The position numbers and the translations under genes were made by a program. A stretch of 64,000 bases of DNA from Candidatus Melainabacteria bacterium (GTDB lineage: Bacteria; Cyanobacteriota; Vampirovibrionia; Obscuribacterales; Obscuribacteraceae). Below, piece after piece: positions 1-64,000 of the stretch. The notes beneath the pieces are model-generated. The model saw only the letters and a list, made by a program, of their open reading frames with translations. It was not told where the DNA came from and ran no database searches. Each line of letters begins with the position of its first letter. Position 1 is the stretch's first letter. The DNA lies in assembly GCA_003963305.1 (NCBI GenBank), contig RXJR01000001.1, positions 124,001 to 188,000 of the forward strand, read 5' to 3'.

Positions 1-574
1 GTTTATTTCCAAGAGGCATCAACTCCTTGGCTTTAGGCAATTTCAACTCGATCGATTCACCAAGCAGGAATTGTTCACCAAACTGCTTTTGCTCTTGGTC
101 ATCGAAATCTTTGTCGACCTGCCGTTCTTTATCTGAGAGTCCTGACGGACGAGCAGCTTCCCCAGTGCCTGGAATCATTGCTGGCGCTGCGACGCCGTTC
201 TGAGGAGCGGCGATGGCTGCGCGTTGACTTGGAGAGGCAGTCTGAGGAGTCAGTGCTGGAGTCGCAACACCTGAGGTGTTCGGTGCACTCGCAGGCGCAC
301 CTTGCAATGTGCCGTTAGGCGAAGTGGTGGCAGAACTGCTCTGGCTGACGCCGCTCTGACCGACAGGTGAGGATGCGTTCGTACCGACTGTGCCTGCGCC
401 TCCAGGCTGCGGTTGTGCACTTGCAGGCAGTGACAGTCCGAAGCCCAGTTCGAAAAACAATCCGAAACTCAATGCGAGCGCAAGCAGTTGACATCCATCC
501 TGCATCGATCCGTTGGATCTTTCTCTTTTACTGAAAAACAAACTCAACCGTTCGGTTTGTGGTAAAGCGCGCAT
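1..574 (-). CDS. Exported protein, N-terminal part (runs off left edge)
   Basis: An open frame runs from ATG at 574 to the window edge with no stop, about 191 codons. It begins with a basic stretch (SKRERS) and a hydrophobic segment (LALALSFGLFFELGFGLSL, about residues 33-51) ending in ASA, which looks like a signal peptide or membrane anchor. A Pro/Ala/Ser/Thr/Gly-rich linker of about 90 residues follows, then a charged stretch (KERQVDKDFDDQEQKQFGEQ) and ESIELKLPKAKELMP at the edge. A second ATG at 505 would give a shorter signal peptide. Low-complexity linkers after a signal peptide are common in envelope proteins. I do not recognise the family, and the conserved domain probably lies outside the window. 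Confidence 0.6.
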   Translation of the reverse strand, partial: MRALPQTERLSLFFSKRERSNGSMQDGCQLLALALSFGLFFELGFGLSLPASAQPQPGGAGTVGTNASSPVGQSGVSQSSSATTSPNGTLQGAPASAPNTSGVATPALTPQTASPSQRAAIAAPQNGVAAPAMIPGTGEAARPSGLSDKERQVDKDFDDQEQKQFGEQFLLGESIELKLPKAKELMPLGNK

Positions 575-1312
575 TGATTCGGGGTTTCCTGATACCTGGT
601 TACCTAACGAATACTGACTTAACCAGATCGACAGTAAGTTTACATCACTGTTCTGCATTTTTCGTGTCAACAGACAGAATTGTAATGAGCTACAGAATGC
701 GCATTAGACCTAGCACATATAGGAATAGCATGTCGCACTTAAACAACAATTCGTCGCACCAGATTTAGTGGCGCGGGAAATTCGAGTGAGAAGATTGAAA
801 AATTTCATGCGAACCAAATAGAAGCTCGGATTTGAATAACGAAATCGATGATAAGGAATCGATGAACGAGTTGAAGAATGTATTTGAAGCTCGAAATGGA
901 GGTGCAGAAATGAATCGCAGAAATCGCAAGACACAAAATGCATGAAAAGAAAAACCCGGCTCATGTGAGCCGGGTCTTATAATTGTCCGCAGTGTTGGTG
1001 CCGCCCCAACAGATTCTATCCCTAGATTCCCTCAATACTGGAGTAACTGCGATGTCGCCGAGTCACATCTGACTTCGACACTTATTTTGTACCCGAAAAA
1101 TTCCTGATAAGTCCACCCTTTAACAATTCGTTCAACATCTCTGCAATGGAAACCCCGGCGTGACAGGCTGAAGAAGTCAGCAGATGCACTTCCACGTCGC
1201 ACCAGATGTGGAGCACCGTTGTAATAATCGTTCACGTTCCGTTCACACAGCGGTTTTAGCATGTATGACGGTAGTCAGGAACGTAGAGCATCTCACGCGT
1301 GGAGGGCACATC
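575..1312. other. Long intergenic region without a convincing gene
   Basis: About 740 bases between the minus-strand gene at the left edge and the plus-strand SDR gene. The short frames here (about 559-768, 710-964 and 1032-1262) have no recognisable protein character and no good ribosome site. The only strong signal is the terminator at 954-975, oriented for minus-strand transcription. It implies a minus-strand transcript arising between about 980 and 1300, possibly an untranslated RNA. Confidence 0.5.
948..975 (-). terminator. Intrinsic terminator, minus strand
   Basis: Perfect inverted repeat ACCCGGCTCA (954-963) and TGAGCCGGGT (966-975). Read on the minus strand the stem is followed by TTTTTCTTTT. 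On the plus strand the tail is only CTTATAATT, so minus-strand termination is favoured. No convincing minus-strand gene lies directly upstream, which raises the possibility of a small RNA. Confidence 0.75.
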
Positions 1313-2218
1313 ATGAAAGTCGCTGTCACCGGAGCCTCAGGCATGGTTGGTTCAGCTCTCATCAAGAAGCTGAAGTCTGAAGGTCACGAAGTCGTGATCT
1401 ATGTACGACACGGGTCTGCAAATGGCACCAACACATATCTATGGAATCCAGACAACGGCACGATCGATGCAGCCGGGCTGGTCGGATGCAACGCAGTTGT
1501 CAATCTAGCAGGCGAGAATATCGCAGCAAAAAGATGGAGCGCCGAACAGAAAGAACGAATTCGCAACAGTCGTGTCAAAGGCACAACCTTGCTGGCCAAC
1601 ACGATTGCCAAAATGACCGATAAACCAGAAGTACTGGTCAGCGCATCAGCAATCGGCTTCTATGGTGATCGAGGCGATGAGACACTTACCGAGAACAGTG
1701 CACCGGGCAGTGGATTCCTGGCAGATGTATGCCGCGAGTGGGAGCAGTCGACCAGAGCTGCTAAAGAAGCAGGAGTGCGTGTCGTACACGCACGGCTGGG
1801 CGTTGTGCTCAGCAAAGAGGGCGGCGCGCTGCACAAGATGCTGCCAATCTTTCAACTCGGTGGCGGCGGAATCATCGGATCCGGTAAACAGTATATGAGC
1901 TGGATCACGCTCGACGACGTCGTCAACGCTCTTATATTCGCCATCAAAACAAAGACAGTCTCAGGAGCTGTTAATCTCGTTGCACCGAACTCGGTGCGCA
2001 ACTCCGAGTTTACCGACGCGCTCGGACACGCGCTTCACCGACCGGCGGTGTTGCCATTACCGGCGTTCGCTGCCAAGATGATAATGGGCGAAATGGCCGA
2101 CGAGCTGCTTTTATCGAGTGCGCGAGTGGAACCGCTGGCTTTGGAAGGCAATAAATTCGGCTTCGAATATCCGAATCTGCAGGGAGCACTCCTGCATACG
2201 TTAGGAAAGTCTGCGTAG
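1313..2218 (+). CDS. TIGR01777-type SDR epimerase/oxidoreductase (YfcH-like)
   Basis: 301 residues, predicted cytoplasmic NAD(P)-dependent short-chain dehydrogenase of the extended, epimerase-like class. The Rossmann glycine motif VTGASGMVGSAL is at residues 4-15, followed by VVNLAGENIAAKRW, an SASAIGFYGDRGDE segment holding the catalytic-type Ser and Tyr, and a C-terminal domain ending in EFTDALGHALHRPAVLPLP, typical of the TIGR01777/YfcH family. The substrate of this family is not established. The start at 1313 is chosen because GGAGG lies 8 bases upstream; a longer frame from 1184 has no such site and non-protein-like residues. The LOV kinase gene follows after 81 bases on the same strand. 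Confidence 0.85.
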   Translation: MKVAVTGASGMVGSALIKKLKSEGHEVVIYVRHGSANGTNTYLWNPDNGTIDAAGLVGCNAVVNLAGENIAAKRWSAEQKERIRNSRVKGTTLLANTIAKMTDKPEVLVSASAIGFYGDRGDETLTENSAPGSGFLADVCREWEQSTRAAKEAGVRVVHARLGVVLSKEGGALHKMLPIFQLGGGGIIGSGKQYMSWITLDDVVNALIFAIKTKTVSGAVNLVAPNSVRNSEFTDALGHALHRPAVLPLPAFAAKMIMGEMADELLLSSARVEPLALEGNKFGFEYPNLQGALLHTLGKSA

Positions 2219-2299
2219 CGTCAGGGGCGAAACCCGGCAAAGAGACAGCATGGACACTGCGACCGGGTCGCAAATTCCACCATTCTAAAAGGTAATTTT

Positions 2300-3463
2300 G
2301 TGACCTCCGTCGATAATGAAACCAGCGAAAAAGAAGAAGAGCAAGAGACTCCATTGCAGCCAGTCGTCGGGCTGAGCCAAATTCAGGACAACGTCAAGGA
2401 GTTGCCTGACCAACTGATGCTGCTTTACCAGGCAGTGGAGTCGACCCGCAACGGCATTGTCATTACAGATCCGAACAGACCGGACAATCCAATCATCTAT
2501 TGCAATCCAGCCTTTGCTGAATTGTCCGGCTTCCGCATCGACCAGATCATCGGTCGCAACTGTCGCTTTCTGCAACGCGACGATCGCGACCAGCCCGAGA
2601 TCGCTGAAATTCGCAAAGCGATTGATGCAGCCAAGCCAATCACGACTACGCTACGAAACTACCGAAAAAACGGTCAGGTCTTCTGGAACGAATTGACGGT
2701 TTCTCCGGTTTTTGACTCCACGGGCAAACTAATCAATTTCGTCGGTATTCAGAATGATGTGAGCGCAAGAAAGGAAGCAGAGAGAAGGGTTTCTGAATTC
2801 TATTCAGTAATTTCTCACGAATTGCGCACGCCCCTGACTTCAATCAACGGTGCTTTGCGAGTCATCGAAGACGGCTCTGCAGGCAGGGTCAACGCCAGTG
2901 TCATGAAAATGGTCAAAATCGCCCTCGGCAATTCAGACCGGCTGATGCGACTGATAAGCGATATTCTGGACCTCAAGAAAATCGAAGCAGGCAAATTCAA
3001 ACTCAGTTTGCAGAAATTGCCACCGGTGACTGTAATAGATACAGTCATCGAAACGCTGAAACCGCTTGCCGCCGAGCAGCGCATTTCCCTCGTCAAGGAA
3101 ATTCACACGAGCCAATCGCTGCTTTTCGATCCGGACAGAGTCGTGCAAATTCTCAACAACCTCACCACCAACGCGATCAAATATTCGCCTGCGGGTGCCA
3201 ACGTGATTTTGAGGGTAGAAAAACCTTCATCAGACAGCACTCGATTCTCCGTGATTGACCACGGACCGGGAATTCCACCAGATGAAATGAGTAAACTGTT
3301 CGGACGTTTTCAACAATTAGACTCCTCCGACAAGCGCCCCAAAGGCGGCACGGGTCTGGGCCTATTCATCAGCAAATCACTGGTCGAGTTACACGGCGGA
3401 CATATCGGAGTAGAAAGTGCACCGGGCAAAGGCAGCACATTCTGGTTTGAAATATTCAATTAG
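2300..3463 (+). CDS. LOV-domain (blue-light) sensor histidine kinase
   Basis: 387 residues, no membrane segment, so a cytoplasmic sensor. Residues about 41-155 form a PAS domain of the LOV type. The photoactive motif GRNCRFLQ is present with its adduct-forming cysteine at C88, as are the flavin-contact stretches LRNYRKNGQVFWN (118-130) and FVGIQNDVS with the conserved Gln (Q151). The kinase follows: H-box SHELRTPL with phospho-acceptor H173, N-box NNLTTNAIKYS, DHGPGIP and GGTGLGLFI, all intact. LOV domains bind FMN and form a cysteinyl adduct under blue light. The start is GTG at 2300 with AAAAGG about 8 bases upstream. The gene converges on an OmpR-type regulator 10 bases away, its likely partner. 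The function is well supported; the light response itself is inferred from the motif. Confidence 0.9.
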   Translation: MTSVDNETSEKEEEQETPLQPVVGLSQIQDNVKELPDQLMLLYQAVESTRNGIVITDPNRPDNPIIYCNPAFAELSGFRIDQIIGRNCRFLQRDDRDQPEIAEIRKAIDAAKPITTTLRNYRKNGQVFWNELTVSPVFDSTGKLINFVGIQNDVSARKEAERRVSEFYSVISHELRTPLTSINGALRVIEDGSAGRVNASVMKMVKIALGNSDRLMRLISDILDLKKIEAGKFKLSLQKLPPVTVIDTVIETLKPLAAEQRISLVKEIHTSQSLLFDPDRVVQILNNLTTNAIKYSPAGANVILRVEKPSSDSTRFSVIDHGPGIPPDEMSKLFGRFQQLDSSDKRPKGGTGLGLFISKSLVELHGGHIGVESAPGKGSTFWFEIFN

Positions 3464-3473
3464 GGCTATTCTG

Positions 3474-4154
3474 CTACTTCGAAGAACTACTCAGCATGTA
3501 GCCTCGATTGCGGATATTTTTGATAAGACCGCTCTCTCCGGTTTGCCCGATTGATTTTCGCAGCAGTTTGATGTGCGTGCGCACCGTATCTGGTGAGGCA
3601 AGAGAGTCGTCCATCCAAACTCTCTCGAGTATCGCTTCCGAACTGAATACTTGATCTGGATGACGCATGAAAAATTCAAGTAAGCTAAAAACTTTCGGTC
3701 TCAAATGTATTTCTTCACCCTTGCGTGTCACCTGACAGGTAGCGGGGTCCAGAGTAATATCGCCCGCCGTCAGCAACAAAGCCGCGAGCGAATGCGGTCT
3801 TCGCAGCAACGCGCGAACTCGCGCCAGCAACTCCTGGGGGTGAAACGGCTTGGTCAAGTAATCATCGGCGCCCATATCCAATCCGAGCGCTTTGTCAGCG
3901 ACTTCGGCTTTAGCCGTGAGCATCAAAATAGGCGCCTTGCCGTCCTTCTCTCGATAGGCTTTGAGCACGTCGATGCCTGTCACTTCAGGCATCATCCAGT
4001 CAAGAATAACCAGGTCATATTTGAAAGAACGCAAGTAATCGATGGCTACGGCACCACCGTCCGCAATCTGCACTGAGTGCCCCTTGCTGGAAAGAGTGAC
4101 ACTCAAAACCTGCGCCAAATCTCGGTCGTCTTCAACTATGAGTATTTTAGCCAA
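3474..4154 (-). CDS. OmpR/PhoB-family response regulator
   Basis: 226 residues. The receiver domain (1-120) has the acidic pair ED(8-9)D, phospho-acceptor D52 in VILDWMMPE, a switch Thr in LMLTAK and Lys in TKPF. A winged-helix DNA-binding domain (about 130-222) ends in DTVRTHIKLLRKSIG and IRNRGYML, typical of OmpR/PhoB. It lies tail to tail with the LOV histidine kinase with a 10-base gap. This is an unusual arrangement for a two-component pair, but partnership is still the simplest reading because no other kinase or regulator is nearby. Confidence 0.9.
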   Translation of the reverse strand: MAKILIVEDDRDLAQVLSVTLSSKGHSVQIADGGAVAIDYLRSFKYDLVILDWMMPEVTGIDVLKAYREKDGKAPILMLTAKAEVADKALGLDMGADDYLTKPFHPQELLARVRALLRRPHSLAALLLTAGDITLDPATCQVTRKGEEIHLRPKVFSLLEFFMRHPDQVFSSEAILERVWMDDSLASPDTVRTHIKLLRKSIGQTGESGLIKNIRNRGYMLSSSSK

Positions 4155-4305
4155 ATGGACACTCTCACACGGTCAGGGAGCTTCGGTTACGACAGACGGA
4201 ATGAATTACTCACGGAGCCAATTTGTTTGAGACTATTTAATATCATATTGGGTTGATTGCAACATTGATTTGCTAAAACGATCCACTTGAGGACGAAGGA
4301 AGGTG

Positions 4306-4404
4306 CAGCCGCGACGGCTGCGCTCCATGCAGCCGGGACGGCTGCGCTCCATGTTGCCGGGACGGCTGCGCTCCATGTCGTCGGGACCGCCGCACTCCAT
4401 GCAG
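4306..4404. repeat. 24-bp tandem hairpin repeats, 4 copies (array A)
   Basis: Four 24-base units begin at 4306, 4330, 4354 and 4378. The core is CAGCCGGGACGGCTG followed by CGCTCCATG. The core is an inverted repeat (CAGCC-GGGAC-GGCTG). Copies 1 and 2 form a full stem, and copies 3 and 4 are progressively degenerate. The array directly follows the stop codon of the ferredoxin/beta-lactamase gene. A related array with a different but still self-complementary stem lies at 29301-29497. Confidence 0.9.
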
Positions 4405-5304
4405 CTATTCATTGCCGAAATGGGCGTACCACTGATTCGCCGGCAGTTTCATTAGTTCGATCAGACTCTGCAATTGCTCGTGCATCTGTTCTGGGGGAAG
4501 TCTGCCTCGATTGCCGTGACCAGCCAGAACCCATTCAAACCGGTACTGAGCCAGTCTCGTCATTGAAATTATTTGCTCATCCCACGAATACCAGCAATGC
4601 CTTCTAAATGCGACGAGTTGTGAGCTTACAGCGTCGTAAGCGAGATGATCACCAGTAAACAGGAATTTTGATTTATAGAGAAGCACCATGTGACCTCGGG
4701 TATGCCCCGGCACCGGAATAATTGTGAATTCCGGTGCGAATTCAATTGCAGCAGTACCGTCTATGACAGTCTCTGCAGCGGGCTGCGCCGAAATTTCGCT
4801 GCGATGAATAATGCGTTCCGCACCAAATTCAGTGGCATAGCGAGATGCCTCGGCAACGTCATCTTGATGCGTGAGAAAGAGATATTTGATTCCGCCTAAT
4901 TGCTGAAATTGCTTGACCAGATGGGGCAAATATTTAGGCGAATCTATCAGCCAATTCCCATCAGGATGCTTCAGAAAGAAGCTGTTGCCCCCATAGGACT
5001 TGGGAGAATTGAACCCGCAATAATAGACATCCTCTTCGATCAGCAGCGGCAAGTCCGCCATCACAGCTTTGGCTTCGTTGTTTGCCAAAGTTCCGATCGA
5101 CCCGGTGGGGCAGCAAAGCAGAGCACGCGTGGCAGCTCTCACATCGGATGAATCGACAGGCTGTTGAAAGACATAGGAATGTTCGCCCTGGTCGGCGAAG
5201 GAGCCCGGAGCCAACTGCCTGCACGTGTCGCAATTAATGCAGGTCGAATCGACAAAAAAGTTTCCTGGCGCATTGTCTGGTACAACTTTATTGATATCGG
5301 CCAT
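4405..5304 (-). CDS. Ferredoxin and metallo-beta-lactamase-fold fusion protein
   Basis: 299 residues, no signal peptide. Residues about 17-75 are ferredoxin-like: CINCDTC (C23, C26, C29) and a distal CCPTGSI (C64-C65), enough for one 4Fe-4S cluster. From about residue 90 there is a metallo-beta-lactamase fold with LTHQDDVAEA (a variant of HxHxDH in which the first His is replaced), PGHTRGH, TGDH and AGHG. Fusions of this layout occur in cyanobacteria and plants, where their reaction is not well established. A redox-linked hydrolase or oxidoreductase is inferred. The stop codon is followed almost at once by repeat array A. Confidence 0.8.
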   Translation of the reverse strand: MADINKVVPDNAPGNFFVDSTCINCDTCRQLAPGSFADQGEHSYVFQQPVDSSDVRAATRALLCCPTGSIGTLANNEAKAVMADLPLLIEEDVYYCGFNSPKSYGGNSFFLKHPDGNWLIDSPKYLPHLVKQFQQLGGIKYLFLTHQDDVAEASRYATEFGAERIIHRSEISAQPAAETVIDGTAAIEFAPEFTIIPVPGHTRGHMVLLYKSKFLFTGDHLAYDAVSSQLVAFRRHCWYSWDEQIISMTRLAQYRFEWVLAGHGNRGRLPPEQMHEQLQSLIELMKLPANQWYAHFGNE

Positions 5305-5436
5305 CGTACGCCCCCGGCTGATCTCAATATAGCAGGGTAAATAAGGGTATTATCAGGGAAGCGGGCAGCAGCTACCTCTCCACAGACAGCTTTTCAACGG
5401 ATGCCATTTTAACGACGCCTTTTCAACGGACGATTC

Positions 5437-6345
5437 ATGTTTCAAGCGAAACCTCAAAAGCCAGACGGGCAAAACCAATTCGACCGTGACGGACAACAAA
5501 ACAAGCAGCAGAGCATGGCTGGAAGAGCCTCCAGGGCAGCTCAAATTGTTTCTGTTGGTCTGGCTATCACAACAGTGACAGCCCTCTTCTGCAGTCCGAG
5601 CCAGGGCTACCGAACTCAGGCCCGCCCGGCTGCGCGCCCCGGAGGTGGTGTTGTTTATCCAGAATTTCGAAGCAATTACGGCACTATCCGCTGGATTTCC
5701 GATCAAATGCCGATCAAAGTCTACATAGCGCCAGGCTTGACCCTGGACAGCATCATTGATCCTCAGCTGGGCGCACCAATGACCAATGTCGATGGTCGAG
5801 ATCGCTGGCCCGATCTGGTCGCCGATGTAATTTCGAATCCACAACAGTTTCAGTCCCTGCAAGTCGCCCAGGGTTACGTTCCCGACCACTTTCAGGCCGC
5901 AGTTCAAGGCATAAATTCATGGAAAGCATTCGAGCGGGACGGCATCAAATTTCAAATCGTTGACGACCCGTCTGAAGCCGATATCCATGTGTTCTGGACC
6001 AATCATTTCGTCAATAAATTAGGGCTCGGTCTCTTCCAAAACGACATTCGCGGTTACACGGCAAAGCGAAGCTTTCCATACAAAGCAATCATGTCAGGCA
6101 AACAAGCTCAATTTAAACCAGTAGTGACACTCCTGCGGACTACGGAAGGCAACGGTGTGACCATGCCCTTCGTCAAGATGAAAGCCTCGGCAGCGCATGA
6201 ATTCGGTCACGCGCTGGGCATCGAGGGGCATAGTCCTTATCCAAGCGATCTGATGAGCGTGTACTATGGAAAAGGCGCCATTTCAACCAATGATGCCGCC
6301 ACGATCAGGTATCTCTACCGCTGCACACCAGATTTGATACCGTAA
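5437..6345 (+). CDS. Matrixin-like zinc metalloprotease, exported
   Basis: 302 residues. A hydrophobic segment at about residues 35-52 (IVSVGLAITTVTALFC) after a basic stretch is a signal peptide or anchor. The C-terminal part holds the zinc motif HEFGHALGIEGHS followed by SDLMS, the Met-turn of metzincins. The third zinc-ligand His is one residue later than in classical HExxHxxGxxH matrixins, a variant I recall from cyanobacterial homologues. An internal ATG at 5515 (MAGRASRAA) would give a tidier signal peptide, and the ribosome site of the upstream ATG is weak, so the start is uncertain. The next gene begins 5 bases after the stop, so the two are probably co-transcribed. Confidence 0.75.
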   Translation: MFQAKPQKPDGQNQFDRDGQQNKQQSMAGRASRAAQIVSVGLAITTVTALFCSPSQGYRTQARPAARPGGGVVYPEFRSNYGTIRWISDQMPIKVYIAPGLTLDSIIDPQLGAPMTNVDGRDRWPDLVADVISNPQQFQSLQVAQGYVPDHFQAAVQGINSWKAFERDGIKFQIVDDPSEADIHVFWTNHFVNKLGLGLFQNDIRGYTAKRSFPYKAIMSGKQAQFKPVVTLLRTTEGNGVTMPFVKMKASAAHEFGHALGIEGHSPYPSDLMSVYYGKGAISTNDAATIRYLYRCTPDLIP

Positions 6346-6350
6346 ACATC

Positions 6351-6851
6351 ATGAATCGACCACTGAGATCATCCTCCGCTAATTCATCACGCTCCGTGCA
6401 ATCAAGCGAACGCATGCAGATGCTGCTGCTCAACATGGGTCTCGTGCTGTTTGTAATTTGCATGAGCTGGTGGGGTCTGAGCTGGATGCTCAGCGACGTA
6501 ACGGGCGAATATTCGGCGAATGACGCCAGACTGGGCATTGTGCGTATGTCACTGGTAAGGCGTGCTGCCAACATCAAAGGCGAACTGTCCTACGGGTCAG
6601 GGGCACTACTGGAGATGACTACGCCCAAACTGGAGCCAGATACGCAGATCGATCTGACATTCGAACTGCCGCAACGATGGGTCGATCAAGGGCAGGAATA
6701 TCGCGCCGTCCATTTCCACGGCACCATCAAAGATGGCACTGCATCTGGTGTGATTCGAGACGGCGCACAAGTTTTTCCCGTCAAATTGGAAAAAAATTCT
6801 ATCGCTTCAGTCTACCGACAGATCCAATCACATTTGCCTTTCAGCGGTTAA
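6351..6851 (+). CDS. Single-pass membrane protein of unknown function
   Basis: 166 residues. A basic Ser-rich N-terminus precedes one membrane segment (LLLNMGLVLFVICMSWWGLSWML, about residues 25-47). A soluble beta-rich domain of about 115 residues follows, presumably outside the cytoplasm. I do not recognise the family. It starts 5 bases after the metalloprotease stop, so it is probably in the same operon and may act with that protease at the envelope. Confidence 0.65.
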   Translation: MNRPLRSSSANSSRSVQSSERMQMLLLNMGLVLFVICMSWWGLSWMLSDVTGEYSANDARLGIVRMSLVRRAANIKGELSYGSGALLEMTTPKLEPDTQIDLTFELPQRWVDQGQEYRAVHFHGTIKDGTASGVIRDGAQVFPVKLEKNSIASVYRQIQSHLPFSG

Positions 6852-7004
6852 CAAGAGATTCTTTGCCCTTATCGATGTTGGCAAGAGCCCGACCCGGCTC
6901 CGACTCATCCGTACGGTGTTCACATAATGTTCAGCTTGGCGGAAGTATATATGTAGTGTACTTTGCAACGCAAACTGGACGAAATCTTGGATACACGTAC
7001 AATC

Positions 7005-7403
7005 ATGAAAACCCTCGGAGAAAGAATCCGAGACCGACGCATAAAGCTAGGTTTAAGCCTTGAAGACGTAGCCATCAGAAGTGCCACCTCTATCGACTTA
7101 ATCAAGCAACTCGAATGGTCGATGTTGAACGATATCGAATTCACGACGTTGATGTCGATTGCTAAGGCCGTGGAGCAAAATCCCAGCGACCTTTTGATGG
7201 ATGTGAAATTCAACGAACAGCCGAATAACGAGCTTTTCGCGGACGTCACTTCTAACGAGCAGTCAACCAACGAAGTTTTGAAGGACGCCAAATTTAACGA
7301 GCCGAACACCAGCGATTATCAGGTCACTAGCCGGAGTAACATTGACCAACCATTTGCAGGATCAATGCAACCAGGTCTGGAACAGGCTGGCGGCAACGAC
7401 TAG
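7005..7403 (+). CDS. XRE-family helix-turn-helix regulator
   Basis: 132 residues from ATG at 7005; a TTG at 6963 would add 14 residues. The N-terminal 60 residues (TLGERIRDRRIKLGLSLEDVAIRS, then DIEFTTLMSIAKAVEQNPSDLL) are a Cro/CI-type DNA-binding domain. The C-terminal half is low-complexity with a loosely repeated FNEQPNNELF / SNEQSTNEVL / FNEPNTSDY pattern. The target is unknown. It is followed after 5 bases by the convergent metallophosphoesterase gene. Confidence 0.7.
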   Translation: MKTLGERIRDRRIKLGLSLEDVAIRSATSIDLIKQLEWSMLNDIEFTTLMSIAKAVEQNPSDLLMDVKFNEQPNNELFADVTSNEQSTNEVLKDAKFNEPNTSDYQVTSRSNIDQPFAGSMQPGLEQAGGND

Positions 7404-7408
7404 ACCAA

Positions 7409-8443
7409 CTAGTCAACGAAACTGCTTTCACGAGGTCCAGCGTAAACCAGATCTTGCTCTGGATGCACCGCATACGGTTTGTGAACGACTTCGATTATCG
7501 TCGCTGCCGGCGGGCAGAAGAGCCGGAAGTTCGATCGAGGGTCTGCGCTCAGGCCCCGAGAAATGTGGAACGCCGTCTTTCCGCGATAGATAAGCCCGGA
7601 GGCTTCCTTACGAGACAACTCAGAATCGGTAATCAACGCACCGACGCCAGGAACACGAATCTGACCGCCGTGAGTATGCCCACCGACAGCAATATCAACG
7701 CCTGCATCTACAAAGGTATGCAGGAAGCGAGGCATATGAAAGAGAGCCAATTTCATGTGCCCATCCGGCGCCTCTGAAACCAGTCGGGTCAGTTCGGCAG
7801 GTTCAATGCCCGGATAATCTACACCGACGACATGAACACCCTCGGCATGCGTTCTCGATTCATTGAGAAGGACGTCCCATCCGGTGTTACTCAATGCCTT
7901 AATCATCGGCTTCACGTCACGGTATTCCATTGGATGACGCCAGCGCCGGTTGATGCGCCCGACTATCTTATTGAAGAAACTGTAGTTGTAATAGTCGTGA
8001 TTACCGAGAACAGCATACGCACCAAGCTTGGGCTGCCTCGACAACAAAGAAGACGCGTACTTCAGGCCAGTATAGTTTTCAAAAACATCACCGGTGAGAA
8101 CGACCAGATCGAAATCGCCATCTGTAACTTCTTCCAGAAAGCGCAGTTTCTCGGCTTCCGGCTCACTCAAGTGTGTGTCTGAAAGATGCAAGATTCGGAA
8201 AATCTTTTTCTCAGCGTGCTTCCCGTGTCCGTTACCATTGCCGCCAATATTGCCGTTGCCATTGCCGCTAAGATTGCCGTTGCCATTAACGTTGCCTGAC
8301 GGCGGCTCATCAGCACCATATGTAGTGACTCGAACAGTTTCGAGCTTGAAATTTTTTGCTTCAACTTTGCTGGCGTAGAGGTAGACGCCAAGCCCGGTCA
8401 AGATGGCTGAACCAGCCAGAAGGGGAAGTGTTTTCTTATTCAT
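7409..8443 (-). CDS. Membrane-anchored calcineurin-like metallophosphoesterase (YkuE/YaeI-like)
   Basis: 344 residues. An N-terminal membrane segment (PLLAGSAILTGLGVYLYAS, residues 6-24) is followed by a Gly/Asn-rich linker (NGNGN repeats, about residues 50-75). The catalytic domain has all metal motifs in order: LSDTHLSE, LTGDVFE, LGNHDYY, ALFHMPRF and GGHTHGGQ. The family hydrolyses phosphomonoesters or phosphodiesters, including lipid headgroup pyrophosphates in LpxG/YaeI-type members; the substrate here is unknown. It lies 9 bases downstream of the BioY-like gene on the same strand. Confidence 0.85.
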   Translation of the reverse strand: MNKKTLPLLAGSAILTGLGVYLYASKVEAKNFKLETVRVTTYGADEPPSGNVNGNGNLSGNGNGNIGGNGNGHGKHAEKKIFRILHLSDTHLSEPEAEKLRFLEEVTDGDFDLVVLTGDVFENYTGLKYASSLLSRQPKLGAYAVLGNHDYYNYSFFNKIVGRINRRWRHPMEYRDVKPMIKALSNTGWDVLLNESRTHAEGVHVVGVDYPGIEPAELTRLVSEAPDGHMKLALFHMPRFLHTFVDAGVDIAVGGHTHGGQIRVPGVGALITDSELSRKEASGLIYRGKTAFHISRGLSADPRSNFRLFCPPAATIIEVVHKPYAVHPEQDLVYAGPRESSFVD

Positions 8444-8452
8444 AACAATAGT

Positions 8453-9292
8453 CTACTGCAACAGTTCTTCAATTCGCTGTTGCGCCACTCGATCGTTCTG
8501 CGTTTTCAGACCAATGTCAGGCGCAGTCAGCATTTCGACGAGGTAACGAATTGGAAAGCCCAAACCAATCAACGCCAGCGCGAAAACCGCGTCGTACGGC
8601 AAAGAAACCCAGCTCAAATTCCGGGCCTGCTCGAATACCCAGGGCAGCCATTCAGGGCGGGCAGCCCCTTCCAATAGAGAAAACAGCAGTGCTGAACTCA
8701 TCAAATAGCCCAGACCGATCGCATGAATAGTGATGAGACCGGCAACAAGGGCACCAATCTGCCTGAGAGAAGTCCGTTTTTCTCCGGTGATCTTAGCTAC
8801 AACGAATGTTGCCGCAAGAATGCCCAGCAAGTAACCGAAGCCGGGCTGTGAGTAGTAATCCAATCCACCACCCGAGGCAAAAGGATTCAAGCCGAAGTAA
8901 GGTCCGACCAGCCCTATGATGATAAAAATGCCGGCTGATATGGTGGCGATTGGCCACCCGAGAGCGTAACCAAGCAAAATGGCAATCGGCGCCTGAGGCG
9001 AGTAAACGCTCATGCGAATAGGCTTGGTCGGCATTGGTATGTCCGGAATAGGCACGACCTTATCAATTTTTAGCTTCACCGCTGGGGGTATTTCGCTAAT
9101 CGTGTCATTTGCCTGAGCCTGAGCCCATCGCGTCAAATTCTGACCGGTTGCTGTGGGCAAATCGAAAGCGATGAACGAACTGAAGAAGAACACCTGCAGC
9201 CCAAGAAGAACGAGTACGCCCTGACCGGCGAGTGACTTTCTTCTGACCTTAGGGATGCGAGTTACTTTGTTCGTGGTGGCGACTAATTGCAA
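8453..9292 (-). CDS. BioY-like biotin transporter substrate-binding membrane protein
   Basis: 279 residues, about six membrane segments. The central region APIAILLGYALGW, then AGIFIIIGLVGPYFGLNPFASGG and PGFGYLLGILAATFV, resembles the BioY S-component of ECF biotin transporters. BioY captures biotin in the membrane and can work with a shared energising module. No ECF ATPase or T-component lies nearby. The N-terminus carries about 85 residues beyond the usual core, including one hydrophobic segment. The start is a TTG at 9292 without a clear ribosome site and is uncertain. The family call is moderate. Confidence 0.6.
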   Translation of the reverse strand: MQLVATTNKVTRIPKVRRKSLAGQGVLVLLGLQVFFFSSFIAFDLPTATGQNLTRWAQAQANDTISEIPPAVKLKIDKVVPIPDIPMPTKPIRMSVYSPQAPIAILLGYALGWPIATISAGIFIIIGLVGPYFGLNPFASGGGLDYYSQPGFGYLLGILAATFVVAKITGEKRTSLRQIGALVAGLITIHAIGLGYLMSSALLFSLLEGAARPEWLPWVFEQARNLSWVSLPYDAVFALALIGLGFPIRYLVEMLTAPDIGLKTQNDRVAQQRIEELLQ

Positions 9293-9372
9293 TTAACGCG
9301 TTACCTTTTGATGCTCCCACTTTGTGGAGACCACACTGTATTGTGGATTGTTAACGATCTCAGGTCAAGTAG

Positions 9373-10029
9373 TCAGCACTCATCGGCACTGTTGAATGTT
9401 GCGCGAGAAACCGTTTGCTGCGCGGATTTGCGGCTGGATTCAGCAGCCTCGGCAGTTTTTCCATTAGATTTGATTTCAGGAAAAGATTCGGCTGTTTCAA
9501 GACCAGTAAAGGTTCCTTTGCCTTTTATATATACAACACGCTCATGCATCAACTTTACGAAATCAGGCGACTCGATATTCTCGGTCCAGAGAACAAGGGC
9601 GTCTTCATCGTTATCCTGATAGTAGTGCTTGCGCACTCCAAGACTTTTGAAGCCATACTTGTAATAAAGCTTTTGCGCGGTCTCGTTTGACATGCGCACT
9701 TCCAGCGTCAACCAGCGAGCGCCGCACTTCCTGGCTTCGACGATGTTGTTTATAAGCAGTCTCTCACCTATATGCTGCCGACGATGCTCGGGGTGGACCG
9801 CCAGCGTCGTCACGTGTGCTTCTTCATTGTTATTTACCAGCCAGAAGCCTGAATAACCGAGCAGCTGATTTGTTTTGCTGTCACATGCGGCAAAATAACG
9901 TCCCAGGGAATTATTGAGCTCATTCACAAAAGATTGATAGGACCAGTGATGACTGCCGAACGCCACCGGTTCGATGTCCATGACCTCTTCCAGGTCGCTT
10001 ATGTTTAGTGAACGAATTTCAATTACCAT
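9373..10029 (-). CDS. rimI: RimI-type ribosomal-protein N-acetyltransferase
   Basis: 218 residues. A GNAT fold covers about residues 1-150, with the acetyl-CoA loop region VHPEHRRQHIGERLL and the substrate-side stretch NETAQKLYYKYGFKSLGVRKHYY that is typical of RimI, the S18 alanine acetyltransferase. A poorly conserved tail of about 65 residues extends beyond the normal family length of about 150. It overlaps the end of tsaB by 11 bases; tsaB-rimI pairs are common across bacteria, which supports the call. Confidence 0.85.
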   Translation of the reverse strand: MVIEIRSLNISDLEEVMDIEPVAFGSHHWSYQSFVNELNNSLGRYFAACDSKTNQLLGYSGFWLVNNNEEAHVTTLAVHPEHRRQHIGERLLINNIVEARKCGARWLTLEVRMSNETAQKLYYKYGFKSLGVRKHYYQDNDEDALVLWTENIESPDFVKLMHERVVYIKGKGTFTGLETAESFPEIKSNGKTAEAAESSRKSAQQTVSRATFNSADEC

Positions 10030-10789
10030 GCGGTTTTTCAGGCGCGTTTTTCTTCAAGGTTATGGAAGGATTGCGCAAATATAACGGTGTAACCGTTTGA
10101 TATGGATACGCTTCCGCTAGAGAATCATTCAAAGATACCCTATTCCAGGCGATCTGAGCTTGTTTAGTAGCAATATTTTCAAGTATGGGCAGCGCGAGCA
10201 ACTGATGCGACCGTCCATCCAGAGTGCCAGTCAAGGCGCTATTGAGCGTTCCCTTGCCGCTCTGGGCGCTTGCGGCAAGTTCAAGGAATGCTTTTTCATC
10301 GGCATACCAGACCGCCGACTCAGCCAACAATGCCCCGAGATCTCCAGCCGAAGCCGAGACCGGGGCGACCGACATCTGAAAACAATCGCGGTCATCCTTC
10401 GATGTGTATCCAGCGACGAAGTAGCGACCTCTGCCTGCAGCCAGCACCACAGCAGCCGGAAGCGGGCAGAGGCTGGCATAACAATCAAGCAGATGCACGG
10501 GAACGAGGGGCAGGTTCAAACCCTGCGCTATCGTGCGGGCAGTTACTATCCCCGTTCGAACGCCGGTAAAGCTGCCGGGTCCTTCTCCGACAACAATGCA
10601 ATCAAGGTCTGGTTTTTGCCATCCCGCTTGCCCCATCAGCTCTACAACCGAAGGCATCAGCGCGGCCACGGCTTCTTGCCTGGTCAACGCGTCGGCTTCC
10701 GCGACCACTATTTCTTTCACGGCGCGACCATCCTCAACCAGTGAGAGATGAATCTCGTTAGTGCTGGTATCAAAGGAAAGGATGCGCAC
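10019..10789 (-). CDS. tsaB: TsaB, tRNA threonylcarbamoyladenosine synthesis protein
   Basis: 256 residues. An ASKHA-fold protein that assembles with TsaD and TsaE to make the t6A37 modification of ANN-decoding tRNAs. Seen: ILSFDTST near the N-terminus, then VGEGPGSFTGVRTGIVTARTIAQGL, the family signature. The start is GTG at 10789, two bases beyond the secA stop, so secA, tsaB and rimI probably form one transcript. tsaD and tsaE are not in the window. Confidence 0.9.
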   Translation of the reverse strand: MRILSFDTSTNEIHLSLVEDGRAVKEIVVAEADALTRQEAVAALMPSVVELMGQAGWQKPDLDCIVVGEGPGSFTGVRTGIVTARTIAQGLNLPLVPVHLLDCYASLCPLPAAVVLAAGRGRYFVAGYTSKDDRDCFQMSVAPVSASAGDLGALLAESAVWYADEKAFLELAASAQSGKGTLNSALTGTLDGRSHQLLALPILENIATKQAQIAWNRVSLNDSLAEAYPYQTVTPLYLRNPSITLKKNAPEKPHGN

Positions 10790-10791
10790 GC

Positions 10792-13700
10792 TTAACCGAC
10801 AGGCTTCTGCTCGGACGGTTTTTCCGTTTCGACTTTACCGAGATTTTTCAGAGTCTCATCGACGCTCGACAATGCCCCCATCTCTTCACCCGCACCAGAT
10901 TCACCAGATGCGGTACCACCATTAGTCTCCTTCGCAGGTTCGGCGGCAGCAGCAGGTCTTGGCGGTGGCACCATCGGCGCGGAAAGCGTTATATGAACGT
11001 TACCCGGCTCCGGCGGCTCTTCCATGTATTGCTCAGACTGCTTGATCGCCGCTTCCATACCGTCAATTTGTGAATTGAGATGAGCGAGGAACTCGTCAGG
11101 CAACATCTCTTCGAAATTAGGTTGCTGCGAAATCGGTTGCGCATGGAAGAGCAACTGAATCGATTCTTCCTGAATGCTGCGCAGCAGCTGATTAAACATG
11201 TCGAACGCTTCGCGCTTGTATTCCTGCAATGGGTCACGCTGACCGTAACCACGCAAGTGAATACCTTCTCTCAAAATGTCGATGTTATGCAGATAGTCGA
11301 TCCACTTTCCATCGATTGTCCTGAGCAAAATCTGTCGCTCAAGCTCACGCATCGTTTCGGTTCCGATGTGCTCTTCTCGAACCTGATAAGCAATTTTGAT
11401 GGATTCCCAGAGCTTCTCACGCAGGTCGTCGTAAGACAGTCCTTCCAGTTCCGCAGGCTTGATATCGCCAAGCATAGGAACGTCGCTGGACAACTTGGCC
11501 AGAATATCCGAGAGGGAATTATCGTCCCATGTTTCAGGCTGAGTCTCGGGAATAACATAAGCCTGGATGACGATATCGAGATGCTCTTCCAGCATGTCGT
11601 GCATGTTTTGCTTCAGGTCGGCACGCTCCAAAATGCGGCGCCGTTCGCGGTAAATAACTTCACGCTGAGTGTTCAAAACATCGTCATATTGCAGAACGTG
11701 CTTTCTCATATCGAAGTGATGCGCTTCTACTTTCTTCTGCGCGTTCTCGATAGACTTAGAGACCATGCCGGATTCGATCGGCATTTCTTCATCAGCCTTG
11801 ATGAAATCCATCAGTCTGGAAATCTTTTCACCGCCGAAAATTCTCATCAACGTATCTTCCAGCGAAAGGAAGAACCGCGTCGTACCCGGGTCGCCCTGTC
11901 GAGCGGCACGACCTCTGAGCTGGTTGTCGATACGTCGTGCTTCGTGGCGTTCAGTACCGATGATGTGCAGTCCGCCCAGAGCCAGTACTTCGTCATGAGC
12001 GGGAGCAAGTTCAGCTTTGATTTCCTTAGTCAGGGCTTTCAGCTTCTCTTCGAACTCCGGCGTCTCAGGCTCGAGATTTTCTGCCTTTAACTTTTCGCGA
12101 GCTACATACTCAGCGTTACCGCCGAGCAAAATATCCGTACCGCGACCTGCCATGTTGGTAGCAACAGTGATGGCACCTTTCCTTCCGGCTTGAGCGACAA
12201 TCATCGCTTCTTTTTCGTGATGCTTGGCGTTCAAAACGTTGTGACCAAGACCTTTTCGAATGGCGGCGACAACTTTAGCCGTCTTCAAAACAGACCAGCA
12301 ACGTTCAATGAATTCATCCTTTTTCGGGAAAGCAGTCTCAACTTCTTTGCACGTCTGCTCCAGCTTCGCCAGATCGATCATGCCGGGACGTTCGAAGATT
12401 TTGTTCAAAGCATCGATGCTTGGACCAGAGAGGTTATCGCGCTTGATCAGGTTGACAGCCTTGTTCATTTTGTTGACCAGATATTGCTGCATAGCCTGCG
12501 GCTTGCCGAGCAAATCGTCCAACAATTCAGACTTGTCGATACTTGTAGTACCAACCAGAACCGGTCTGCCGAGCTCATGCATCTCAACGATTTCTTCAGC
12601 CACAGAAATGAATTTCTGCATTTCTGTTTTATAGATAACGTCCGGATTATCGATACGCACATTGGCTCTGTTAGTCGGAATAGAGACAACGTCAAGGTTG
12701 TAGATCTTGCTGAACTCCGCCGCTTCAGTCATGGCGGTACCGGTCATACCAGATAATTTCGGATACAGACGGAACAAGTTCTGATATGTGATAGACGCGT
12801 AAGTCAGCGTTTCTTCCTGAATCGGCACCTGCTCTTTCGCTTCGATAGCCTGGTGCAGTCCATCACTCCAGCGGCGGCCGACCATCATACGACCAGTGAA
12901 TTCATCAACGATCGTGATTTCAGGCTTACCTTCTTCGTTCTCTTTGATAACGTAGTCAGTGTCGAGCTTGTACAACTCTTTGGCGCGCAGAGCCTGCACA
13001 AGGTGATGCGCGAAATTGTAGTGAACGTCGAATAAGTCGGGAACGCCGAGCACCTTCTCGCCGGTGATGATACCGCGCTCGGTGAGCAGAACGTTCTTGC
13101 CTTTTTCGTCAACCCAATAATCGCAATCTTCGTCGTCTTTGTCTTTCCCCTTATGGAGCATCGGCGCAATCTGAGCCATCTTCAGGTAAATTTCCTGGAA
13201 CGACTCAGTGGGGAAACCGGAGATAATCAGAGGCGTTCTCGCTTCGTCAATAAGAATATTGTCGACTTCGTCAACGATGGAGAAGTAGTACGGACGCTGC
13301 ACCAGCTCATCGAGAGAGGTGCGCATGTTATCGCGCAGGTAGTCGAAACCAAACTCGTGGTTCGTACCATAGGAGATGTCGGCACGGTAAGCGTCATACT
13401 TTTCGTGCTCAGGTTGGTGCGAATAGATCAACCCTGTAGTCAGCCCGAGGAAGCGATAGAGCTGCCCCATCCACTCAGCGTCACGCCGAGCCAGGTAATC
13501 GTTGACTGTGACGACATGCACGCCGCGTCCAGCCAGAGCATTCAGATAAGCCGGCAAAGTAGCGACGAGAGTCTTACCTTCACCTGTTCTCATTTCGGCA
13601 ATCTTATTGAAGTGAAGCGCGGCTCCACCCATAAACTGAACGTCAAAATGGCGCATACTCAAAACGCGCTTGCCCGCTTCACGGCAGACTGCAAAAGCTT

Positions 13701-14004
13701 CCGGCAAAAGCTGTTCGAGGATAATGCCAAGCTGCTTGTCGTGAGTGGTGCGAATCTGACCGGGCATCTTCGGCACATCATCAGCGATCAGCTTGACGTT
13801 TTGCACCGAACTCAAAGCGTTTTCGATCTTGTTTTTGAATTCCGCAGTTTTGCCTCGCAACTCATCGTCGCTCAGCTTTTCCATGGCGGGCTCAAAACTG
13901 TTGGCTCGTTCGACATAACCACGAAGAAACTTTACGCGTTTCTCGTTAGTGTCGCCGAGTAAACCCTTAAGCCAACCACGCGCACGGTCTTCCCATTCTG
14001 ACAT
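10792..14004 (-). CDS. secA: SecA preprotein translocase ATPase
   Basis: 1070 residues, longer than the usual 850-930. It drives Sec-dependent protein export. Seen: Walker A MRTGEGKTL (138-146), Walker B VDEVDNILIDEARTPL (from 244), LSGMTGTA, TNMAGRGTDI and LRGRAARQGDPG, all canonical. Two oddities stand out. Residues about 500-580, between KSELLDDLLGK and GLGHNVLNAKHHE in the second nucleotide-binding fold, contain roughly 80 extra residues. The C-terminus ends in a Pro/Ala/Glu-rich tail without the zinc-binding CxCxxxxxCH motif of many SecAs. ATG at 14004 has GGAG about 11 bases upstream. It heads the secA-tsaB-rimI run. Confidence 0.97.
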   Translation of the reverse strand: MSEWEDRARGWLKGLLGDTNEKRVKFLRGYVERANSFEPAMEKLSDDELRGKTAEFKNKIENALSSVQNVKLIADDVPKMPGQIRTTHDKQLGIILEQLLPEAFAVCREAGKRVLSMRHFDVQFMGGAALHFNKIAEMRTGEGKTLVATLPAYLNALAGRGVHVVTVNDYLARRDAEWMGQLYRFLGLTTGLIYSHQPEHEKYDAYRADISYGTNHEFGFDYLRDNMRTSLDELVQRPYYFSIVDEVDNILIDEARTPLIISGFPTESFQEIYLKMAQIAPMLHKGKDKDDEDCDYWVDEKGKNVLLTERGIITGEKVLGVPDLFDVHYNFAHHLVQALRAKELYKLDTDYVIKENEEGKPEITIVDEFTGRMMVGRRWSDGLHQAIEAKEQVPIQEETLTYASITYQNLFRLYPKLSGMTGTAMTEAAEFSKIYNLDVVSIPTNRANVRIDNPDVIYKTEMQKFISVAEEIVEMHELGRPVLVGTTSIDKSELLDDLLGKPQAMQQYLVNKMNKAVNLIKRDNLSGPSIDALNKIFERPGMIDLAKLEQTCKEVETAFPKKDEFIERCWSVLKTAKVVAAIRKGLGHNVLNAKHHEKEAMIVAQAGRKGAITVATNMAGRGTDILLGGNAEYVAREKLKAENLEPETPEFEEKLKALTKEIKAELAPAHDEVLALGGLHIIGTERHEARRIDNQLRGRAARQGDPGTTRFFLSLEDTLMRIFGGEKISRLMDFIKADEEMPIESGMVSKSIENAQKKVEAHHFDMRKHVLQYDDVLNTQREVIYRERRRILERADLKQNMHDMLEEHLDIVIQAYVIPETQPETWDDNSLSDILAKLSSDVPMLGDIKPAELEGLSYDDLREKLWESIKIAYQVREEHIGTETMRELERQILLRTIDGKWIDYLHNIDILREGIHLRGYGQRDPLQEYKREAFDMFNQLLRSIQEESIQLLFHAQPISQQPNFEEMLPDEFLAHLNSQIDGMEAAIKQSEQYMEEPPEPGNVHITLSAPMVPPPRPAAAAEPAKETNGGTASGESGAGEEMGALSSVDETLKNLGKVETEKPSEQKPVG

Positions 14005-14396
14005 TTACTTGCATTCTCCGACGGCTACTTGCTTTGAACTCGGCTGCTAACGCCGACCTCTGAGCGTGCCTTGATTTCGTCACTCTACAGACAGCCCTTC
14101 ATTTTAGCATGCAGCCCTTTGACAACCCGACTGCCAGCCACTTGGCGAGTCACAGACGGGGCACTCCCGCCCGGCAGAATTGGGGGCGTGTCGATAGAAC
14201 TGGCGTGGCAGAGCATTTCCGCCTTCGCATTTACATATCATCACCAACTTAGAGCCTGCCATCCCAGGCGTTACGAAAGGCTGCACCGGAGAAATCAGTC
14301 GGATAGCCTTATTGATATACTCAGTCCAGTGCGCGATTGCGGGCACGTCGAATTTGCCCTTGAAAAAGGCGCCTACAGAGAATATTTAGATTGTCC
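14005..14396. other. Divergent intergenic region between secA and rlmN
   Basis: About 390 bases that must hold the promoters of secA (minus) and rlmN (plus). I see no strong hairpin or clear promoter hexamer pair. One minus-strand frame inside it is listed separately as a doubtful small gene. Confidence 0.4.
14104..14346 (-). CDS. Doubtful small Cys-containing protein
   Basis: 80 codons from a GTG at 14346. The C-terminal half has CKCEGG and ECPVCDS followed by two more Cys near the end, which resembles a degenerate zinc ribbon. There is no good ribosome site, and it sits in the probable secA promoter region. I list it only because the Cys spacing is protein-like; it may well be chance. Confidence 0.2.
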   Translation of the reverse strand: MPAIAHWTEYINKAIRLISPVQPFVTPGMAGSKLVMICKCEGGNALPRQFYRHAPNSAGRECPVCDSPSGWQSGCQRAAC

Positions 14397-15476
14397 ATGA
14401 CTAGCGCCACTGAAACCAATTCAAAAACGTTAAAACCACTCTCGGGCTTGTCACTTGCCGAGCTGGAAGAATTCGTACTGGAGCTTGGTTTGCCCAAGTT
14501 CAGGGCGGCACAAATACACACATGGATTTATGCCAAGAACGTCAAATCGTTCGATGAGATGACAAACCTGGGCGCGCCGGTGCGCGATAAGCTGAAGCAG
14601 GTGGCGACAATCAGCGCGCTGGAAATCGCTCACCTGCAGGTCAGTCGAGATGAAACGCGCAAGTACCTGTTCCGGCTTGCCGACGGAAAAATTGTCGAAT
14701 CGGTCTTGATGTCCTTCAACGATCGCCAGACCCTGAGCGCTTGCGTCTCCAGCCAGGTGGGCTGCGCCGTCGGGTGCACATTCTGTGCAACAGGATATCT
14801 GGGCTTCAAGCGAAATCTAACCGCACAAGAAATCGTCGATCAAATCATGTCGATTCAGCGCGAGTCAGGAAAACGAATTGCCAATATCGTTTACATGGGA
14901 CAGGGAGAGCCTCTTCTCAACACGGAAGAAGTAATCAAATCGATTCATACGATGATCGACTCTGTCGGCATCGGTGCGCGCCACATAACAGTATCGACTT
15001 CAGGAATCATCCCCGGCATCGAACGATTGAGAGAAGAAGATTTGCCCCTCTGCCTGGCTCTCTCACTGCACGCGCCTGATACAAAAACACGCGAACAAAT
15101 CGTGCCAATCACGCAGAAATATCCAATCGGTCCATTGATTGAATCACTGAAAAACTACGCAGATTCAACTCGCCGCCGCGTCACAATCGAATACGTGCTT
15201 CTAGCCGGTGTGACGGACAAACCGGAACAAGCAAAGGCGCTTGCCGAGATGGTCAAGGATGTTCATTGCATGATCAACTTAATACCCTTCAATCCAACCG
15301 CAAATGATCTGGGCGAAGTAATCTATGAACGACCTTCCCGCGAAGCGCAGTTGCGATTCAAACAATTAGCCGAGCGCACCGGCAAGACAGTAACGATCAG
15401 ATTGGAACGCGGCACGGATATTGACGCTGCCTGCGGACAACTTCACAACAAATATCTGCAAGCCAAGCAAGGCTAA
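14397..15476 (+). CDS. rlmN: RlmN, dual-specificity 23S rRNA/tRNA adenine-C2 methyltransferase
   Basis: 359 residues. A radical-SAM enzyme that methylates C2 of A2503 in 23S rRNA and A37 in some tRNAs. Seen: the CxxxCxxC cluster motif GCAVGCTFCATG, preceded by SSQVGC; the family stretch YMGQGEPLLN; VSTSGIIPGI; LALSLHAP; and INLIPFNP, followed by TVTIRLERGTDIDAACGQL with the catalytic Cys. All are canonical. ATG at 14397 is preferred over a TTG two codons upstream. The preceding ribosome site is weak. Confidence 0.95.
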   Translation: MTSATETNSKTLKPLSGLSLAELEEFVLELGLPKFRAAQIHTWIYAKNVKSFDEMTNLGAPVRDKLKQVATISALEIAHLQVSRDETRKYLFRLADGKIVESVLMSFNDRQTLSACVSSQVGCAVGCTFCATGYLGFKRNLTAQEIVDQIMSIQRESGKRIANIVYMGQGEPLLNTEEVIKSIHTMIDSVGIGARHITVSTSGIIPGIERLREEDLPLCLALSLHAPDTKTREQIVPITQKYPIGPLIESLKNYADSTRRRVTIEYVLLAGVTDKPEQAKALAEMVKDVHCMINLIPFNPTANDLGEVIYERPSREAQLRFKQLAERTGKTVTIRLERGTDIDAACGQLHNKYLQAKQG

Positions 15477-15514
15477 CGAACCATATGCGATGGCACTAAT
15501 GCTACCTCGGTGCG

Positions 15515-16255
15515 CTAAGCAACAACCGTGCCGCAGCGCTCGCACTTCGTATCGCCATTGAGCTTATGTCCGCAGAACTGGCAAATATCATCTGTGCTGA
15601 CCGATTCAGCCTGAGGAATTTCGAGCGTCTTCCAACTGCCCGTGATAGAACCAAATGCGCACTGATCGAGGAAGTCAGCCTCTTGCGGACGGTGCATCTC
15701 ACGCAACAACTTGGCGTAATTCTGAAGCACTTTAATCGTATGTGGGTCATCCGCCCCCAAGCCCTTCGTTCTAATCGTCAAAGAGCGCTTGTAGTGTGGT
15801 TCAGCCTCGGCGAATAATCCACCGAGATGGTACGTTGCAGCCAGATTCAATGCAATAGTTGCAACTTCCTGGCTGTCTTCGCCGTAGCCCAGCTCGTAAC
15901 ACTTCAAGCACTCGTTGGCAAGCACTGCCGCCTCTTCGAGGTTCTTGGACAAGAAATGAACCTTAGCCAGCTCGTTTTGAACGTGCCCGACGGCTAGATG
16001 TAAATGACCAAGCTCTTTGATCTTTATCGCCAGAGATTCGCGCAAGGGCTCGATAGCAAGGTCGGCAGTATGGTCTTTGACGTAAACAGCAGCAAGTCTC
16101 TCCAGCGCGGCACAGAGGACCTTGGGGTCCGTGTCTCCAGAGCCACGCAGCAGCGCCACTGTGCGCAACCAGTACGTGACTGCCGAGGCGTAATCACCCT
16201 CGGCTTCAGCCTTTAGAGCATCATCTTTAGCTTGGATCCACGAAGTCGTCGACAT
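15515..16255 (-). CDS. TPR protein with C-terminal zinc ribbon
   Basis: 246 residues. About five tetratricopeptide-type helical repeats (residues 10-200) contain stretches such as LAVGHVQNELAKVHFLSKNLEEA and IALNLAATYHLGGLFAEAEPHYKRSL, typical of kinesin-light-chain-like TPRs. The C-terminus has CQFCGHKLNGDTKCERCGT, two CxxC pairs that should bind one zinc. Probably a protein-protein adaptor in the cytoplasm. The start is placed at ATG 16255 (MSTTSWIQ); a longer frame reaches 16312 but its first residues do not look like protein. It converges with rlmN. Confidence 0.75.
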   Translation of the reverse strand: MSTTSWIQAKDDALKAEAEGDYASAVTYWLRTVALLRGSGDTDPKVLCAALERLAAVYVKDHTADLAIEPLRESLAIKIKELGHLHLAVGHVQNELAKVHFLSKNLEEAAVLANECLKCYELGYGEDSQEVATIALNLAATYHLGGLFAEAEPHYKRSLTIRTKGLGADDPHTIKVLQNYAKLLREMHRPQEADFLDQCAFGSITGSWKTLEIPQAESVSTDDICQFCGHKLNGDTKCERCGTVVA

Positions 16256-16481
16256 AGTAAATGCGTTTTCCGAAGGGGACGGATACCTTACAAGAATACA
16301 TGAGTCAGCCAAGATCAGTAAGTATGTGCCACCCTGAAATTTTATGCCGACAAGGCAAGCTCCACGCCCCTTCAGGGATTACCAGCCCACCCACGGGACT
16401 CGGCTCAGCCTGTACAGGCTTGCTCAAAACAACCGCCACTTCACAACAGGTAGAACGCGGAAATATTATCCCGGCTTTCAG

Positions 16482-17063
16482 TCAATCCCGAACTTTCGTC
16501 AATTCGTTCTCAGATACTGGTCCCAGCTGACTTTCAAATACAAGGGAGTCAGACGTCCCCTGGCTCTGAGAAACACCATAAATCTTATGTTTACCGGTAT
16601 CATATACGGTGACACGTCCGCTGCGCTCAATCGCCAGCCGCGATGTCGCGGGGAAGTAAGCATAGCGAACCCGATTCTGAGCACCACTCGAAGATGGAAC
16701 GCCAAATAATTCCGGCCACCATACAGTACTATCGAAAGGACGCATCGACTGATTATCGAAAGGAACGACTGTTTCACCGTCGGGAAAACGCACTGTTCCT
16801 TTAAACCGGTTCAGCGAATTAGTGGGTTCCAGCGCCACAAAGCGGGACAGCTCATCACATAACGTACGCACTCGGGCTTTGAGTGCCGAGTTCGACATGT
16901 CCCCGATCATGAGCATGCCGGTACTCCACTGCCCCATCCCGCCAAGCTCCGGATGGTTGAACTGAGCCATAGTTCCGCCACCGCTCCGCAAACTGTCCAA
17001 AACGACTCTCACCGCCTCGACACTGAAGCCGTGCCGAGCTGCAATTTCCTTTAGCTTATCCAT
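16482..17063 (-). CDS. Conserved hypothetical protein (SHOCT-like)
   Basis: 193 residues, no signal peptide or membrane segment. The N-terminal helical part is MDKLKEIAARHGFSVEAVRVVLDSL. Then come MAQFNHPELGGMGQWSTGMLMIGDM and a beta-rich C-terminal domain (RYAYFPATSRLAIERSGRVTVYDTG). I recall widespread bacterial proteins with this MAQFxHPELGGMGQW stretch, but no function is assigned to them. No operon partner is evident. Confidence 0.65.
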   Translation of the reverse strand: MDKLKEIAARHGFSVEAVRVVLDSLRSGGGTMAQFNHPELGGMGQWSTGMLMIGDMSNSALKARVRTLCDELSRFVALEPTNSLNRFKGTVRFPDGETVVPFDNQSMRPFDSTVWWPELFGVPSSSGAQNRVRYAYFPATSRLAIERSGRVTVYDTGKHKIYGVSQSQGTSDSLVFESQLGPVSENELTKVRD

Positions 17064-17175
17064 GCCTTAAACATAACGTATCAGTGCGAACTTGGGTCTA
17101 GCTTATGAACAGAGCGACACTTATCGAAAAGAAACTGTTCGAAAGAAGAACTGAGTATTCGATCTCAAAAAAGAA

Positions 17176-17198
17176 CTGAGCAGTACAAGACTGCTCAG
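17176..17198 (-). terminator. Intrinsic terminator behind the metallothionein-like gene
   Basis: Stem CTGAGCAGT (17176-17184) and ACTGCTCAG (17190-17198) with a 5-base loop. Read on the minus strand the stem is followed by TTCTTTTTTGAG. It lies 90 bases downstream of the stop of the small Cys-rich gene at 17288. Confidence 0.8.
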
Positions 17199-17287
17199 CC
17201 TTAAAAGCTCATCTACTTTGCGCTAACTCCGCTGGAGATATAAGGTTCCGAGCTCATAGCTACGAAGCGGCAGATAACATCTTGCCT

Positions 17288-17419
17288 TTACTTGTCGCAG
17301 CCGCAATTCTCCGATGAGGAGCAGGAGCAGCAAGAGCAGCAGCACTCGCACTTCTCACACTTGGCACAATCTTTGGCGCTGCACTTTTTACAGCCAGCAT
17401 CACAACATTTATCACCCAT
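17288..17419 (-). CDS. Metallothionein-like Cys-rich peptide, 43 residues
   Basis: A 43-codon gene with 15 Cys (35 percent), arranged CC, CxxxC, CxxC, CEC, CCC, CC, CSC and CGC, plus Lys, Asp, Glu, Ser and only two Ala. It has no aromatic residues and no hydrophobic core, the hallmark of metallothioneins, which chelate Zn, Cu or Cd through thiolate clusters. It begins MGDKCCDAGCKKC and ends ENCGCDK. AAGGAG lies 6-7 bases before the ATG, a promoter-like pair lies at 17456-17483 and a terminator at 17176-17198, so it looks like a complete single-gene unit. It differs in layout from cyanobacterial SmtA, which has a zinc-finger-like fold with His. Metal binding is inferred from composition. Confidence 0.8.
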   Translation of the reverse strand: MGDKCCDAGCKKCSAKDCAKCEKCECCCSCCSCSSSENCGCDK

Positions 17420-17744
17420 AACGACTCTCCTTCAACGCAAGTTGACTTTGATACCATTCTACATCCACAGACCGAATAGACAAGTAAAAAGTTCTGCAAG
17501 TCAGGCTTTTGACGCGGCTTTCCAATCAAAAATGGAATCCGTTTTCATTTCAAAACCAGGGCACAGAAGAAATGCCGCACAACAATGACACCATATATAG
17601 TGCAGCAGGAAGAAACCGCATTCAACCTATCACCACCGTCCTACCGCGTGATTTAGTCATTTTACCTACTCTGGTTTGGAACAAATCCAGCACAAGTGAG
17701 TCTTGAAACGCACGCACTGAATGACACTGAATGAGGACGGACAA
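17420..17744. other. Intergenic region
   Basis: About 325 bases between the divergent metallothionein-like gene and the small membrane-protein gene. It holds the promoter candidate at 17456-17483. The overlapping plus-strand frames (17292-17588, 17509-17706) have no protein-like character. Confidence 0.4.
17456..17483 (-). promoter_or_regulatory. Candidate sigma-70 promoter of the metallothionein-like gene
   Basis: On the minus strand, TTGTCT and TAGAAT are separated by 16 bases, about 37 bases upstream of the ATG. The match is fair by eye only. No SmtB/ArsR- or MerR-type palindrome stands out around it. Confidence 0.4.
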
Positions 17745-17894
17745 ATGATTTACACATTGATCTCTTTGCTAGTACTTTTCTGGTTGGTTGGTCTTGTAGC
17801 ACACGTTGGTGGCGGCTTCATACACGGGCTCCTCGTGCTTGCTTTAGCTGTATTCGTGTTCGACCTTTTAACCGGTCGCCGAACCACTATCTGA
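17745..17894 (+). CDS. Small lmo0937/DUF5670-like membrane protein, 49 residues
   Basis: A 49-residue protein beginning MIYTLISLLVLFWLVGLV, then HVGGGFIHGLLVLALAVFVFDLL, and ending TGRRTTI. Two membrane segments around a GGFIH turn and a short basic tail match the lmo0937/DUF5670 family, found widely in bacteria and often stress-induced. GAGGA lies 7-8 bases upstream of the ATG. Confidence 0.8.
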   Translation: MIYTLISLLVLFWLVGLVAHVGGGFIHGLLVLALAVFVFDLLTGRRTTI

Positions 17895-17970
17895 CGCAAC
17901 AACAGCCGCAAGCTCACTGCAGCGATCTAACAAGAATTCAATGTTGCGGACCGGAGCAATTGACGACCGT

Positions 17971-19542
17971 TCACTCGACCTCAATCCCTTCCAGATTGAG
18001 GTTTTTGAACTGATTTTGCAAATCAGCAGCTTGACTGTCAATCGCACTTCGAATCAGCCGGAGATATTCATGCGCATCAGCTCGCACAGGAACCCTCCGA
18101 TGCTCCACAGTCTCAGCGATATTCCGCCTGAACCGATCGGCGGCGGTGACTTCAAAGTGCTCCCAGGCAGCTGAGGTGCCTCGCACATTCTCCTTCCATG
18201 ACTCGAAGGAAGTTCTTGGACTGAGCGACTCACATCTGTTGTTCGTATAAATCGGCTTATTTGGATCACCCGCCCACAACAATGAGCGTACGAGTTCTTG
18301 CCGATTCCAGATGAACCAGTTGTTCAAAACCTTGATTGCCAGGATGCCTGCGGCAATCATGTTTAAACTCGCCAGGACAGGAAAGCTCTTCTCGAGCGAA
18401 TCCGTTGCCAACACTTCCATTTTCGTATCATTCAAATTTTTGACAAGCACCCCCAGCTCGTCCGTGGACATCGCATGTCCCTCAGTGACTATAGACCCGT
18501 CTTCAGCGACAAAACTAAAACCATCGCATCTCAAGAATCGCAAAAGAGCATATTTGTTATCTCTGACGCATTCAACGAAATCACCATTAACGAATTGTTT
18601 GCACAACTGAGTGCTAACCGCCGCGAGATCATCGGTGGCATTTATAGTGGCAGCGACTGAAAGAGTAGTTATTCGCGACGACACGACCTTAGCCAGCAAA
18701 GCGCAAACGGCGCGCTGTTCTGCAATCAGATACTTGGGCGAAAAGTGGTGACACGCGACCAAACCCCAAAGTTTCCCATCGCAAATCAACGACATCGTCA
18801 TAGACGCAGCAACTCCCATGTTGCGCAAATATTGCAGATGAATTGGTGATGGTGCGCGCAAAACGCTGCGACTTAAATCCAGCTTTTCAGATCGGTCACT
18901 GACAAGCGGTATGTTCGCAGAATCGACATCGGGAATCATGCGCACCCACATCTGCGTAAATAAATTTCTGGCGATTGCCGGAATATCAGAGGCGGGGAAG
19001 TGATGACCATAAAACGAGTAACCGGCAGAGTTAAGTGACTCAGCCACAACTTCACCGTGCCAATCCAAGCCAAATTTGTAGATCATGACGCGGTCGTAAC
19101 CTGTCACGCCTCGTATGTTCTCAGCTATGTAAGACAAATAAGATTCGAGCGACTCTCGGCGATCGCTCATGAACTTCAACGATGCAATGTCGATTTGCTC
19201 TGACGGCAAAGTCTCAAGTTCCACAATGACGCGGTCGTCTTTCTTATGGGCAATGCAGGTTATCCACCGCCGCGATTTACTCTCCCGGATGAGCATCGGG
19301 CTGGTTGGTTCGGAACGATCCTTGATCGCGTCAAATACCCTTTTCGAGTCTTGCAGAACATTCTCGATGTTTTTGCCGATCAAATCCGCTGCTGTCCAAC
19401 CAAACTCGTCGTTGATTGCAGCCTGGCAGATCTCTCCACTCATATCCAGAGCCAGCAGTGAACCAAAGGGCTGGATAGATTCAATAAACTGTATTGGCTC
19501 GTTTTCGCAGCTTGCAGGATCTAAGGAAAAATTTTGCACCAT
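17971..19542 (-). CDS. Phytochrome photosensory protein (PAS-GAF-PHY) with no output domain
   Basis: 523 residues, cytoplasmic. PAS: the N-terminal Cys (C12) in SCENEPIQF is at the biliverdin-attachment position of bacteriophytochromes, but the following motif is IQPFG rather than IQPHG. GAF: PASDIP (183-188), then SPIHLQYLRNMG with the chromophore-contact His (H235), then GLVACHHFSP. PHY: the tongue stretch LLWAGDPNKP and SPRTSFESWK (PRxSF at 442-446). The protein stops about 55 residues after the tongue, so there is no histidine kinase or GGDEF domain. ATG at 19542 has GGAG 7 bases upstream. It probably senses red/far-red light and acts through a separate partner; none is adjacent. Confidence 0.88.
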   Translation of the reverse strand: MVQNFSLDPASCENEPIQFIESIQPFGSLLALDMSGEICQAAINDEFGWTAADLIGKNIENVLQDSKRVFDAIKDRSEPTSPMLIRESKSRRWITCIAHKKDDRVIVELETLPSEQIDIASLKFMSDRRESLESYLSYIAENIRGVTGYDRVMIYKFGLDWHGEVVAESLNSAGYSFYGHHFPASDIPAIARNLFTQMWVRMIPDVDSANIPLVSDRSEKLDLSRSVLRAPSPIHLQYLRNMGVAASMTMSLICDGKLWGLVACHHFSPKYLIAEQRAVCALLAKVVSSRITTLSVAATINATDDLAAVSTQLCKQFVNGDFVECVRDNKYALLRFLRCDGFSFVAEDGSIVTEGHAMSTDELGVLVKNLNDTKMEVLATDSLEKSFPVLASLNMIAAGILAIKVLNNWFIWNRQELVRSLLWAGDPNKPIYTNNRCESLSPRTSFESWKENVRGTSAAWEHFEVTAADRFRRNIAETVEHRRVPVRADAHEYLRLIRSAIDSQAADLQNQFKNLNLEGIEVE

Positions 19543-19959
19543 GTCGTCTCCGCAGCTTCGCACACTCTAATAAGCGCAATTCTGTGTGGCAAAGAAGCTA
19601 CGGATCAGCAGCGGCTTGATCTCCACAATGCTCTATGAAATTAGAATATCAAGTTTTCGCAGATGCCAAGCGTCCGGCAGTTTGATCAATTCTGTCAAAT
19701 AAGTGCAAGAAATTTCTGCCAACTCAGCAAGTTGAACACTGGCTGGCGTTGAGATGGTGCCCTTTGTTGTTACTACACCACAACATTGTTTGTTTCGAAA
19801 ACTTTGCACTTTCGGAACTTATTACCTCGTGCCTGACAGACACAAAAATCGCGCGCCGTTACCCACGCGAACCAGAAACGCAGATGGTACCGTTCCAGGC
19901 GGCAAGAACCGCCACTTTTTGGGGCCCAAGTCACCGGCCCCCAAAGGACAGAGCTGATT
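19543..19959. other. Intergenic region with tandem hairpins
   Basis: About 415 bases between the phytochrome start and the sigma-factor stop. Two overlapping short plus-strand frames (19749-19976, 19754-19957) resemble no protein I know. The main structure is the hairpin pair at 19898-19941. Confidence 0.4.
19898..19941 (+). terminator. Terminator-like hairpin followed by a second GC-rich hairpin
   Basis: GGCGG (19898-19902), loop CAAGAA, CCGCC (19909-19913), then ACTTTTT: a textbook intrinsic terminator on the plus strand. Directly behind it GGGGCC (19921-19926) pairs with GGCCCC (19936-19941). No convincing plus-strand gene ends here, so the transcript it would stop is unknown. The second stem could also serve the sigma gene on the minus strand, but there it lacks a T-run. 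Confidence 0.5.
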
Positions 19960-20604
19960 TTACGCGCAGTCTTTGAAATATGATGCCATCGAAGTCTGCA
20001 CTTTGTCGCGCGCCCTGGAAATACGTGACTTAACAGTTCCCTTCTCAGAATTTGTCAGAATCGCAATTTCATCATAAGACAGCCCGTGCATTTCACGCAG
20101 TATCATGGCAGTACGGAATTGTTCCGGTAGTTTGTTCAGTGCAATTTCAATTTCCGACATGAGCTCTGCTCTTTGCATAACCTCTTCAGGTAGAGCCGAA
20201 CTGTCTGCTATATCCCGTGTGGCATTTTCGTCTCCATCGTTAGGATACGGCTCGTCCAGGGAAACCACCTTCAGCCCGGGCTTTTTCCTCAGACTGTCGT
20301 AAAAAATGTTTGTCGCGATCTGTCTCAACCACGATTTCAAACTGGCCGTATTGCGAAGCGAACCAATTGAGCGCCACATGCGGATAAGCACTTCTTGCTC
20401 GAAGTCTGCCCGGTCACTGCTATCGGGCGCAAGCTGATAGAGATGCGCACGAATAGATGATTGATGCCGCCTGACGAGGATGCCAAATGCTTGCTTATCT
20501 CTGCCTTGAGCAAGCAAGACCAGGTCATGATCAGGCAACTGTTCCACACCGTTCGAGACCGGTACCAGGCTAAGTGTGGTCTTTGTACATCTACTATTCA
20601 ACAT
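19960..20604 (-). CDS. ECF-subfamily RNA polymerase sigma factor
   Basis: 214 residues. Sigma-2 region: DHDLVLLAQGRDKQAFGILVRRH, then FEQEVLIRMWRSI and LKSWLRQIATNIFYDSLRKK. Sigma-4 region: ALNKLPEQFRTAMILREMHGLSYDEIA followed by SEKGTVKSRISRARDKV. The start is ATG at 20604, with GGAGG 7 bases upstream; a longer frame from TTG at 20655 lacks one. No anti-sigma factor lies next to it. The upstream minus-strand neighbour encodes a repeat-rich exported protein. Confidence 0.92.
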   Translation of the reverse strand: MLNSRCTKTTLSLVPVSNGVEQLPDHDLVLLAQGRDKQAFGILVRRHQSSIRAHLYQLAPDSSDRADFEQEVLIRMWRSIGSLRNTASLKSWLRQIATNIFYDSLRKKPGLKVVSLDEPYPNDGDENATRDIADSSALPEEVMQRAELMSEIEIALNKLPEQFRTAMILREMHGLSYDEIAILTNSEKGTVKSRISRARDKVQTSMASYFKDCA

Positions 20605-20800
20605 ATCGCGCCTCCGCGTTTTTCTTTCTTTATCGTAGTCTATTGTGCTACACAAACGGACGGGGATACGACTCGGAAAACCCCTACGAATCCGGTGAAT
20701 ACCCCAGCTGCCGATTCGTGGGAATACAGGCTCTGCTTTCAGCGAACAACCGCCGCAAAAACGGAAGAGAAAGGATCACATTAGTACAAAGAGTTTGTAC

Positions 20801-21976
20801 TTAAAATGGGAAGGAAGCTTGAGCCCGCGCTAAAATGCCAGAAGGTGGAGCGCCATTTACAGTAATGTTATCGACAACAACAACGCCCCGCTGCGAAAGA
20901 CTTATTCCGATGCGCTGCACGGGTCCACTCAATCCCATTTGGTTTGCATTGAATGAAACGGTGGTTAAGCCGGAACCATTGTTGGAATTTGAGATTGTTC
21001 CGGCAGAGATTGGAATAAATCGAGTCGAGAGAAACGAACCGTTAGGTTGGTCGTCAACGACTAAGACTGGAGCAATACCGCTCGTCGAAATCACCTGACT
21101 ACCAGGCGCACCCAGGGCCCCAAATTGAAACGACACAGTGCTTATTTGTGTATTGGAGATGCCCTGAAACACTGCGCCGGTACTACCAAAGCGTGGATTT
21201 GTGGAATTGATCAAACTCGAAAGAACGAGCACAGGACGGTTGCCGGAGCTGGAATTAGTCAAAGAGCTCAGCCCCGCCACTGATGTCGTTGAGCCCCGCA
21301 CCGGTGAAGAATTGGAAAAGTTCTGAGAGTTCTGCCCTACACTACTTGAGCCAGAGGTGTTGTTGGCAGAACTAAACCCCGCGCTGCTCGTGCCATCGCT
21401 ATTGTTTATCGAAGAGAAGCCAGCACTGCTCGTGCCACCGCTATTGTTTATCGAAGAGAAACCAGCACTGCTCGTGCCACCGCTATTGTTTATCGAAGAA
21501 AAACCAGCACTGCTCGTGCCACCGCTATTGTTTATCGAAGAGAAGCCAGCACTGCTCAAACCACCGGAATTATTGGCAGAGGAAAAACCGGTACTGCTTG
21601 AAGTCATATTGGCGTTTCCGTATGGATTCGCACCTTGCGTAGCGGGATTGACACCTCCAGGTAGCGCCAACCCGACAGTGGCAAAACCGAGACCACCCTG
21701 TCGAACACCAACCCCACCTTGGGGTGCAGGTCCCGCATTGTTGCCACTCAAACCTGCTATGGAATTTAGATTTGCAGCGTTTACGTTAATGATAGAGGCG
21801 CTGAACAATTCTTGCGAGCCGGAAGTAAAAGGCGCGATAACGAACTGAGTTGGATTCGCACCAGGGGCAACACTGCTCCCTCTAATTGCAGTCAAGCCGG
21901 AACCAGCTGCAGATGCAGCCAGAGAGCCAACTAAGCATGTGAATGACGTTCCTAACAACAGAACTGATGTACGCAT
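20801..21976 (-). CDS. Exported repeat-rich protein (Ser/Asn/Gly repeats)
   Basis: 391 residues. A signal peptide (MRTSVLLLGTSFTCLVGSLAASAAG) is followed by a domain of about 95 residues, then tandem 14-residue repeats of the type GGTSSAGFSSINNS (about four near-identical copies plus degenerate flanks). A C-terminal beta-rich domain of about 170 residues (STVSFQFGALGAPG, VVVVDNITVNG) completes it. The start at 21976 is chosen because GGAGG sits 8 bases upstream of the second ATG of the frame. Probably a surface or secreted protein whose repeat stalk length can vary. The family is unknown. Confidence 0.7.
   Translation of the reverse strand: MRTSVLLLGTSFTCLVGSLAASAAGSGLTAIRGSSVAPGANPTQFVIAPFTSGSQELFSASIINVNAANLNSIAGLSGNNAGPAPQGGVGVRQGGLGFATVGLALPGGVNPATQGANPYGNANMTSSSTGFSSANNSGGLSSAGFSSINNSGGTSSAGFSSINNSGGTSSAGFSSINNSGGTSSAGFSSINNSDGTSSAGFSSANNTSGSSSVGQNSQNFSNSSPVRGSTTSVAGLSSLTNSSSGNRPVLVLSSLINSTNPRFGSTGAVFQGISNTQISTVSFQFGALGAPGSQVISTSGIAPVLVVDDQPNGSFLSTRFIPISAGTISNSNNGSGLTTVSFNANQMGLSGPVQRIGISLSQRGVVVVDNITVNGAPPSGILARAQASFPF
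21373..21562. repeat. 42-bp tandem repeats inside the exported protein gene
   Basis: About four near-identical 42-base units (plus-strand unit begins GCACTGCTCGTGCCACC and contains GCTATTGTTTATCGAAGA). They encode 14-residue repeats in frame. Copies differ at only one to three positions, which suggests recent duplication by slippage or recombination. Confidence 0.85.
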
Positions 21977-22103
21977 GAGATCCTCCATCTACACTCACCA
22001 GATGCGGTGCAGAGCATATAGTTGTCTAACCTGAGAGCGGGAGTGCGGCGAACGACTGCGCGTTTACTCTTCTTCGTATTACCAAACCGTTGACGGAGAC
22101 TTT

Positions 22104-24353
22104 ATGTTTCGGTTCCGACTTCTGAATTATGTTTTCAAAATGAGAGAGCTGGGCAGAAAGTACAATAAGGCTCATCCGCGGATAAGCCGCCGGCTTTCGG
22201 CAAAAGACACCATCGACTCAACTTCTATGCTCGACGATCAGATCAGAGAAAAACCGCTGCCGGGAAGCTCACATCCAACTGGCAAGCTTGCCGCACAATA
22301 CGAGTTTCTTCAGACCATCGACAGCGGTGGAATGGGCATCATATACAAAGCGCGAAACATCGCAATCGACCAGTTCGTAGCGATAAAAATGATCAAGACA
22401 GACTCTTTGGCTGAGCGCCATCTGCAACGCTTCAAGCAAGAAGCATCCGCGCTTGCCAGTTTAAATCACCACAACATCATTAGAGTAAACGATTTCGGCT
22501 TCACGGAAGAAACGCAACCGTATATGGTGCTAGAGTTTGTCAACGGCGAAACACTGCCCAGATTTCTTGCCAAAAGAGGAACAGAGACAGATCTGGAAAC
22601 CGTCAGAAGTATTTTTGTTCAGATCGCCGATGCTATCGGCTACGCCCATGAACGAGGTGTTTTACATAGAGATCTAAAGCCAAGCAACATCATGGTTCAG
22701 CTCGGTACTGACGGCTCACCGACAGTGAAAGTTATAGATTTCGGCATCGCGAAATTCTTGACGGCAGAAAGCAACAGCGCCATGACGCAAACTGGCGAAT
22801 TGTTAGGAAGTCCTGCCTATATGAGCCCCGAACAAATCAGCGGTTCAGCGCAAGATGCCCGCTCCGACATCTACTCGCTCGGCTGCGTGATGTTCGAAAC
22901 ATTAACCGGCGCGCCTCCATACAAGGCCGAAACACCTATGGACATGATTTTCCAGCATCTCAATGCAGAGATACCTGATGTTAAATCAAAAAGCAATCAG
23001 AAGGTCCCAGAAAGCCTGGCTTCCATCGTCACAAAGTGCTTGCAGAAAGATGCGCAAGAACGCTTTCGTTCGATGGACGAGCTTCGATTTGCACTATCTG
23101 AGGCAACTTTGACTGAGCAGCCAGAGAAGAAAACAGCCGCAAACACGAAGAAATTAGTTGTCTACTCCAGCGCTGCCGTGATGCTTTTACTTTCATGCGC
23201 CCTCATATTCGCGATAAATCAGAAGTCTCAACAAGCAGAGCACCTGGAGTACGAAGAACAGAAAAGACACGTGGAGAACACCGTTGCTTCGCGAAACTCA
23301 GACGAGTTTGCCAGAGCAAACGACTTCGCCCGCCAGCACATAAGAGCCCATAAAAGTGATAAAGAATTGACCATTTCCGACGCTTGCACAGATGAGGCGC
23401 TAATAGAATTCACAGAGGGTGCCGTTGAGACTTACGCTACAAGAACCATCTTTCTCGGGAACTCAGAGATCAAAGGACCTGGGCTTGCCTATTTGATTCG
23501 CATTCCGCTGATCAAATTAGAGATGCAACGCAGCAGCATAACAGAACGCGGACTGCTTGAAATTTCCAAGATGAAAACGCTAAAAGCGCTTGTACTGGAC
23601 GGAATACGTGTGCCGCAATCGGCGTGGCAGCATTTGCAAAATCTGCCCAAACTGACAGAACTGTCCATCAGAGACGTCGATCTCAATGACGAAGGCCTGC
23701 GAAATATATGCAAAATATCCACCTTGAAGAGTCTGCAAGTCGAAGGCAATGCAGGCATTACTCCAGACGGCTACGCTCAGCTGCTAAATCTCAAGGACCT
23801 TGAGTTACTCGGCATAGGTGAAATGAATTCGTCGGACGACTTAATCAAAGTTCTGCTCAAGTTGCCACAACTGAGAATACTCTACATCAACAAAACCTCG
23901 ATTACAGACGCGCAACTCAAACGACTGTCCGCATCGAAGCAGCTGCACGAAATTGAGTTGGAAAAGAGTCCCAATATCACAATGACCGGCGTTATGAGCT
24001 TGTTGAAAAATCCACAAATGGGTTCAGTCGACCTCCGCTCTGACGAGTGGTTGAAAGATTCCGACCTGACTGCGCTGCTGTCAGTGGATCACCCGTTCCA
24101 TCTCAGCGTTGAGAAAACGAATATCACTGATAAAGGAATGAAGATTCTCGCGAAAACGAAGTGTTTCTACGCCGACATATCAAGAACTGCTGTGACTGAC
24201 GCCGGTCTAATGGAACTCTCGAAATCAAAGAATATCAAGATAATTAGATATAGTGTGGATGGTCCGATCACTGCATATGGTTTGAAAAAGCTGCAACAGA
24301 AGAGACCGGATATCGAGATCGTTAGGGACATGTCAGGTTCGCATTTGCTCTGA
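22104..24353 (+). CDS. Membrane Ser/Thr protein kinase with C-terminal leucine-rich repeats
   Basis: 749 residues. N-terminal kinase (about 66-335): Gly loop SGGMGIIYKA, Lys in VAIK (K95), catalytic HRDLKPSN (D190), DFG (D212) and SPAYMSPEQ. One membrane segment (LVVYSSAAVMLLLSCALIFAI, about 351-371), a charged helix, then about 330 residues of leucine-rich repeats such as LPKLTELSIRDVDLNDEGL and LPQLRILYINKTSITDAQL. The kinase should be cytoplasmic and the LRR region periplasmic, giving a receptor layout. Unlike the four tandem kinases at 53277-64000 it has no TPR region. GGAG lies 7 bases before the ATG. The signal and substrates are unknown. Confidence 0.9.
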   Translation: MFRFRLLNYVFKMRELGRKYNKAHPRISRRLSAKDTIDSTSMLDDQIREKPLPGSSHPTGKLAAQYEFLQTIDSGGMGIIYKARNIAIDQFVAIKMIKTDSLAERHLQRFKQEASALASLNHHNIIRVNDFGFTEETQPYMVLEFVNGETLPRFLAKRGTETDLETVRSIFVQIADAIGYAHERGVLHRDLKPSNIMVQLGTDGSPTVKVIDFGIAKFLTAESNSAMTQTGELLGSPAYMSPEQISGSAQDARSDIYSLGCVMFETLTGAPPYKAETPMDMIFQHLNAEIPDVKSKSNQKVPESLASIVTKCLQKDAQERFRSMDELRFALSEATLTEQPEKKTAANTKKLVVYSSAAVMLLLSCALIFAINQKSQQAEHLEYEEQKRHVENTVASRNSDEFARANDFARQHIRAHKSDKELTISDACTDEALIEFTEGAVETYATRTIFLGNSEIKGPGLAYLIRIPLIKLEMQRSSITERGLLEISKMKTLKALVLDGIRVPQSAWQHLQNLPKLTELSIRDVDLNDEGLRNICKISTLKSLQVEGNAGITPDGYAQLLNLKDLELLGIGEMNSSDDLIKVLLKLPQLRILYINKTSITDAQLKRLSASKQLHEIELEKSPNITMTGVMSLLKNPQMGSVDLRSDEWLKDSDLTALLSVDHPFHLSVEKTNITDKGMKILAKTKCFYADISRTAVTDAGLMELSKSKNIKIIRYSVDGPITAYGLKKLQQKRPDIEIVRDMSGSHLL

Positions 24354-24378
24354 GGGAACAGGCGAAGATTCAGATCTG

Positions 24379-24426
24379 CTTCTATGCATCCAGTCTTCTA
24401 TGCATCCAGTCTTCTATGCATCCAGG
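24379..24426. repeat. 16-bp tandem repeats, 3 copies
   Basis: Three head-to-tail copies of CTTCTATGCATCCAGT; the last differs at its final base. The array begins 26 bases after the kinase stop and ends 11 bases before the stop of the convergent mscS-like gene, so it fills the gap between two gene ends. Each unit contains the palindrome ATGCAT. Confidence 0.9.
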
Positions 24427-24437
24427 CGTCTGTACTG

Positions 24438-25286
24438 CTATGCAACAGCACGCCTGTCTTGACCGCCCAAGCCTTGATCAATCGCAGTGCCCGCCTCCAC
24501 AACCGGCTTGCTGTTGATAGCGCGCTGTATTGCGGATGCCACATCGCTAACCGCTTGCTGCATTGAGGTTGCCTTCGAGTTCGCCCAAAAGAAGATGTCG
24601 AGTGATGAGCCGACGGTGGTCTGGTAGATGAGCGGCGCAGGGTCTTTCTGAACGGATTCAGATTTATGCAGAACATCCAAAATCAGCTTTCGCAATTCAT
24701 CCACTGACTTGCCTTGCGGAACGGCGACGGTCATCTTTACACGCCTTACGGAGTAACCGGTGAGTACGACAATAGGACTGGAAAGCATGGAGCCATTGGG
24801 CACCACGACCAGCTCGCCGTCTATAGTTTTGATTCTCGTCGATCGTATATCGATGTCTTCGACGGTGCCTTCAAATCCATTCGTGCGAATTTCATCGCCG
24901 ATTCGAAACGGTTTCTGCCACAACAATAGAATTCCAGCAAAGAAATTCTCCAGAATGTCTTTAAACGCAAAGCCGACCGCAACCGAGGTTATACCGAGCC
25001 CGGCCACCAGGTTTCCCGGGCTGAAGCTCGGAAATACTATCGTCGCCGCAACCAAGATGCCGAGCAGATTGACGAAGAAAATTACAATGGTGCCCAATGC
25101 GTGGCTCAAAGTCTCGTCCAGTCGTGTGCGGCTACAGAGATTCACCACGACTTTCTTTGCCAGACGAGCACCAAACACGAACAACATCAAAGTTGCCAGT
25201 GCCACCAGAATGTTTGGTAATTTTGCAAAGAATCCGTCGGTCATGTACAAGACGCTTTTCCATGCCAGTGATATTGCCCGTTCCAA
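24438..25286 (-). CDS. Small-conductance mechanosensitive channel (MscS family)
   Basis: 282 residues. Three membrane segments, with the pore-lining helix region LVAGLGITSVAVGFAFKDILENFFAGILLL, then the beta domain FRIGDEIRTNGFEGTVEDIDIRSTRIKTIDGELVVVPNG, which is the MscS signature, and the C-terminal alpha/beta domain. It releases solutes during hypo-osmotic shock. The start is a TTG at 25286 with AAAGGAG about 6 bases upstream. Confidence 0.93.
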   Translation of the reverse strand: MERAISLAWKSVLYMTDGFFAKLPNILVALATLMLFVFGARLAKKVVVNLCSRTRLDETLSHALGTIVIFFVNLLGILVAATIVFPSFSPGNLVAGLGITSVAVGFAFKDILENFFAGILLLWQKPFRIGDEIRTNGFEGTVEDIDIRSTRIKTIDGELVVVPNGSMLSSPIVVLTGYSVRRVKMTVAVPQGKSVDELRKLILDVLHKSESVQKDPAPLIYQTTVGSSLDIFFWANSKATSMQQAVSDVASAIQRAINSKPVVEAGTAIDQGLGGQDRRAVA

Positions 25287-25313
25287 TTGGTCTCCTTTGT
25301 TGACTCATGGACC

Positions 25314-25420
25314 GCACGCGTCCCGCGTGCTTCCTTGCAGACCCATCCTCTTGCCTAGGTGCCGGCGAGACTCGGCCCCTACAGGCATGCGGAGAGTCGA
25401 GATAGAATCTCGCCCTCCGC
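25314..25420. other. Two intergenic hairpins between catalase and mscS genes
   Basis: GCACGCG (25314-25320) and CGCGTGC (25324-25330) form a tight stem. A second, two-tier stem pairs GCGGAG (25389-25394) with CTCCGC (25415-25420) around CGAGA (25398-25402) and TCTCG (25408-25412). Neither has a clear T-run, so they may be weak terminators of the catalase transcript or processing structures. Confidence 0.45.
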
Positions 25421-25477
25421 AATGAAGAGAGTTTTTCGTGCTGTTTTGTTCCCGATCAACAAAGATGATGAAGAAGC

Positions 25478-27706
25478 TTAGAGCGCCGCCATTTTGGTTT
25501 TAGGCTCTCGATTCCATACACGAAGCTTCTTGCACATCGTCAAGAAATTACTCGCGTCACTGGCATCGCGCACCTGCATTACACCCTCATCTTTAGCAGT
25601 GGCTACGCCATTTTTCTCGAGCAACGGAGCAGCTTCAGTATTGAAAGCAATAAACTTCAGATGAGCATAAGCATCAGACACGAAATCTCTCGCGTTCGCG
25701 TCGGAAGCCAATTTTCGGGCTCCATCGCTCGAAGTCAAAACAGCAACGGAGTCGAATAAAACAGACGGAGTTCCATTCAGCCTGCCGTCAGCTTTTATGT
25801 GAGTACCGTCGCTTGCATCAACACCAGATATGGTTGGAGCAACAATCGCAACATCCGCGCCAATATTCTTAGCTGCATTTCGCAGAGCATTGACCAACTT
25901 CGCGTCAACACCGTCTGTAACCAGCACACCAAGTTTTCTTCCTTTGAAACTGGATGGTCCATTTTTGATGATGCTAAGCTCAGGCGATTCCGGCAGGTCA
26001 GTTTTTGCAGGATGCGCGGTGGCTGCAGCTGGCGGCAAGCTCTTCATGCCAAGCCCGGCAGCAACACGCTGCGCTAGCACTTTGTCGATATTCTCCAGGT
26101 GCCCTACCATTCGCGAGCGAATTTCGGGCTTCTCGACTTTCGATAATTCGAACGTCAACGCATCGCTGATGTGTGTCTGCTCACTTGGAGTTTGGCTAAT
26201 GTAAAACTGTCTGGCCTGGCTGTAATGATCGGCAAACGATTCTGGACGCACACGCAACTTCTGCCCGCTTACCTCTTCAGGGTAAGACTTGAAACCAATT
26301 GTTGGATTCTCACGCGGTCCGCCCCACGAGTTTGGCTCGTAGTTGACCCGTCCTTTCGGATTGTTCATCGCCATGTGTCCATCCTGCTGGAAATTCATGA
26401 CAGGACAGCGCGGAGCATTGATGGGCAAATGGGTGAAATTCGTTGAACCAAGACGCGACAATTGCGTGTCGAGATAGGAAAAATTTCTCAACTGCAGAAG
26501 CGGGTCGTTGGTGAAATCGATACCAGGGATGATGTTGTTCGTACAGAATGCGACCTGCTCTGTCTCCTCAAAAAAGTTATCAACTGTTTTGTTCAAAACG
26601 AGCCTGCCAACGCGCTGGACGGGTACCAGTTCTTCCGGAATAATTTTGGTCGGATCGAGCACATTGAAATCAAATTTCTTGGCAAAATCTTCATCAAAGA
26701 GCTGCATTCCCAATTCCCACTCTGGATATTGCCCTGCCTGAATTGAATTCCAGAGGTCATGGCGATGGAAATCGGGATCAGCACCGTTGATCTTCACAGC
26801 CTCATTCCAGACTACAGATTGAAGACCTTGTTTTGGTTTCCAGTGAAACTTGACGAAGGTGCTTTTGCCCTGCTCGTTGACGAGCCTGTACGTGTGCACG
26901 CCAAATCCTTCCATGAATCGGAATGATCGCGGAATGGCGCGGTCAGACATAATCCACATAATCATGTGCATAGATTCAGGTGACAACGAAATAAAGTCCC
27001 AAAAATTGTCATGCGCACTCTGAGCCTGCGGAAACCCAGTATTTGGTTCTTGCTTAACCGCATGAACCAGGTCTGGAAATTTCAGACCGTCTTGTATGAA
27101 GAAGACCGGAATGTTGTTACCGACTAAGTCCCAGTTTCCTTGTTTCGTGTAAAACTTGACCGCAAAACCTCTGACGTCGCGAGCCAGATCCATCGAACCT
27201 TTATTTCCGGCAACCGTGGAAAAGCGCACGAATACGGGTGTCCGCTCACCCGCGCGTTGGAAGACATCGGCCTTTGTGACATCAGACAAAGATTTATACG
27301 GCTCGAAATATCCATGCATGCCAAAACCTCTTGCGTGCACGACACGCTCAGGAATCCTCTCGTGATCGAAATGAAAAATCTTTTCTCGACCGACGAAATC
27401 TTCCAACAGCGTCGGACCATGCGCTCCTGCTTTCAAAGAATTCTGATCATCGGAAATCGGCACACCCTGTTGCGTAGTCATAGTAGGGATGCTACCGCCA
27501 CTAACCTGATGTGTTTCATCTGATGTGCCACGCAGCGTTTTTGGATCGCCTGAAGCCTGCGTACCCTTGTCATCATACGAGACGCCCGGTGAAGAGGCTG
27601 GGTCAGACTTGGCGTAACAAAGCACGCCAGCACTGAGGTTCAATGTAGTTGCTGTGAGCAATGTTGCAATCGCGATGCGAGAACGGTTATGGAATACAGG
27701 GATCAT
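25478..27706 (-). CDS. Large-subunit (clade 2, HPII-type) catalase, apparently exported
   Basis: 742 residues from ATG at 27706, with AAGGAAG 6-7 bases upstream. The heme catalase core has the distal His in ERVVHARG (about H124), [11 protein letters not shown], and the proximal Tyr region [12 protein letters not shown]. The C-terminal about 150 residues ([20 protein letters not shown] onward) are the DJ-1/PfpI-like domain typical of KatE/HPII. It decomposes hydrogen peroxide. Unusually, the N-terminus reads [26 protein letters not shown], a probable signal peptide, so the enzyme would act in the periplasm. The next minus-strand genes upstream encode an acidic protein and hemerythrin-like proteins. 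Confidence 0.93.
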
Positions 27707-27870
27707 TTTTACTTCCTTGTTAACTGAGCAGTGGATTCCGAATCGAATTGACGCACGCATACTCGAACTGGAGCTCAATAGTGTAGCCTATTATCCTACA
27801 ACAGACAGCCCCAAAATGTCGACTTTAATACAACGACAACTCAACAAGAGCACGTCGATGTGCTCAGTAT

Positions 27871-28272
27871 TTAAACAGACGAATCGTCCTCAACGTTGTC
27901 GGGTCGCAACACGACATCTGGATTATCGGCTTCACCGTCACCACTCAGAAGATCAACATGCAGAGGTTGTGTCTCAGGCAAGAGACCCTCGTCATCATCT
28001 TCATCCTCTTCGTTGCACTCATCGGCGATTCCGTCACTCCATTTCTCGTCAACCTTATTACTGACGTAAGGCATCTCGAGGTTTCCAAGCCGCGCTTCTT
28101 CGTCAGTAAAGTACGTATGCCCAACATTCTCCGGCGTTTCGCTCTTAAAGCTAACATCAGGCTCTTCTCGGTTAGTCTCAACAGTCTGAGCGCTGTCAAT
28201 TTGGGTGATTGCCTGTTGTAGTGGAATGCCGCTCACATCAAGGGCTTTTCCTTTCGTTTGATTGTGTTTCAT
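27871..28272 (-). CDS. Acidic protein of unknown function
   Basis: 133 residues, very acidic, with a run EEDEDDDEG near residue 90 and no hydrophobic segment. It is probably largely disordered. AAGGAAT lies about 8 bases before the ATG, and its stop is followed by the catalase gene on the same strand. It lies 26 bases downstream of the hemerythrin/histone-tail gene, which has a comparable acidic run at its N-terminus. I do not recognise a family. Confidence 0.6.
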   Translation of the reverse strand: MKHNQTKGKALDVSGIPLQQAITQIDSAQTVETNREEPDVSFKSETPENVGHTYFTDEEARLGNLEMPYVSNKVDEKWSDGIADECNEEDEDDDEGLLPETQPLHVDLLSGDGEADNPDVVLRPDNVEDDSSV

Positions 28273-28298
28273 ACTGAGAATTCCTTGTTCTAAACAGA

Positions 28299-29276
28299 CT
28301 ACTTCTTGCCTTTCGAAGCTGGCTTCTTCGCAGATTTGTTATTAGCACGACCGGCTGCTTTGGATTTTCCGGCGGCTTTAGTTTTTCCGGCAGCTTTAGA
28401 TTTTCCGGTTGCTTTAGATTTTCCGGCGGACTTGCCCTTCGACGAAGCCTTCGACTTCGAGGAAGCAGCCTTTCCTTTGCCGCCTTTGCTCGATGCCGCT
28501 GCTTTTGCCTTGGCTCCACTTCTGGCTTTAGCACCCGTTTTTTTGGCGGAAGACCTGGCGCTGGTTTTCTTGCCGCGAGCTGAAGCAGCCTTTGCTTTCC
28601 CGCGGGTTGAAGATCCGCCCCTTGCTTTGTTTTTTACTGCCGACTTCGACTTGGATTTAGACCGCTTACTCATCGACGCAACTTCTTCCTCGATTTCCAT
28701 CCTTCTCTCGAGTGCGATCTGGCCAATTTCTTCAAAATCGATTTCTGTCTCAGCCGCTTTTAGCTTCTCGAACATATCCTTCTCTTCGCGCTTTACTTGC
28801 TCTCGACAGAGCTTATGCAGAACTGCCATCTTGCCGTCGAAGTAATCGTCGGATGGCTTCATAGTCTCGAGTACATCGAGGATCATAGATGCTACATAGT
28901 TGGAAGCTTCGGCTTCAAACACTAGCTCCTGAGCTTCTTCCTTTTCGTCTTCCTTTGCTGTCTCAGGAAGCAATGGGTAATAAAGCTCTTCGACAAGTTG
29001 CGTGTGAACTTTCAATCCGGACTTGATCTGATCGAACAATTCCTGTTTCTCGTCATCCTCTTCAGACTGGCAATATTGGAAGAACAGCTCAGCGGCACGA
29101 CTGTTACTCTCGTGTACCAGCTGGATTAGATCAACCTTCATAGGAGAAACTTGATCGCTATTCTCGTCGCCTTCTTCATCATCGTCGTCGTCGTCGAAAT
29201 CGATTTCTTTCATCGCCTGCGGTTGCTTGTTATTGGTGGGTTTCTTTTGATTCACTTTGCTGACTGTGTATGTCAT
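28299..29276 (-). CDS. Hemerythrin-like domain fused to a histone-H1-like Lys/Ala tail
   Basis: 325 residues. Residues 27-38 are an acidic run (DFDDDDDDEEGDE), 48-200 a helical hemerythrin-type domain, and 203-325 a tail made almost only of Lys, Ala, Ser, Gly and Arg with short SKAAGK-type repeats, like bacterial histone H1 homologues. Against the paralogue at 29500-30045, the metal ligands are mostly lost: H27 is N58 here, E64 is V95, H90-H91 are N126-Y127, and H123-H124 are E159-Q160. H55 and H91 remain. Iron binding is therefore doubtful, while the tail should bind DNA. GGAG lies 8-9 bases before the ATG. Confidence 0.8.
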   Translation of the reverse strand: MTYTVSKVNQKKPTNNKQPQAMKEIDFDDDDDDEEGDENSDQVSPMKVDLIQLVHESNSRAAELFFQYCQSEEDDEKQELFDQIKSGLKVHTQLVEELYYPLLPETAKEDEKEEAQELVFEAEASNYVASMILDVLETMKPSDDYFDGKMAVLHKLCREQVKREEKDMFEKLKAAETEIDFEEIGQIALERRMEIEEEVASMSKRSKSKSKSAVKNKARGGSSTRGKAKAASARGKKTSARSSAKKTGAKARSGAKAKAAASSKGGKGKAASSKSKASSKGKSAGKSKATGKSKAAGKTKAAGKSKAAGRANNKSAKKPASKGKK

Positions 29277-29300
29277 ATCGATTACTCCGTTATTTTTCTA

Positions 29301-29497
29301 ATGCAGTCGGGACGACTGCGCTCCATGCAGTCGGGACGACTGCGCTCCATGCAGTCGGGACGACTGCGCTCCATGCAGTCGGGACGACTGCGCTCCATGC
29401 AGTCGGGACGACTGCGTTCCATGGCAGTCGGGACGACTGCGTTCCATGGCAGTCGGGACGACTGCGTTCCATGGCAGTCGGGACGACTGCGCTCCAT
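29301..29497. repeat. 24/25-bp tandem hairpin repeats, 8 copies (array B)
   Basis: Eight units with core CAGTCGGGACGACTG begin at 29304, 29328, 29352, 29376, 29400, 29425, 29450 and 29475. The period is 24 bases for the first five and 25 for the rest, where ATGC becomes ATGGC; the link is CGCTCCAT or CGTTCCAT. Each core can fold CAGTC-GGGAC-GACTG. The array lies directly behind the stop codon of the hemerythrin gene at 29500 and is in the same orientation relative to it as array A is to its own gene. Confidence 0.95.
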
Positions 29498-29499
29498 GG

Positions 29500-30045
29500 T
29501 TATGCTGACTTTCGGTCGCGCTGGTCTCGGTTGCCGATAACGGGGAAGGTCTCTTCGGGCAGCGGTTTGGCGCTCAGCGCGGCTTTGCGCTCTAGGAATT
29601 TTTGAGCCAGTTCATTCAAGTCGGCATCAGCATTTTTCAGCTTTTCAAAAATCTCTTCTTCTTCCTCTTCTACGTGATGCTTCACCAGTTCACACAGAAC
29701 CGTTACTTTTGCATCGTAGTGATCGTCCGAAGGCTTCATACTGCCCAATTCAGCAAGCAGGAACTTGACGACGTGATGTTCCGTATCAGCCTCGTCCATC
29801 ATTGACTCTGACTCTTTCTCACCGTCGCGCACTTCCGGGTAAACGATCTCTTCCTCCAACTTCGCGTGCAGACCAAGTTCATGCGAAATCTGGTCAACAA
29901 TTGCCTTCTTCTCACTTTCATCTTCAGATTTGGCGAACTGGAAAAATAACTCGTCAACCTTCATGTGGTCTCGATGCAGCAGTTGCAGAATATCTTCAGA
30001 TACCGGCATTTCTGGCTTACGTGCGTCTTGCTCTGTCTGATTCAT
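29500..30045 (-). CDS. Hemerythrin (HHE) domain protein
   Basis: 181 residues, cytoplasmic. The di-iron ligand set of hemerythrin-like proteins is complete: LLHRDH (H24, H27), LHAKLEEE (H60, E64), EHHVVK (H90/H91) and KHHVEEEEE (H123/H124 with E128). Such proteins bind oxygen or act in oxygen, NO or iron homeostasis. The start is ATG at 30045, with AGGAG about 8 bases upstream; a GTG three codons earlier is less likely. It is the likely ancestor or paralogue of the ligand-poor histone-tailed neighbour. Confidence 0.88.
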   Translation of the reverse strand: MNQTEQDARKPEMPVSEDILQLLHRDHMKVDELFFQFAKSEDESEKKAIVDQISHELGLHAKLEEEIVYPEVRDGEKESESMMDEADTEHHVVKFLLAELGSMKPSDDHYDAKVTVLCELVKHHVEEEEEEIFEKLKNADADLNELAQKFLERKAALSAKPLPEETFPVIGNRDQRDRKSA

Positions 30046-30173
30046 TGAAATCACTCCTGTTCTTATAAATAGATTTTGTTTCGACGAAGACAGATCCGTG
30101 TCGTCATTGGTTCCTTGAAATCGGAAACAAAGACAAACGTTTTAGAATTTCTTTAGAGGGTCTCAAAAGAGAA

Positions 30174-30205
30174 ACTGAGTGACACCGTATACAGAGTCAC
30201 TCAGT
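30174..30205 (-). terminator. Intrinsic terminator behind the transaldolase gene
   Basis: Perfect 10-base arms ACTGAGTGAC (30174-30183) and GTCACTCAGT (30196-30205) with a 12-base loop. Read on the minus strand they are followed by TTCTCTTTTG. It lies 35 bases downstream of the transaldolase stop. Confidence 0.8.
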
Positions 30206-30239
30206 TCTAAGTTCTGCGAACGCTTATACCGGCTAAGTC

Positions 30240-31226
30240 CTAGGCTTTAGCAGCAAGCTGGGAGAGACGACTTTCAAGATAGTTCTCTAACTCAACCAGC
30301 GCATCGCTGAATCCCTGGATTCCTTCGGCGAGTTTTTCATTAGCCATTTTGTTTTCGGCATGCATCTTGTCGAAAACGTCTTTATTCATTTCAATGCGCT
30401 GAATCGTCGACTTCTTCGAGCTTTCAGGGTCAAGCTTACGCTCTAATTTCGCGTCACTTGAATCCAACTCGCCCAGGAGCTTCGGCGAAATCGTCAGCAA
30501 ATCACAGCCTGCCAGCTCGATAATTTCATCAATGTTCCTGAAGCTTGCACCCATGACCACAGTCTTATAGTCGAACTTTTTGTAGTAGTGATAAATCTCA
30601 GTGACTGATTTGACACCCGGATCCTCTGCACCTTTATAGTCTTTGCCTGTATCTTTTTTGTACCAGTCAAGAATTCGACCGACAAACGGCGAGATCAACG
30701 TGACTTTAGCTTCCGCACATGCTACAGCCTGATGAATTCCAAACAGCAGAGTCATATTGCAATGAATTCCTTCTTGCTCCAGCTTTTCAGCGGCTCTGAT
30801 TCCTTCCCATGTAGAAGCGATTTTTATCAAAATACGCTCGCGTGAGATTCCCGACCCTTCGTACATCTGAATAATTTCGCGAGCCTGAGCAATAGTGGCT
30901 TCCGTATCATATGAGAGCCTGGCGTCGACTTCGGTCGAAACGCGGCCCTTGATGATCGTGAGAATCTTTCGACCAAAAGCCACCGCCAGATGCTTAAACG
31001 CATAATTTGCAGTGTCCTTCGTAGAACCTTTCGGACCAACTTCTTTCTTTGCTTGCTGCAGAACTTCATCAACTAGCGCAGAATATCCAGGCATTTTAGA
31101 AGCAGCCAAAATCAGCGACGGATTGGTTGTGCTGTCTTGCGGCTTGAATTTTGTCATCGAATCGAAATCACCAGTGTCTGCAACGACAACGGTCATCTCT
31201 CGAAGTTGCTCCAGCAATGTGCTCAT
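30240..31226 (-). CDS. tal: Transaldolase
   Basis: 328 residues, TalB-type length. It moves a dihydroxyacetone unit between sugar phosphates in the non-oxidative pentose phosphate pathway. Seen: [10 protein letters not shown] (family signature), [47 protein letters not shown] with the Schiff-base Lys in IKIAST, and [16 protein letters not shown] lies 5 bases before the ATG. It has its own terminator. Confidence 0.96.
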
Positions 31227-31347
31227 GACTGCTCCTTATTTATGCTCGATTGAGCCACTAAGTATACGAACTTATGCGAATCTCTGTCCATCTTATACCT
31301 GCCTGCGCTCTGATGCGCGGCTGAGTCGCCGATAGAGCCGCCATACA

Positions 31348-31368
31348 TGTCATGAACTAATCATGACA
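31348..31368. promoter_or_regulatory. Inverted repeat, possible operator
   Basis: TGTCATGA (31348-31355) and TCATGACA (31361-31368) are perfect arms with a 5-base spacer, about 120 bases upstream of the transaldolase start and just behind the stop of the small nucleotidyltransferase partner. There is no T-run on either side, so a protein-binding site is as likely as a terminator. Confidence 0.4.
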
Positions 31369-31390
31369 CGAGCTAGCGAAGCACTACTCG

Positions 31391-31615
31391 CTACGATGCT
31401 GTATCGGCATATTTCTTCATTCGAAGCTTATCCTCAGCGTGCCATGGTGGACGAGCTGTTCGACCAGCTGATTTGGCTACAGCATAGTTGAGCATCTGCA
31501 TGCGAACTAAAGCAACAAGTTTCCGCTCAAATGGTTCTGCAGCACGTTGTCTTCGCGCATCAGCCTTTGCTTTATAAATATCGTCGTTCGATCGCACACT
31601 TCGATAGTCTGTCAT
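31391..31615 (-). CDS. Small partner protein of the nucleotidyltransferase
   Basis: 74 residues from ATG at 31615. The start overlaps the upstream stop as ATGA, so translation is coupled. It is basic and helical, with ARRQRAAEPFERKLVALVRMQMLNYAVAKSAGR, then PPWHAEDKLR. I recall short proteins with an Arg/Ala-rich, PFEEKL-LV-LQ-like core next to AbiEii/MNT-type nucleotidyltransferases; this fits that pattern, but no function is established here. Confidence 0.7.
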   Translation of the reverse strand: MTDYRSVRSNDDIYKAKADARRQRAAEPFERKLVALVRMQMLNYAVAKSAGRTARPPWHAEDKLRMKKYADTAS

Positions 31616-32265
31616 GAGGCGAGTTTTTGCCTCCATTTTTCCAAGAGACCGTACTTAGCGAGAATCCTTTCCAACTTCTGAGTATCGGGTGTAGTTGCCT
31701 CAAGAGCTGCTGCAATATGCGCCCAATCTTTGGCTCTACCGGCTTCGGCTTTAACAGCAAGCGCGTACTCATACGCGAATATGCGGGCATCCACATTCTC
31801 AATGATGATGTTTACAGCGTTTTCCAGAGCCTCTTCAACGAGAGGTTGATTCGCGGGCACAAGAAACTGCACATCCACGCCCCGGATGTTTATGTACAGG
31901 TCTCTTGCTTTGCATCCAAGCTCTTCCAAGCGTCTATAGATTGGACCCAAATCAACGAGAATACTTTGATTGGGAATATAGCAGAACATGTCTAAATCAT
32001 CGGTTATTACCGGTTGCGCATAGTACATGATTGCCACTGAACCACCAATAGTCGCTTTCTCAATTATTCCTTCACGCTCCAACTGATTAATCAGCTCAAG
32101 AGTCGGACCGAGAATTGGGGGAATCTCTTCAAACAAGTCTTGCTCTCTCCTTTTGGGTCTGCCTCCTTTCGCTCCATTCAAACGACTAGCCGCAGCCTTA
32201 GCAGCTGATTTAGTTTCTCCCCCGAGTTTACCGAGCAATTTGGCAGCTTGCGTCGCTCTCTTCAT
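31612..32265 (-). CDS. AbiEii/MNT-like nucleotidyltransferase
   Basis: 217 residues from ATG at 32265, with GAGAG a few bases upstream. The nucleotidyltransferase core has IGGSVAIMYYAQPVITDDLDMF, giving the GGS and DxD metal-binding pattern, then VDVQFLVP with a third acidic position and EYALAVKAEAGRAKDWAHIAAAL, typical of the AbiEii/DUF1814-type group. The N-terminus adds about 45 residues (KLLGKLGGETKSAAKAAASRLNGAKGGRPKR) resembling DNA- or RNA-binding basic tails. With the coupled small gene it forms a possible toxin-antitoxin-like or tRNA-modifying module. Which member would be antagonist is not clear. Confidence 0.75.
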   Translation of the reverse strand: MKRATQAAKLLGKLGGETKSAAKAAASRLNGAKGGRPKRREQDLFEEIPPILGPTLELINQLEREGIIEKATIGGSVAIMYYAQPVITDDLDMFCYIPNQSILVDLGPIYRRLEELGCKARDLYINIRGVDVQFLVPANQPLVEEALENAVNIIIENVDARIFAYEYALAVKAEAGRAKDWAHIAAALEATTPDTQKLERILAKYGLLEKWRQKLAS

Positions 32266-32447
32266 ATATCTCTCAGAACAGTTCACCTGTGGCTATTATA
32301 ACCCAAGCGGTAGCTTCAGATCTTCGCCAAAATCGAACGCCAGATACCTGGTCTAGATCCCGCCTGGGCGCCGAACCACAAAATGACACTACATTCAGTG
32401 CTCAACTCGAAGAAAGATAACGGTTGAGTGACCGATATCCCGATACT

Positions 32448-34235
32448 CTACAGATCAGTTTTATTCAACATGCGGCCCGAAGTCAACCCGGCAATAGATA
32501 TCTGACCGGTGTCGTGAAGAAGTTGAACCTGAGCGATATTGTAATCAATAATCGCTTGCGCCTTAGAAACACGTGCCTGCGTGTAGTCACGCTGCGCAGT
32601 GATGATATCGAGATTCAAGCCCAAGCCGCTTGTCTTGCGCAGCTCAGCCAAACGAAGTTCTTCTGCAGAAGAGATAACCTCGTTGGTCGCTTCAGAAATA
32701 TTCCGCTCTTTGTCCAGAATCTTCAAATAAGAATTCCGCACCTGACTGCACACCGTTTGCAATTCTTTCTGTGACTGAAGAGCAGCCTGACGAGCTTCCC
32801 ACTTGGCTCTGACAACTTCCATGGCATCAGTTGTAGCCAGACCCTTCAGACGCCAATTCGCATTTACCGAGAACACGCCCAGTGCGTTCACATTAGAAGG
32901 TGGACCGATTCCGTAAGCCTGTCCACTGAGAGAAACGGTCGGTTGCAGCCCCGACGTCGAGACAATAATTGCTTTTTTCGCCGCCAGGCGAAGTTGCTCA
33001 TACTGCTTCAACTCAGGGCGGTGATCGATCGCCATCTGCAGCACCTGACCAACACTCAAGTGCGGATCAATCAAACGTACTTTCTGCACAACAGTGGTGG
33101 CAGGTTTCAAATCATTGCCCAGGTCGATGTTTAGAGTGTTGGACAGGGCAATGGCAGCTGACCGCCGCTCAATTTGCTGATCGACGAGAGCCTGTTTGTC
33201 GCGAGACAACTGAGTCTTCGATTGTAAGACTTCGAGATTGGTAGCAAGACCAGAGTGAAACCGAGCTTGATTGCGTCTCAACTGCTCTTCGGATGTTCTA
33301 ACTGCATCGATGCGAATTTGCAGTACAGTCTCAGCCAGCACCAGGTTGTAGTAATTTTGCGCAATCGTAAGCAGCGTATCGCTGAGAGTGGCGCGCTCAC
33401 CTTGTGTTCTTGCCCGGTAGGTATTGCGAGCCTGCAGAGCACCGAAAAGAACACTACCGCCGCGGTAGGCATAAAACTCACCACCGGCGTGCATGATTTC
33501 AAACGGTCGATTTACTGTAACAGTACTGTCTCGTCCACTGCTGGAAATATTGCTGGCTGCGGTTCCTAATGCTGTATTGCTCAAAGCACCGGATGAAGAT
33601 GCAAAAAAGTTAAACGGTAATCCAACATGCCCTCTGGCGAAGTATTCGCTAAACCCAGCGGTTGCGTCAGGCAAAAACTTACCCAGCGCAGAGTAATACG
33701 AAAATTTGCTTTGCTTCGTTTGAGTCAGACTGATAGCAAGGTCAAGATTCCGCTCCAGTCCAATATCTAAAGCTTCCCTGAGCGTGATCGGTCTGGACGC
33801 GTCAGCATCCAGACTGAACGGATTCAGATACTCGTTGACGGAAATGAGAGATTCCAGACGAGGGGCGCTGATGGCGATATCGTCACCAGATGCAGTACCA
33901 TCACCAGTCGTCGATGCCGGTGTAGGAAGTCCTCCGTTTGGCGCGCCCATAGCAGCAGCCGTGTCAGCCCTCGATGCGCCTGTAGCAGCTGGCGCGGGCG
34001 GCTGGTATTTTTTTGTTTTCTTCAAACCAGCGCGATGCTCGTTGAAATCAGATTCAACACTTGCAGCCGCCGGTTTTCTCAAGACAGCAGACGGATCGGC
34101 AGAGCTTACAGGCGAGGCCGGCTGAGGCGGTCTGAGCTGCACACTATCTTCAGCATAGACAGGCACGTTTCCAAGAAGCGATAGACTGGTCGCTCCGAAG
34201 ACCAAAACACGCAGCAGCTGAGGATTCCTAACCAT
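32448..34235 (-). CDS. TolC-family outer-membrane efflux protein
   Basis: 595 residues. Signal peptide MVRNPQLLRVLVFGATSLSLLGNVPVYA, a Pro/Ala-rich linker of about 100 residues, then two TolC repeats: ITLREALDIGLERNLDLAISL and LSVGQVLQMAIDHRPELKQYEQLRLAAKKAI, with coiled-coil stretches such as LRLAELRKTSGLGLNLDIITAQRDYTQA. It would form the outer-membrane channel for the upstream ABC exporter. The start is placed at 34235; an earlier ATG at 34295 would run through the operator and promoter at 34242-34270. No ribosome site precedes 34235, consistent with a leaderless message. Confidence 0.9.
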   Translation of the reverse strand: MVRNPQLLRVLVFGATSLSLLGNVPVYAEDSVQLRPPQPASPVSSADPSAVLRKPAAASVESDFNEHRAGLKKTKKYQPPAPAATGASRADTAAAMGAPNGGLPTPASTTGDGTASGDDIAISAPRLESLISVNEYLNPFSLDADASRPITLREALDIGLERNLDLAISLTQTKQSKFSYYSALGKFLPDATAGFSEYFARGHVGLPFNFFASSSGALSNTALGTAASNISSSGRDSTVTVNRPFEIMHAGGEFYAYRGGSVLFGALQARNTYRARTQGERATLSDTLLTIAQNYYNLVLAETVLQIRIDAVRTSEEQLRRNQARFHSGLATNLEVLQSKTQLSRDKQALVDQQIERRSAAIALSNTLNIDLGNDLKPATTVVQKVRLIDPHLSVGQVLQMAIDHRPELKQYEQLRLAAKKAIIVSTSGLQPTVSLSGQAYGIGPPSNVNALGVFSVNANWRLKGLATTDAMEVVRAKWEARQAALQSQKELQTVCSQVRNSYLKILDKERNISEATNEVISSAEELRLAELRKTSGLGLNLDIITAQRDYTQARVSKAQAIIDYNIAQVQLLHDTGQISIAGLTSGRMLNKTDL

Positions 34236-34241
34236 GACACA

Positions 34242-34270
34242 ATCATACCAACCGGTATGATTAAGTTCAA
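34242..34270 (-). promoter_or_regulatory. tolC promoter with TetR operator in its spacer
   Basis: On the minus strand TTGAAC, 17 bases, TATGAT. The inverted repeat TCATACC-AACC-GGTATGA (34243-34260) lies in the spacer and reaches into the -10 element. It matches the perfect palindrome in front of the exporter genes at 39871-39886 (same arms, same 4-base spacing). Transcription would begin about at the tolC ATG. Confidence 0.7.
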
Positions 34271-34294
34271 TGATTTTGCAGTCTTTAGTTAACA

Positions 34295-35428
34295 TTATCC
34301 GAGTTGTTTCCTGAAACGGCTGGCGCTAAACGAGAGCAAGACGGTGGCAAATAACAGCAAAATGGCCAGGTCCTTCCAGATCACATCTAAACCAACACCC
34401 TTCATGAGAATGTTGCGAACGCACTGAATGTAATACCGCAAGGGGTTAAGGTAAGTGAGCAACCTGAAAAAATCAGGCATACTTTCAATTGGTGAAAGCG
34501 CCCCGCTTAACTGAATGAGCGGCAGATTAAAGAAGAAGGAAGTGAGAATAGCCTGGCGTTGATTTTTTGAAATAGTGGCAAGAATAATGCCAATCGAAAT
34601 GACAACAAAAATATAAATGTTCGAGGCGAACATATAAATGAAAAAATCACCTCTAAACGGCACCTGAAAAACAAGGCGCCCCAGACTGACAGCAATAAGC
34701 ACAGAGCCATTCAACATCACGAGCAGCGGCACGATCTTGGCGACGAGAATTTCCCAGGACTCTGCAGGCGTCATGAGCAATTGCTCCAGAGTTCCGGAAT
34801 CCTTTTCTTTGACGAGCGTCACCGAAGATACGAGCGTGCCGGTCAAAGTCAGCACCAGCCCAAGCACACCGGGAATGAAAAACCAGGAAGAGACCAGCCC
34901 CGGATTGTACACATAAGTGACATCCGCTTTAACTGGCGGCTCTTTGCCCGGTCGCAACAAATTAGAGAACATGAGCAACATCTGGGTGGAATAGCCCTGT
35001 GCGATGCCGGCGGTGTTCGCATCAACCGCATCGAGAATCACTTGCAGACCAGCCGGGCGCGACTGGCTGATGCGCCGGTCGAAGTCGGGCGGAATTACCA
35101 ATCCCGCATCAAGCTTACCTCGCTCGATCGCTCTGGTGAGCGCACGCAAATCGTCTGCAACTGGCTCGATTTTGAAGACACGATTTTCTACCATGGCAGA
35201 AATCAGCTCTCTGCTTTTGTACGTCTTCGCTTCATCGACGACACCCATACGCAAATACTGAACGTCTGGATTAAGAGCGGCACCGTAAAGACAGATTTGC
35301 ACAATGGGAGGAAACATCAACAAAAACAGCTGCTGCTGGTCTCGAAGAATTTGTTTGGTTTCCTTGACGATGAGCGCACACAAGCGCTCACCGAAAATCA
35401 TGCTCACCAATCGTCTCGAAAGTTTCAT
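34295..35428 (-). CDS. ABC-2 type exporter permease (YbhR-like)
   Basis: 377 residues. N-terminal membrane segment, a large periplasmic domain (about 50-180), then five more segments with the ABC-2 signature region VKEKDSGTLEQLLMTP and LNPLRYYIQCVRNI near the end. Overlaps the preceding permease gene by 4 bases. With the second permease, the double ATPase and the HlyD adaptor it forms a YbhFSRG-like drug or lipid exporter. Confidence 0.9.
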   Translation of the reverse strand: MKLSRRLVSMIFGERLCALIVKETKQILRDQQQLFLLMFPPIVQICLYGAALNPDVQYLRMGVVDEAKTYKSRELISAMVENRVFKIEPVADDLRALTRAIERGKLDAGLVIPPDFDRRISQSRPAGLQVILDAVDANTAGIAQGYSTQMLLMFSNLLRPGKEPPVKADVTYVYNPGLVSSWFFIPGVLGLVLTLTGTLVSSVTLVKEKDSGTLEQLLMTPAESWEILVAKIVPLLVMLNGSVLIAVSLGRLVFQVPFRGDFFIYMFASNIYIFVVISIGIILATISKNQRQAILTSFFFNLPLIQLSGALSPIESMPDFFRLLTYLNPLRYYIQCVRNILMKGVGLDVIWKDLAILLLFATVLLSFSASRFRKQLG

Positions 35429-36534
35429 ACGTTCAACTGCATCTTGCTGAGGTTCTTACGAGCGATGTTAAAAAAGAAGATTGCACCAACAGCCAGAAAT
35501 ACCGGTAAATACCAGTCGTAGACCCAGCCTGCGCCGCGCACGAATGTGTCGCGAGATAGTTGCACAAACCATCGCGCCGGAACAAAAACGGTGACATAAG
35601 AAAGCGGATAGACAATGTTTCTGACGGGATAGAGATAACCAGAAAGCAAGAGGGCGGTCGTAAATCCACCGGTCGCCACTGCTTGCACCGCTGCGCTCTG
35701 AGTATTTGTCCTCGTGCCAATCATCGTGCCGAAAGAAACTGCGCTGAGAATGAAAAGAAGCGCTCCGACAATGTAAGGCGTTGGATCGCCGACAATGCTA
35801 ATACCGAAACAAAACATGGAAACGATGATAAGAAAGAGAGCTTCCAGCACACCAACAACCATGTATGCCAGAATTTTGCCACCGACGAACTCGAGCGCTG
35901 TGATGCTCGATGCATAAACTTGCAAGATGGTACCCGACTCCTTTTCACGCACCATAGCCAGTGCGGCAAGCAGCGATGGATAAATCCACAGGCACACGGC
36001 GAGGGCGCCGGGCACTACATAAAGACTCTCTTTCCGCCCGGGATTGAACCACAATCGAATATCCGAATCGAAAACCGGATTACTGTCGTCGACCAGCCGA
36101 TTGTCAGTCATGAATCGATTGGTAGTAGCCAGGATGCTGTTCTTAATAACGCGAGCGTTATTTACATCGGTAGCATCTACCAGAACTTGAAAATGTGCCT
36201 GTCGACCACTTGTAAGAGTTCGAGAAAACTCCGGCGGAATGATCAGCGCCGCTTTGGCGCGACCTTTATCCAGAGCATCTTCGAGAGGATGGTCGCCGTG
36301 CCAGGCATGTGCAGCAAACTGAGCGTTGTTGTAAATTCTATCGATTAAATCGGCACTCAGGGTTCCTCTATCGAAATTTTGAACGACGAGAGGAATATCT
36401 TTAATTTCCAGACGCACGCCGTAACCAAACAGCAACAGGCTGAGCAAGGGAAGAAAAAATGCCAGCGCAACGGTCAGCTTGTCACGCCCGAACTGTCTCA
36501 ATTCCTTTCTGCACTGCGCGAGAAGTTTTTTCAT
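35425..36534 (-). CDS. ABC-2 type exporter permease (YbhS-like)
   Basis: 369 residues. Same fold as its downstream neighbour: N-terminal membrane segment (LTVALAFFLPLLSLLLFGYGV), periplasmic domain with LIDRIYNNAQFAAHAW, then AMVREKESGTILQVYASSITALEFVGGK and LSYVTVFVPARWFVQLSRD. It overlaps both flanking genes by 4 bases, so the whole set is translationally coupled. Confidence 0.9.
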   Translation of the reverse strand: MKKLLAQCRKELRQFGRDKLTVALAFFLPLLSLLLFGYGVRLEIKDIPLVVQNFDRGTLSADLIDRIYNNAQFAAHAWHGDHPLEDALDKGRAKAALIIPPEFSRTLTSGRQAHFQVLVDATDVNNARVIKNSILATTNRFMTDNRLVDDSNPVFDSDIRLWFNPGRKESLYVVPGALAVCLWIYPSLLAALAMVREKESGTILQVYASSITALEFVGGKILAYMVVGVLEALFLIIVSMFCFGISIVGDPTPYIVGALLFILSAVSFGTMIGTRTNTQSAAVQAVATGGFTTALLLSGYLYPVRNIVYPLSYVTVFVPARWFVQLSRDTFVRGAGWVYDWYLPVFLAVGAIFFFNIARKNLSKMQLNV

Positions 36535-38489
36535 TTCCCCTCTCTTTCGCTCGCACGCTGCACAATGCCGATAAAGGCATCTTCAAGGGAATAACCAATG
36601 TCGCGATACCGAACCACACTGATACCAGCACTTTGAAGCCGGCTGAGAATAACCGGCAACTCCTTCTCAGGCTCATCAAGCGCCACATGAAGCGCATCTG
36701 CAAAAATAGCGACTTTCCAGGCTTCGACTCTCTCGCGAATCACACGCGCCGCTTCTTGAGTATTGTCGACCGTGATCTCGACCAACTTTCCGGGCTGCTC
36801 TTTTTTGATTTCAGTCGGAGAACCCTGCGCCACGATTTCGCCAGCCACCATGAACGCGAGATTTTGACAATGCTCCGCTTCCTCGAGAAAGTGAGTGGTG
36901 ACAAGCACAGCAGTGCCATTGCGAGCAAACTGACGTATATAGCGCCACAGTTGACGTCGCGCCAAAGGGTCGACGCCCGAAGTCGGTTCATCCAAAAACA
37001 AAATCTCAGGCTGGTGCATTACCGAAGCGGCAAACGAAAGACGCTGCTTCCAGCCGCCAGGCAAAGACTTTGTGAGCATCTTCTCCTGCCCTTTCAGCCC
37101 ACAGCTTTCGAGGGCCCAATCGATTTTTTCGCGCCACTGATTATGCGGAACCTCATAGACACCACAGTAGAAATCCAGGTTCTCTTTAACGCTCAAGTCA
37201 TCGTAAAGTGTGAATTTCTGACTCATATAGCCAATGCGTTTTCGCAGAGCAGAACTGCGCAAATCACTCTTAGCTCCAGCAAGAACCATCTCGCCATGAC
37301 TTGGTGTTAGCAGCCCGCACAACATTTTAATCGTCGTGGTTTTACCGGCACCATTTGCGCCCAGCAAGCCAAATATTTCACCGTAACCCACCTTCAAGCT
37401 AACTGACTTGACTGCCTGGAAGTCGCCAAATCGGATACCGATTTTCTCTGCGCCAATAGCCACTTTGCCTTTTGCCGCCCCGGAATCTGACCGCTGCCCG
37501 AACTTATAAACTGCATCTTTTTGTTGACCCTGCGGAGACGAACGCAACGTGCTAACAAAAACATTTTCAAGGCTGGGCTCCGATACATTTATCTGAACAT
37601 CAGTATCGCCTTGCTGCCGCGCAAGCTCAGAAATAAAATCTTTTCCGCTATCGACGTCTGGAGTCAAAATATCCAGTCTGTCTCCAAATTCCTGCACGTC
37701 GGAAACGACAGCAGCTTTATCTGGAGCGTTGGTCAAAGCGGACTCAATTTTGCCTAGCTCTTTGGAATGAACCTCCAGACGATGCATTCCAAGATTGGCA
37801 ATCAAGTCGCGCGGAGTTCCCAGTTGTTTGATCAGTCCGTCATTTATCAGGGCAACGCGATTACATCTTTCGGCTTCATCAAGATACGGAGTGGCAACTG
37901 CTGTAGTTACACCTTCTGCAGCCACCTCGGCGAGCACATCCCAAAACTCGCGCCTGGAAACAGGGTCGACACCTGTAGTCGGTTCATCCAGAAGCAAAAT
38001 CTCCGGAGCCGAAACGAGCGCGCAGCATAGTGCCAATTTCTGCTTCATTCCGCCGGAAAGTTGCCCCGCCATACGAGAACGGAATTTATACAAATCCATC
38101 AAGCGCAAGTATCGATTGCTGCGCTCTTTGAACTGCGCATCAGAAACTTCACGAACACCGGCGCTGTAAACCAAATTCTCTTCGATGCTCAAATCAAGAT
38201 GCAGGGAAAACTGCTGCGTCAAATAACCAATCTTTTTACGAGCCAGACGAGGTGTTTGACCGAGAATATTGATATCGCCTGAGGTGGCGTCCATGACTCC
38301 GCCCAGCACATGAAAAGTGCTGGTTTTACCGGCGCCGTCTGGTCCAATCAAACCAAAAATTTCACCGCGGTCGATTGAAAAGGAAATACCCTTAACGGCT
38401 TCAAAATCGCCGTAATTTTTTGTAAGGTTTTTGACTTCAATGACTAACGAAGTTGATTTATTTTCTGCAGGTATAACCGCACTGGTCAA
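36531..38489 (-). CDS. ABC exporter ATPase with two nucleotide-binding domains (YbhF-like)
   Basis: 652 residues. Domain 1: Walker A GPDGAGKTS, signature LSGGMKQKLALC, Walker B LLLDEPTTGVDPVSRR. Domain 2: Walker A GANGAGKTTT, signature LPGGWKQRLSFA (Pro in place of Ser, seen in this family), Walker B LFLDEPTSGVDPLARR. A tandem ATPase of this kind matches YbhF and powers the two ABC-2 permeases encoded downstream. Cytoplasmic, at the inner membrane. Confidence 0.93.
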   Translation of the reverse strand: MTSAVIPAENKSTSLVIEVKNLTKNYGDFEAVKGISFSIDRGEIFGLIGPDGAGKTSTFHVLGGVMDATSGDINILGQTPRLARKKIGYLTQQFSLHLDLSIEENLVYSAGVREVSDAQFKERSNRYLRLMDLYKFRSRMAGQLSGGMKQKLALCCALVSAPEILLLDEPTTGVDPVSRREFWDVLAEVAAEGVTTAVATPYLDEAERCNRVALINDGLIKQLGTPRDLIANLGMHRLEVHSKELGKIESALTNAPDKAAVVSDVQEFGDRLDILTPDVDSGKDFISELARQQGDTDVQINVSEPSLENVFVSTLRSSPQGQQKDAVYKFGQRSDSGAAKGKVAIGAEKIGIRFGDFQAVKSVSLKVGYGEIFGLLGANGAGKTTTIKMLCGLLTPSHGEMVLAGAKSDLRSSALRKRIGYMSQKFTLYDDLSVKENLDFYCGVYEVPHNQWREKIDWALESCGLKGQEKMLTKSLPGGWKQRLSFAASVMHQPEILFLDEPTSGVDPLARRQLWRYIRQFARNGTAVLVTTHFLEEAEHCQNLAFMVAGEIVAQGSPTEIKKEQPGKLVEITVDNTQEAARVIRERVEAWKVAIFADALHVALDEPEKELPVILSRLQSAGISVVRYRDIGYSLEDAFIGIVQRASEREGK

Positions 38490-39838
38490 CTGTTTTTTGC
38501 TCCCGAAGACGGACTGATGTCGATGTCTGCGTCAGCAGGCATACCTGGTTTGGCAAAGTTATCGGGATTATCAATCAAAATCTTGATTCCAAAAACTTGC
38601 TTGACTCGGTCTTCTTTGAAATAAATATTCTCAGGAGTGAAACTAGCGGTAGGATCGATTTCGATGACCTTGCCGTGAACCTCCTTCTTAGGCTCCGAAT
38701 CGTAGTAGATCAACGCCGCTTGATTGACTCGCACTTTCGGAGCTTGATTATCAGGCACGTAAGCGCGCATGAAAATCGTGTCGAGATTGATCAATGAAAT
38801 AACAGTTTGCCCAGCAGCGACGACCGCTCCCGGTTCAACCGTACGTGCTGTAACGATGCCCCTGATCGGGCTCCGTATCGTCAAATAATCGATGTTCGAC
38901 TGAATCTCATCAATCGATGCCTTCGCGTTATGCAACTCGAGTTTTGCTCTCGCAACTGCAGCCTCATTCTGCGCAACAGTCTTGACGTTTGATTGCTGCT
39001 GACTGAATCTGATCGGCGGATTCAGCGCATTACTTTTCGCCTGGGTAAAAGCAGCCTGGGCGGCGGCGATCTGTTTTGCGGCCGATGCTACCGCTGCTTT
39101 GCGTGCGTTCAGGGTAGCGCCTGCAGACTTGAACGTGCTGTGCGCCTGGTCAGCTTCGTCTTGAGTGACGGCACCTTGCACCACCAACTCGTCATATCTT
39201 TTGATTCTGATTTTCGCCAGCTCATACTCAGCCTTTGCCTGGGCTTCCTGCGCCTCAGCCTGAGCGTATTCCGCTTGCTGAGCAGCTACATTCGCCTGCG
39301 CTTGCTGAATACGTCCCTGCGCATCAACTTTCGCCTGACTGACATTCAATTTAGCCTGCTCAACTTGCTCTTGCGATGCCGCAAGCTGAGCTTCTGCTTC
39401 TTTGATGGATTCCTCAGCTTGCGCGTATCTTGCTTTTGCACCACGCAGCTGAGCTTGTATGTCTTCATCACTGAACTTGACTAAAAGCTGCCCGCGCTCA
39501 ACTAATTCGCCTTCTCGACTCGAAATCGACTCCACACGCCCGGCGATTTTTGCTCCGACATTGGTTTCATAACCCTCGAGCCTGCCGCTTACACGCAGCC
39601 ATCCAGGCTTTCCTTCCGGCTTGTTTCGCAATAAGAAGAATGTTACGACTCCAGCGATAACAAGCAATATGACAACGATACGTGCGATCTTCTTAATGTT
39701 CTTCGGACCATGCCCATTGCCGTTGCCGTTTCCAGATGGCGGAGAGCCGCCTCTCTGACTCGACAATTGAGAGGTCGGCGCTACTGAGTTGCCGCCGCCG
39801 CCCTGCCCTGCCGAAACTGATTCATTGGTGCTGTCCAT
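38486..39838 (-). CDS. HlyD-family periplasmic adaptor (YbhG-like)
   Basis: 450 residues. A low-complexity N-terminus with a GNGNGNGHG stretch, one membrane segment (IVVILLVIAGVVTFFLL), biotinyl-lipoyl domain halves, a long Ala/Gln-rich coiled-coil hairpin (about 120-290), then LTIRSPIRGIVTARTVEPGAVVAAGQTV and a beta-barrel end. It should link the inner-membrane ABC exporter to TolC. It is the first gene of the exporter operon, and AGGAAA lies about 6 bases upstream of the ATG. The TetR operator lies between it and the divergent regulator. Confidence 0.93.
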   Translation of the reverse strand: MDSTNESVSAGQGGGGNSVAPTSQLSSQRGGSPPSGNGNGNGHGPKNIKKIARIVVILLVIAGVVTFFLLRNKPEGKPGWLRVSGRLEGYETNVGAKIAGRVESISSREGELVERGQLLVKFSDEDIQAQLRGAKARYAQAEESIKEAEAQLAASQEQVEQAKLNVSQAKVDAQGRIQQAQANVAAQQAEYAQAEAQEAQAKAEYELAKIRIKRYDELVVQGAVTQDEADQAHSTFKSAGATLNARKAAVASAAKQIAAAQAAFTQAKSNALNPPIRFSQQQSNVKTVAQNEAAVARAKLELHNAKASIDEIQSNIDYLTIRSPIRGIVTARTVEPGAVVAAGQTVISLINLDTIFMRAYVPDNQAPKVRVNQAALIYYDSEPKKEVHGKVIEIDPTASFTPENIYFKEDRVKQVFGIKILIDNPDNFAKPGMPADADIDISPSSGAKNS

Positions 39839-39870
39839 GCAAATTTCCTGAAGTTGAGGTATTATCTTAC

Positions 39871-39886
39871 CATACCGATCGGTATG
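39871..39886. promoter_or_regulatory. TetR operator between exporter operon and its regulator
   Basis: CATACCGATCGGTATG is a perfect 16-base palindrome 12 bases before the TetR start and 33 bases before the divergent HlyD start. The same CATACC-N4-GGTATG pattern recurs in the tolC promoter, so one regulator probably controls itself, the ABC exporter and tolC. Confidence 0.8.
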
Positions 39887-39897
39887 ACACGAGTCTC

Positions 39898-40581
39898 ATG
39901 AAGAAAACAAACTCTGCTCGCGAAAAAGCTTCACCAAAATCTCGACGCGAAATAAAAAAATTCTGGACCGAAGAAGGCGAACTAGAGCTTTCAGAGGTTT
40001 CGCGCAAGAAGCGTTCTCAAATTGTTGAGGCAGCGCTCGAAACGTTCCTTGAGCTGGGATACGAAGGCGCCAGTATGAACCTGGTAGCAGAGCGCGCCGG
40101 TGTGATTAAGCAAACTATCTATAGTCACTTTCAAGATAAGCAATCACTTTTTAAGGAAGTAATCGCATCGCTTACGGTCGATTATGTCCAGAACGCCTTG
40201 AAAAAACCGGAGCTATCAAATCAGCCACTACCGGCAGTGCTGAGAAAAATCGCAGAGACAATTATGGCAAGGCATGAGGACCCACAGCATATCAGGTTCG
40301 TGCGCACCATGATTGGAGAAGCTGAACGATTTCCCGAGCTAGCCAAGCTTTTCACAGACGCCACGGTGCGACCGGTTCTAGCGCTCATCGTTTCACGGAT
40401 CGATAACCAAAAAGATTACAAGTTCGAAGATCCGGAAGCCTTTGCTCGAGTATTCATCGGCACGATAGTAAATCACTGTTTGCAGCAGCATATCCTGCAT
40501 GGTCGAGATTTGCTGCCGTTCAAGGCGTGCCGGATGGTCGACGAGCTTGTCGCCATAGTCGAACTGCACCGGCAGCGGTGA
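39898..40581 (+). CDS. TetR/AcrR-family transcriptional regulator of the ABC exporter
   Basis: 227 residues from ATG at 39898. A basic N-terminal extension of about 35 residues, then the TetR DNA-binding helices RSQIVEAALETFLELGYEGASMNLVAERAGVIKQTIYSHFQDKQSLFKEVI, and a ligand-binding domain related to the AcrR C-terminal type. It is divergent from the HlyD/ABC operon, with the perfect operator between them. The stop overlaps the next gene as GTGA. Confidence 0.9.
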   Translation: MKKTNSAREKASPKSRREIKKFWTEEGELELSEVSRKKRSQIVEAALETFLELGYEGASMNLVAERAGVIKQTIYSHFQDKQSLFKEVIASLTVDYVQNALKKPELSNQPLPAVLRKIAETIMARHEDPQHIRFVRTMIGEAERFPELAKLFTDATVRPVLALIVSRIDNQKDYKFEDPEAFARVFIGTIVNHCLQQHILHGRDLLPFKACRMVDELVAIVELHRQR

Positions 40582-41462
40582 CGCGAGTGAAGACGCGGTT
40601 CAGAATCATTTTTGGCGCATCAATTGCACTTGTACTAATTCTGTCACTCGCTTTTAAACTGTATGCATCGAGCACGGCATCGCAGCTTTCTGGGGTTGTC
40701 GCCCTTGTTTCCAAAGGACGTGCAATTGAACCATTTCTAGAAACCCCCGGTACATCGTTTGTCGAAGCCCATTTTTACCTTCCGGAGGGACTCGCTGATG
40801 ATGTAATTTTCGGCATCGATCAAGAACTAATCGAAGGCGTAGACAAACCGCTCTATATCAAAGGTGGCGATTGGATGGGCTTAGTAGGCTTGCAGCGTAA
40901 CGGCGCCGTTTGGATAGCAGGGGGAACCGATGAAACTATGCAAGGTAAACCAAGTCGCGATCGAGCCTGGAAAATACAAAATCTTGGTCAGCCTCTGGAA
41001 CCAAAGACATGGTACCGAATGCGATGCGAATCAGATTTTGGCAAGCGAACATTCAAAAGGCTGAAAATCGATGGACCAGGTTTACATAAAACCCTGATGC
41101 TCAATGACCTTAGGTTAGATTATCCAAACTACATGCCCTTCGACGCCAGGTCCATGTCTTATTATGTTTTCGCCATGAGAGGTCGAAGCATGATGAAGAC
41201 CCGCGGCACCCCTCTTGTCTACTTTGATGACGTGACAGGCGGCATCGAGCGAAACGGCAAAGACACAGTAGTCTTTCAAAGCGGTTTCGAAGATCAATCA
41301 ATTGTTGAAAAACAGCCAATCAGCTTACCTGTCATTAAGCTTTCAAACTATCGACAGAAACACTTTTATTTGGAGCGCGAAGAATCACAGTTCAGGACCG
41401 AGAAAGCCCCATTTGCTTTATCCGGGCAATTCGTCGGCGTGGCAGACGTAGATTTACACTGA
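40578..41462 (+). CDS. Membrane-anchored protein of unknown function, coupled to TetR
   Basis: 294 residues from GTG at 40578, which overlaps the regulator stop by 4 bases. An N-terminal membrane anchor (IIFGASIALVLILSLAFKLYA) is followed by an extracytoplasmic domain of about 260 residues, probably beta-rich, with VEAHFYLPEGLADDVIFG and WYRMRCESDFGKRTFKRLKIDG, loosely like a lectin or laminin-G fold. The coupling suggests a role linked to the exporter or its substrate. The family is not recognised. Confidence 0.65.
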   Translation: MTRVKTRFRIIFGASIALVLILSLAFKLYASSTASQLSGVVALVSKGRAIEPFLETPGTSFVEAHFYLPEGLADDVIFGIDQELIEGVDKPLYIKGGDWMGLVGLQRNGAVWIAGGTDETMQGKPSRDRAWKIQNLGQPLEPKTWYRMRCESDFGKRTFKRLKIDGPGLHKTLMLNDLRLDYPNYMPFDARSMSYYVFAMRGRSMMKTRGTPLVYFDDVTGGIERNGKDTVVFQSGFEDQSIVEKQPISLPVIKLSNYRQKHFYLEREESQFRTEKAPFALSGQFVGVADVDLH

Positions 41463-41569
41463 GCGATGACGCTCCACCAATCGCCTGCTTGTGCTGCTCA
41501 TGCTGTATCATCCTATGAAGTCTGAGCGGTAATGCACAGACTTCCGTCAAATAAAGAGCGGAGAGATCC

Positions 41570-42430
41570 TTGGGAATCGACATCTTAGTCGGAATATTCG
41601 CCATAACGGCAGTCGTCTTTTCCTCAGTCGGCGGACTGCTTGGAATCCGCAAATGGCTGCAATCTGCGGATCTTAAACACCACCACGACGTCACCGACCC
41701 TCTCTCTCAAACTGTGGGCATGATGTTCGCAGTGCTGCTCGGATTCATGATCAGCAACGCCATGGGACGCTTCGAGCTAGCGCGGTCTACAGTGCAGCAA
41801 GAAGCAGCCTCACTTGCTGACGTGTTCAATTTTGCAGAAGGTCTTCAGAAAGCTGACAGAAAAGAGATTCGCAGACTTTGCATTCGCTATGCCGACCAAC
41901 TCACGACTATTGAGTGGCCGTTGCTCAGCAATCATACAGTCAGCGTTCCAACCATCAGAACTTATCGATCAATCTGGGAACAGTGCACAGGTTACAAACC
42001 GAAAAACCAGATGGAAAGCAACGCCCATCAAGCCATGTTAGCTGCGTTAGTAAAGATGAGCGATGCGCGTCGCCTCCGAATCGAGGCACTACACAACGGT
42101 TTGCCACAGGCTCTCTGGTGGGTTCTGGTTCTGGGCGGACTGGCCACGATGACTTTTACGTACTTTTTCGGCGCACAAAATACAAGACTGCAAGTAATCA
42201 TGACGGCCATAGTGACACTTGTGATCAGCTTGAATATTTTCCTTCTCTACGCCTTCGACGATCCTTTTGAAGGCGACGTAATGGTTCGTCCAACAGCTTT
42301 TGAGACTGACTTGATGATGTTCAAGAAGCAGTGGAATGTCAGCGAAGACGGCGAGGAGCTGGAAGAACCTGCTCCAGTCAATGACGCCGGCAAACAAAAT
42401 GCGACAAATGAAGCCGCAGGGAAACAATAA
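41570..42430 (+). CDS. DUF4239-like membrane protein
   Basis: 286 residues. Two N-terminal membrane segments, with DPLSQTVGMMFAVLLGFMISNAMGRFELARSTVQQEAASLADVFNFAEGL, then two more near 180-230. This layout matches DUF4239 (bestrophin-like). Start TTG at 41570 with GGAGAG about 6 bases upstream. Its stop abuts the stop of the convergent gene with no gap. Function unknown. Confidence 0.75.
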   Translation: MGIDILVGIFAITAVVFSSVGGLLGIRKWLQSADLKHHHDVTDPLSQTVGMMFAVLLGFMISNAMGRFELARSTVQQEAASLADVFNFAEGLQKADRKEIRRLCIRYADQLTTIEWPLLSNHTVSVPTIRTYRSIWEQCTGYKPKNQMESNAHQAMLAALVKMSDARRLRIEALHNGLPQALWWVLVLGGLATMTFTYFFGAQNTRLQVIMTAIVTLVISLNIFLLYAFDDPFEGDVMVRPTAFETDLMMFKKQWNVSEDGEELEEPAPVNDAGKQNATNEAAGKQ

Positions 42431-43225
42431 TTACGGTGCGGTTTTGAGTAACAACCAATTGCTCTGACGATTTGTCAGCGAGCGATCCAATCCGATTCTA
42501 ACAACATCGTGATTTGATGCCGCTCGATACCAACCTTCATCCCACGCGCCCATATCACAATAGAGCGCCTCTTTCATTCCAAGTTCAACAAGATCTTTGT
42601 TGAACACGTCGAAAGAAATCGGCCTGTCGCTCTCGACGACACCGAATGTGTTTTTCGTAGTCTGAAACACCGCTCGCCGTTGAAACTTGCTCTTGTCTCT
42701 AAAGGAGGCGGGTTTGCATTCATGCACTATCAAAAATTGCTGAAACAAGGAACCTTTCGAACCTCGAACCGATTCAAGCATTTTCTCTGTGAGCAATTTC
42801 CCTTTATCAGTGGAGAGCAGTTGCCCCTTTCCACCGCGAATCACCATGGCACCCCCCAGTTCCTGATTAGGGCTAACGCCTTCACCAATCACGCCCTTGC
42901 TGATATAGACTCCATCGACTTTATTTTCGGAGGTAGTAAATGCAGCCGGTATGCACAGATAGATATCAGCACGTTTTTCAGATGGACGCGAGACAACAAA
43001 ATCGAAATGCAATTTGCCTTGCGGAAATAATGTATAGACGACTCCACTGGTGGACTTGACTTTCTTTGGCTGCAACGGCTCTTTATTGGCGGCCGAGACA
43101 GGTTGAGTAGCGGAGCCAGGTTGAGTGGCGGAGCCAGGTTGAGCGGCAGAGCCCGATTGAGCCGCGGACAAACTGGCGATAACCAGCATAGACAAAGCGG
43201 AAACGCGAAACATGCAAGACTTCAC
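42431..43225 (-). CDS. Exported protein, possibly phosphodiester-glycosidase-like (NAGPA/DUF2233)
   Basis: 264 residues from GTG at 43225, with AGGAG 8 bases upstream. Signal peptide MFRVSALSMLVIASLSAAQSG after four residues, then a short GSATQP-type repeat linker. The C-terminal part, RAVFQTTKNTFGVVESDRPISF, then DLVELGMKEALYCDMGAWDEGWYR, resembles the end of NAGPA-type domains, which remove sugar from phosphodiesters. I am only moderately sure of that family. Confidence 0.55.
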   Translation of the reverse strand: MKSCMFRVSALSMLVIASLSAAQSGSAAQPGSATQPGSATQPVSAANKEPLQPKKVKSTSGVVYTLFPQGKLHFDFVVSRPSEKRADIYLCIPAAFTTSENKVDGVYISKGVIGEGVSPNQELGGAMVIRGGKGQLLSTDKGKLLTEKMLESVRGSKGSLFQQFLIVHECKPASFRDKSKFQRRAVFQTTKNTFGVVESDRPISFDVFNKDLVELGMKEALYCDMGAWDEGWYRAASNHDVVRIGLDRSLTNRQSNWLLLKTAP

Positions 43226-43379
43226 AGCGGCACTCCTAATTCCATCTGGTAAAAGGTTACTCCATATGTCGGGCGAGCATACTGGGCACTCCTCACCGAC
43301 TTCACAGAATCTCGACAATTAACTAACATAATGAGATTCGGATGCCTTTCTCGGTGCTCTAACTCAATCCGAGGGACGA

Positions 43380-44195
43380 ATGTTTGAGATTAACAGCAGA
43401 ACCAGACTGAGTGCTTTTGCGAGCGCCTTTGTCATTTCACTGCCCTGGCTGGCGGCGCAGGGCGCTCTGGCAGATGACAGCGTGGAATTGAAATCAATTA
43501 CGCCTCAAGTTGATTCTTCGACACCTCCTCCACAAACCACTCCGACCGAAGACGAGAACTCGCGGCCCATGAAGCTGCATAAGCTGGAAGCAAGCAAGAG
43601 GGTTCGTCTCGACGATGGAAACACCCAAAACGATCAATCGCCTACTGTTCCAGTCGATGATATTCCAGTCGACCAGGCGGACGCGGGACAAGTCAAAAAA
43701 ACAACGAAACACATATACATCAACACTTACACGATGCACGCGACCATCCCGAGCACCGTCATCCAAGATCCATTCACGCTCATGAGGGCTTTGCTCGGCA
43801 CGCGCAGCAAAGACTATGAGAAGTTGTACGCCGAGCGTGATACCGGATACGGTGTGTGCGGTTTCTTGATGAATGTGCCAACCAACAAGCGCGGCTATGC
43901 TCTGATACTGAAATGCTTCCCGAGTATGCCTGCAGCCCAAGCCGATCTGCAACCTGGTGATTTGATTACCTCAGTAAATGGACAGTCGACGCTTGAACTT
44001 CCGCCCCAGGAAGTCTGGGATTATTTCACCGGTATGCCAGGAACTGAGGTCAAAATCGATGTGCTACGCCATAATCAACCTATCAGCGTAGTACTCAAAC
44101 GCATGGATATTGGACACATTCCCGACTTCGCCACCAGAGCCGAATTTTTAACGCTGTTAAAACACAACGGTATGAGCAGATTTGTGCAAAGATAA
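43380..44195 (+). CDS. Exported PDZ-domain protein
   Basis: 271 residues. Signal peptide ending near QGALADD, a Pro/Thr-rich disordered stretch to about residue 110, then a PDZ-like domain with GYGVCGFLMN, LKCFPSMPAAQADLQPGDLITSVNGQSTLELPPQEVWDYF and VKIDVLRHNQPISVVLKRM. No protease domain is attached. PDZ modules bind C-termini of other proteins. GAGGGA lies 3-8 bases before the ATG. Confidence 0.8.
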   Translation: MFEINSRTRLSAFASAFVISLPWLAAQGALADDSVELKSITPQVDSSTPPPQTTPTEDENSRPMKLHKLEASKRVRLDDGNTQNDQSPTVPVDDIPVDQADAGQVKKTTKHIYINTYTMHATIPSTVIQDPFTLMRALLGTRSKDYEKLYAERDTGYGVCGFLMNVPTNKRGYALILKCFPSMPAAQADLQPGDLITSVNGQSTLELPPQEVWDYFTGMPGTEVKIDVLRHNQPISVVLKRMDIGHIPDFATRAEFLTLLKHNGMSRFVQR

Positions 44196-44258
44196 TCAGA
44201 TGTTTGGAACTAAATTTATTGGTTCGAAGTCAGTGTGACCGGCAATCTTGAGAACTCA

Positions 44259-44795
44259 ATGCTCACTAAATCTGCGCCAATAATTGCCCTTCTAGCCTTC
44301 ACGTCATGCACATCTCTCGCTCTTTCTCCAGCCTGGAGTTCCGAAACGCGGGAGGAAGTGATAGAGGCATTGCGTGCAACTGAGCTCCCGAGTGGGTCCA
44401 TGGACGACCTCTCGGATGAGAAGCTAAGCGAAGTAGCGCTGAAGTCAAAAACGGTCGAAGCTAAACGCAATACTTACGCACGAGCGCTTGAACTTTATAT
44501 AGAACGAATCGGCGCGGGGAAAGATGTCGATCAGGCACTGATTGACTACGAACGAGCCGAAATAGCCCTGGCGGCTGAGTGGAAAACAACGCGTCAAGTC
44601 CTGGAAGTTATCAAAAAACAGGACAAACTTGCGCACGAATGGAAGCGCTACAGAACACTCCACCCGGAACTGCAAAGTGCCAACCACCATAATCACGGGC
44701 GTCCAGGCAACCACGATTCATCTAAGAACGCCGACCAGAATTCAGTCAAGAACACCGATCACGTACCAATTAAAAACGCTGACCATCACTCTTAG
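44259..44795 (+). CDS. Exported helical protein with repeat tail
   Basis: 178 residues from ATG at 44259; a GTG at 44235 is possible. Signal peptide MLTKSAPIIALLAFTSCTSLALSPAWS, then a charged helical domain. The C-terminus is a 15-base coding repeat (KNADQN, KNTDHV, KNADHH). The stop TAG at 44793 interrupts this repeat, and the same pattern continues in frame behind it. Family not recognised. Confidence 0.6.
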   Translation: MLTKSAPIIALLAFTSCTSLALSPAWSSETREEVIEALRATELPSGSMDDLSDEKLSEVALKSKTVEAKRNTYARALELYIERIGAGKDVDQALIDYERAEIALAAEWKTTRQVLEVIKKQDKLAHEWKRYRTLHPELQSANHHNHGRPGNHDSSKNADQNSVKNTDHVPIKNADHHS

Positions 44796-44826
44796 AACAC
44801 AACCGATCAGAACACAACCGATCATC
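44796..44826. repeat. 15-bp repeats continuing past the stop codon
   Basis: AACACAACCGATCAG and AACACAACCGATCAT follow the TAG directly and share the K/T-N-x-D-Q/H coding pattern of the gene end. The same frame stays open to a TAG at about 44953. Confidence 0.7.
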
Positions 44827-44987
44827 GAGAGAACAACAGGACCACGCAAGCGCGAGCAATATATTCTTCAGAGCAAGTTTCTCAACTCATCCGCGCAAAC
44901 GACTCTGTAGTGCTCGATTCGCGACTACACATATTCATCACATTGAGCATGTAGGATGCAACCATCAAGTTCTTGATGAGGAGTCCC

Positions 44988-45380
44988 ATGACTGCGCAGA
45001 TTGACCTGAGATCACGCAATGAAAGACCACTTCTGCAAGAGCGCACTCGAGATCACGTGCCCCACTCACTGCGCCGGATGCAGTCTAGAGGCTTGGTTTC
45101 TATGGTTTTTGACAACACTTTGCTGAGCTTAAGGTTCTGTTTTGACAGATTTGCAGATGCAATGGCAGTTCTTATGGCTGGAATATTGACACCGAAACAA
45201 GCTCGGTCAGTCAGCATCTATTTGACCGCTTTTCTGATCGCGATCTTGATGCTCGTCTTCTGCCGAGAACTAAATTTGTACTGCTTTCGCTCTGTGGCTA
45301 GAAACGAGAGTGCCTCTGCACCTCGGGTGCGCCTTGAGAACTCCATGCTTTCCAAGATTCAAAACAATTCAGCCCTCTGA
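44988..45380 (+). CDS. Small membrane protein of unknown function
   Basis: 130 residues from ATG at 44988, with AGGAG just upstream. A basic, Arg-rich N-terminal half (QIDLRSRNERPLLQERTRDHVPHSLRRMQSRG), then a hydrophobic segment at about residues 74-91 (YLTAFLIAILMLVFC). I do not recognise it. Confidence 0.45.
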   Translation: MTAQIDLRSRNERPLLQERTRDHVPHSLRRMQSRGLVSMVFDNTLLSLRFCFDRFADAMAVLMAGILTPKQARSVSIYLTAFLIAILMLVFCRELNLYCFRSVARNESASAPRVRLENSMLSKIQNNSAL

Positions 45381-45668
45381 TTGAGAAGCGCCGACTCAGA
45401 CAGCGCATCAACTGCCGTCCTGTCCTGAATAGGCGCGACAAGCCATTGCCAGCGCTAATGCGCCACTATATTCGATACCACAATCGATCCCCTTCAGAAC
45501 CTGGACCTCGTGAAAAGCCAGGGCACGTAAAAACAGCTACCAATAACCCTTCCCAAGATTGAGAATCATTCTCACACACACCAATAAGCTTTCAAAACTT
45601 GCCACTTTTTGGGCCCACATTTCGATCAACACGCTAGAATGGTTACGGGTTAATTGAGGAGGCATGTC

Positions 45669-45893
45669 ATGTCATACACTATCGTTTCTGACGTTTGCGA
45701 AGGAGTCGGCGATTGCGTTCCTGTCTGTCCAGTTGAGTGTATTCACTGGGTAGACGGAAAAACCAATGCTAAAGGAACCAAATATCCTTACATCGATGAT
45801 GCAACTTGCATCGACTGCGGCGCATGTTTATCAGCCTGTCCAGTTGAAGGCGCTATTTTGGACGAGTGGAAGCCAGAACTTCAAAAGCCATAG
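45669..45893 (+). CDS. Ferredoxin with two 4Fe-4S cluster motifs
   Basis: 74 residues. Motif 1: CEGVGDCVPVCPVECI (the first Cys spacing is extended). Motif 2: CIDCGACLSACPVEGAI. This is the size and pattern of 7Fe/8Fe bacterial ferredoxins, small electron carriers in the cytoplasm. GAGGAGG lies 5-11 bases before the ATG at 45669. The next gene starts 32 bases downstream on the same strand, so the two are probably co-transcribed. Confidence 0.92.
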   Translation: MSYTIVSDVCEGVGDCVPVCPVECIHWVDGKTNAKGTKYPYIDDATCIDCGACLSACPVEGAILDEWKPELQKP

Positions 45894-45925
45894 TTTAGGC
45901 CTGCGAAGCCCTTCCTAACTATCAA

Positions 45926-46462
45926 ATGAATGGCGATACCAAACTTTCTGTAGCCCTGGCTAGCAATCCCGCTGTACTGGATTACGTCATCAGTTTGAAT
46001 CCCCATGACTTTGAGAGACTTCGGAATCCCTTGATGCGAAAAGTAATGCCGGTGCGCATTACTCTTCGAAGAATTGCGAACATGGCAGGCATTCCAGAGC
46101 AAGAGCTGCTGGATAACATTAACCGCCTGGCTGGTGAACCACTAGAGGTTGTCGATCCCGATCGAGCACCTGTAAAGGTTTCTACTAGCCAGGCTCCTGT
46201 TTGGATGCAAGGGGTTGATGACAGCCAGATTGTCTGGGTTGACGTACTGAAAGGCGATGAGCGGCTAGATGATCCGATGCCACCCATCAACACAGCAGTA
46301 AACACCATGAAATCCGGCGGCGTCATTGGCATTAAGCACAAGTGGGAACCGCAACCACTTTTTGACATTTGGGACTTGCGTGGACTTGATTACTGGACGA
46401 AGCAAGTATCGGCCGACGAGTGGCACATCTACGTCCACAAGCCGCATGAGCACTCGATTTAG
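45926..46462 (+). CDS. DUF1858/DUF2249 two-domain protein
   Basis: 178 residues. The N-terminal part (residues 10-75: NPAVLDYVISLNPHDFERLRNPLMRKVMPVRITLRRIANMAGIPEQELLDNINRL) matches DUF1858, and the C-terminal part (from about 95: VDVLKGDERLDDPMPPIN through IGIKHKWEPQPLFDIWDLRG) matches DUF2249. These domains occur with hemerythrins, ferredoxins and NO- or oxygen-related redox proteins. The preceding ferredoxin fits that context. Confidence 0.8.
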   Translation: MNGDTKLSVALASNPAVLDYVISLNPHDFERLRNPLMRKVMPVRITLRRIANMAGIPEQELLDNINRLAGEPLEVVDPDRAPVKVSTSQAPVWMQGVDDSQIVWVDVLKGDERLDDPMPPINTAVNTMKSGGVIGIKHKWEPQPLFDIWDLRGLDYWTKQVSADEWHIYVHKPHEHSI

Positions 46463-46579
46463 CAGTCAAGATTATTGACCAATGCAACTGACTCGCAAGT
46501 TCGTCATATTCGTAACGTGACGAATTCGGCCCAACTGCGAATGAGTTTCAATAACGATTTTGCGACAGCTTTTCGCGCT

Positions 46580-47470
46580 CTAAACCAGAGACGCCAGAAC
46601 TTTTTCAGTGCGTGCGTGTGCGTTCAGTGTGTCTTCTGATAAAGGCAAAAATTCATATTTTTTAGAGCTGTTCAGCGCTACGTGACCCCACGGAACATCA
46701 AGCTCATGATCGAACACTACTAACCATTTTTCAGCAGCAGCCTGCGCCAACCACTTGCTTTTCTCATCACACGAATGCAACGGGAAGTGGTCGTAACCCA
46801 TCACCCACGGCGGCATGACATGACTCTTGGTTGGCATCAAGTCGGCAAAGAAAACACCTTTACTACCCTTCGACTCAAAATAGACAATCTGGTGATGGCT
46901 CGTGTGCCCGCCAGTCAGTTTTGCCCAGACGCCCGGAACAACCTCAGTGTCGCCATCCATAAATACGATCTGATCGTGCGCGTGCAACGGCTCGTAGTCG
47001 TCGGCGCGATAACTGGCTCGCGCTCTAGCATTTGCCTTATGAGCAAATTCCCACTCACCCTTCTGCACATAATATTTTGCGTTTGGAAAAGTCGGAACTA
47101 GCTTATCGCCCTCGAACCTTGTAGCGCCGCCGGCGTGATCAAAATGCAGATGCGAAATGATTACGGCATCTACTTCGTCGTTGCGCACACCGATAGGCTT
47201 GAGCATCTCAGCGGGTTCTACCAGACTATGCAACTCATAGCGCTCACGCTCTTTGTCGTTCCAGCGATCGCCCATGCCGGTCTCGACAAGCACTTTGTGT
47301 GAGCCGGTGTCAATGAGCAATAAATTGCAAGTCATCAAAATTCGATTCATATCATCAGCAGGAGAAACTTTGTTCCAGAGGACCTTTGGCACAACACCAA
47401 ACATGGCGCCGCCGTCTAGTTTCATAGTGCACTCGCGCACAATGGAAATTTCAAAGTCTCCGAATTTCAT
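46580..47470 (-). CDS. Metallo-beta-lactamase-fold hydrolase
   Basis: 296 residues from ATG at 47470, with AGGAG about 6 bases upstream. Zinc motif ISHLHFDHAGG (HxHxDH complete), then LTGGHTSHHQIVYF, FADLMPT and VFDHELDVPWGH. It resembles the AHL-lactonase/quinoprotein-hydrolase group of the superfamily; the substrate cannot be told from sequence. No signal peptide. Unlike the fusion protein at 4405-5304, its metal site is canonical. Confidence 0.88.
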   Translation of the reverse strand: MKFGDFEISIVRECTMKLDGGAMFGVVPKVLWNKVSPADDMNRILMTCNLLLIDTGSHKVLVETGMGDRWNDKERERYELHSLVEPAEMLKPIGVRNDEVDAVIISHLHFDHAGGATRFEGDKLVPTFPNAKYYVQKGEWEFAHKANARARASYRADDYEPLHAHDQIVFMDGDTEVVPGVWAKLTGGHTSHHQIVYFESKGSKGVFFADLMPTKSHVMPPWVMGYDHFPLHSCDEKSKWLAQAAAEKWLVVFDHELDVPWGHVALNSSKKYEFLPLSEDTLNAHARTEKVLASLV

Positions 47471-47489
47471 AGAATCTCCTGCATGCAAG

Positions 47490-47557
47490 CAGCCCGGCTT
47501 GCCCGTTCTGCTTCTCCGGAACGCTGTCACACAATTAACCTGTGCAGCGCCGGGCTG
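47490..47557. other. Long-range inverted repeat
   Basis: CAGCCCGGC (47490-47498) and GCCGGGCTG (47549-47557) pair over a 50-base loop in the gap between the GNAT stop and the beta-lactamase-fold start, both on the minus strand. It has no T-run. It might be a leader structure or an attenuating hairpin. Confidence 0.35.
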
Positions 47558-47572
47558 ACTAACATTCTAAGT

Positions 47573-48115
47573 TTACACCGAGACCAACGGCTTTCTGATT
47601 TCACGGAAATGCGGATTCTCAATCTTCACTCGTTGCAATCCGCATTCGAAGGCCATTGAAACTCCGGTGAGACGATATCCCAGGCTCAAATACCAGTTGA
47701 GCAGTTCGTCTCTACCAGACAAGACGGTCATGGAGGCTGTCTTGCAGTAAAATTCCTCAATCGCGAACGATTCGGCCTTCTGGACAAGCCTTCTGCCCAA
47801 TCCGATGTTTTGGTAGTCGGGATTCACAGCAAGAAGCCCAATTGAAGCCTCATCACCGAGCTTCTCGACCTTAACACAGCCAATAATTTTACCGTCAGAC
47901 TCAACTAAAAGAATCTCACTACCTTCTTTCTGAATAATACTGATCACTTCATCACTATTGATTCTGGGTCCCTCGACAAGGTGCGATTCGTTCTTCCAAT
48001 CAACAGTCGCTTTGCCACCGCGATACGCCAATTGCACGAGTTCAGTAATCTCATCGGCATCGGTGGCTCTCGCTATGCGAAAGCTCAATTTAACAGGCTC
48101 GATTTTACTAGACAT
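47573..48115 (-). CDS. GNAT-family N-acetyltransferase
   Basis: 180 residues. FRIARATDADEITELVQLAYR at the start, GCVKVEKLGDEASIGLLAVNPDYQNIGLGRRLVQKAESFA with the acetyl-CoA loop (Q/RxxGxG/A as QNIGLG), and LNWYLSLGYRLTG at the end. Substrate unknown. GGAG lies 7-10 bases before the ATG. Confidence 0.88.
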   Translation of the reverse strand: MSSKIEPVKLSFRIARATDADEITELVQLAYRGGKATVDWKNESHLVEGPRINSDEVISIIQKEGSEILLVESDGKIIGCVKVEKLGDEASIGLLAVNPDYQNIGLGRRLVQKAESFAIEEFYCKTASMTVLSGRDELLNWYLSLGYRLTGVSMAFECGLQRVKIENPHFREIRKPLVSV

Positions 48116-48598
48116 AAATTACTCCAAAAAGAAAGACCGCATCTGCTAACAGCCTGCGGTCAGTATTAATTCAGCGTTGTTCGAATATCTCGATGCTAAA
48201 AAACACGACAGCAGAGCCTGAGGGCTGGAGACCAGCGCCACCAAACGGAAGCTCTTTGTGTGTAATGCAAGGACATTCGTCACCTATCGAGACCGGAACA
48301 TTTTAAAACGCAGCGGCACCAATCGCACCGAAGATTGCCGATCATTAACCGTTGCATGAAAAATCCCGGGCGTTGACAAAGATAGCGCGTCATGACGACG
48401 ACGAAGAAAATAATCGGCATGGAACTTCTAAGACGCCCGCTCGGTCTAATTCGCAAGCGTTCGGTGAATGACAGCATCGCCAATATCAAGTCTACTGTCG
48501 ACGCATGTCAAAGGACGAGCTGGTCTCAAGACAGCGCCACAACGAACAACCGAGCGAACGTGTCGAACCAAATTGTTGATAGGAAGGTTATACCTACA
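48116..48598. other. Intergenic region without a supported gene
   Basis: About 480 bases between the divergent GNAT gene and the DUF6328-like gene. The frame of the latter stays open back to 48392, but the extra 69 residues are not like the family. I see no clear promoter, hairpin or RNA gene. Confidence 0.4.
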
Positions 48599-49117
48599 AT
48601 GCAGATGAGCGCCCGGGACAAAGCAGAAAAGAAAGCCGAAGCAAAACAACTGAAGCTTTGTATCGAGTTCATTCTTGAAGAATGTCGCATGATTCTTCCT
48701 GGCATTCAGGCACTGTTCGGCTTTCAACTAATAGCGGTATTTAACGAGCGTTTCAACCAATTGGCAATCTTCGACAAGGAAGTGCACCTCGCGGCAATCT
48801 TCTTCACAGTTACTTCAGTCGGGCTATTGATGGGACCCGCTGCCTACCATCGCCTTACATCACCGCACAGCATGCCGCCAGCACTCTGCTCAATAGGAAC
48901 ACGATTGGTTTGCACCGGTATGGCTATGCTGATGATCTCCATATCGCTCGACATTTATCTAGTTACAAATATGATACTGGAGAGCAAGTACGCAGGCATC
49001 ATATGTGGTGCCATCGTGTTGATATTCTTCTCCACGGTCTGGTACGTCTATCCATTAATAAGCAAACACGAACATCGACACAAAAATGAAGGGGTATCGA
49101 CCCCCGTGGCGCTTTGA
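48599..49117 (+). CDS. DUF6328-like four-helix membrane protein
   Basis: 172 residues from ATG at 48599 (AGGAAGG about 11 bases upstream). About four membrane segments, with LEECRMILPGIQALFGFQLIAVFNERFNQL, VHLAAIFFTVTSVGLLMGPAAYHRL and a later pair, as in DUF6328 proteins. Function unknown. A tandem-repeat array begins 5 bases after the stop. Confidence 0.7.
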   Translation: MQMSARDKAEKKAEAKQLKLCIEFILEECRMILPGIQALFGFQLIAVFNERFNQLAIFDKEVHLAAIFFTVTSVGLLMGPAAYHRLTSPHSMPPALCSIGTRLVCTGMAMLMISISLDIYLVTNMILESKYAGIICGAIVLIFFSTVWYVYPLISKHEHRHKNEGVSTPVAL

Positions 49118-49121
49118 TCCA

Positions 49122-49222
49122 CTCTCGCGGCACCTGGCTTAACTCCGGCGGCACCTGGCTTAACTCCGGCGGCACCTGGCTTGACTCTGCGGCACCTGGC
49201 TTGACTCTGCGGCACCTGGAGC
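49122..49222. repeat. 21/20-bp tandem repeats, 5 copies
   Basis: Units of the type ACTCCGGCGGCACCTGGCTTA; three copies at a 21-base period, then two at 20 bases with ACTCTGCGGCACCTGG. The array starts directly behind the stop of the DUF6328-like gene and ends just before the TetR promoter. Confidence 0.9.
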
Positions 49223-49226
49223 CCCC

Positions 49227-49255
49227 TTGCCAATTTGGGCGCACGGGTGTAGATT
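49227..49255 (+). promoter_or_regulatory. Promoter of the TetR/EmrAB-like operon
   Basis: TTGCCA (49227-49232), 17-base spacer, TAGATT (49250-49255), preceded by TG one base further upstream. The 32-base palindrome begins at the next base, so a bound repressor would cover the transcription start. Confidence 0.65.
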
Positions 49256-49287
49256 ATTAATTGGACGGACGCGTCCGTCCAATTAAT
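49256..49287. promoter_or_regulatory. 32-bp perfect palindrome, TetR operator
   Basis: Perfect 16-base arms centred between 49271 and 49272; the left arm is ATTAATTGGACGGACG. It lies directly behind the promoter and 30 bases before the TetR start, which indicates autoregulation of the efflux operon. Confidence 0.85.
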
Positions 49288-49317
49288 CCTAAGGAAATTT
49301 CATCCCAGGCAAGTCAA

Positions 49318-49989
49318 ATGTCTAAAGTAGTCACACGGGGCAGGCCCAAGAAGGATCCCGGCAGTTTCGAAGACCGAAACAACCAGATCATGGACGCTGC
49401 CTGCAAAATGTTTGCCGAGCGCGGTTATTTCAACACCGACCTGGAAGTACTGGCTGCTGAGCTTGGAATAGGCAAAGGGACGATCTATCGCGCTTTCGCT
49501 ACCAAAGAAGAGCTTTTCTTCTCGACCATCAACCGCTCCCTGGAAAACATGTTGTTGTTCATCAAGGATGCCGCAGACGCCGAGAATGCAGTAGGCGTTC
49601 AGAGAATTCAGGCCGGCGTGAAAGCATTCCTGCGCTACTTCGACCAGAATCCCGAATTGATTGAACTGTTTATGCAAGAGCGCGCGGTTTTTAGAAATCA
49701 CAAATGCAGCACGTTCTGGGAACACACCCGCAAGAACTCAGCAAAATGGGAAGCCTTCTTCAAAGAGATGATGGATCTCGGCTACATCCGAAAGCTCGAT
49801 GCTCGGTGGCTTGCAGAGACACTAAATCAAATTCTGTTTGGACAAGTGCTGATGCATCGAATGAATGAATCGACGGACACCCTAGAAAGCCGCAGTAACA
49901 GTGTTCTTACCTTGTTTTTCACAGGTATTCTCACCGGCAAAGGGCTCGAAGCCACTGCATTCAATACCGAACCAGGAGACCCACAATGA
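49318..49989 (+). CDS. TetR-family regulator of the efflux operon
   Basis: 223 residues from ATG at 49318. HTH region NNQIMDAACKMFAERGYFNTDLEVLAAELGIGKGTIYRAFATKEELFFSTI is standard TetR. The C-terminal ligand domain is of the AcrR type. It is the first gene of the operon with the EmrA- and EmrB-like genes, and its stop overlaps the next start as ATGA. Confidence 0.92.
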   Translation: MSKVVTRGRPKKDPGSFEDRNNQIMDAACKMFAERGYFNTDLEVLAAELGIGKGTIYRAFATKEELFFSTINRSLENMLLFIKDAADAENAVGVQRIQAGVKAFLRYFDQNPELIELFMQERAVFRNHKCSTFWEHTRKNSAKWEAFFKEMMDLGYIRKLDARWLAETLNQILFGQVLMHRMNESTDTLESRSNSVLTLFFTGILTGKGLEATAFNTEPGDPQ

Positions 49990-51392
49990 GCAATGGTGCC
50001 ACCATGGAAAAGTCAACGCATCAAACCGAAGCACGAGATGTGCATGTCCAGTCCCACAATAACCTTCAGTCCAACGAGAACCTTCAGTCCGACGAGAACG
50101 TTCGGTTCGACACAGACGTTCTGCTGAAAAAATCGCCGACAAAGTTATCGAAAAAATCACCGAAGAAACTGCTTATCCTTTCTATCATTGGATTGGTAGC
50201 GCTTGTCGCAGCGGTGTCTGCGTTGATCGGCTGGAAATACATCGCCAGTCACGAAAGCACTGACGACGCCTATATTGATGGCAACATTACTCAGATCAGC
50301 AGTCGAGTAGGCGGCACGGTCTCTCAGGTTCTCATCGATGATAATCAATTCGTAAAAGCCGGTCAGCTTCTTGTGGAGCTTGACCCAAGAGACTATGACG
50401 TCAAAATAGCTCAGGCTAGAGCTGCACTAGAAAAAAATCAACGACAGCAACAGGCGGATACTGCCGACATCGCTGTTACCAATTCAACAGCGGGTGCTCA
50501 GTCGGAAACAGCGGCCAGCGAAATATCCCATGCTAATGCCTCGATTGCATCAGCCAAATCTTTGGTAGCAAACTATCAAGCGGCACTGGGCATGGAGCAA
50601 GCGAAACTGGTCAGCCTTCAGTCGCAAAAGCAGCAGTACGAAACCGATTTGAAGCGCTATGCACGACTGTCACAACAGGGCGCAATTTCTAAACAACAAT
50701 ACGATCAGGCAAAGACTCAGTACGATATTTCACTAGCGCAGATAGCCGCTGAGGAACAGGCTATTCAACAGGCCAGAGCAAATATAGCGAAAGCCGAGTC
50801 AGATCTGCAGCAGGCATACAGCGATCTGTCCAAAACAAAAGCCACCCTCAAATCCGCGCAGGCTGCACACGAGCAGACCAGCGTAAAGAGCTACATCAGC
50901 GATGTATCAAAAGCGACTGTAGACCAGGCTAAAGCGGACTTGCAGAATGCAATTTTGCAGAGATCATATTGCCGGATTGTTGCGCCAGTTTCCGGTCGCA
51001 TCGGAAAGAAAGCGACGCACGTAGGCGAACAAGTTCAGCCAGGACAGTCACTGTTCACAATCATTCCGGATCAAGCATGGCTAACGGCTAACTTCAAAGA
51101 AACACAAATTGGAAGAATGCGTCCGGGCCAGAAGGTCGACGTAACTCTTGACGCATTCCCTGGTCAACATTTCACCGGTCATGTAGACAGCGTCGCGCCC
51201 GCATCTGGAGCCAAATTCGCACTGATGCCCGCGGAAAATGCAACGGGAAACTTCACCAAGATTGTGCAGAGGTTGCCGGTCAAGATTGTCTTCGATGAAA
51301 ATTCCATTGCCGAATTCAAAAAGTACATTGCGCCAGGATTGTCGGCCCAGGTAACGGTAAACCTGGCAGCAGTTCAACCGAGCGGTAGTTGA
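49986..51392 (+). CDS. HlyD/EmrA-family efflux adaptor
   Basis: 468 residues. An N-terminal linker with small repeats (NLQSNENLQSDENVRFD), one membrane segment (LLILSIIGLVALVAAVSALIGW), lipoyl halves (TDDAYIDGNITQISSRVGGTVSQVLIDDNQFVKAGQLL and YCRIVAPVSGRIGKKATHVGEQVQPGQSLFTIIP), and a long coiled coil between them. This is the EmrA pattern, partner of DHA2-type MFS pumps. The MFS gene follows 109 bases downstream. Confidence 0.93.
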   Translation: MSNGATMEKSTHQTEARDVHVQSHNNLQSNENLQSDENVRFDTDVLLKKSPTKLSKKSPKKLLILSIIGLVALVAAVSALIGWKYIASHESTDDAYIDGNITQISSRVGGTVSQVLIDDNQFVKAGQLLVELDPRDYDVKIAQARAALEKNQRQQQADTADIAVTNSTAGAQSETAASEISHANASIASAKSLVANYQAALGMEQAKLVSLQSQKQQYETDLKRYARLSQQGAISKQQYDQAKTQYDISLAQIAAEEQAIQQARANIAKAESDLQQAYSDLSKTKATLKSAQAAHEQTSVKSYISDVSKATVDQAKADLQNAILQRSYCRIVAPVSGRIGKKATHVGEQVQPGQSLFTIIPDQAWLTANFKETQIGRMRPGQKVDVTLDAFPGQHFTGHVDSVAPASGAKFALMPAENATGNFTKIVQRLPVKIVFDENSIAEFKKYIAPGLSAQVTVNLAAVQPSGS

Positions 51393-51401
51393 TAGTCACG
51401 C

Positions 51402-51453
51402 TGACAGCAATCAACATTGACTGACGGCAATCAACGTTCACTGACGGCAATAA
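51402..51453. repeat. 20-bp tandem repeats, about 2.5 copies
   Basis: CTGACAGCAATCAACATTGA, CTGACGGCAATCAACGTTCA and a partial CTGACGGCAAT follow each other starting 10 bases after the EmrA-like stop. Confidence 0.75.
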
Positions 51454-51501
51454 CGCAATCGACATTCTCCGACATGATCCGAACGGCGACCAGGGCGCAC
51501 A

Positions 51502-53100
51502 ATGACCACTTCAACACTAACCAAGCCGATAACCACGAGTAAACCAGATCGCTTTGCCGATGCGCCCTGGTTGAAGTGGGTGATCGCGATCACGGTCTCT
51601 TTTGCTGCCATTCTCGAGGTTGTAGATTCGAGCATCGTCAATGTCGCGCTTCCCGATATGCAAGGTAATCTCGGCGCAACGCTAAGCGAAGTCGGCTGGG
51701 TTATCACCGGATACGGTATCGCGACCGCAATCATGATTCCGCTTACAGCATGGCTGGGTGACTTCTTCGGACGCAAACGCTATTTTCTGTTTTCACTGAT
51801 CGGGTTCACCATCTCCTCAGTCTTTTGCGGATTTGCCACCAACCTGCCCATGCTGGTGACAGGACGTATCTTGCAGGGACTCTGCGGCGGAGGACTGATC
51901 GCCAAAGCACAATCTATTCTCTTCGAGACTTTTCCTAAAGAAGAGCAGGGAATGGCTCAAGCATTATTCGGAATCGGTGTGATTGTCGGGCCGGTAATAG
52001 GGCCCACTCTGGGCGGATTTCTCACTGATACACTGGGCTGGCGCTGGATATTTTTCATCAATATTCCGTTTGGAATTTTAGCCATAACAATGGCCGCTCT
52101 CTTTCTGCCAAATCACAATGAACGCAAAATATCAAAAGTGGATTGGATCGGCATTTCTCTGCTCGTTGTTTTCATATCTTGCTTGCAGACGGTGCTCGAA
52201 CAGGGGCAGCAAGAAGATTGGTTTTCGTCCAGAATGATTACGACACTGTCGGTGATTGCTGTCATTGGTGCAGGAGCATTTATATTCCATGAACTACGCA
52301 CCAACACGCCGGCGGTCAACCTGCGCGTTCTGAAATACCGCTCCTTGAGCGGCGGCAGCCTATATTCACTGATGCTGGGTATGGGGCTTTACGGTGCCAC
52401 ATTCGCCGTACCAATTTTTTGTCAAAACATTTTGCACTATACAGCCATGCAAACGGGCATGCTGATGCTTCCGTCCGCTATTGCATCAGGTCTTATGATG
52501 CCCGTGATCGGAAAACTTTCAGGAAAAGTCGACCCGAGAATAATGATCGGCGGCGGTGCAATCGGCAGCGCCATATCAATGTTCATGCTTGCCTCGATGA
52601 ATCCGGACACCAGCTCAGAGTCTATGTTCTGGCCGCTTCTGCTCAGAGGTGCAGCCAGCGTATTCATGTTCATGTCCTTGAGTATGGCTTCTGTAGGCGC
52701 TTTGCCGAAAGCTTCTATTCCAGACGGCAGCGGTATCTACAACCTGGCAAGACAAATTGGCGGCAGCCTCGGCATCGCTATCATCACGCTAGTTTTAGAA
52801 CAGAGGGAAGCGTTCCACCGTGCCATGTTGGTATCGAATTTCAGTGAGTACAATCCAATATTTCGCGAGCGACTGGCAGCTATGACGAGCGCCTTCCAGG
52901 CTCACAGTGGAGATCCTAGCGTTGCGCAGGCACAAGCCATGGCCAGCCTGAACGGCCTGCTCAACGTGCAGGCGTCGATTCTTTCGTTTGCAGACATCTT
53001 CAGACTGGTAGGCTTAGCCTTCATCATCAGCCTGCCTCTGTTATTTTTCCTCGCCAATCCTTCCAGGGCCGGAGCCAAAGACGCGATGAGCGCGCATTGA
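51502..53100 (+). CDS. DHA2-family MFS drug exporter (EmrB/QacA-like)
   Basis: 532 residues, about 14 membrane helices. Motif 1 GDFFGRKRYFLFSLIGF, motif with EVVDSSIVNVALPDMQGNL in helix 1 (motif D of DHA2), GRILQGLCGGG and GPVIGPTLGGFLTD. Proton-driven export of lipophilic compounds together with the EmrA-like adaptor and a TolC. No tolC gene lies in this operon, so it may share the one at 32448-34235. Confidence 0.93.
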   Translation: MTTSTLTKPITTSKPDRFADAPWLKWVIAITVSFAAILEVVDSSIVNVALPDMQGNLGATLSEVGWVITGYGIATAIMIPLTAWLGDFFGRKRYFLFSLIGFTISSVFCGFATNLPMLVTGRILQGLCGGGLIAKAQSILFETFPKEEQGMAQALFGIGVIVGPVIGPTLGGFLTDTLGWRWIFFINIPFGILAITMAALFLPNHNERKISKVDWIGISLLVVFISCLQTVLEQGQQEDWFSSRMITTLSVIAVIGAGAFIFHELRTNTPAVNLRVLKYRSLSGGSLYSLMLGMGLYGATFAVPIFCQNILHYTAMQTGMLMLPSAIASGLMMPVIGKLSGKVDPRIMIGGGAIGSAISMFMLASMNPDTSSESMFWPLLLRGAASVFMFMSLSMASVGALPKASIPDGSGIYNLARQIGGSLGIAIITLVLEQREAFHRAMLVSNFSEYNPIFRERLAAMTSAFQAHSGDPSVAQAQAMASLNGLLNVQASILSFADIFRLVGLAFIISLPLLFFLANPSRAGAKDAMSAH

Positions 53101-53276
53101 TATAGCCGCTCATGTATTTCCTCTGGAAAGCGATAAAAATGCAACAGAGCTGCGATAGATCTGTGCGCATTTGTGGTTCAAAATATTCCTGAAACAAATA
53201 TCCATCATAGTATTAATCGGCTAACTCGACAGACTAACTGCTAATGTATTGAGCAGACCCAAATGGATGCAAATAG

Positions 53277-56150
53277 TTGACAGCGGCTGATTCAAACGAG
53301 AACACTCGACCCAGTGGCGCCACTGAATCCGGTTTGTCGAGCGCACCGTATAAACGTGACGAGATTCTAGGCGGACGCTATCGGGTAATCTCCCTGCTAG
53401 GCAGAGGCGGAATGGGAGTCGTCTACAGGGTTGAGCAGATTTTTCTGGGGAAAGAACTGGCCCTAAAAACAATCGACCGGCATTTAATGTCTGACATCAC
53501 TGTCCGACGTTTCCAAGCCGAGGCGAGAGCTGCGTTTGCCGTCGATCACCCCAACCTCGTTGCCGTTCACGACTTCGGACTCTTCGAAGATCAGACTCCA
53601 TTTCTCGTCATGGAAATCGTGCAAGGCGAAACACTGGGAGACCGTCTTAAACGTGGTCCTCTCTCTCTGGACGAAGCCATCCCCATATTCGTGCAAGTCT
53701 GTTTTGGACTGGCGCACGCGCACGAACACGGAGTTATTCATCGCGACATTAAACCAAACAACATCATGCTGCTCGATGACGTACCAGAAGGTATTGATAC
53801 CGGAGTAAAGATATTAGACTTCGGTATAGCCAAACTGGCACAACGTGAAGGCGGTGAGATTCAAGCACTGACCAGAACGGGCGAAATATTCGGCAGCCCC
53901 CTTTATATGAGCCCGGAACAGTGCCTGGGTACTAAGGTCGATCATCGCGCTGATATTTACTCGCTTGGTTGTGTCATCTACGAAAGCTTGACTGGCACGC
54001 CCCCTTTCGTCGGCGAGAATGCGCTGGCAACTATGATGCTGCATCAGACTGCTCCGATACCCACGCTGAAAGAAGCGCCTCAGAATAAGCACTATCCGCC
54101 AGAGCTTGAGCGGCTCGTACAATTGATGTTGGCTAAAAACCCCGATGACAGACTGCAACACATAAGCGATGCGGCTTTTCAGCTCGGCGCATTGAAAAGC
54201 GGTTCGCCATCAACACCAAACAACCTACTGCTGCCGACCAAGCGACCGGCGGGGCAAGAGGACAGAGCGGGCATTATTACCATCGAGAAGCAAAAGTTTT
54301 ACGGTGGCGTCTTTGCATTAGCATTGGTCACCTTCTTAATTTCAAGCAGCCTCACGTATTTTTCGCAGTCAGCAAACTTTCGCTCGAATCGACCGGGGAA
54401 TGACACGTCAAAACAGCCGGAGTCTGGTGCGCCTGAAAACGCGAATGGTGGCACCAACAACACCAATGCAAACGGCACTATTGCTAACGATACCAATAGT
54501 AATGGCACTAGCACAAATGCCACTAGCACAAATGTCCCCAACACAAATGCCCCTAACACAAATGCCACACGCACAAATGACACTAGCACAACTGGCAGCG
54601 CTGCAAATACAAGCGCTGAACGCACGGGCACTGCTAAAGCACCGAGTGAGAACACATCTTCCGCTGCAGCGAGCACCGAGCCCACCGAATATGCAGCACT
54701 CTTTGCAAACGGCGTTAAAGAGGGTTCAAACTATTTCCATTCCAAATTGGCCACTGATGATAGCCTGAACATCTTCAAGGGTTACAAACTTGCACAGGCG
54801 GTCAATCTACAGGATGGTCAATTTTCAGATAAAGCACTCCAAAATCTCAAAGACTCAAAAGTTTTGAGGTTGGTGCTAGACAATTGCGTACTCGACAAAT
54901 TCGACAATCTAGCAGACTTATCGTGGCTGCAAGTGATCGATCTCACAAATTCAAACGTTACAGACAGCGCCATGCCCGTGCTCGCACATTTGAAAATGTT
55001 GCGGCACTTACAATTGAAAGGGTGCCAGATTTCCGAGGATGGCTTGCGGCAACTGGCAACGTCAAATTCTCTGACTTCTCTGGATCTAACTCCTGAGAAA
55101 TATTCCACGACATTTATAAATGAGCTCGCAGAAAAAATGCCGGGCTGCATCATCAGCCCCTACAAGAAGAATTCGAAGTTGCAGGAAATTGCGCTTTCCG
55201 ATCATTCTAAAGATCGCGCGCAGTGTCTTTCGAAGATTATTGCCAGAGCAGAGAAGAGTAACAAATACCACTCTAGCAATGTTACTTACCTGGTAGAACT
55301 AGCGCATCTTTACGCAAAGCGTGGTCTCTTTAAGGATGCCCGCAGCCTCGTCGAAAAATCCGTTGCTATTTGCGAACACAGCGGCGACTTGCGCAGTTTA
55401 GTACTTCCACTTCGACTAAAATCGGGCTACGTCGCAGTGCAGGACAAAGATACTGAGAAGGCGATCGCTCTTAACGACCGTGCCGAACATCTTTATGTGG
55501 ATACCATTATTCATGATGGTGACCCACTCATGTTGAATACACTTAATGAATTCACCTTGCTACCACTGAGTCTGAAGCAGTGGGACCCAGCAATCGAGTA
55601 TTGCAAAACAGCAATAGGTTTTATAGACAAATATCCAAAACTCGACGAAACACATCAGATGCTGCCAACTTTTCTTGAGCGTGTTGGTTGGTTGTATTGG
55701 ACGGAGAAAAAAATGGATGAGGCACAGCCGTATCTCAAAAGAGCCCTCGATCTTAACACTGTGAATAAAGATTCGCAGCCTAATCCATATCTCAGGTCAT
55801 TGATAGAGTATGCACACACTTTGACAAAAGACTTCGAAAGCCGGAAAAAAATGTACATTGAGGCGATCGACCAATTGGATAAACTCGGACGGCCTGAAGC
55901 TTTAGACCTAAATGCACACTATTTAAATGCATGCACAAACCTGGCGCTGATTCTTGGAGCGCAAGGAGACCACACCCACGCGGCATACTACTTTCAAAAA
56001 GGCCTCGACACATTGCAACACTTCAAGCACCAGGAAGATATGAACAAGCAAAAAACCATGTTAAGCAAAGGTCTGGTGAGACAGTTGGCAGCAGCCGGTC
56101 GCAAATCTGAAGCTGAGAAGGCCGCTAAAAAGTATGGAGTAAAACTTTGA
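53277..56150 (+). CDS. Receptor-like Ser/Thr kinase with LRR and TPR regions (copy 1)
   Basis: 957 residues. Kinase (about 34-305): GRGGMGVVY (42-50), K64, HRDIKPNN with D157, DFG with D181, activation stretch TRTGEIFGSPLYMSPEQ. Membrane segment about 342-362. Then an Asn/Thr/Ala-rich linker (about 388-450) made of short TNA/TNG/TST repeats, three to four LRRs (about 500-600: DSKVLRLVLDNC, LSWLQVIDLTNSNVTDSAMPVLAHLKMLRHLQLKG), and a TPR region (about 620-950). The kinase is cytoplasmic and the LRR-TPR part periplasmic. The start is TTG at 53277; a long frame upstream is absent, so it is likely real. Confidence 0.92.
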   Translation: MTAADSNENTRPSGATESGLSSAPYKRDEILGGRYRVISLLGRGGMGVVYRVEQIFLGKELALKTIDRHLMSDITVRRFQAEARAAFAVDHPNLVAVHDFGLFEDQTPFLVMEIVQGETLGDRLKRGPLSLDEAIPIFVQVCFGLAHAHEHGVIHRDIKPNNIMLLDDVPEGIDTGVKILDFGIAKLAQREGGEIQALTRTGEIFGSPLYMSPEQCLGTKVDHRADIYSLGCVIYESLTGTPPFVGENALATMMLHQTAPIPTLKEAPQNKHYPPELERLVQLMLAKNPDDRLQHISDAAFQLGALKSGSPSTPNNLLLPTKRPAGQEDRAGIITIEKQKFYGGVFALALVTFLISSSLTYFSQSANFRSNRPGNDTSKQPESGAPENANGGTNNTNANGTIANDTNSNGTSTNATSTNVPNTNAPNTNATRTNDTSTTGSAANTSAERTGTAKAPSENTSSAAASTEPTEYAALFANGVKEGSNYFHSKLATDDSLNIFKGYKLAQAVNLQDGQFSDKALQNLKDSKVLRLVLDNCVLDKFDNLADLSWLQVIDLTNSNVTDSAMPVLAHLKMLRHLQLKGCQISEDGLRQLATSNSLTSLDLTPEKYSTTFINELAEKMPGCIISPYKKNSKLQEIALSDHSKDRAQCLSKIIARAEKSNKYHSSNVTYLVELAHLYAKRGLFKDARSLVEKSVAICEHSGDLRSLVLPLRLKSGYVAVQDKDTEKAIALNDRAEHLYVDTIIHDGDPLMLNTLNEFTLLPLSLKQWDPAIEYCKTAIGFIDKYPKLDETHQMLPTFLERVGWLYWTEKKMDEAQPYLKRALDLNTVNKDSQPNPYLRSLIEYAHTLTKDFESRKKMYIEAIDQLDKLGRPEALDLNAHYLNACTNLALILGAQGDHTHAAYYFQKGLDTLQHFKHQEDMNKQKTMLSKGLVRQLAAAGRKSEAEKAAKKYGVKL
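54438..54630. repeat. Asn/Thr-coding low-complexity repeats in the kinase linker
   Basis: Degenerate 12- and 24-base units of the type AACACAAATGCC code for NTNA, STNA and NTNG. The three tandem paralogues lack this segment, so it was gained or expanded in this copy only. Confidence 0.8.
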
Positions 56151-58753
56151 CAATCGGCTCGACAACACAGTCCAACGAATTCGAACCGGGAGAAGTTCTT
56201 GGTGGAAGATATCGCGTCGTATCAGCGCTAGGACGCGGCGGAATGGGCATCGTCTACAAAGTGGAACAGATTTATTTAGGACTGGAATTAGCTCTGAAAA
56301 CAATCGATCGCAGCAGTCTTACAGATGTATCGGTGCGACGCTTCCAGGCTGAAGCTAAAGCTGTTTTCTCCTTGAATCATCCCAACATAATTTCAGTGCA
56401 CGATTTCGGCTTACTCGACGACCAGACGCCCTTCCTGGCAATGGAATTTATACAGGGAGAGAGTCTTGCGGCACGTTTGAAGCGAGGCGCACTGCCCATC
56501 AGTGAAGTGTTACCGATGTTCATCCAGGTCTGCAAAGGTTTAGCCCACGCTCACGAACATTCGGTGGTTCATCGTGACATCAAACCTGGAAATATTATGC
56601 TGCTTGATCAGCTTTCGATAGGCACCGAAGGTAGTATCAAAATTCTCGATTTCGGAATCGCAAAATTAGGCGATCAAGAAGATGGCGGCGTGCAGTCAGT
56701 AACGCGAACAGGTGAGATTTTCGGTAGCCCTCTCTACATGAGCCCCGAGCAATGTGCGGGCAGCAAAGTTGATCATCGCTCAGACATCTACTCGCTCGGA
56801 TGCGTTATGTTCGAGTCACTCACAGGCACTACGCCGTTTGTTGGAGAAAGCGCTCTTTCAACAATGATGTTTCACCAGAGTGAACGAGTTCCGAGCCTGA
56901 AGGAAGCTTCTCTGGGCAATGATTTCCCACCGGCGTTAGAGCAAATCGTGCAGACAATGCTGGCGAAAAATCCCGAGGATCGCTATCAATCGCTAAATGA
57001 AGCGGCAAGCGATCTCGCAGCACTCGAACGAGGGGAGAACCTACAGCACGTTCGTTCTGCGTCGAACCAATCTTCAAGCGCATCTGGAGCTAAAGCCAAA
57101 AATAAATCGGACACCAAAACCATCTCAATTCGACGCGAAACGCTGATTGGCACAATAGTTGGAACCGTTCTTCTGAGCGCAACATCAGGTGTTGGCTCGA
57201 CCACCATACTGCTTGCGTCACAAAAACCAGCGGCGATTACTGCGGTACCAAGCGAAATTTCGCCGTTGCCGCCACAATCAGATCCATCCGAAATGTTTGC
57301 TCCCGATATTAGAAAGAACAAAGTCTCCTTTAAATCAGGTTGGGACACAACTAATGAGAATCTTCTACCATTCAAAAACTACGATAAAATTCAGAAGCTG
57401 GAGCTCAAACAGTGCCCTGTTAATGACGACGGTCTCGCAGTCTTACAAAACGCCAGGTTACTTGAATTAACAGTTAGTGGCTGCAGCATCAGCAGTGTAA
57501 AAAACATTTCGAAACTCAGTTACTTGCAGACGCTAGATTTGAGTGACACCGCTATCGACGATTCAGCGCTGCCCGAACTAGCAAAACTAAAAATGCTGAA
57601 AAGCTTGTCCATTCGCAATTGCAAAAAGGTGACCGAGAAAGGGCTGATGGGTCTCAGCACTTCAACGTCACTTCTTAATGTAGTTCTTACAGAAAAACAT
57701 TTTTCTACAGATGCAATTTTACGACTGCGAGAAAAAATGCCGCAATGTTCCTTTGAGGGATACGGATTGCCAAGCAAGTGCATGGAAGTCACCAGCAGGA
57801 TAAAACCAGAGCAAATCTACGCAGTGTATAAGAAAGCGATCGAACTTGCTCAACAAGTGAATCCAAATTTGAGTGTAATTGGACAACTTGAAGCAGGTAT
57901 AAGTCAATATTTCGAAAATCGACACGACTATGCCCAGGCAGAAGAATGGCTAAAAAAGGCTCGCTTAGTCCTAGAAAACAATGGAAACAAATACTTTCTG
58001 TCACAGATACTGGCCCAAAGCGGATTGCTTGCGATACATCAGAATAAGCTCGAAGAGTGTGACAAATTTTTTGACGAATCTGCTCGTTTAAGTCTAGAGA
58101 CGATGATGCACGATAGTCCAGATCTAATGGGAAGACTCGAGGCGGTGACTGCTCAACCATTTAATAGCCCATACCTGGAAAATTCATTGAAGTACTCAAA
58201 AATCGCCATTATGCTAATAAAGGAAGACGAAGGTAGAACTCCAGCGTTGCAAACTTATCTGCCGCGATTCTGCGAGCGAGCAGGACATGAACTTATTGTT
58301 CTAAAAAAAGACGAGGAGGCGCTGCCCTACTTGTTGGAAAACTACAAGATACGCAAAATGGAATCCGCACAGAACCCGAAACGTTACGCGCTATCGCTTG
58401 TTTTACTGGGCAAAGCGGAACCCACTAATGCAGAGAAAAAACGCATCTGGAACGAAGCTCTTGATCTGATGGACAGCCTCAACCATCCTTCTGATCTCAA
58501 TCTGAAAGAGTGCTACTGCGACTGTAGCGTAGCGCTCATGGAAATATTCGAATCCGAAAAGAATCACACTGAGGCTGTGAAGTATGCGCGTCGGGGTCTC
58601 ACGGTTGCGGAAGAAATTCAAGACGACACATATGACCAAAAAACCTACTTGAAAAAGCTAGTGATAAGACAGCTCTACAGAGCTGGACGCGAAACAGAAG
58701 CGCGGAAAGAGGCTGCCAAATACGGTTTCAGCTGGAGCGCCGATTTGCAATGA
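56147..58753 (+). CDS. Receptor-like Ser/Thr kinase with LRR and TPR regions (copy 2)
   Basis: 868 residues. Kinase: GRGGMGIVYK (29-38), K51, HRDIKPGN with D144, DFG with D168, TRTGEIFGSPLYMSPEQ. One membrane segment near 330-352 (LIGTIVGTVLLSATSGVGSTTILLA), LRRs with LSYLQTLDLSDTAIDDSALPELAKLKMLKSLSIRNC, then TPRs. Closely similar to copies 1, 3 and 4. The start is a TTG that overlaps the previous stop as TTGA, so the array is translationally coupled. Confidence 0.92.
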   Translation: MTIGSTTQSNEFEPGEVLGGRYRVVSALGRGGMGIVYKVEQIYLGLELALKTIDRSSLTDVSVRRFQAEAKAVFSLNHPNIISVHDFGLLDDQTPFLAMEFIQGESLAARLKRGALPISEVLPMFIQVCKGLAHAHEHSVVHRDIKPGNIMLLDQLSIGTEGSIKILDFGIAKLGDQEDGGVQSVTRTGEIFGSPLYMSPEQCAGSKVDHRSDIYSLGCVMFESLTGTTPFVGESALSTMMFHQSERVPSLKEASLGNDFPPALEQIVQTMLAKNPEDRYQSLNEAASDLAALERGENLQHVRSASNQSSSASGAKAKNKSDTKTISIRRETLIGTIVGTVLLSATSGVGSTTILLASQKPAAITAVPSEISPLPPQSDPSEMFAPDIRKNKVSFKSGWDTTNENLLPFKNYDKIQKLELKQCPVNDDGLAVLQNARLLELTVSGCSISSVKNISKLSYLQTLDLSDTAIDDSALPELAKLKMLKSLSIRNCKKVTEKGLMGLSTSTSLLNVVLTEKHFSTDAILRLREKMPQCSFEGYGLPSKCMEVTSRIKPEQIYAVYKKAIELAQQVNPNLSVIGQLEAGISQYFENRHDYAQAEEWLKKARLVLENNGNKYFLSQILAQSGLLAIHQNKLEECDKFFDESARLSLETMMHDSPDLMGRLEAVTAQPFNSPYLENSLKYSKIAIMLIKEDEGRTPALQTYLPRFCERAGHELIVLKKDEEALPYLLENYKIRKMESAQNPKRYALSLVLLGKAEPTNAEKKRIWNEALDLMDSLNHPSDLNLKECYCDCSVALMEIFESEKNHTEAVKYARRGLTVAEEIQDDTYDQKTYLKKLVIRQLYRAGRETEARKEAAKYGFSWSADLQ

Positions 58754-61446
58754 ATAACTCAGACGCTAACGATCGTGCCAGCGCAAGAGCGACACAAATG
58801 CTCGGTGATTTTCAGCCCGATCAAATCCTTGGCGGACGTTACCGCGTCATCTCATTGCTTGGGCGAGGCGGCATGGGAGTCGTGTACAAGGTAGAGCAAA
58901 TTTTTCTGGGCAAAGAGCTGGCACTCAAAACAATACTCAAGGGTGAAAAAAACGAAAACCTCCTACGCCGGTTCCAAGCCGAAGCCCGAGCAGTGTTCTC
59001 GCTACACCATCCAAATATAATCGCCGTACACGATTTCGGCTTGCTTGATGACGAGACGCCTTTTATGGCAATGGAGATCGTCACAGGCAAAACGCTTGGC
59101 GATCGACTGAAAGAAAGCCCCTTGTCGGTCGACGAAGCGATTACATTGTTCATTCAAATATGCTTCGGGCTGGCACATGCTCACGAAAGCGGCATTGTGC
59201 ATCGAGACATCAAACCCAATAACATCATGATTCTGGACGATGCCGACTGGGGCACCGAAGGCAGTATCAAGATTTTGGATTTTGGAATTGCCAAATTGAC
59301 TCAACACGAGGGCGGCGAAATACAAGCTCTAACACGAACGGGAGAGATTTTCGGCAGTCCTTTCTACATGAGCCCCGAACAGTGCCTGGGCACAAAAATT
59401 GACCATCGTTCCGATATTTATTCACTCGGTTGCGTTCTCTTCGAAGCCCTGACAGGCAAACCTCCTTTCGTGGGCGATAACGCGATGAATACTATGCTGA
59501 TGCACCAGAGAGCGGAATGCCAGAAACTGCAAGACTCAAAACCACAAACAAAGTTTCCTCCGGCACTGGAAGAAATTGTTCAAACGCTTCTGGCTAAAAA
59601 TCCAGACGACAGATATCAAAATCTTGGTATGGCAGCGCACGACCTGGCTGCTCTGAAACGCGGCGAAAAATCCAACATCAGCGCTGTAGTGAATATCGCA
59701 CGACCGGCACGCCCACCAGTCACAGCACCAGGAATGGTGAAGATAGGGAAGACAAACTTCATACTACTGCTGACTGCTACAGCCGTCTTATTTTCGGCAG
59801 GAACAGCTACGCTTTCAACGTATTTGCATTCGAAAAAAAGTTCAACTTCCGGCACGTATAAATCGAAAGCCACCGACCCGTTTGCAGAGCCAAATTTACC
59901 GGTCGTGGACACCAGCCCGCACGGAGCCTATAAGTATGTAGCGAAACTCGGTGACCCGACCGATCACACAAATTCTAAAACGAAATCAAGCCAACCAGCT
60001 CAGGAACAGGATATTCAGGAAAGCACCCTGTCCCAAGAAATCCAAAATCACTCGCCCATATTTTATGCCGGCGATTATCCAACAGATAAAACTTTGGAAC
60101 AATTCAAAGGCTACAAAGACGCACAATTTGTGGAGTTCTCCAACTGCAAGGTAACAGACGCTGGGTTTAAGAACCTGCAAGATTCAAAGATTTTGAGACT
60201 AGTAGTATCAGGAGACCAAGACATCAAGTCAGTCGATGAAATTTCGAAATTGACTTATCTACAGCGCTTGAACATGAAGGACACCGGCATTAAAGACTCC
60301 GCACTGGCAAAGTTAGCTGAGCTCCCAATGCTAGATCAGCTCGATATAAGCGGATGCGACGTAAGTGAAAAGGGGCTTTTGGAACTGACAAAATCAACGA
60401 GCCTGACACAAGTTCAACTGAGCGACAAGAAGTTCGACCGCGCATTGATCGGCAAACTGCAAGAAAAGTTGCCTCAGTGCGTATTCAGAAATTATTTCTC
60501 CGAATCGAATCTAGACAGACGTACGCGAACGATGCCTGATGATTTCGACCGCCTTAAAATCAAATACTCAATTGTATCGGCAGCCAACCCACTATCAAGG
60601 TACGCAGCCAGATACGCTCTAGATATGGTGGGGCACTATTACCTGCAAAAAAATCGTCGTCAGGAATGGGAATTAATACAGAGAGCCAAGAGAATTAGCG
60701 AACAGCGTAAGGATTGGGAAGTGCTTTCAGAGGCACTATCTTATGAATCCATGTATCTGAACGAATACGGCAACAAGAAGGAAGCGCTGAAGGTAAGAGA
60801 GCGCGCGGTCAAGCTGCTATTAGACACCTATATGCATGACGGTGCAAAGTTGCCATCTAAGTTGCTTGAGGCAATATACCTTGCCAGGGAACTTAAACGC
60901 CCCGATAAAGTAATTGAATTTGCACAGGACGGATTGAATCTAATCGACCAGTTTCCCGACCAGAATCAAGAATATTTGCCGCTATTTTGCGAACTTATTG
61001 CCTGGAGTAATTATGAATTGGAGGTGCCTACAAAAGGACAGAAGTACGCTCGGCGCAATTTAGAATACTGGGAAGTGCATAAGAATGATGTACTAAAACC
61101 TGATGAAATCAATGACCTCAACAACTTTCCCATGCAGCAATACATTCGTGCGCTGGTCGAAATGGGTCACTCTTCACCAAACCCTCAAGATCAACTGGCA
61201 TACTACAACAAAGCACTTGATTTGACGGAAAAACTGCACTACCCCGAAGAGTACAACGTAGTGGAACATTATTGTGATGCATGCGTTCACATCTCAAATA
61301 TGTATGACAAAGAAGGCAAAAAGGCCGAAGCATTGAGATATTTGCACAAAGCCGAAGCTGCACTCAAGCAAGTAAAGCATCATGATGTAGAAATCAGAAA
61401 ACACTTTTTTGCAGACAGAATCGCCGAGCATGAAAAATCAAAATAG
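58750..61446 (+). CDS. Receptor-like Ser/Thr kinase with LRR and TPR regions (copy 3)
   Basis: 898 residues. Kinase: GRGGMGVVYK (38-47), K60, HRDIKPNN with D153, DFG with D179, TRTGEIFGSPFYMSPEQCLGTK. Membrane segment about 337-357 (FILLLTATAVLFSAGTATL). LRR region with LTYLQRLNMKDTGIKDSALAKLAELPMLDQLDISGC, then TPRs (QEWELIQRAKRISEQRKDWEVLSEAL and onward). ATG at 58750 overlaps the upstream stop as ATGA. Confidence 0.92.
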   Translation: MNNSDANDRASARATQMLGDFQPDQILGGRYRVISLLGRGGMGVVYKVEQIFLGKELALKTILKGEKNENLLRRFQAEARAVFSLHHPNIIAVHDFGLLDDETPFMAMEIVTGKTLGDRLKESPLSVDEAITLFIQICFGLAHAHESGIVHRDIKPNNIMILDDADWGTEGSIKILDFGIAKLTQHEGGEIQALTRTGEIFGSPFYMSPEQCLGTKIDHRSDIYSLGCVLFEALTGKPPFVGDNAMNTMLMHQRAECQKLQDSKPQTKFPPALEEIVQTLLAKNPDDRYQNLGMAAHDLAALKRGEKSNISAVVNIARPARPPVTAPGMVKIGKTNFILLLTATAVLFSAGTATLSTYLHSKKSSTSGTYKSKATDPFAEPNLPVVDTSPHGAYKYVAKLGDPTDHTNSKTKSSQPAQEQDIQESTLSQEIQNHSPIFYAGDYPTDKTLEQFKGYKDAQFVEFSNCKVTDAGFKNLQDSKILRLVVSGDQDIKSVDEISKLTYLQRLNMKDTGIKDSALAKLAELPMLDQLDISGCDVSEKGLLELTKSTSLTQVQLSDKKFDRALIGKLQEKLPQCVFRNYFSESNLDRRTRTMPDDFDRLKIKYSIVSAANPLSRYAARYALDMVGHYYLQKNRRQEWELIQRAKRISEQRKDWEVLSEALSYESMYLNEYGNKKEALKVRERAVKLLLDTYMHDGAKLPSKLLEAIYLARELKRPDKVIEFAQDGLNLIDQFPDQNQEYLPLFCELIAWSNYELEVPTKGQKYARRNLEYWEVHKNDVLKPDEINDLNNFPMQQYIRALVEMGHSSPNPQDQLAYYNKALDLTEKLHYPEEYNVVEHYCDACVHISNMYDKEGKKAEALRYLHKAEAALKQVKHHDVEIRKHFFADRIAEHEKSK

Positions 61447-61458
61447 GAATCGAAACCG

Positions 61459-64000
61459 TTGACCGAACGTGCAAGAGATGAAATTCAAGCAAATCAGCCT
61501 GGCACCATATCAGGTGACACGGAGTATCGCGCCGATGACATAGTAGGCGGACGTTACCGCATTATCTCTCTAATCGGGAGAGGCGGCATGGGTGTCGTGT
61601 ACAAAGCCGAACAGATATTCCTGGGCAAAGAACTAGCACTGAAAACCATCGATTCCGCGTCAAGATCAGAGATCGCAATCCGAAGGTTTCAAGCCGAGGC
61701 GCGCGCCGTTTTCGCGGTCAATCATCCGAATATAGTGGCAGTTCACGATTTTGGATTGCTCGATGATCAAACGCCTTTTCTGGCAATGGAGTTCGTTAAA
61801 GGTCACACTCTCAGCGATCTCATACAAGCGCAAGTATTGTCGGTTGACGATGCATTGAAAGTTTTTATTCAAGTTTGCGCAGGACTTGCACATGCTCATA
61901 AAAATGGCGTCGTCCATAGAGATGTTAAGCCCTCGAACATTATGGTTATCGACGGAATGTCGACTGACACCGAAGGCAGTGTCAAAATTTTAGATTTCGG
62001 CATTGCTAAGTTGACGCAATATGACGGCGATAATATACAGTCGATGACCAGAACTGGGGAGATTTTCGGCAGTCCGATCTACATGAGTCCTGAGCAATGT
62101 AGCGGTGGGCAGATCGACCACCATTCAGACATTTATTCATTGGGCTGCGTGCTATTCGAAACATTGACAGGCACTCCGCCGTTTGTAGGAGAAAGCGCAC
62201 TCTCTACGATGATGATGCATCAAGACGGAGCCACACCAACGCTAAAAGAAGCGTCACTGGGCACTAATTACGACCAGGCTCTCGAACAAGTCGTCAAAAC
62301 GATGCTCTCAAAAAAACCTGAGGATCGCTACCAGAATTTGAATGAGACAGCAAACGATCTCATAGCCATAAGAAAAGGGCAATCTGAGAATCTAAGCATC
62401 AACAGGAAAAGCAATGCCGTTCTATCGAAGAAGACACAAGCGACTATATCGCTGAAGCGACCGCAGCTGGCAGCGTGGCTCGGATCAGTGGCAGCAATTT
62501 CTACGATAACGACTTTTCTCATCATGCAACTGTGGTTTCTGAGTCAGGATAATGCGCCGAAAAAGTCGCCATCTGAGCCGGGTAATGCTCCAGTTCCTCA
62601 AAAATTGTCACCGAAGACATTTAAAGCCGAACTCGAAAATCAGGCACCAGATTCGCATGCGGTACATGTCTGGTTCAACAGGGATATCGAGCAGAACAAA
62701 AATGTCTTCTCCGGAAGAGTAATCTCCGACCAAGATTTGGCGGCATTCAAAGACTACAAAGGTGCTCAATCTCTGGATATTCAAGACTTGAACTCCCACG
62801 AAGTAACGAACAAAGGATTGAGCTACCTGACAAAATCAAAATTGCTGAGCCTTTATATCAAAGGCGAGCTGCAAGACATCGACAACTTCTCGCAACTCAC
62901 GCACTTGAATGATCTCAGTGTCAGTAAAAGCACACTCAACAAGAACGCCATCTCAGATATTGTCAAACTCAAAATGCTAGCGACTCTAAATATAGACCGC
63001 GTCGACAACATTACTGAGGATCAGATTCGACAGTTGACGCACTCAAATTCACTAACGACTCTGGTACTTACAAAGGAGACTTACTCGACTCAGTTCATCA
63101 AAGAATTGCGTGAAAAGATGCCCCAGTGTCGCCTGGTGAACTACGAGGGCGAATCACTACTGAAAATGAGCAACCAGCCGAATCTAGCAGCCCGATATGA
63201 GAGCACTATTTCGAAGCTTGAAAAGATCAGATCACGAAATCCCAGATCAATTGGTGTAGCCATTTGTCTTCAGCAGGCGGCTGAAATTCGCATGGAACAA
63301 AAACAGTTTGCTGAGGCTTCGAAACTTTTGGACGAGGCAATCAAACTGGTGGAAAAGAATGGCAACGATGACGCCTTACCGCCACTATTGAAAGATGCAG
63401 CAACGGCTGCCAGTAAAAATCACAATCTTCCCGAAGCAATTAAATTCTCCGATAGACTGGTTGCATTGGCTCCGGCGACAATGTTTCACAATCACCCCGA
63501 GATATACGATTTAATCGAAGAAGTGGACCAGTATCCAAAGCTACTTCGGCAATGGGAGAAAGTAGTTAGCTATTGCAACGTTGCGATCGAACTATTCGAA
63601 AAATTTCCTGATGCAATCAAATCATCCAAGAAGATGCAGTTTTACACCGATGCCGGCGACTGCAATGTACTGCTGAAAAACAAAGCGTCCGCGTTGGAAG
63701 ACTTCAGGAAACTAGAGCCTCTAACCGATCCGAATCCGGCAAGAGACTTCTACTGGCACGCCTCAGCATTAGTCAGAATGGGGCGCTGCTTGCCCACTGC
63801 CGCCGAACAAAAAGCGAGTTACATAAAAGGCATCCAGATGATTGAACGAGGGGGCATGCCTGATACACTCAATCTTCTTGAACACTATTGCGACGCCTGC
63901 GTTAATACCGGCAAACTTCTCCTGAGAGAAGGAAAAGCGGAAGAAGCTCTCGAGTACAACAAAAGAGGTCTGGACGTTGTCGAGCAGCGCATGAAAGATC
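61459..64000 (+). CDS. Receptor-like Ser/Thr kinase with LRR and TPR regions (copy 4, runs off right edge)
   Basis: At least 847 codons, open to the window end. It starts MTERARDEIQANQ from TTG at 61459, with AGGAA about 10 bases upstream. Kinase: GRGGMGVVYK, LALK, VVHRDVKPSN, ILDFGIAK, TRTGEIFGSPIYMSPEQCSG. Membrane segment LAAWLGSVAAISTITTFLIMQLWFL, LRRs with LTHLNDLSVSKSTLNKNAISDIVKLKMLATLNIDR, then TPRs. It lies 12 bases behind copy 3 in the same operon. Only the last TPRs are missing. Confidence 0.92.
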   Translation, partial: MTERARDEIQANQPGTISGDTEYRADDIVGGRYRIISLIGRGGMGVVYKAEQIFLGKELALKTIDSASRSEIAIRRFQAEARAVFAVNHPNIVAVHDFGLLDDQTPFLAMEFVKGHTLSDLIQAQVLSVDDALKVFIQVCAGLAHAHKNGVVHRDVKPSNIMVIDGMSTDTEGSVKILDFGIAKLTQYDGDNIQSMTRTGEIFGSPIYMSPEQCSGGQIDHHSDIYSLGCVLFETLTGTPPFVGESALSTMMMHQDGATPTLKEASLGTNYDQALEQVVKTMLSKKPEDRYQNLNETANDLIAIRKGQSENLSINRKSNAVLSKKTQATISLKRPQLAAWLGSVAAISTITTFLIMQLWFLSQDNAPKKSPSEPGNAPVPQKLSPKTFKAELENQAPDSHAVHVWFNRDIEQNKNVFSGRVISDQDLAAFKDYKGAQSLDIQDLNSHEVTNKGLSYLTKSKLLSLYIKGELQDIDNFSQLTHLNDLSVSKSTLNKNAISDIVKLKMLATLNIDRVDNITEDQIRQLTHSNSLTTLVLTKETYSTQFIKELREKMPQCRLVNYEGESLLKMSNQPNLAARYESTISKLEKIRSRNPRSIGVAICLQQAAEIRMEQKQFAEASKLLDEAIKLVEKNGNDDALPPLLKDAATAASKNHNLPEAIKFSDRLVALAPATMFHNHPEIYDLIEEVDQYPKLLRQWEKVVSYCNVAIELFEKFPDAIKSSKKMQFYTDAGDCNVLLKNKASALEDFRKLEPLTDPNPARDFYWHASALVRMGRCLPTAAEQKASYIKGIQMIERGGMPDTLNLLEHYCDACVNTGKLLLREGKAEEALEYNKRGLDVVEQRMKD

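Follow-up and report, generated by a model that had tools for sequence, protein, structure and literature searches.

A hemerythrin-like protein that has lost iron ligands and carries a histone H1-like tail, encoded beside a ligand-intact paralogue in an Obscuribacteraceae genome

What does a hemerythrin-like protein do once most of its iron ligands have been replaced and a histone H1-like tail has been added? The question is raised by two neighbouring genes in a Candidatus Melainabacteria genome (G000; 7.48 Mb in 44 contigs) from the Obscuribacteraceae, non-photosynthetic relatives of cyanobacteria. Both lie on the minus strand of the window, the whole 64,000-nt stretch of DNA that was analysed. 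One encodes P0002, a hemerythrin-like protein with intact ligands (29500..30045), and the other P0001, a ligand-less hemerythrin-like protein of 325 aa with an acidic head and the H1-like tail (28299..29276). An initial annotation had placed open reading frames at these positions, which we confirm; a Shine-Dalgarno-like GGAG or AGGAG lies just 5' of each. It also inferred from the letters alone that P0001 might be a chromatin-like factor condensing DNA under oxidative stress. Promoter and terminator scans and an Rfam search found nothing.

We aligned 64 related hemerythrin-like domains of the family and took the strongly conserved His/Glu positions as ligand columns. P0002 (PF01814, E 1.8e-10) retains all six, as originally described: H27, H60, E64, H90, H124, and E128 in its own numbering. 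In the same columns P0001 has N58, H91, V95, N126, Q160, and E164, so that four of the six are replaced and H91 and E164 are kept. The replacements listed in the initial annotation (N58, V95, N126-Y127, and E159-Q160) are correct and align with H27, E64, H90-H91, and H123-H124 of P0002, respectively; the MKPSDD stretch common to the two proteins is also present. Only two of the six positions of the canonical di-iron set survive in P0001 and in both of its orthologues (below). From this we infer that a normal di-iron site in P0001 is very unlikely; weak or altered metal binding may occur through H55, H91, E96/E97, and E164.

The hemerythrin-like helical domain of P0001 (aa 48-200; 28677..29135, minus strand) scores 24.9 bits against PF01814 (E 3e-5), just under the curated cut-off of 25.3, but the intact paralogue and the phylogenetic tree make its homology clear. 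The AlphaFold (AF2) model is a five-helix bundle (helices 50-70, 74-106, 109-138, 146-174, and 182-211) that has the up-down helical arrangement of PF01814; most of its core reaches a pLDDT of 80-93. The best PDB match is 6q09, both by Foldseek (probability 1.00, E 0.012, TM by target 0.64) and in a sequence-profile search (1.7e-10). Since the seven-sequence alignment used as AlphaFold input included intact homologues, the model supports retention of the fold, as had been proposed, rather than the details of that fold.

On either side of the domain are an acidic head (aa 1-47; 29136..29276, minus strand; pLDDT about 36-44) and a K/A/S/G-rich polycationic tail (aa 201-325; 28302..28676, minus strand), both disordered in the low-confidence parts of the model. 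The acidic head and the Lys/Ala/Ser tail of ~120 residues reported at the outset are real, the head spanning about 47 residues and the tail 125. The tail contains 36 K, 7 R, 29 A, 26 S, and 16 G (43 basic residues and no acidic ones; pI 12, charge about +42), while head and domain together have pI 4.3 and a charge of about -32. As in bacterial histone H1-like proteins, this is a long Lys/Ala-rich segment, disordered and devoid of acidic residues; a six-frame scan of the window found no other stretch of such composition. A tandem repeat with an 18-nt (6-aa) unit (28351-28429) encodes part of it. The tail has a single proline and therefore no KPAA array. P0001 gave no match at cut-off to the Hc1/Hc2-type profile NF038053. 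This model and NF038052, both histone H1-like, matched the tails of the G070 orthologue and of intact relatives weakly, NF038053 giving 20 bits with the former against a cut-off of 80.

The tail alone, searched against its own genome, returned only itself; composition correction makes this search uninformative, as a tailed HU paralogue then emerged by another route. That paralogue ends in AKPAAKKAAKPAAKKAAKPAKKAAKKGGKKR, a K/A tail of the PAKKA type. The organism therefore bears such tails on a DNA-binding protein family, which favours nucleic-acid binding by P0001. Lys-rich C-terminal tails occur on at least two of the five HU paralogues, one being the PAKKA type (tailed paralogues L218, G000:C8:80296-80565, and L220, G000:C1:45071-45337).

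The closest named relatives among public genomes are Candidatus Melainabacteria/Obscuribacterales MAGs: Cyanobacteria bacterium SZAS-4, ES-bin-223 (G070), and MAG_CO261 (G015). The same pair, an intact copy followed by a ligand-less tailed copy, recurs in two further genomes, giving two genera in all: the P0001 domain is 75% identical to that of its orthologue in G001, from the same genus, and 54% identical to that in G070, from another. This orthologue sample is three sequences from MAG-derived genomes, and all three are ligand-less and tailed; none combines intact ligands with a missing tail. The residues at the four lost ligand columns (N/V/N/Q) are identical in 3/3, the tails span 83-131 residues with charges of +23 to +42, and acidic heads are present on the G001 and G070 proteins too. 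Repetition of the substitutions and the tail across three orthologues argues against chance. In sequence the P0001 tail is 47% identical to that of G001 and 29% to that of G070. A scan of the genome collection yielded three loci (G001, G070, and one intact) and no further ligand-less orthologue. In a phylum-wide search of 386 genomes, judged on fetched DNA, the best ~30 matches outside the window's class were untailed and ligand-intact or nearly so, one ligand column falling in an alignment gap for a subgroup.

The three ligand-less copies form one clade with 100/100 support, nested among their intact neighbours and other intact proteins that are untailed or short-tailed; the duplication supposed at the outset is real. 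Such a clade argues that the duplication and ligand loss happened once, before the lineages split, or that the copy moved between lineages. Between G000 and G001 the domain dN is 0.165 for the ligand-less copy and 0.164 for the intact one, synonymous sites being saturated. Between genera it is 0.349 against 0.205, the ligand-less domain evolving about 1.7 times faster. The equal rates within the genus point to constraint, not decay: the ligand-less domain is under strong purifying selection, and P0001 is a duplicate that has been maintained and neofunctionalised.

The catalase neighbour mentioned in the initial annotation is real and is likewise found in related genomes. It is a KatE-type HPII enzyme encoded downstream (25478..27778, minus strand; NF008422, E 3e-288). 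Between it and the tailed gene lies a gene for a small acidic protein (27871..28272, minus strand), whose family has no Pfam match and is represented in 11 of 50 genomes of the bacterial family; G001 carries this gene elsewhere, away from the hemerythrin locus. Upstream is a transaldolase gene (30240..31226, minus strand) in synteny with G001, where the order is transaldolase, intact copy, tailed copy, catalase, and MscS-type channel. At least five more genomes (G014, G067, G071, G072, and G027) have an intact relative within a few kb of a catalase gene, and this recurring linkage makes an oxidative-stress link reasonable for the hemerythrin group. The intact and ligand-less genes are adjacent and co-directional in 3/3 genomes. 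In the window they are separated by 223 bp containing a palindromic (hairpin) array of eight 24-bp copies (29301..29498), so their co-transcription is uncertain.

Arrays of the 24-bp unit occur in the window at 29301-29498 and 4304-4405, with the perfect hairpin core GCAGTCG GGA CGACTGC. Exact cores of GCAGNCGGGACGNCTGC number 31 in the host genome against 0 for the reversed control. No exact core is present anywhere in the sister genome G001, while G002 has one and G016 seven variant cores. The hairpin repeat has spread through the host genome. At 53277-61446 the window also contains a run of three large ORFs resembling serine/threonine kinases, whose N-termini look alike by eye.

Across the family, 39 of 64 hemerythrin-like proteins keep all six ligands, and 11 of these 39 carry a long K/A-type tail. 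A further 22 lack one to three ligands as well as any tail of this type; the figure is approximate, since some of the more distant sequences may be wrongly aligned in a ligand column. Losing part of the ligand set seems common in the family. Loss of four ligands together with a tail is confined to three of the 64, all in the P0001 clade. The existence of tailed intact and untailed ligand-poor proteins indicates that the two traits are uncoupled in the family and combined only in this clade. Similarly, the tailed intact proteins sit in well-separated branches, which argues that tails arose more than once. The initial annotation had linked loss of iron to gain of a tail. The association holds for the P0001 clade, but comparable tails on ligand-intact hemerythrins mean that a tail alone is no sign of departure from redox work. 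The ligand-less clade (3 genomes) and the tailed intact copies seem to exclude each other, but chance alone would produce this about 40% of the time, and we do not claim it.

Ligand-intact hemerythrins including L014, L019, L073, L121, L124, and L103 have Lys/Ala-rich tails of 130-270 residues, and some tailed ones also have long acidic heads. Another recurrent arrangement pairs a ligand-poor hemerythrin-like gene in tandem with a very divergent, conserved gene of ~145 aa (MNMDVFEFLLTNEAHLAHRLSETAAHYSEW...) whose product has a weak hemerythrin match (L139, L138, L127, L129, and L150 in G024, G068, G072, G067, and G069; L148 and L164 in G061 and G062).

We propose, at roughly an even chance, that P0001, a tandem duplicate that lost most of its di-iron ligands, is now a structural protein with a polyanion-binding tail. 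A ligand-intact hemerythrin-like gene duplicated in tandem, and the copy that lost its ligands would have become structural, with its helix bundle kept as a scaffold for association with itself or a partner. The disordered +42 tail would be the working part, binding a polyanion that is most likely nucleic acid (nucleoid DNA, or perhaps RNA). Binding is probably held in check by the acidic head and the acidic bundle, which would vie with the target for the tail. P0001 would be produced with, or alongside, the redox-active hemerythrin and the catalase, the group serving in stress or stationary phase. The data establish the duplication, the ligand loss, the tail, its conservation in three genomes, the purifying selection, and the catalase linkage; we infer the absence of metal, the nucleic-acid binding, the autoinhibition, and the stress role.

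P0001 thus probably acts on DNA, RNA, or another negatively charged polymer and not in oxygen or iron handling. The chromatin-like reading is plausible: that nucleic-acid binding is its main job is a finely balanced proposition, and for a nucleoid-condensing role we put the chance at about a third. Several points weigh against the proposal: RNA, ribosomes, and polyphosphate are likewise targets of polycationic tails, the G070 orthologue is net negative overall (-7.6), similar tails occur on intact relatives, some metal binding may persist, and the orthologue sample is small and MAG-derived. More tentative is the broader idea that the hemerythrin fold serves here as the body of a nucleoid-associated protein, in a lineage repeatedly gaining H1-like tails and with one iron-less clade, making P0001 a stress-linked factor that condenses DNA or RNA and represents a hitherto undescribed type. 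Our literature search found no paper on hemerythrins with histone-like tails, nor on hemerythrins in Obscuribacter.

RNA and ribosomes are the main rival target to DNA, because the PA2171 model NF053874 is the best NCBIfam match. PA2171 of Pseudomonas aeruginosa, a hemerythrin-like protein described as having five helices, reportedly binds ribosomes and FtsZ and represses translation, with inhibition described in vitro (PMC13041383). P0001 might by analogy be a dormancy factor whose domain works like PA2171 and whose tail adds affinity for rRNA. P0001 matches no NCBIfam model other than NF053874 (E 1e-12, over nearly the full length), which is also the top match of P0002 (E 5e-23). The scores of 48.1 and 81 bits are, however, far under the curated cut-off of 190, so neither protein is a member, and the model may just be the nearest single-domain hemerythrin in the library. 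The evidence on PA2171 itself comes from one paper and mainly from overexpression. We consider this reading unlikely, though it deserves attention.

Somewhat less likely is that P0001 is a pseudo-subunit, hetero-oligomerising with P0002 and anchoring the redox-active protein to a polyanion. The conserved adjacency and direction of the two genes would suit such a partnership, and other family members reach the same outcome by uniting intact ligands and a tail in one chain; the uncertain co-transcription across the hairpin array speaks against it in the host genome.

A role on polyphosphate or storage granules, in the manner of AlgP or PhaF and with the tail binding polyphosphate and/or DNA, is doubtful. 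In AlgP, which spaces polyphosphate granules, a helical N-terminal domain is joined to an H1-like tail (PMC9239181); the host genome encodes a polyphosphate kinase, and Obscuribacter is mentioned in work on polyphosphate accumulation. Against this, no sequence relation is apparent between the hemerythrin domain and the N-terminal domains of AlgP or phasins, and the P0001 tail does not have the proline-rich KPAA pattern. Finally, it is most improbable that P0001 is a decaying duplicate, its tail a low-complexity stretch without a function of its own that expanded neutrally through slippage of the 18-nt repeat: the repeat, the poorly conserved tail, and the faster domain between genera would fit, but within the genus the domain is constrained as tightly as the intact copy, and identical substitutions and a long open tail are kept across two genera.

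If the structural-protein proposal is right, a metalloprotein fold has become a non-metal structural or regulatory protein with its intact sister adjoining, and with intermediates (tailed but intact, or ligand-poor but untailed) scattered through one bacterial family. In the tailed relatives that keep their ligands, a di-iron protein could be tethered to nucleic acid; this would point to a Dps-like role, with iron, peroxide, or NO defence localised to the nucleoid or ribosome.

Among known systems, P0001 shares its fold, including the extra fifth helix, with the Mycobacterium kansasii HLP (6q09). HLP has an oxo-bridged di-iron site (PMC8913304), whereas four of six ligand positions are gone from P0001, which adds an acidic head and a cationic tail. 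The ribosome-binding persister protein PA2171 is also a five-helix hemerythrin-like protein, and its model spans almost the full length of P0001, but the paper describing it recognises no domain for DNA or RNA binding (PMC13041383), in contrast to the long cationic tail found here. L014, L019, L073, L121, and others have the same domain family and tails, but keep six ligands and belong to other branches. With a disordered Lys/Ala-rich tail attached to a folded domain, P0001 is laid out like AlgP, PhaF, Hc1/Hc2, and HupS-type tailed HU; the AlgP tail is needed for polyphosphate-granule spacing, and its peptides bind DNA (PMC9239181). The likeness to these H1-like bacterial tails is one of composition and charge: the P0001 tail is built of K/S/A/G, falls below threshold for H1-like families, and is joined to a folded domain that is a degenerate hemerythrin.
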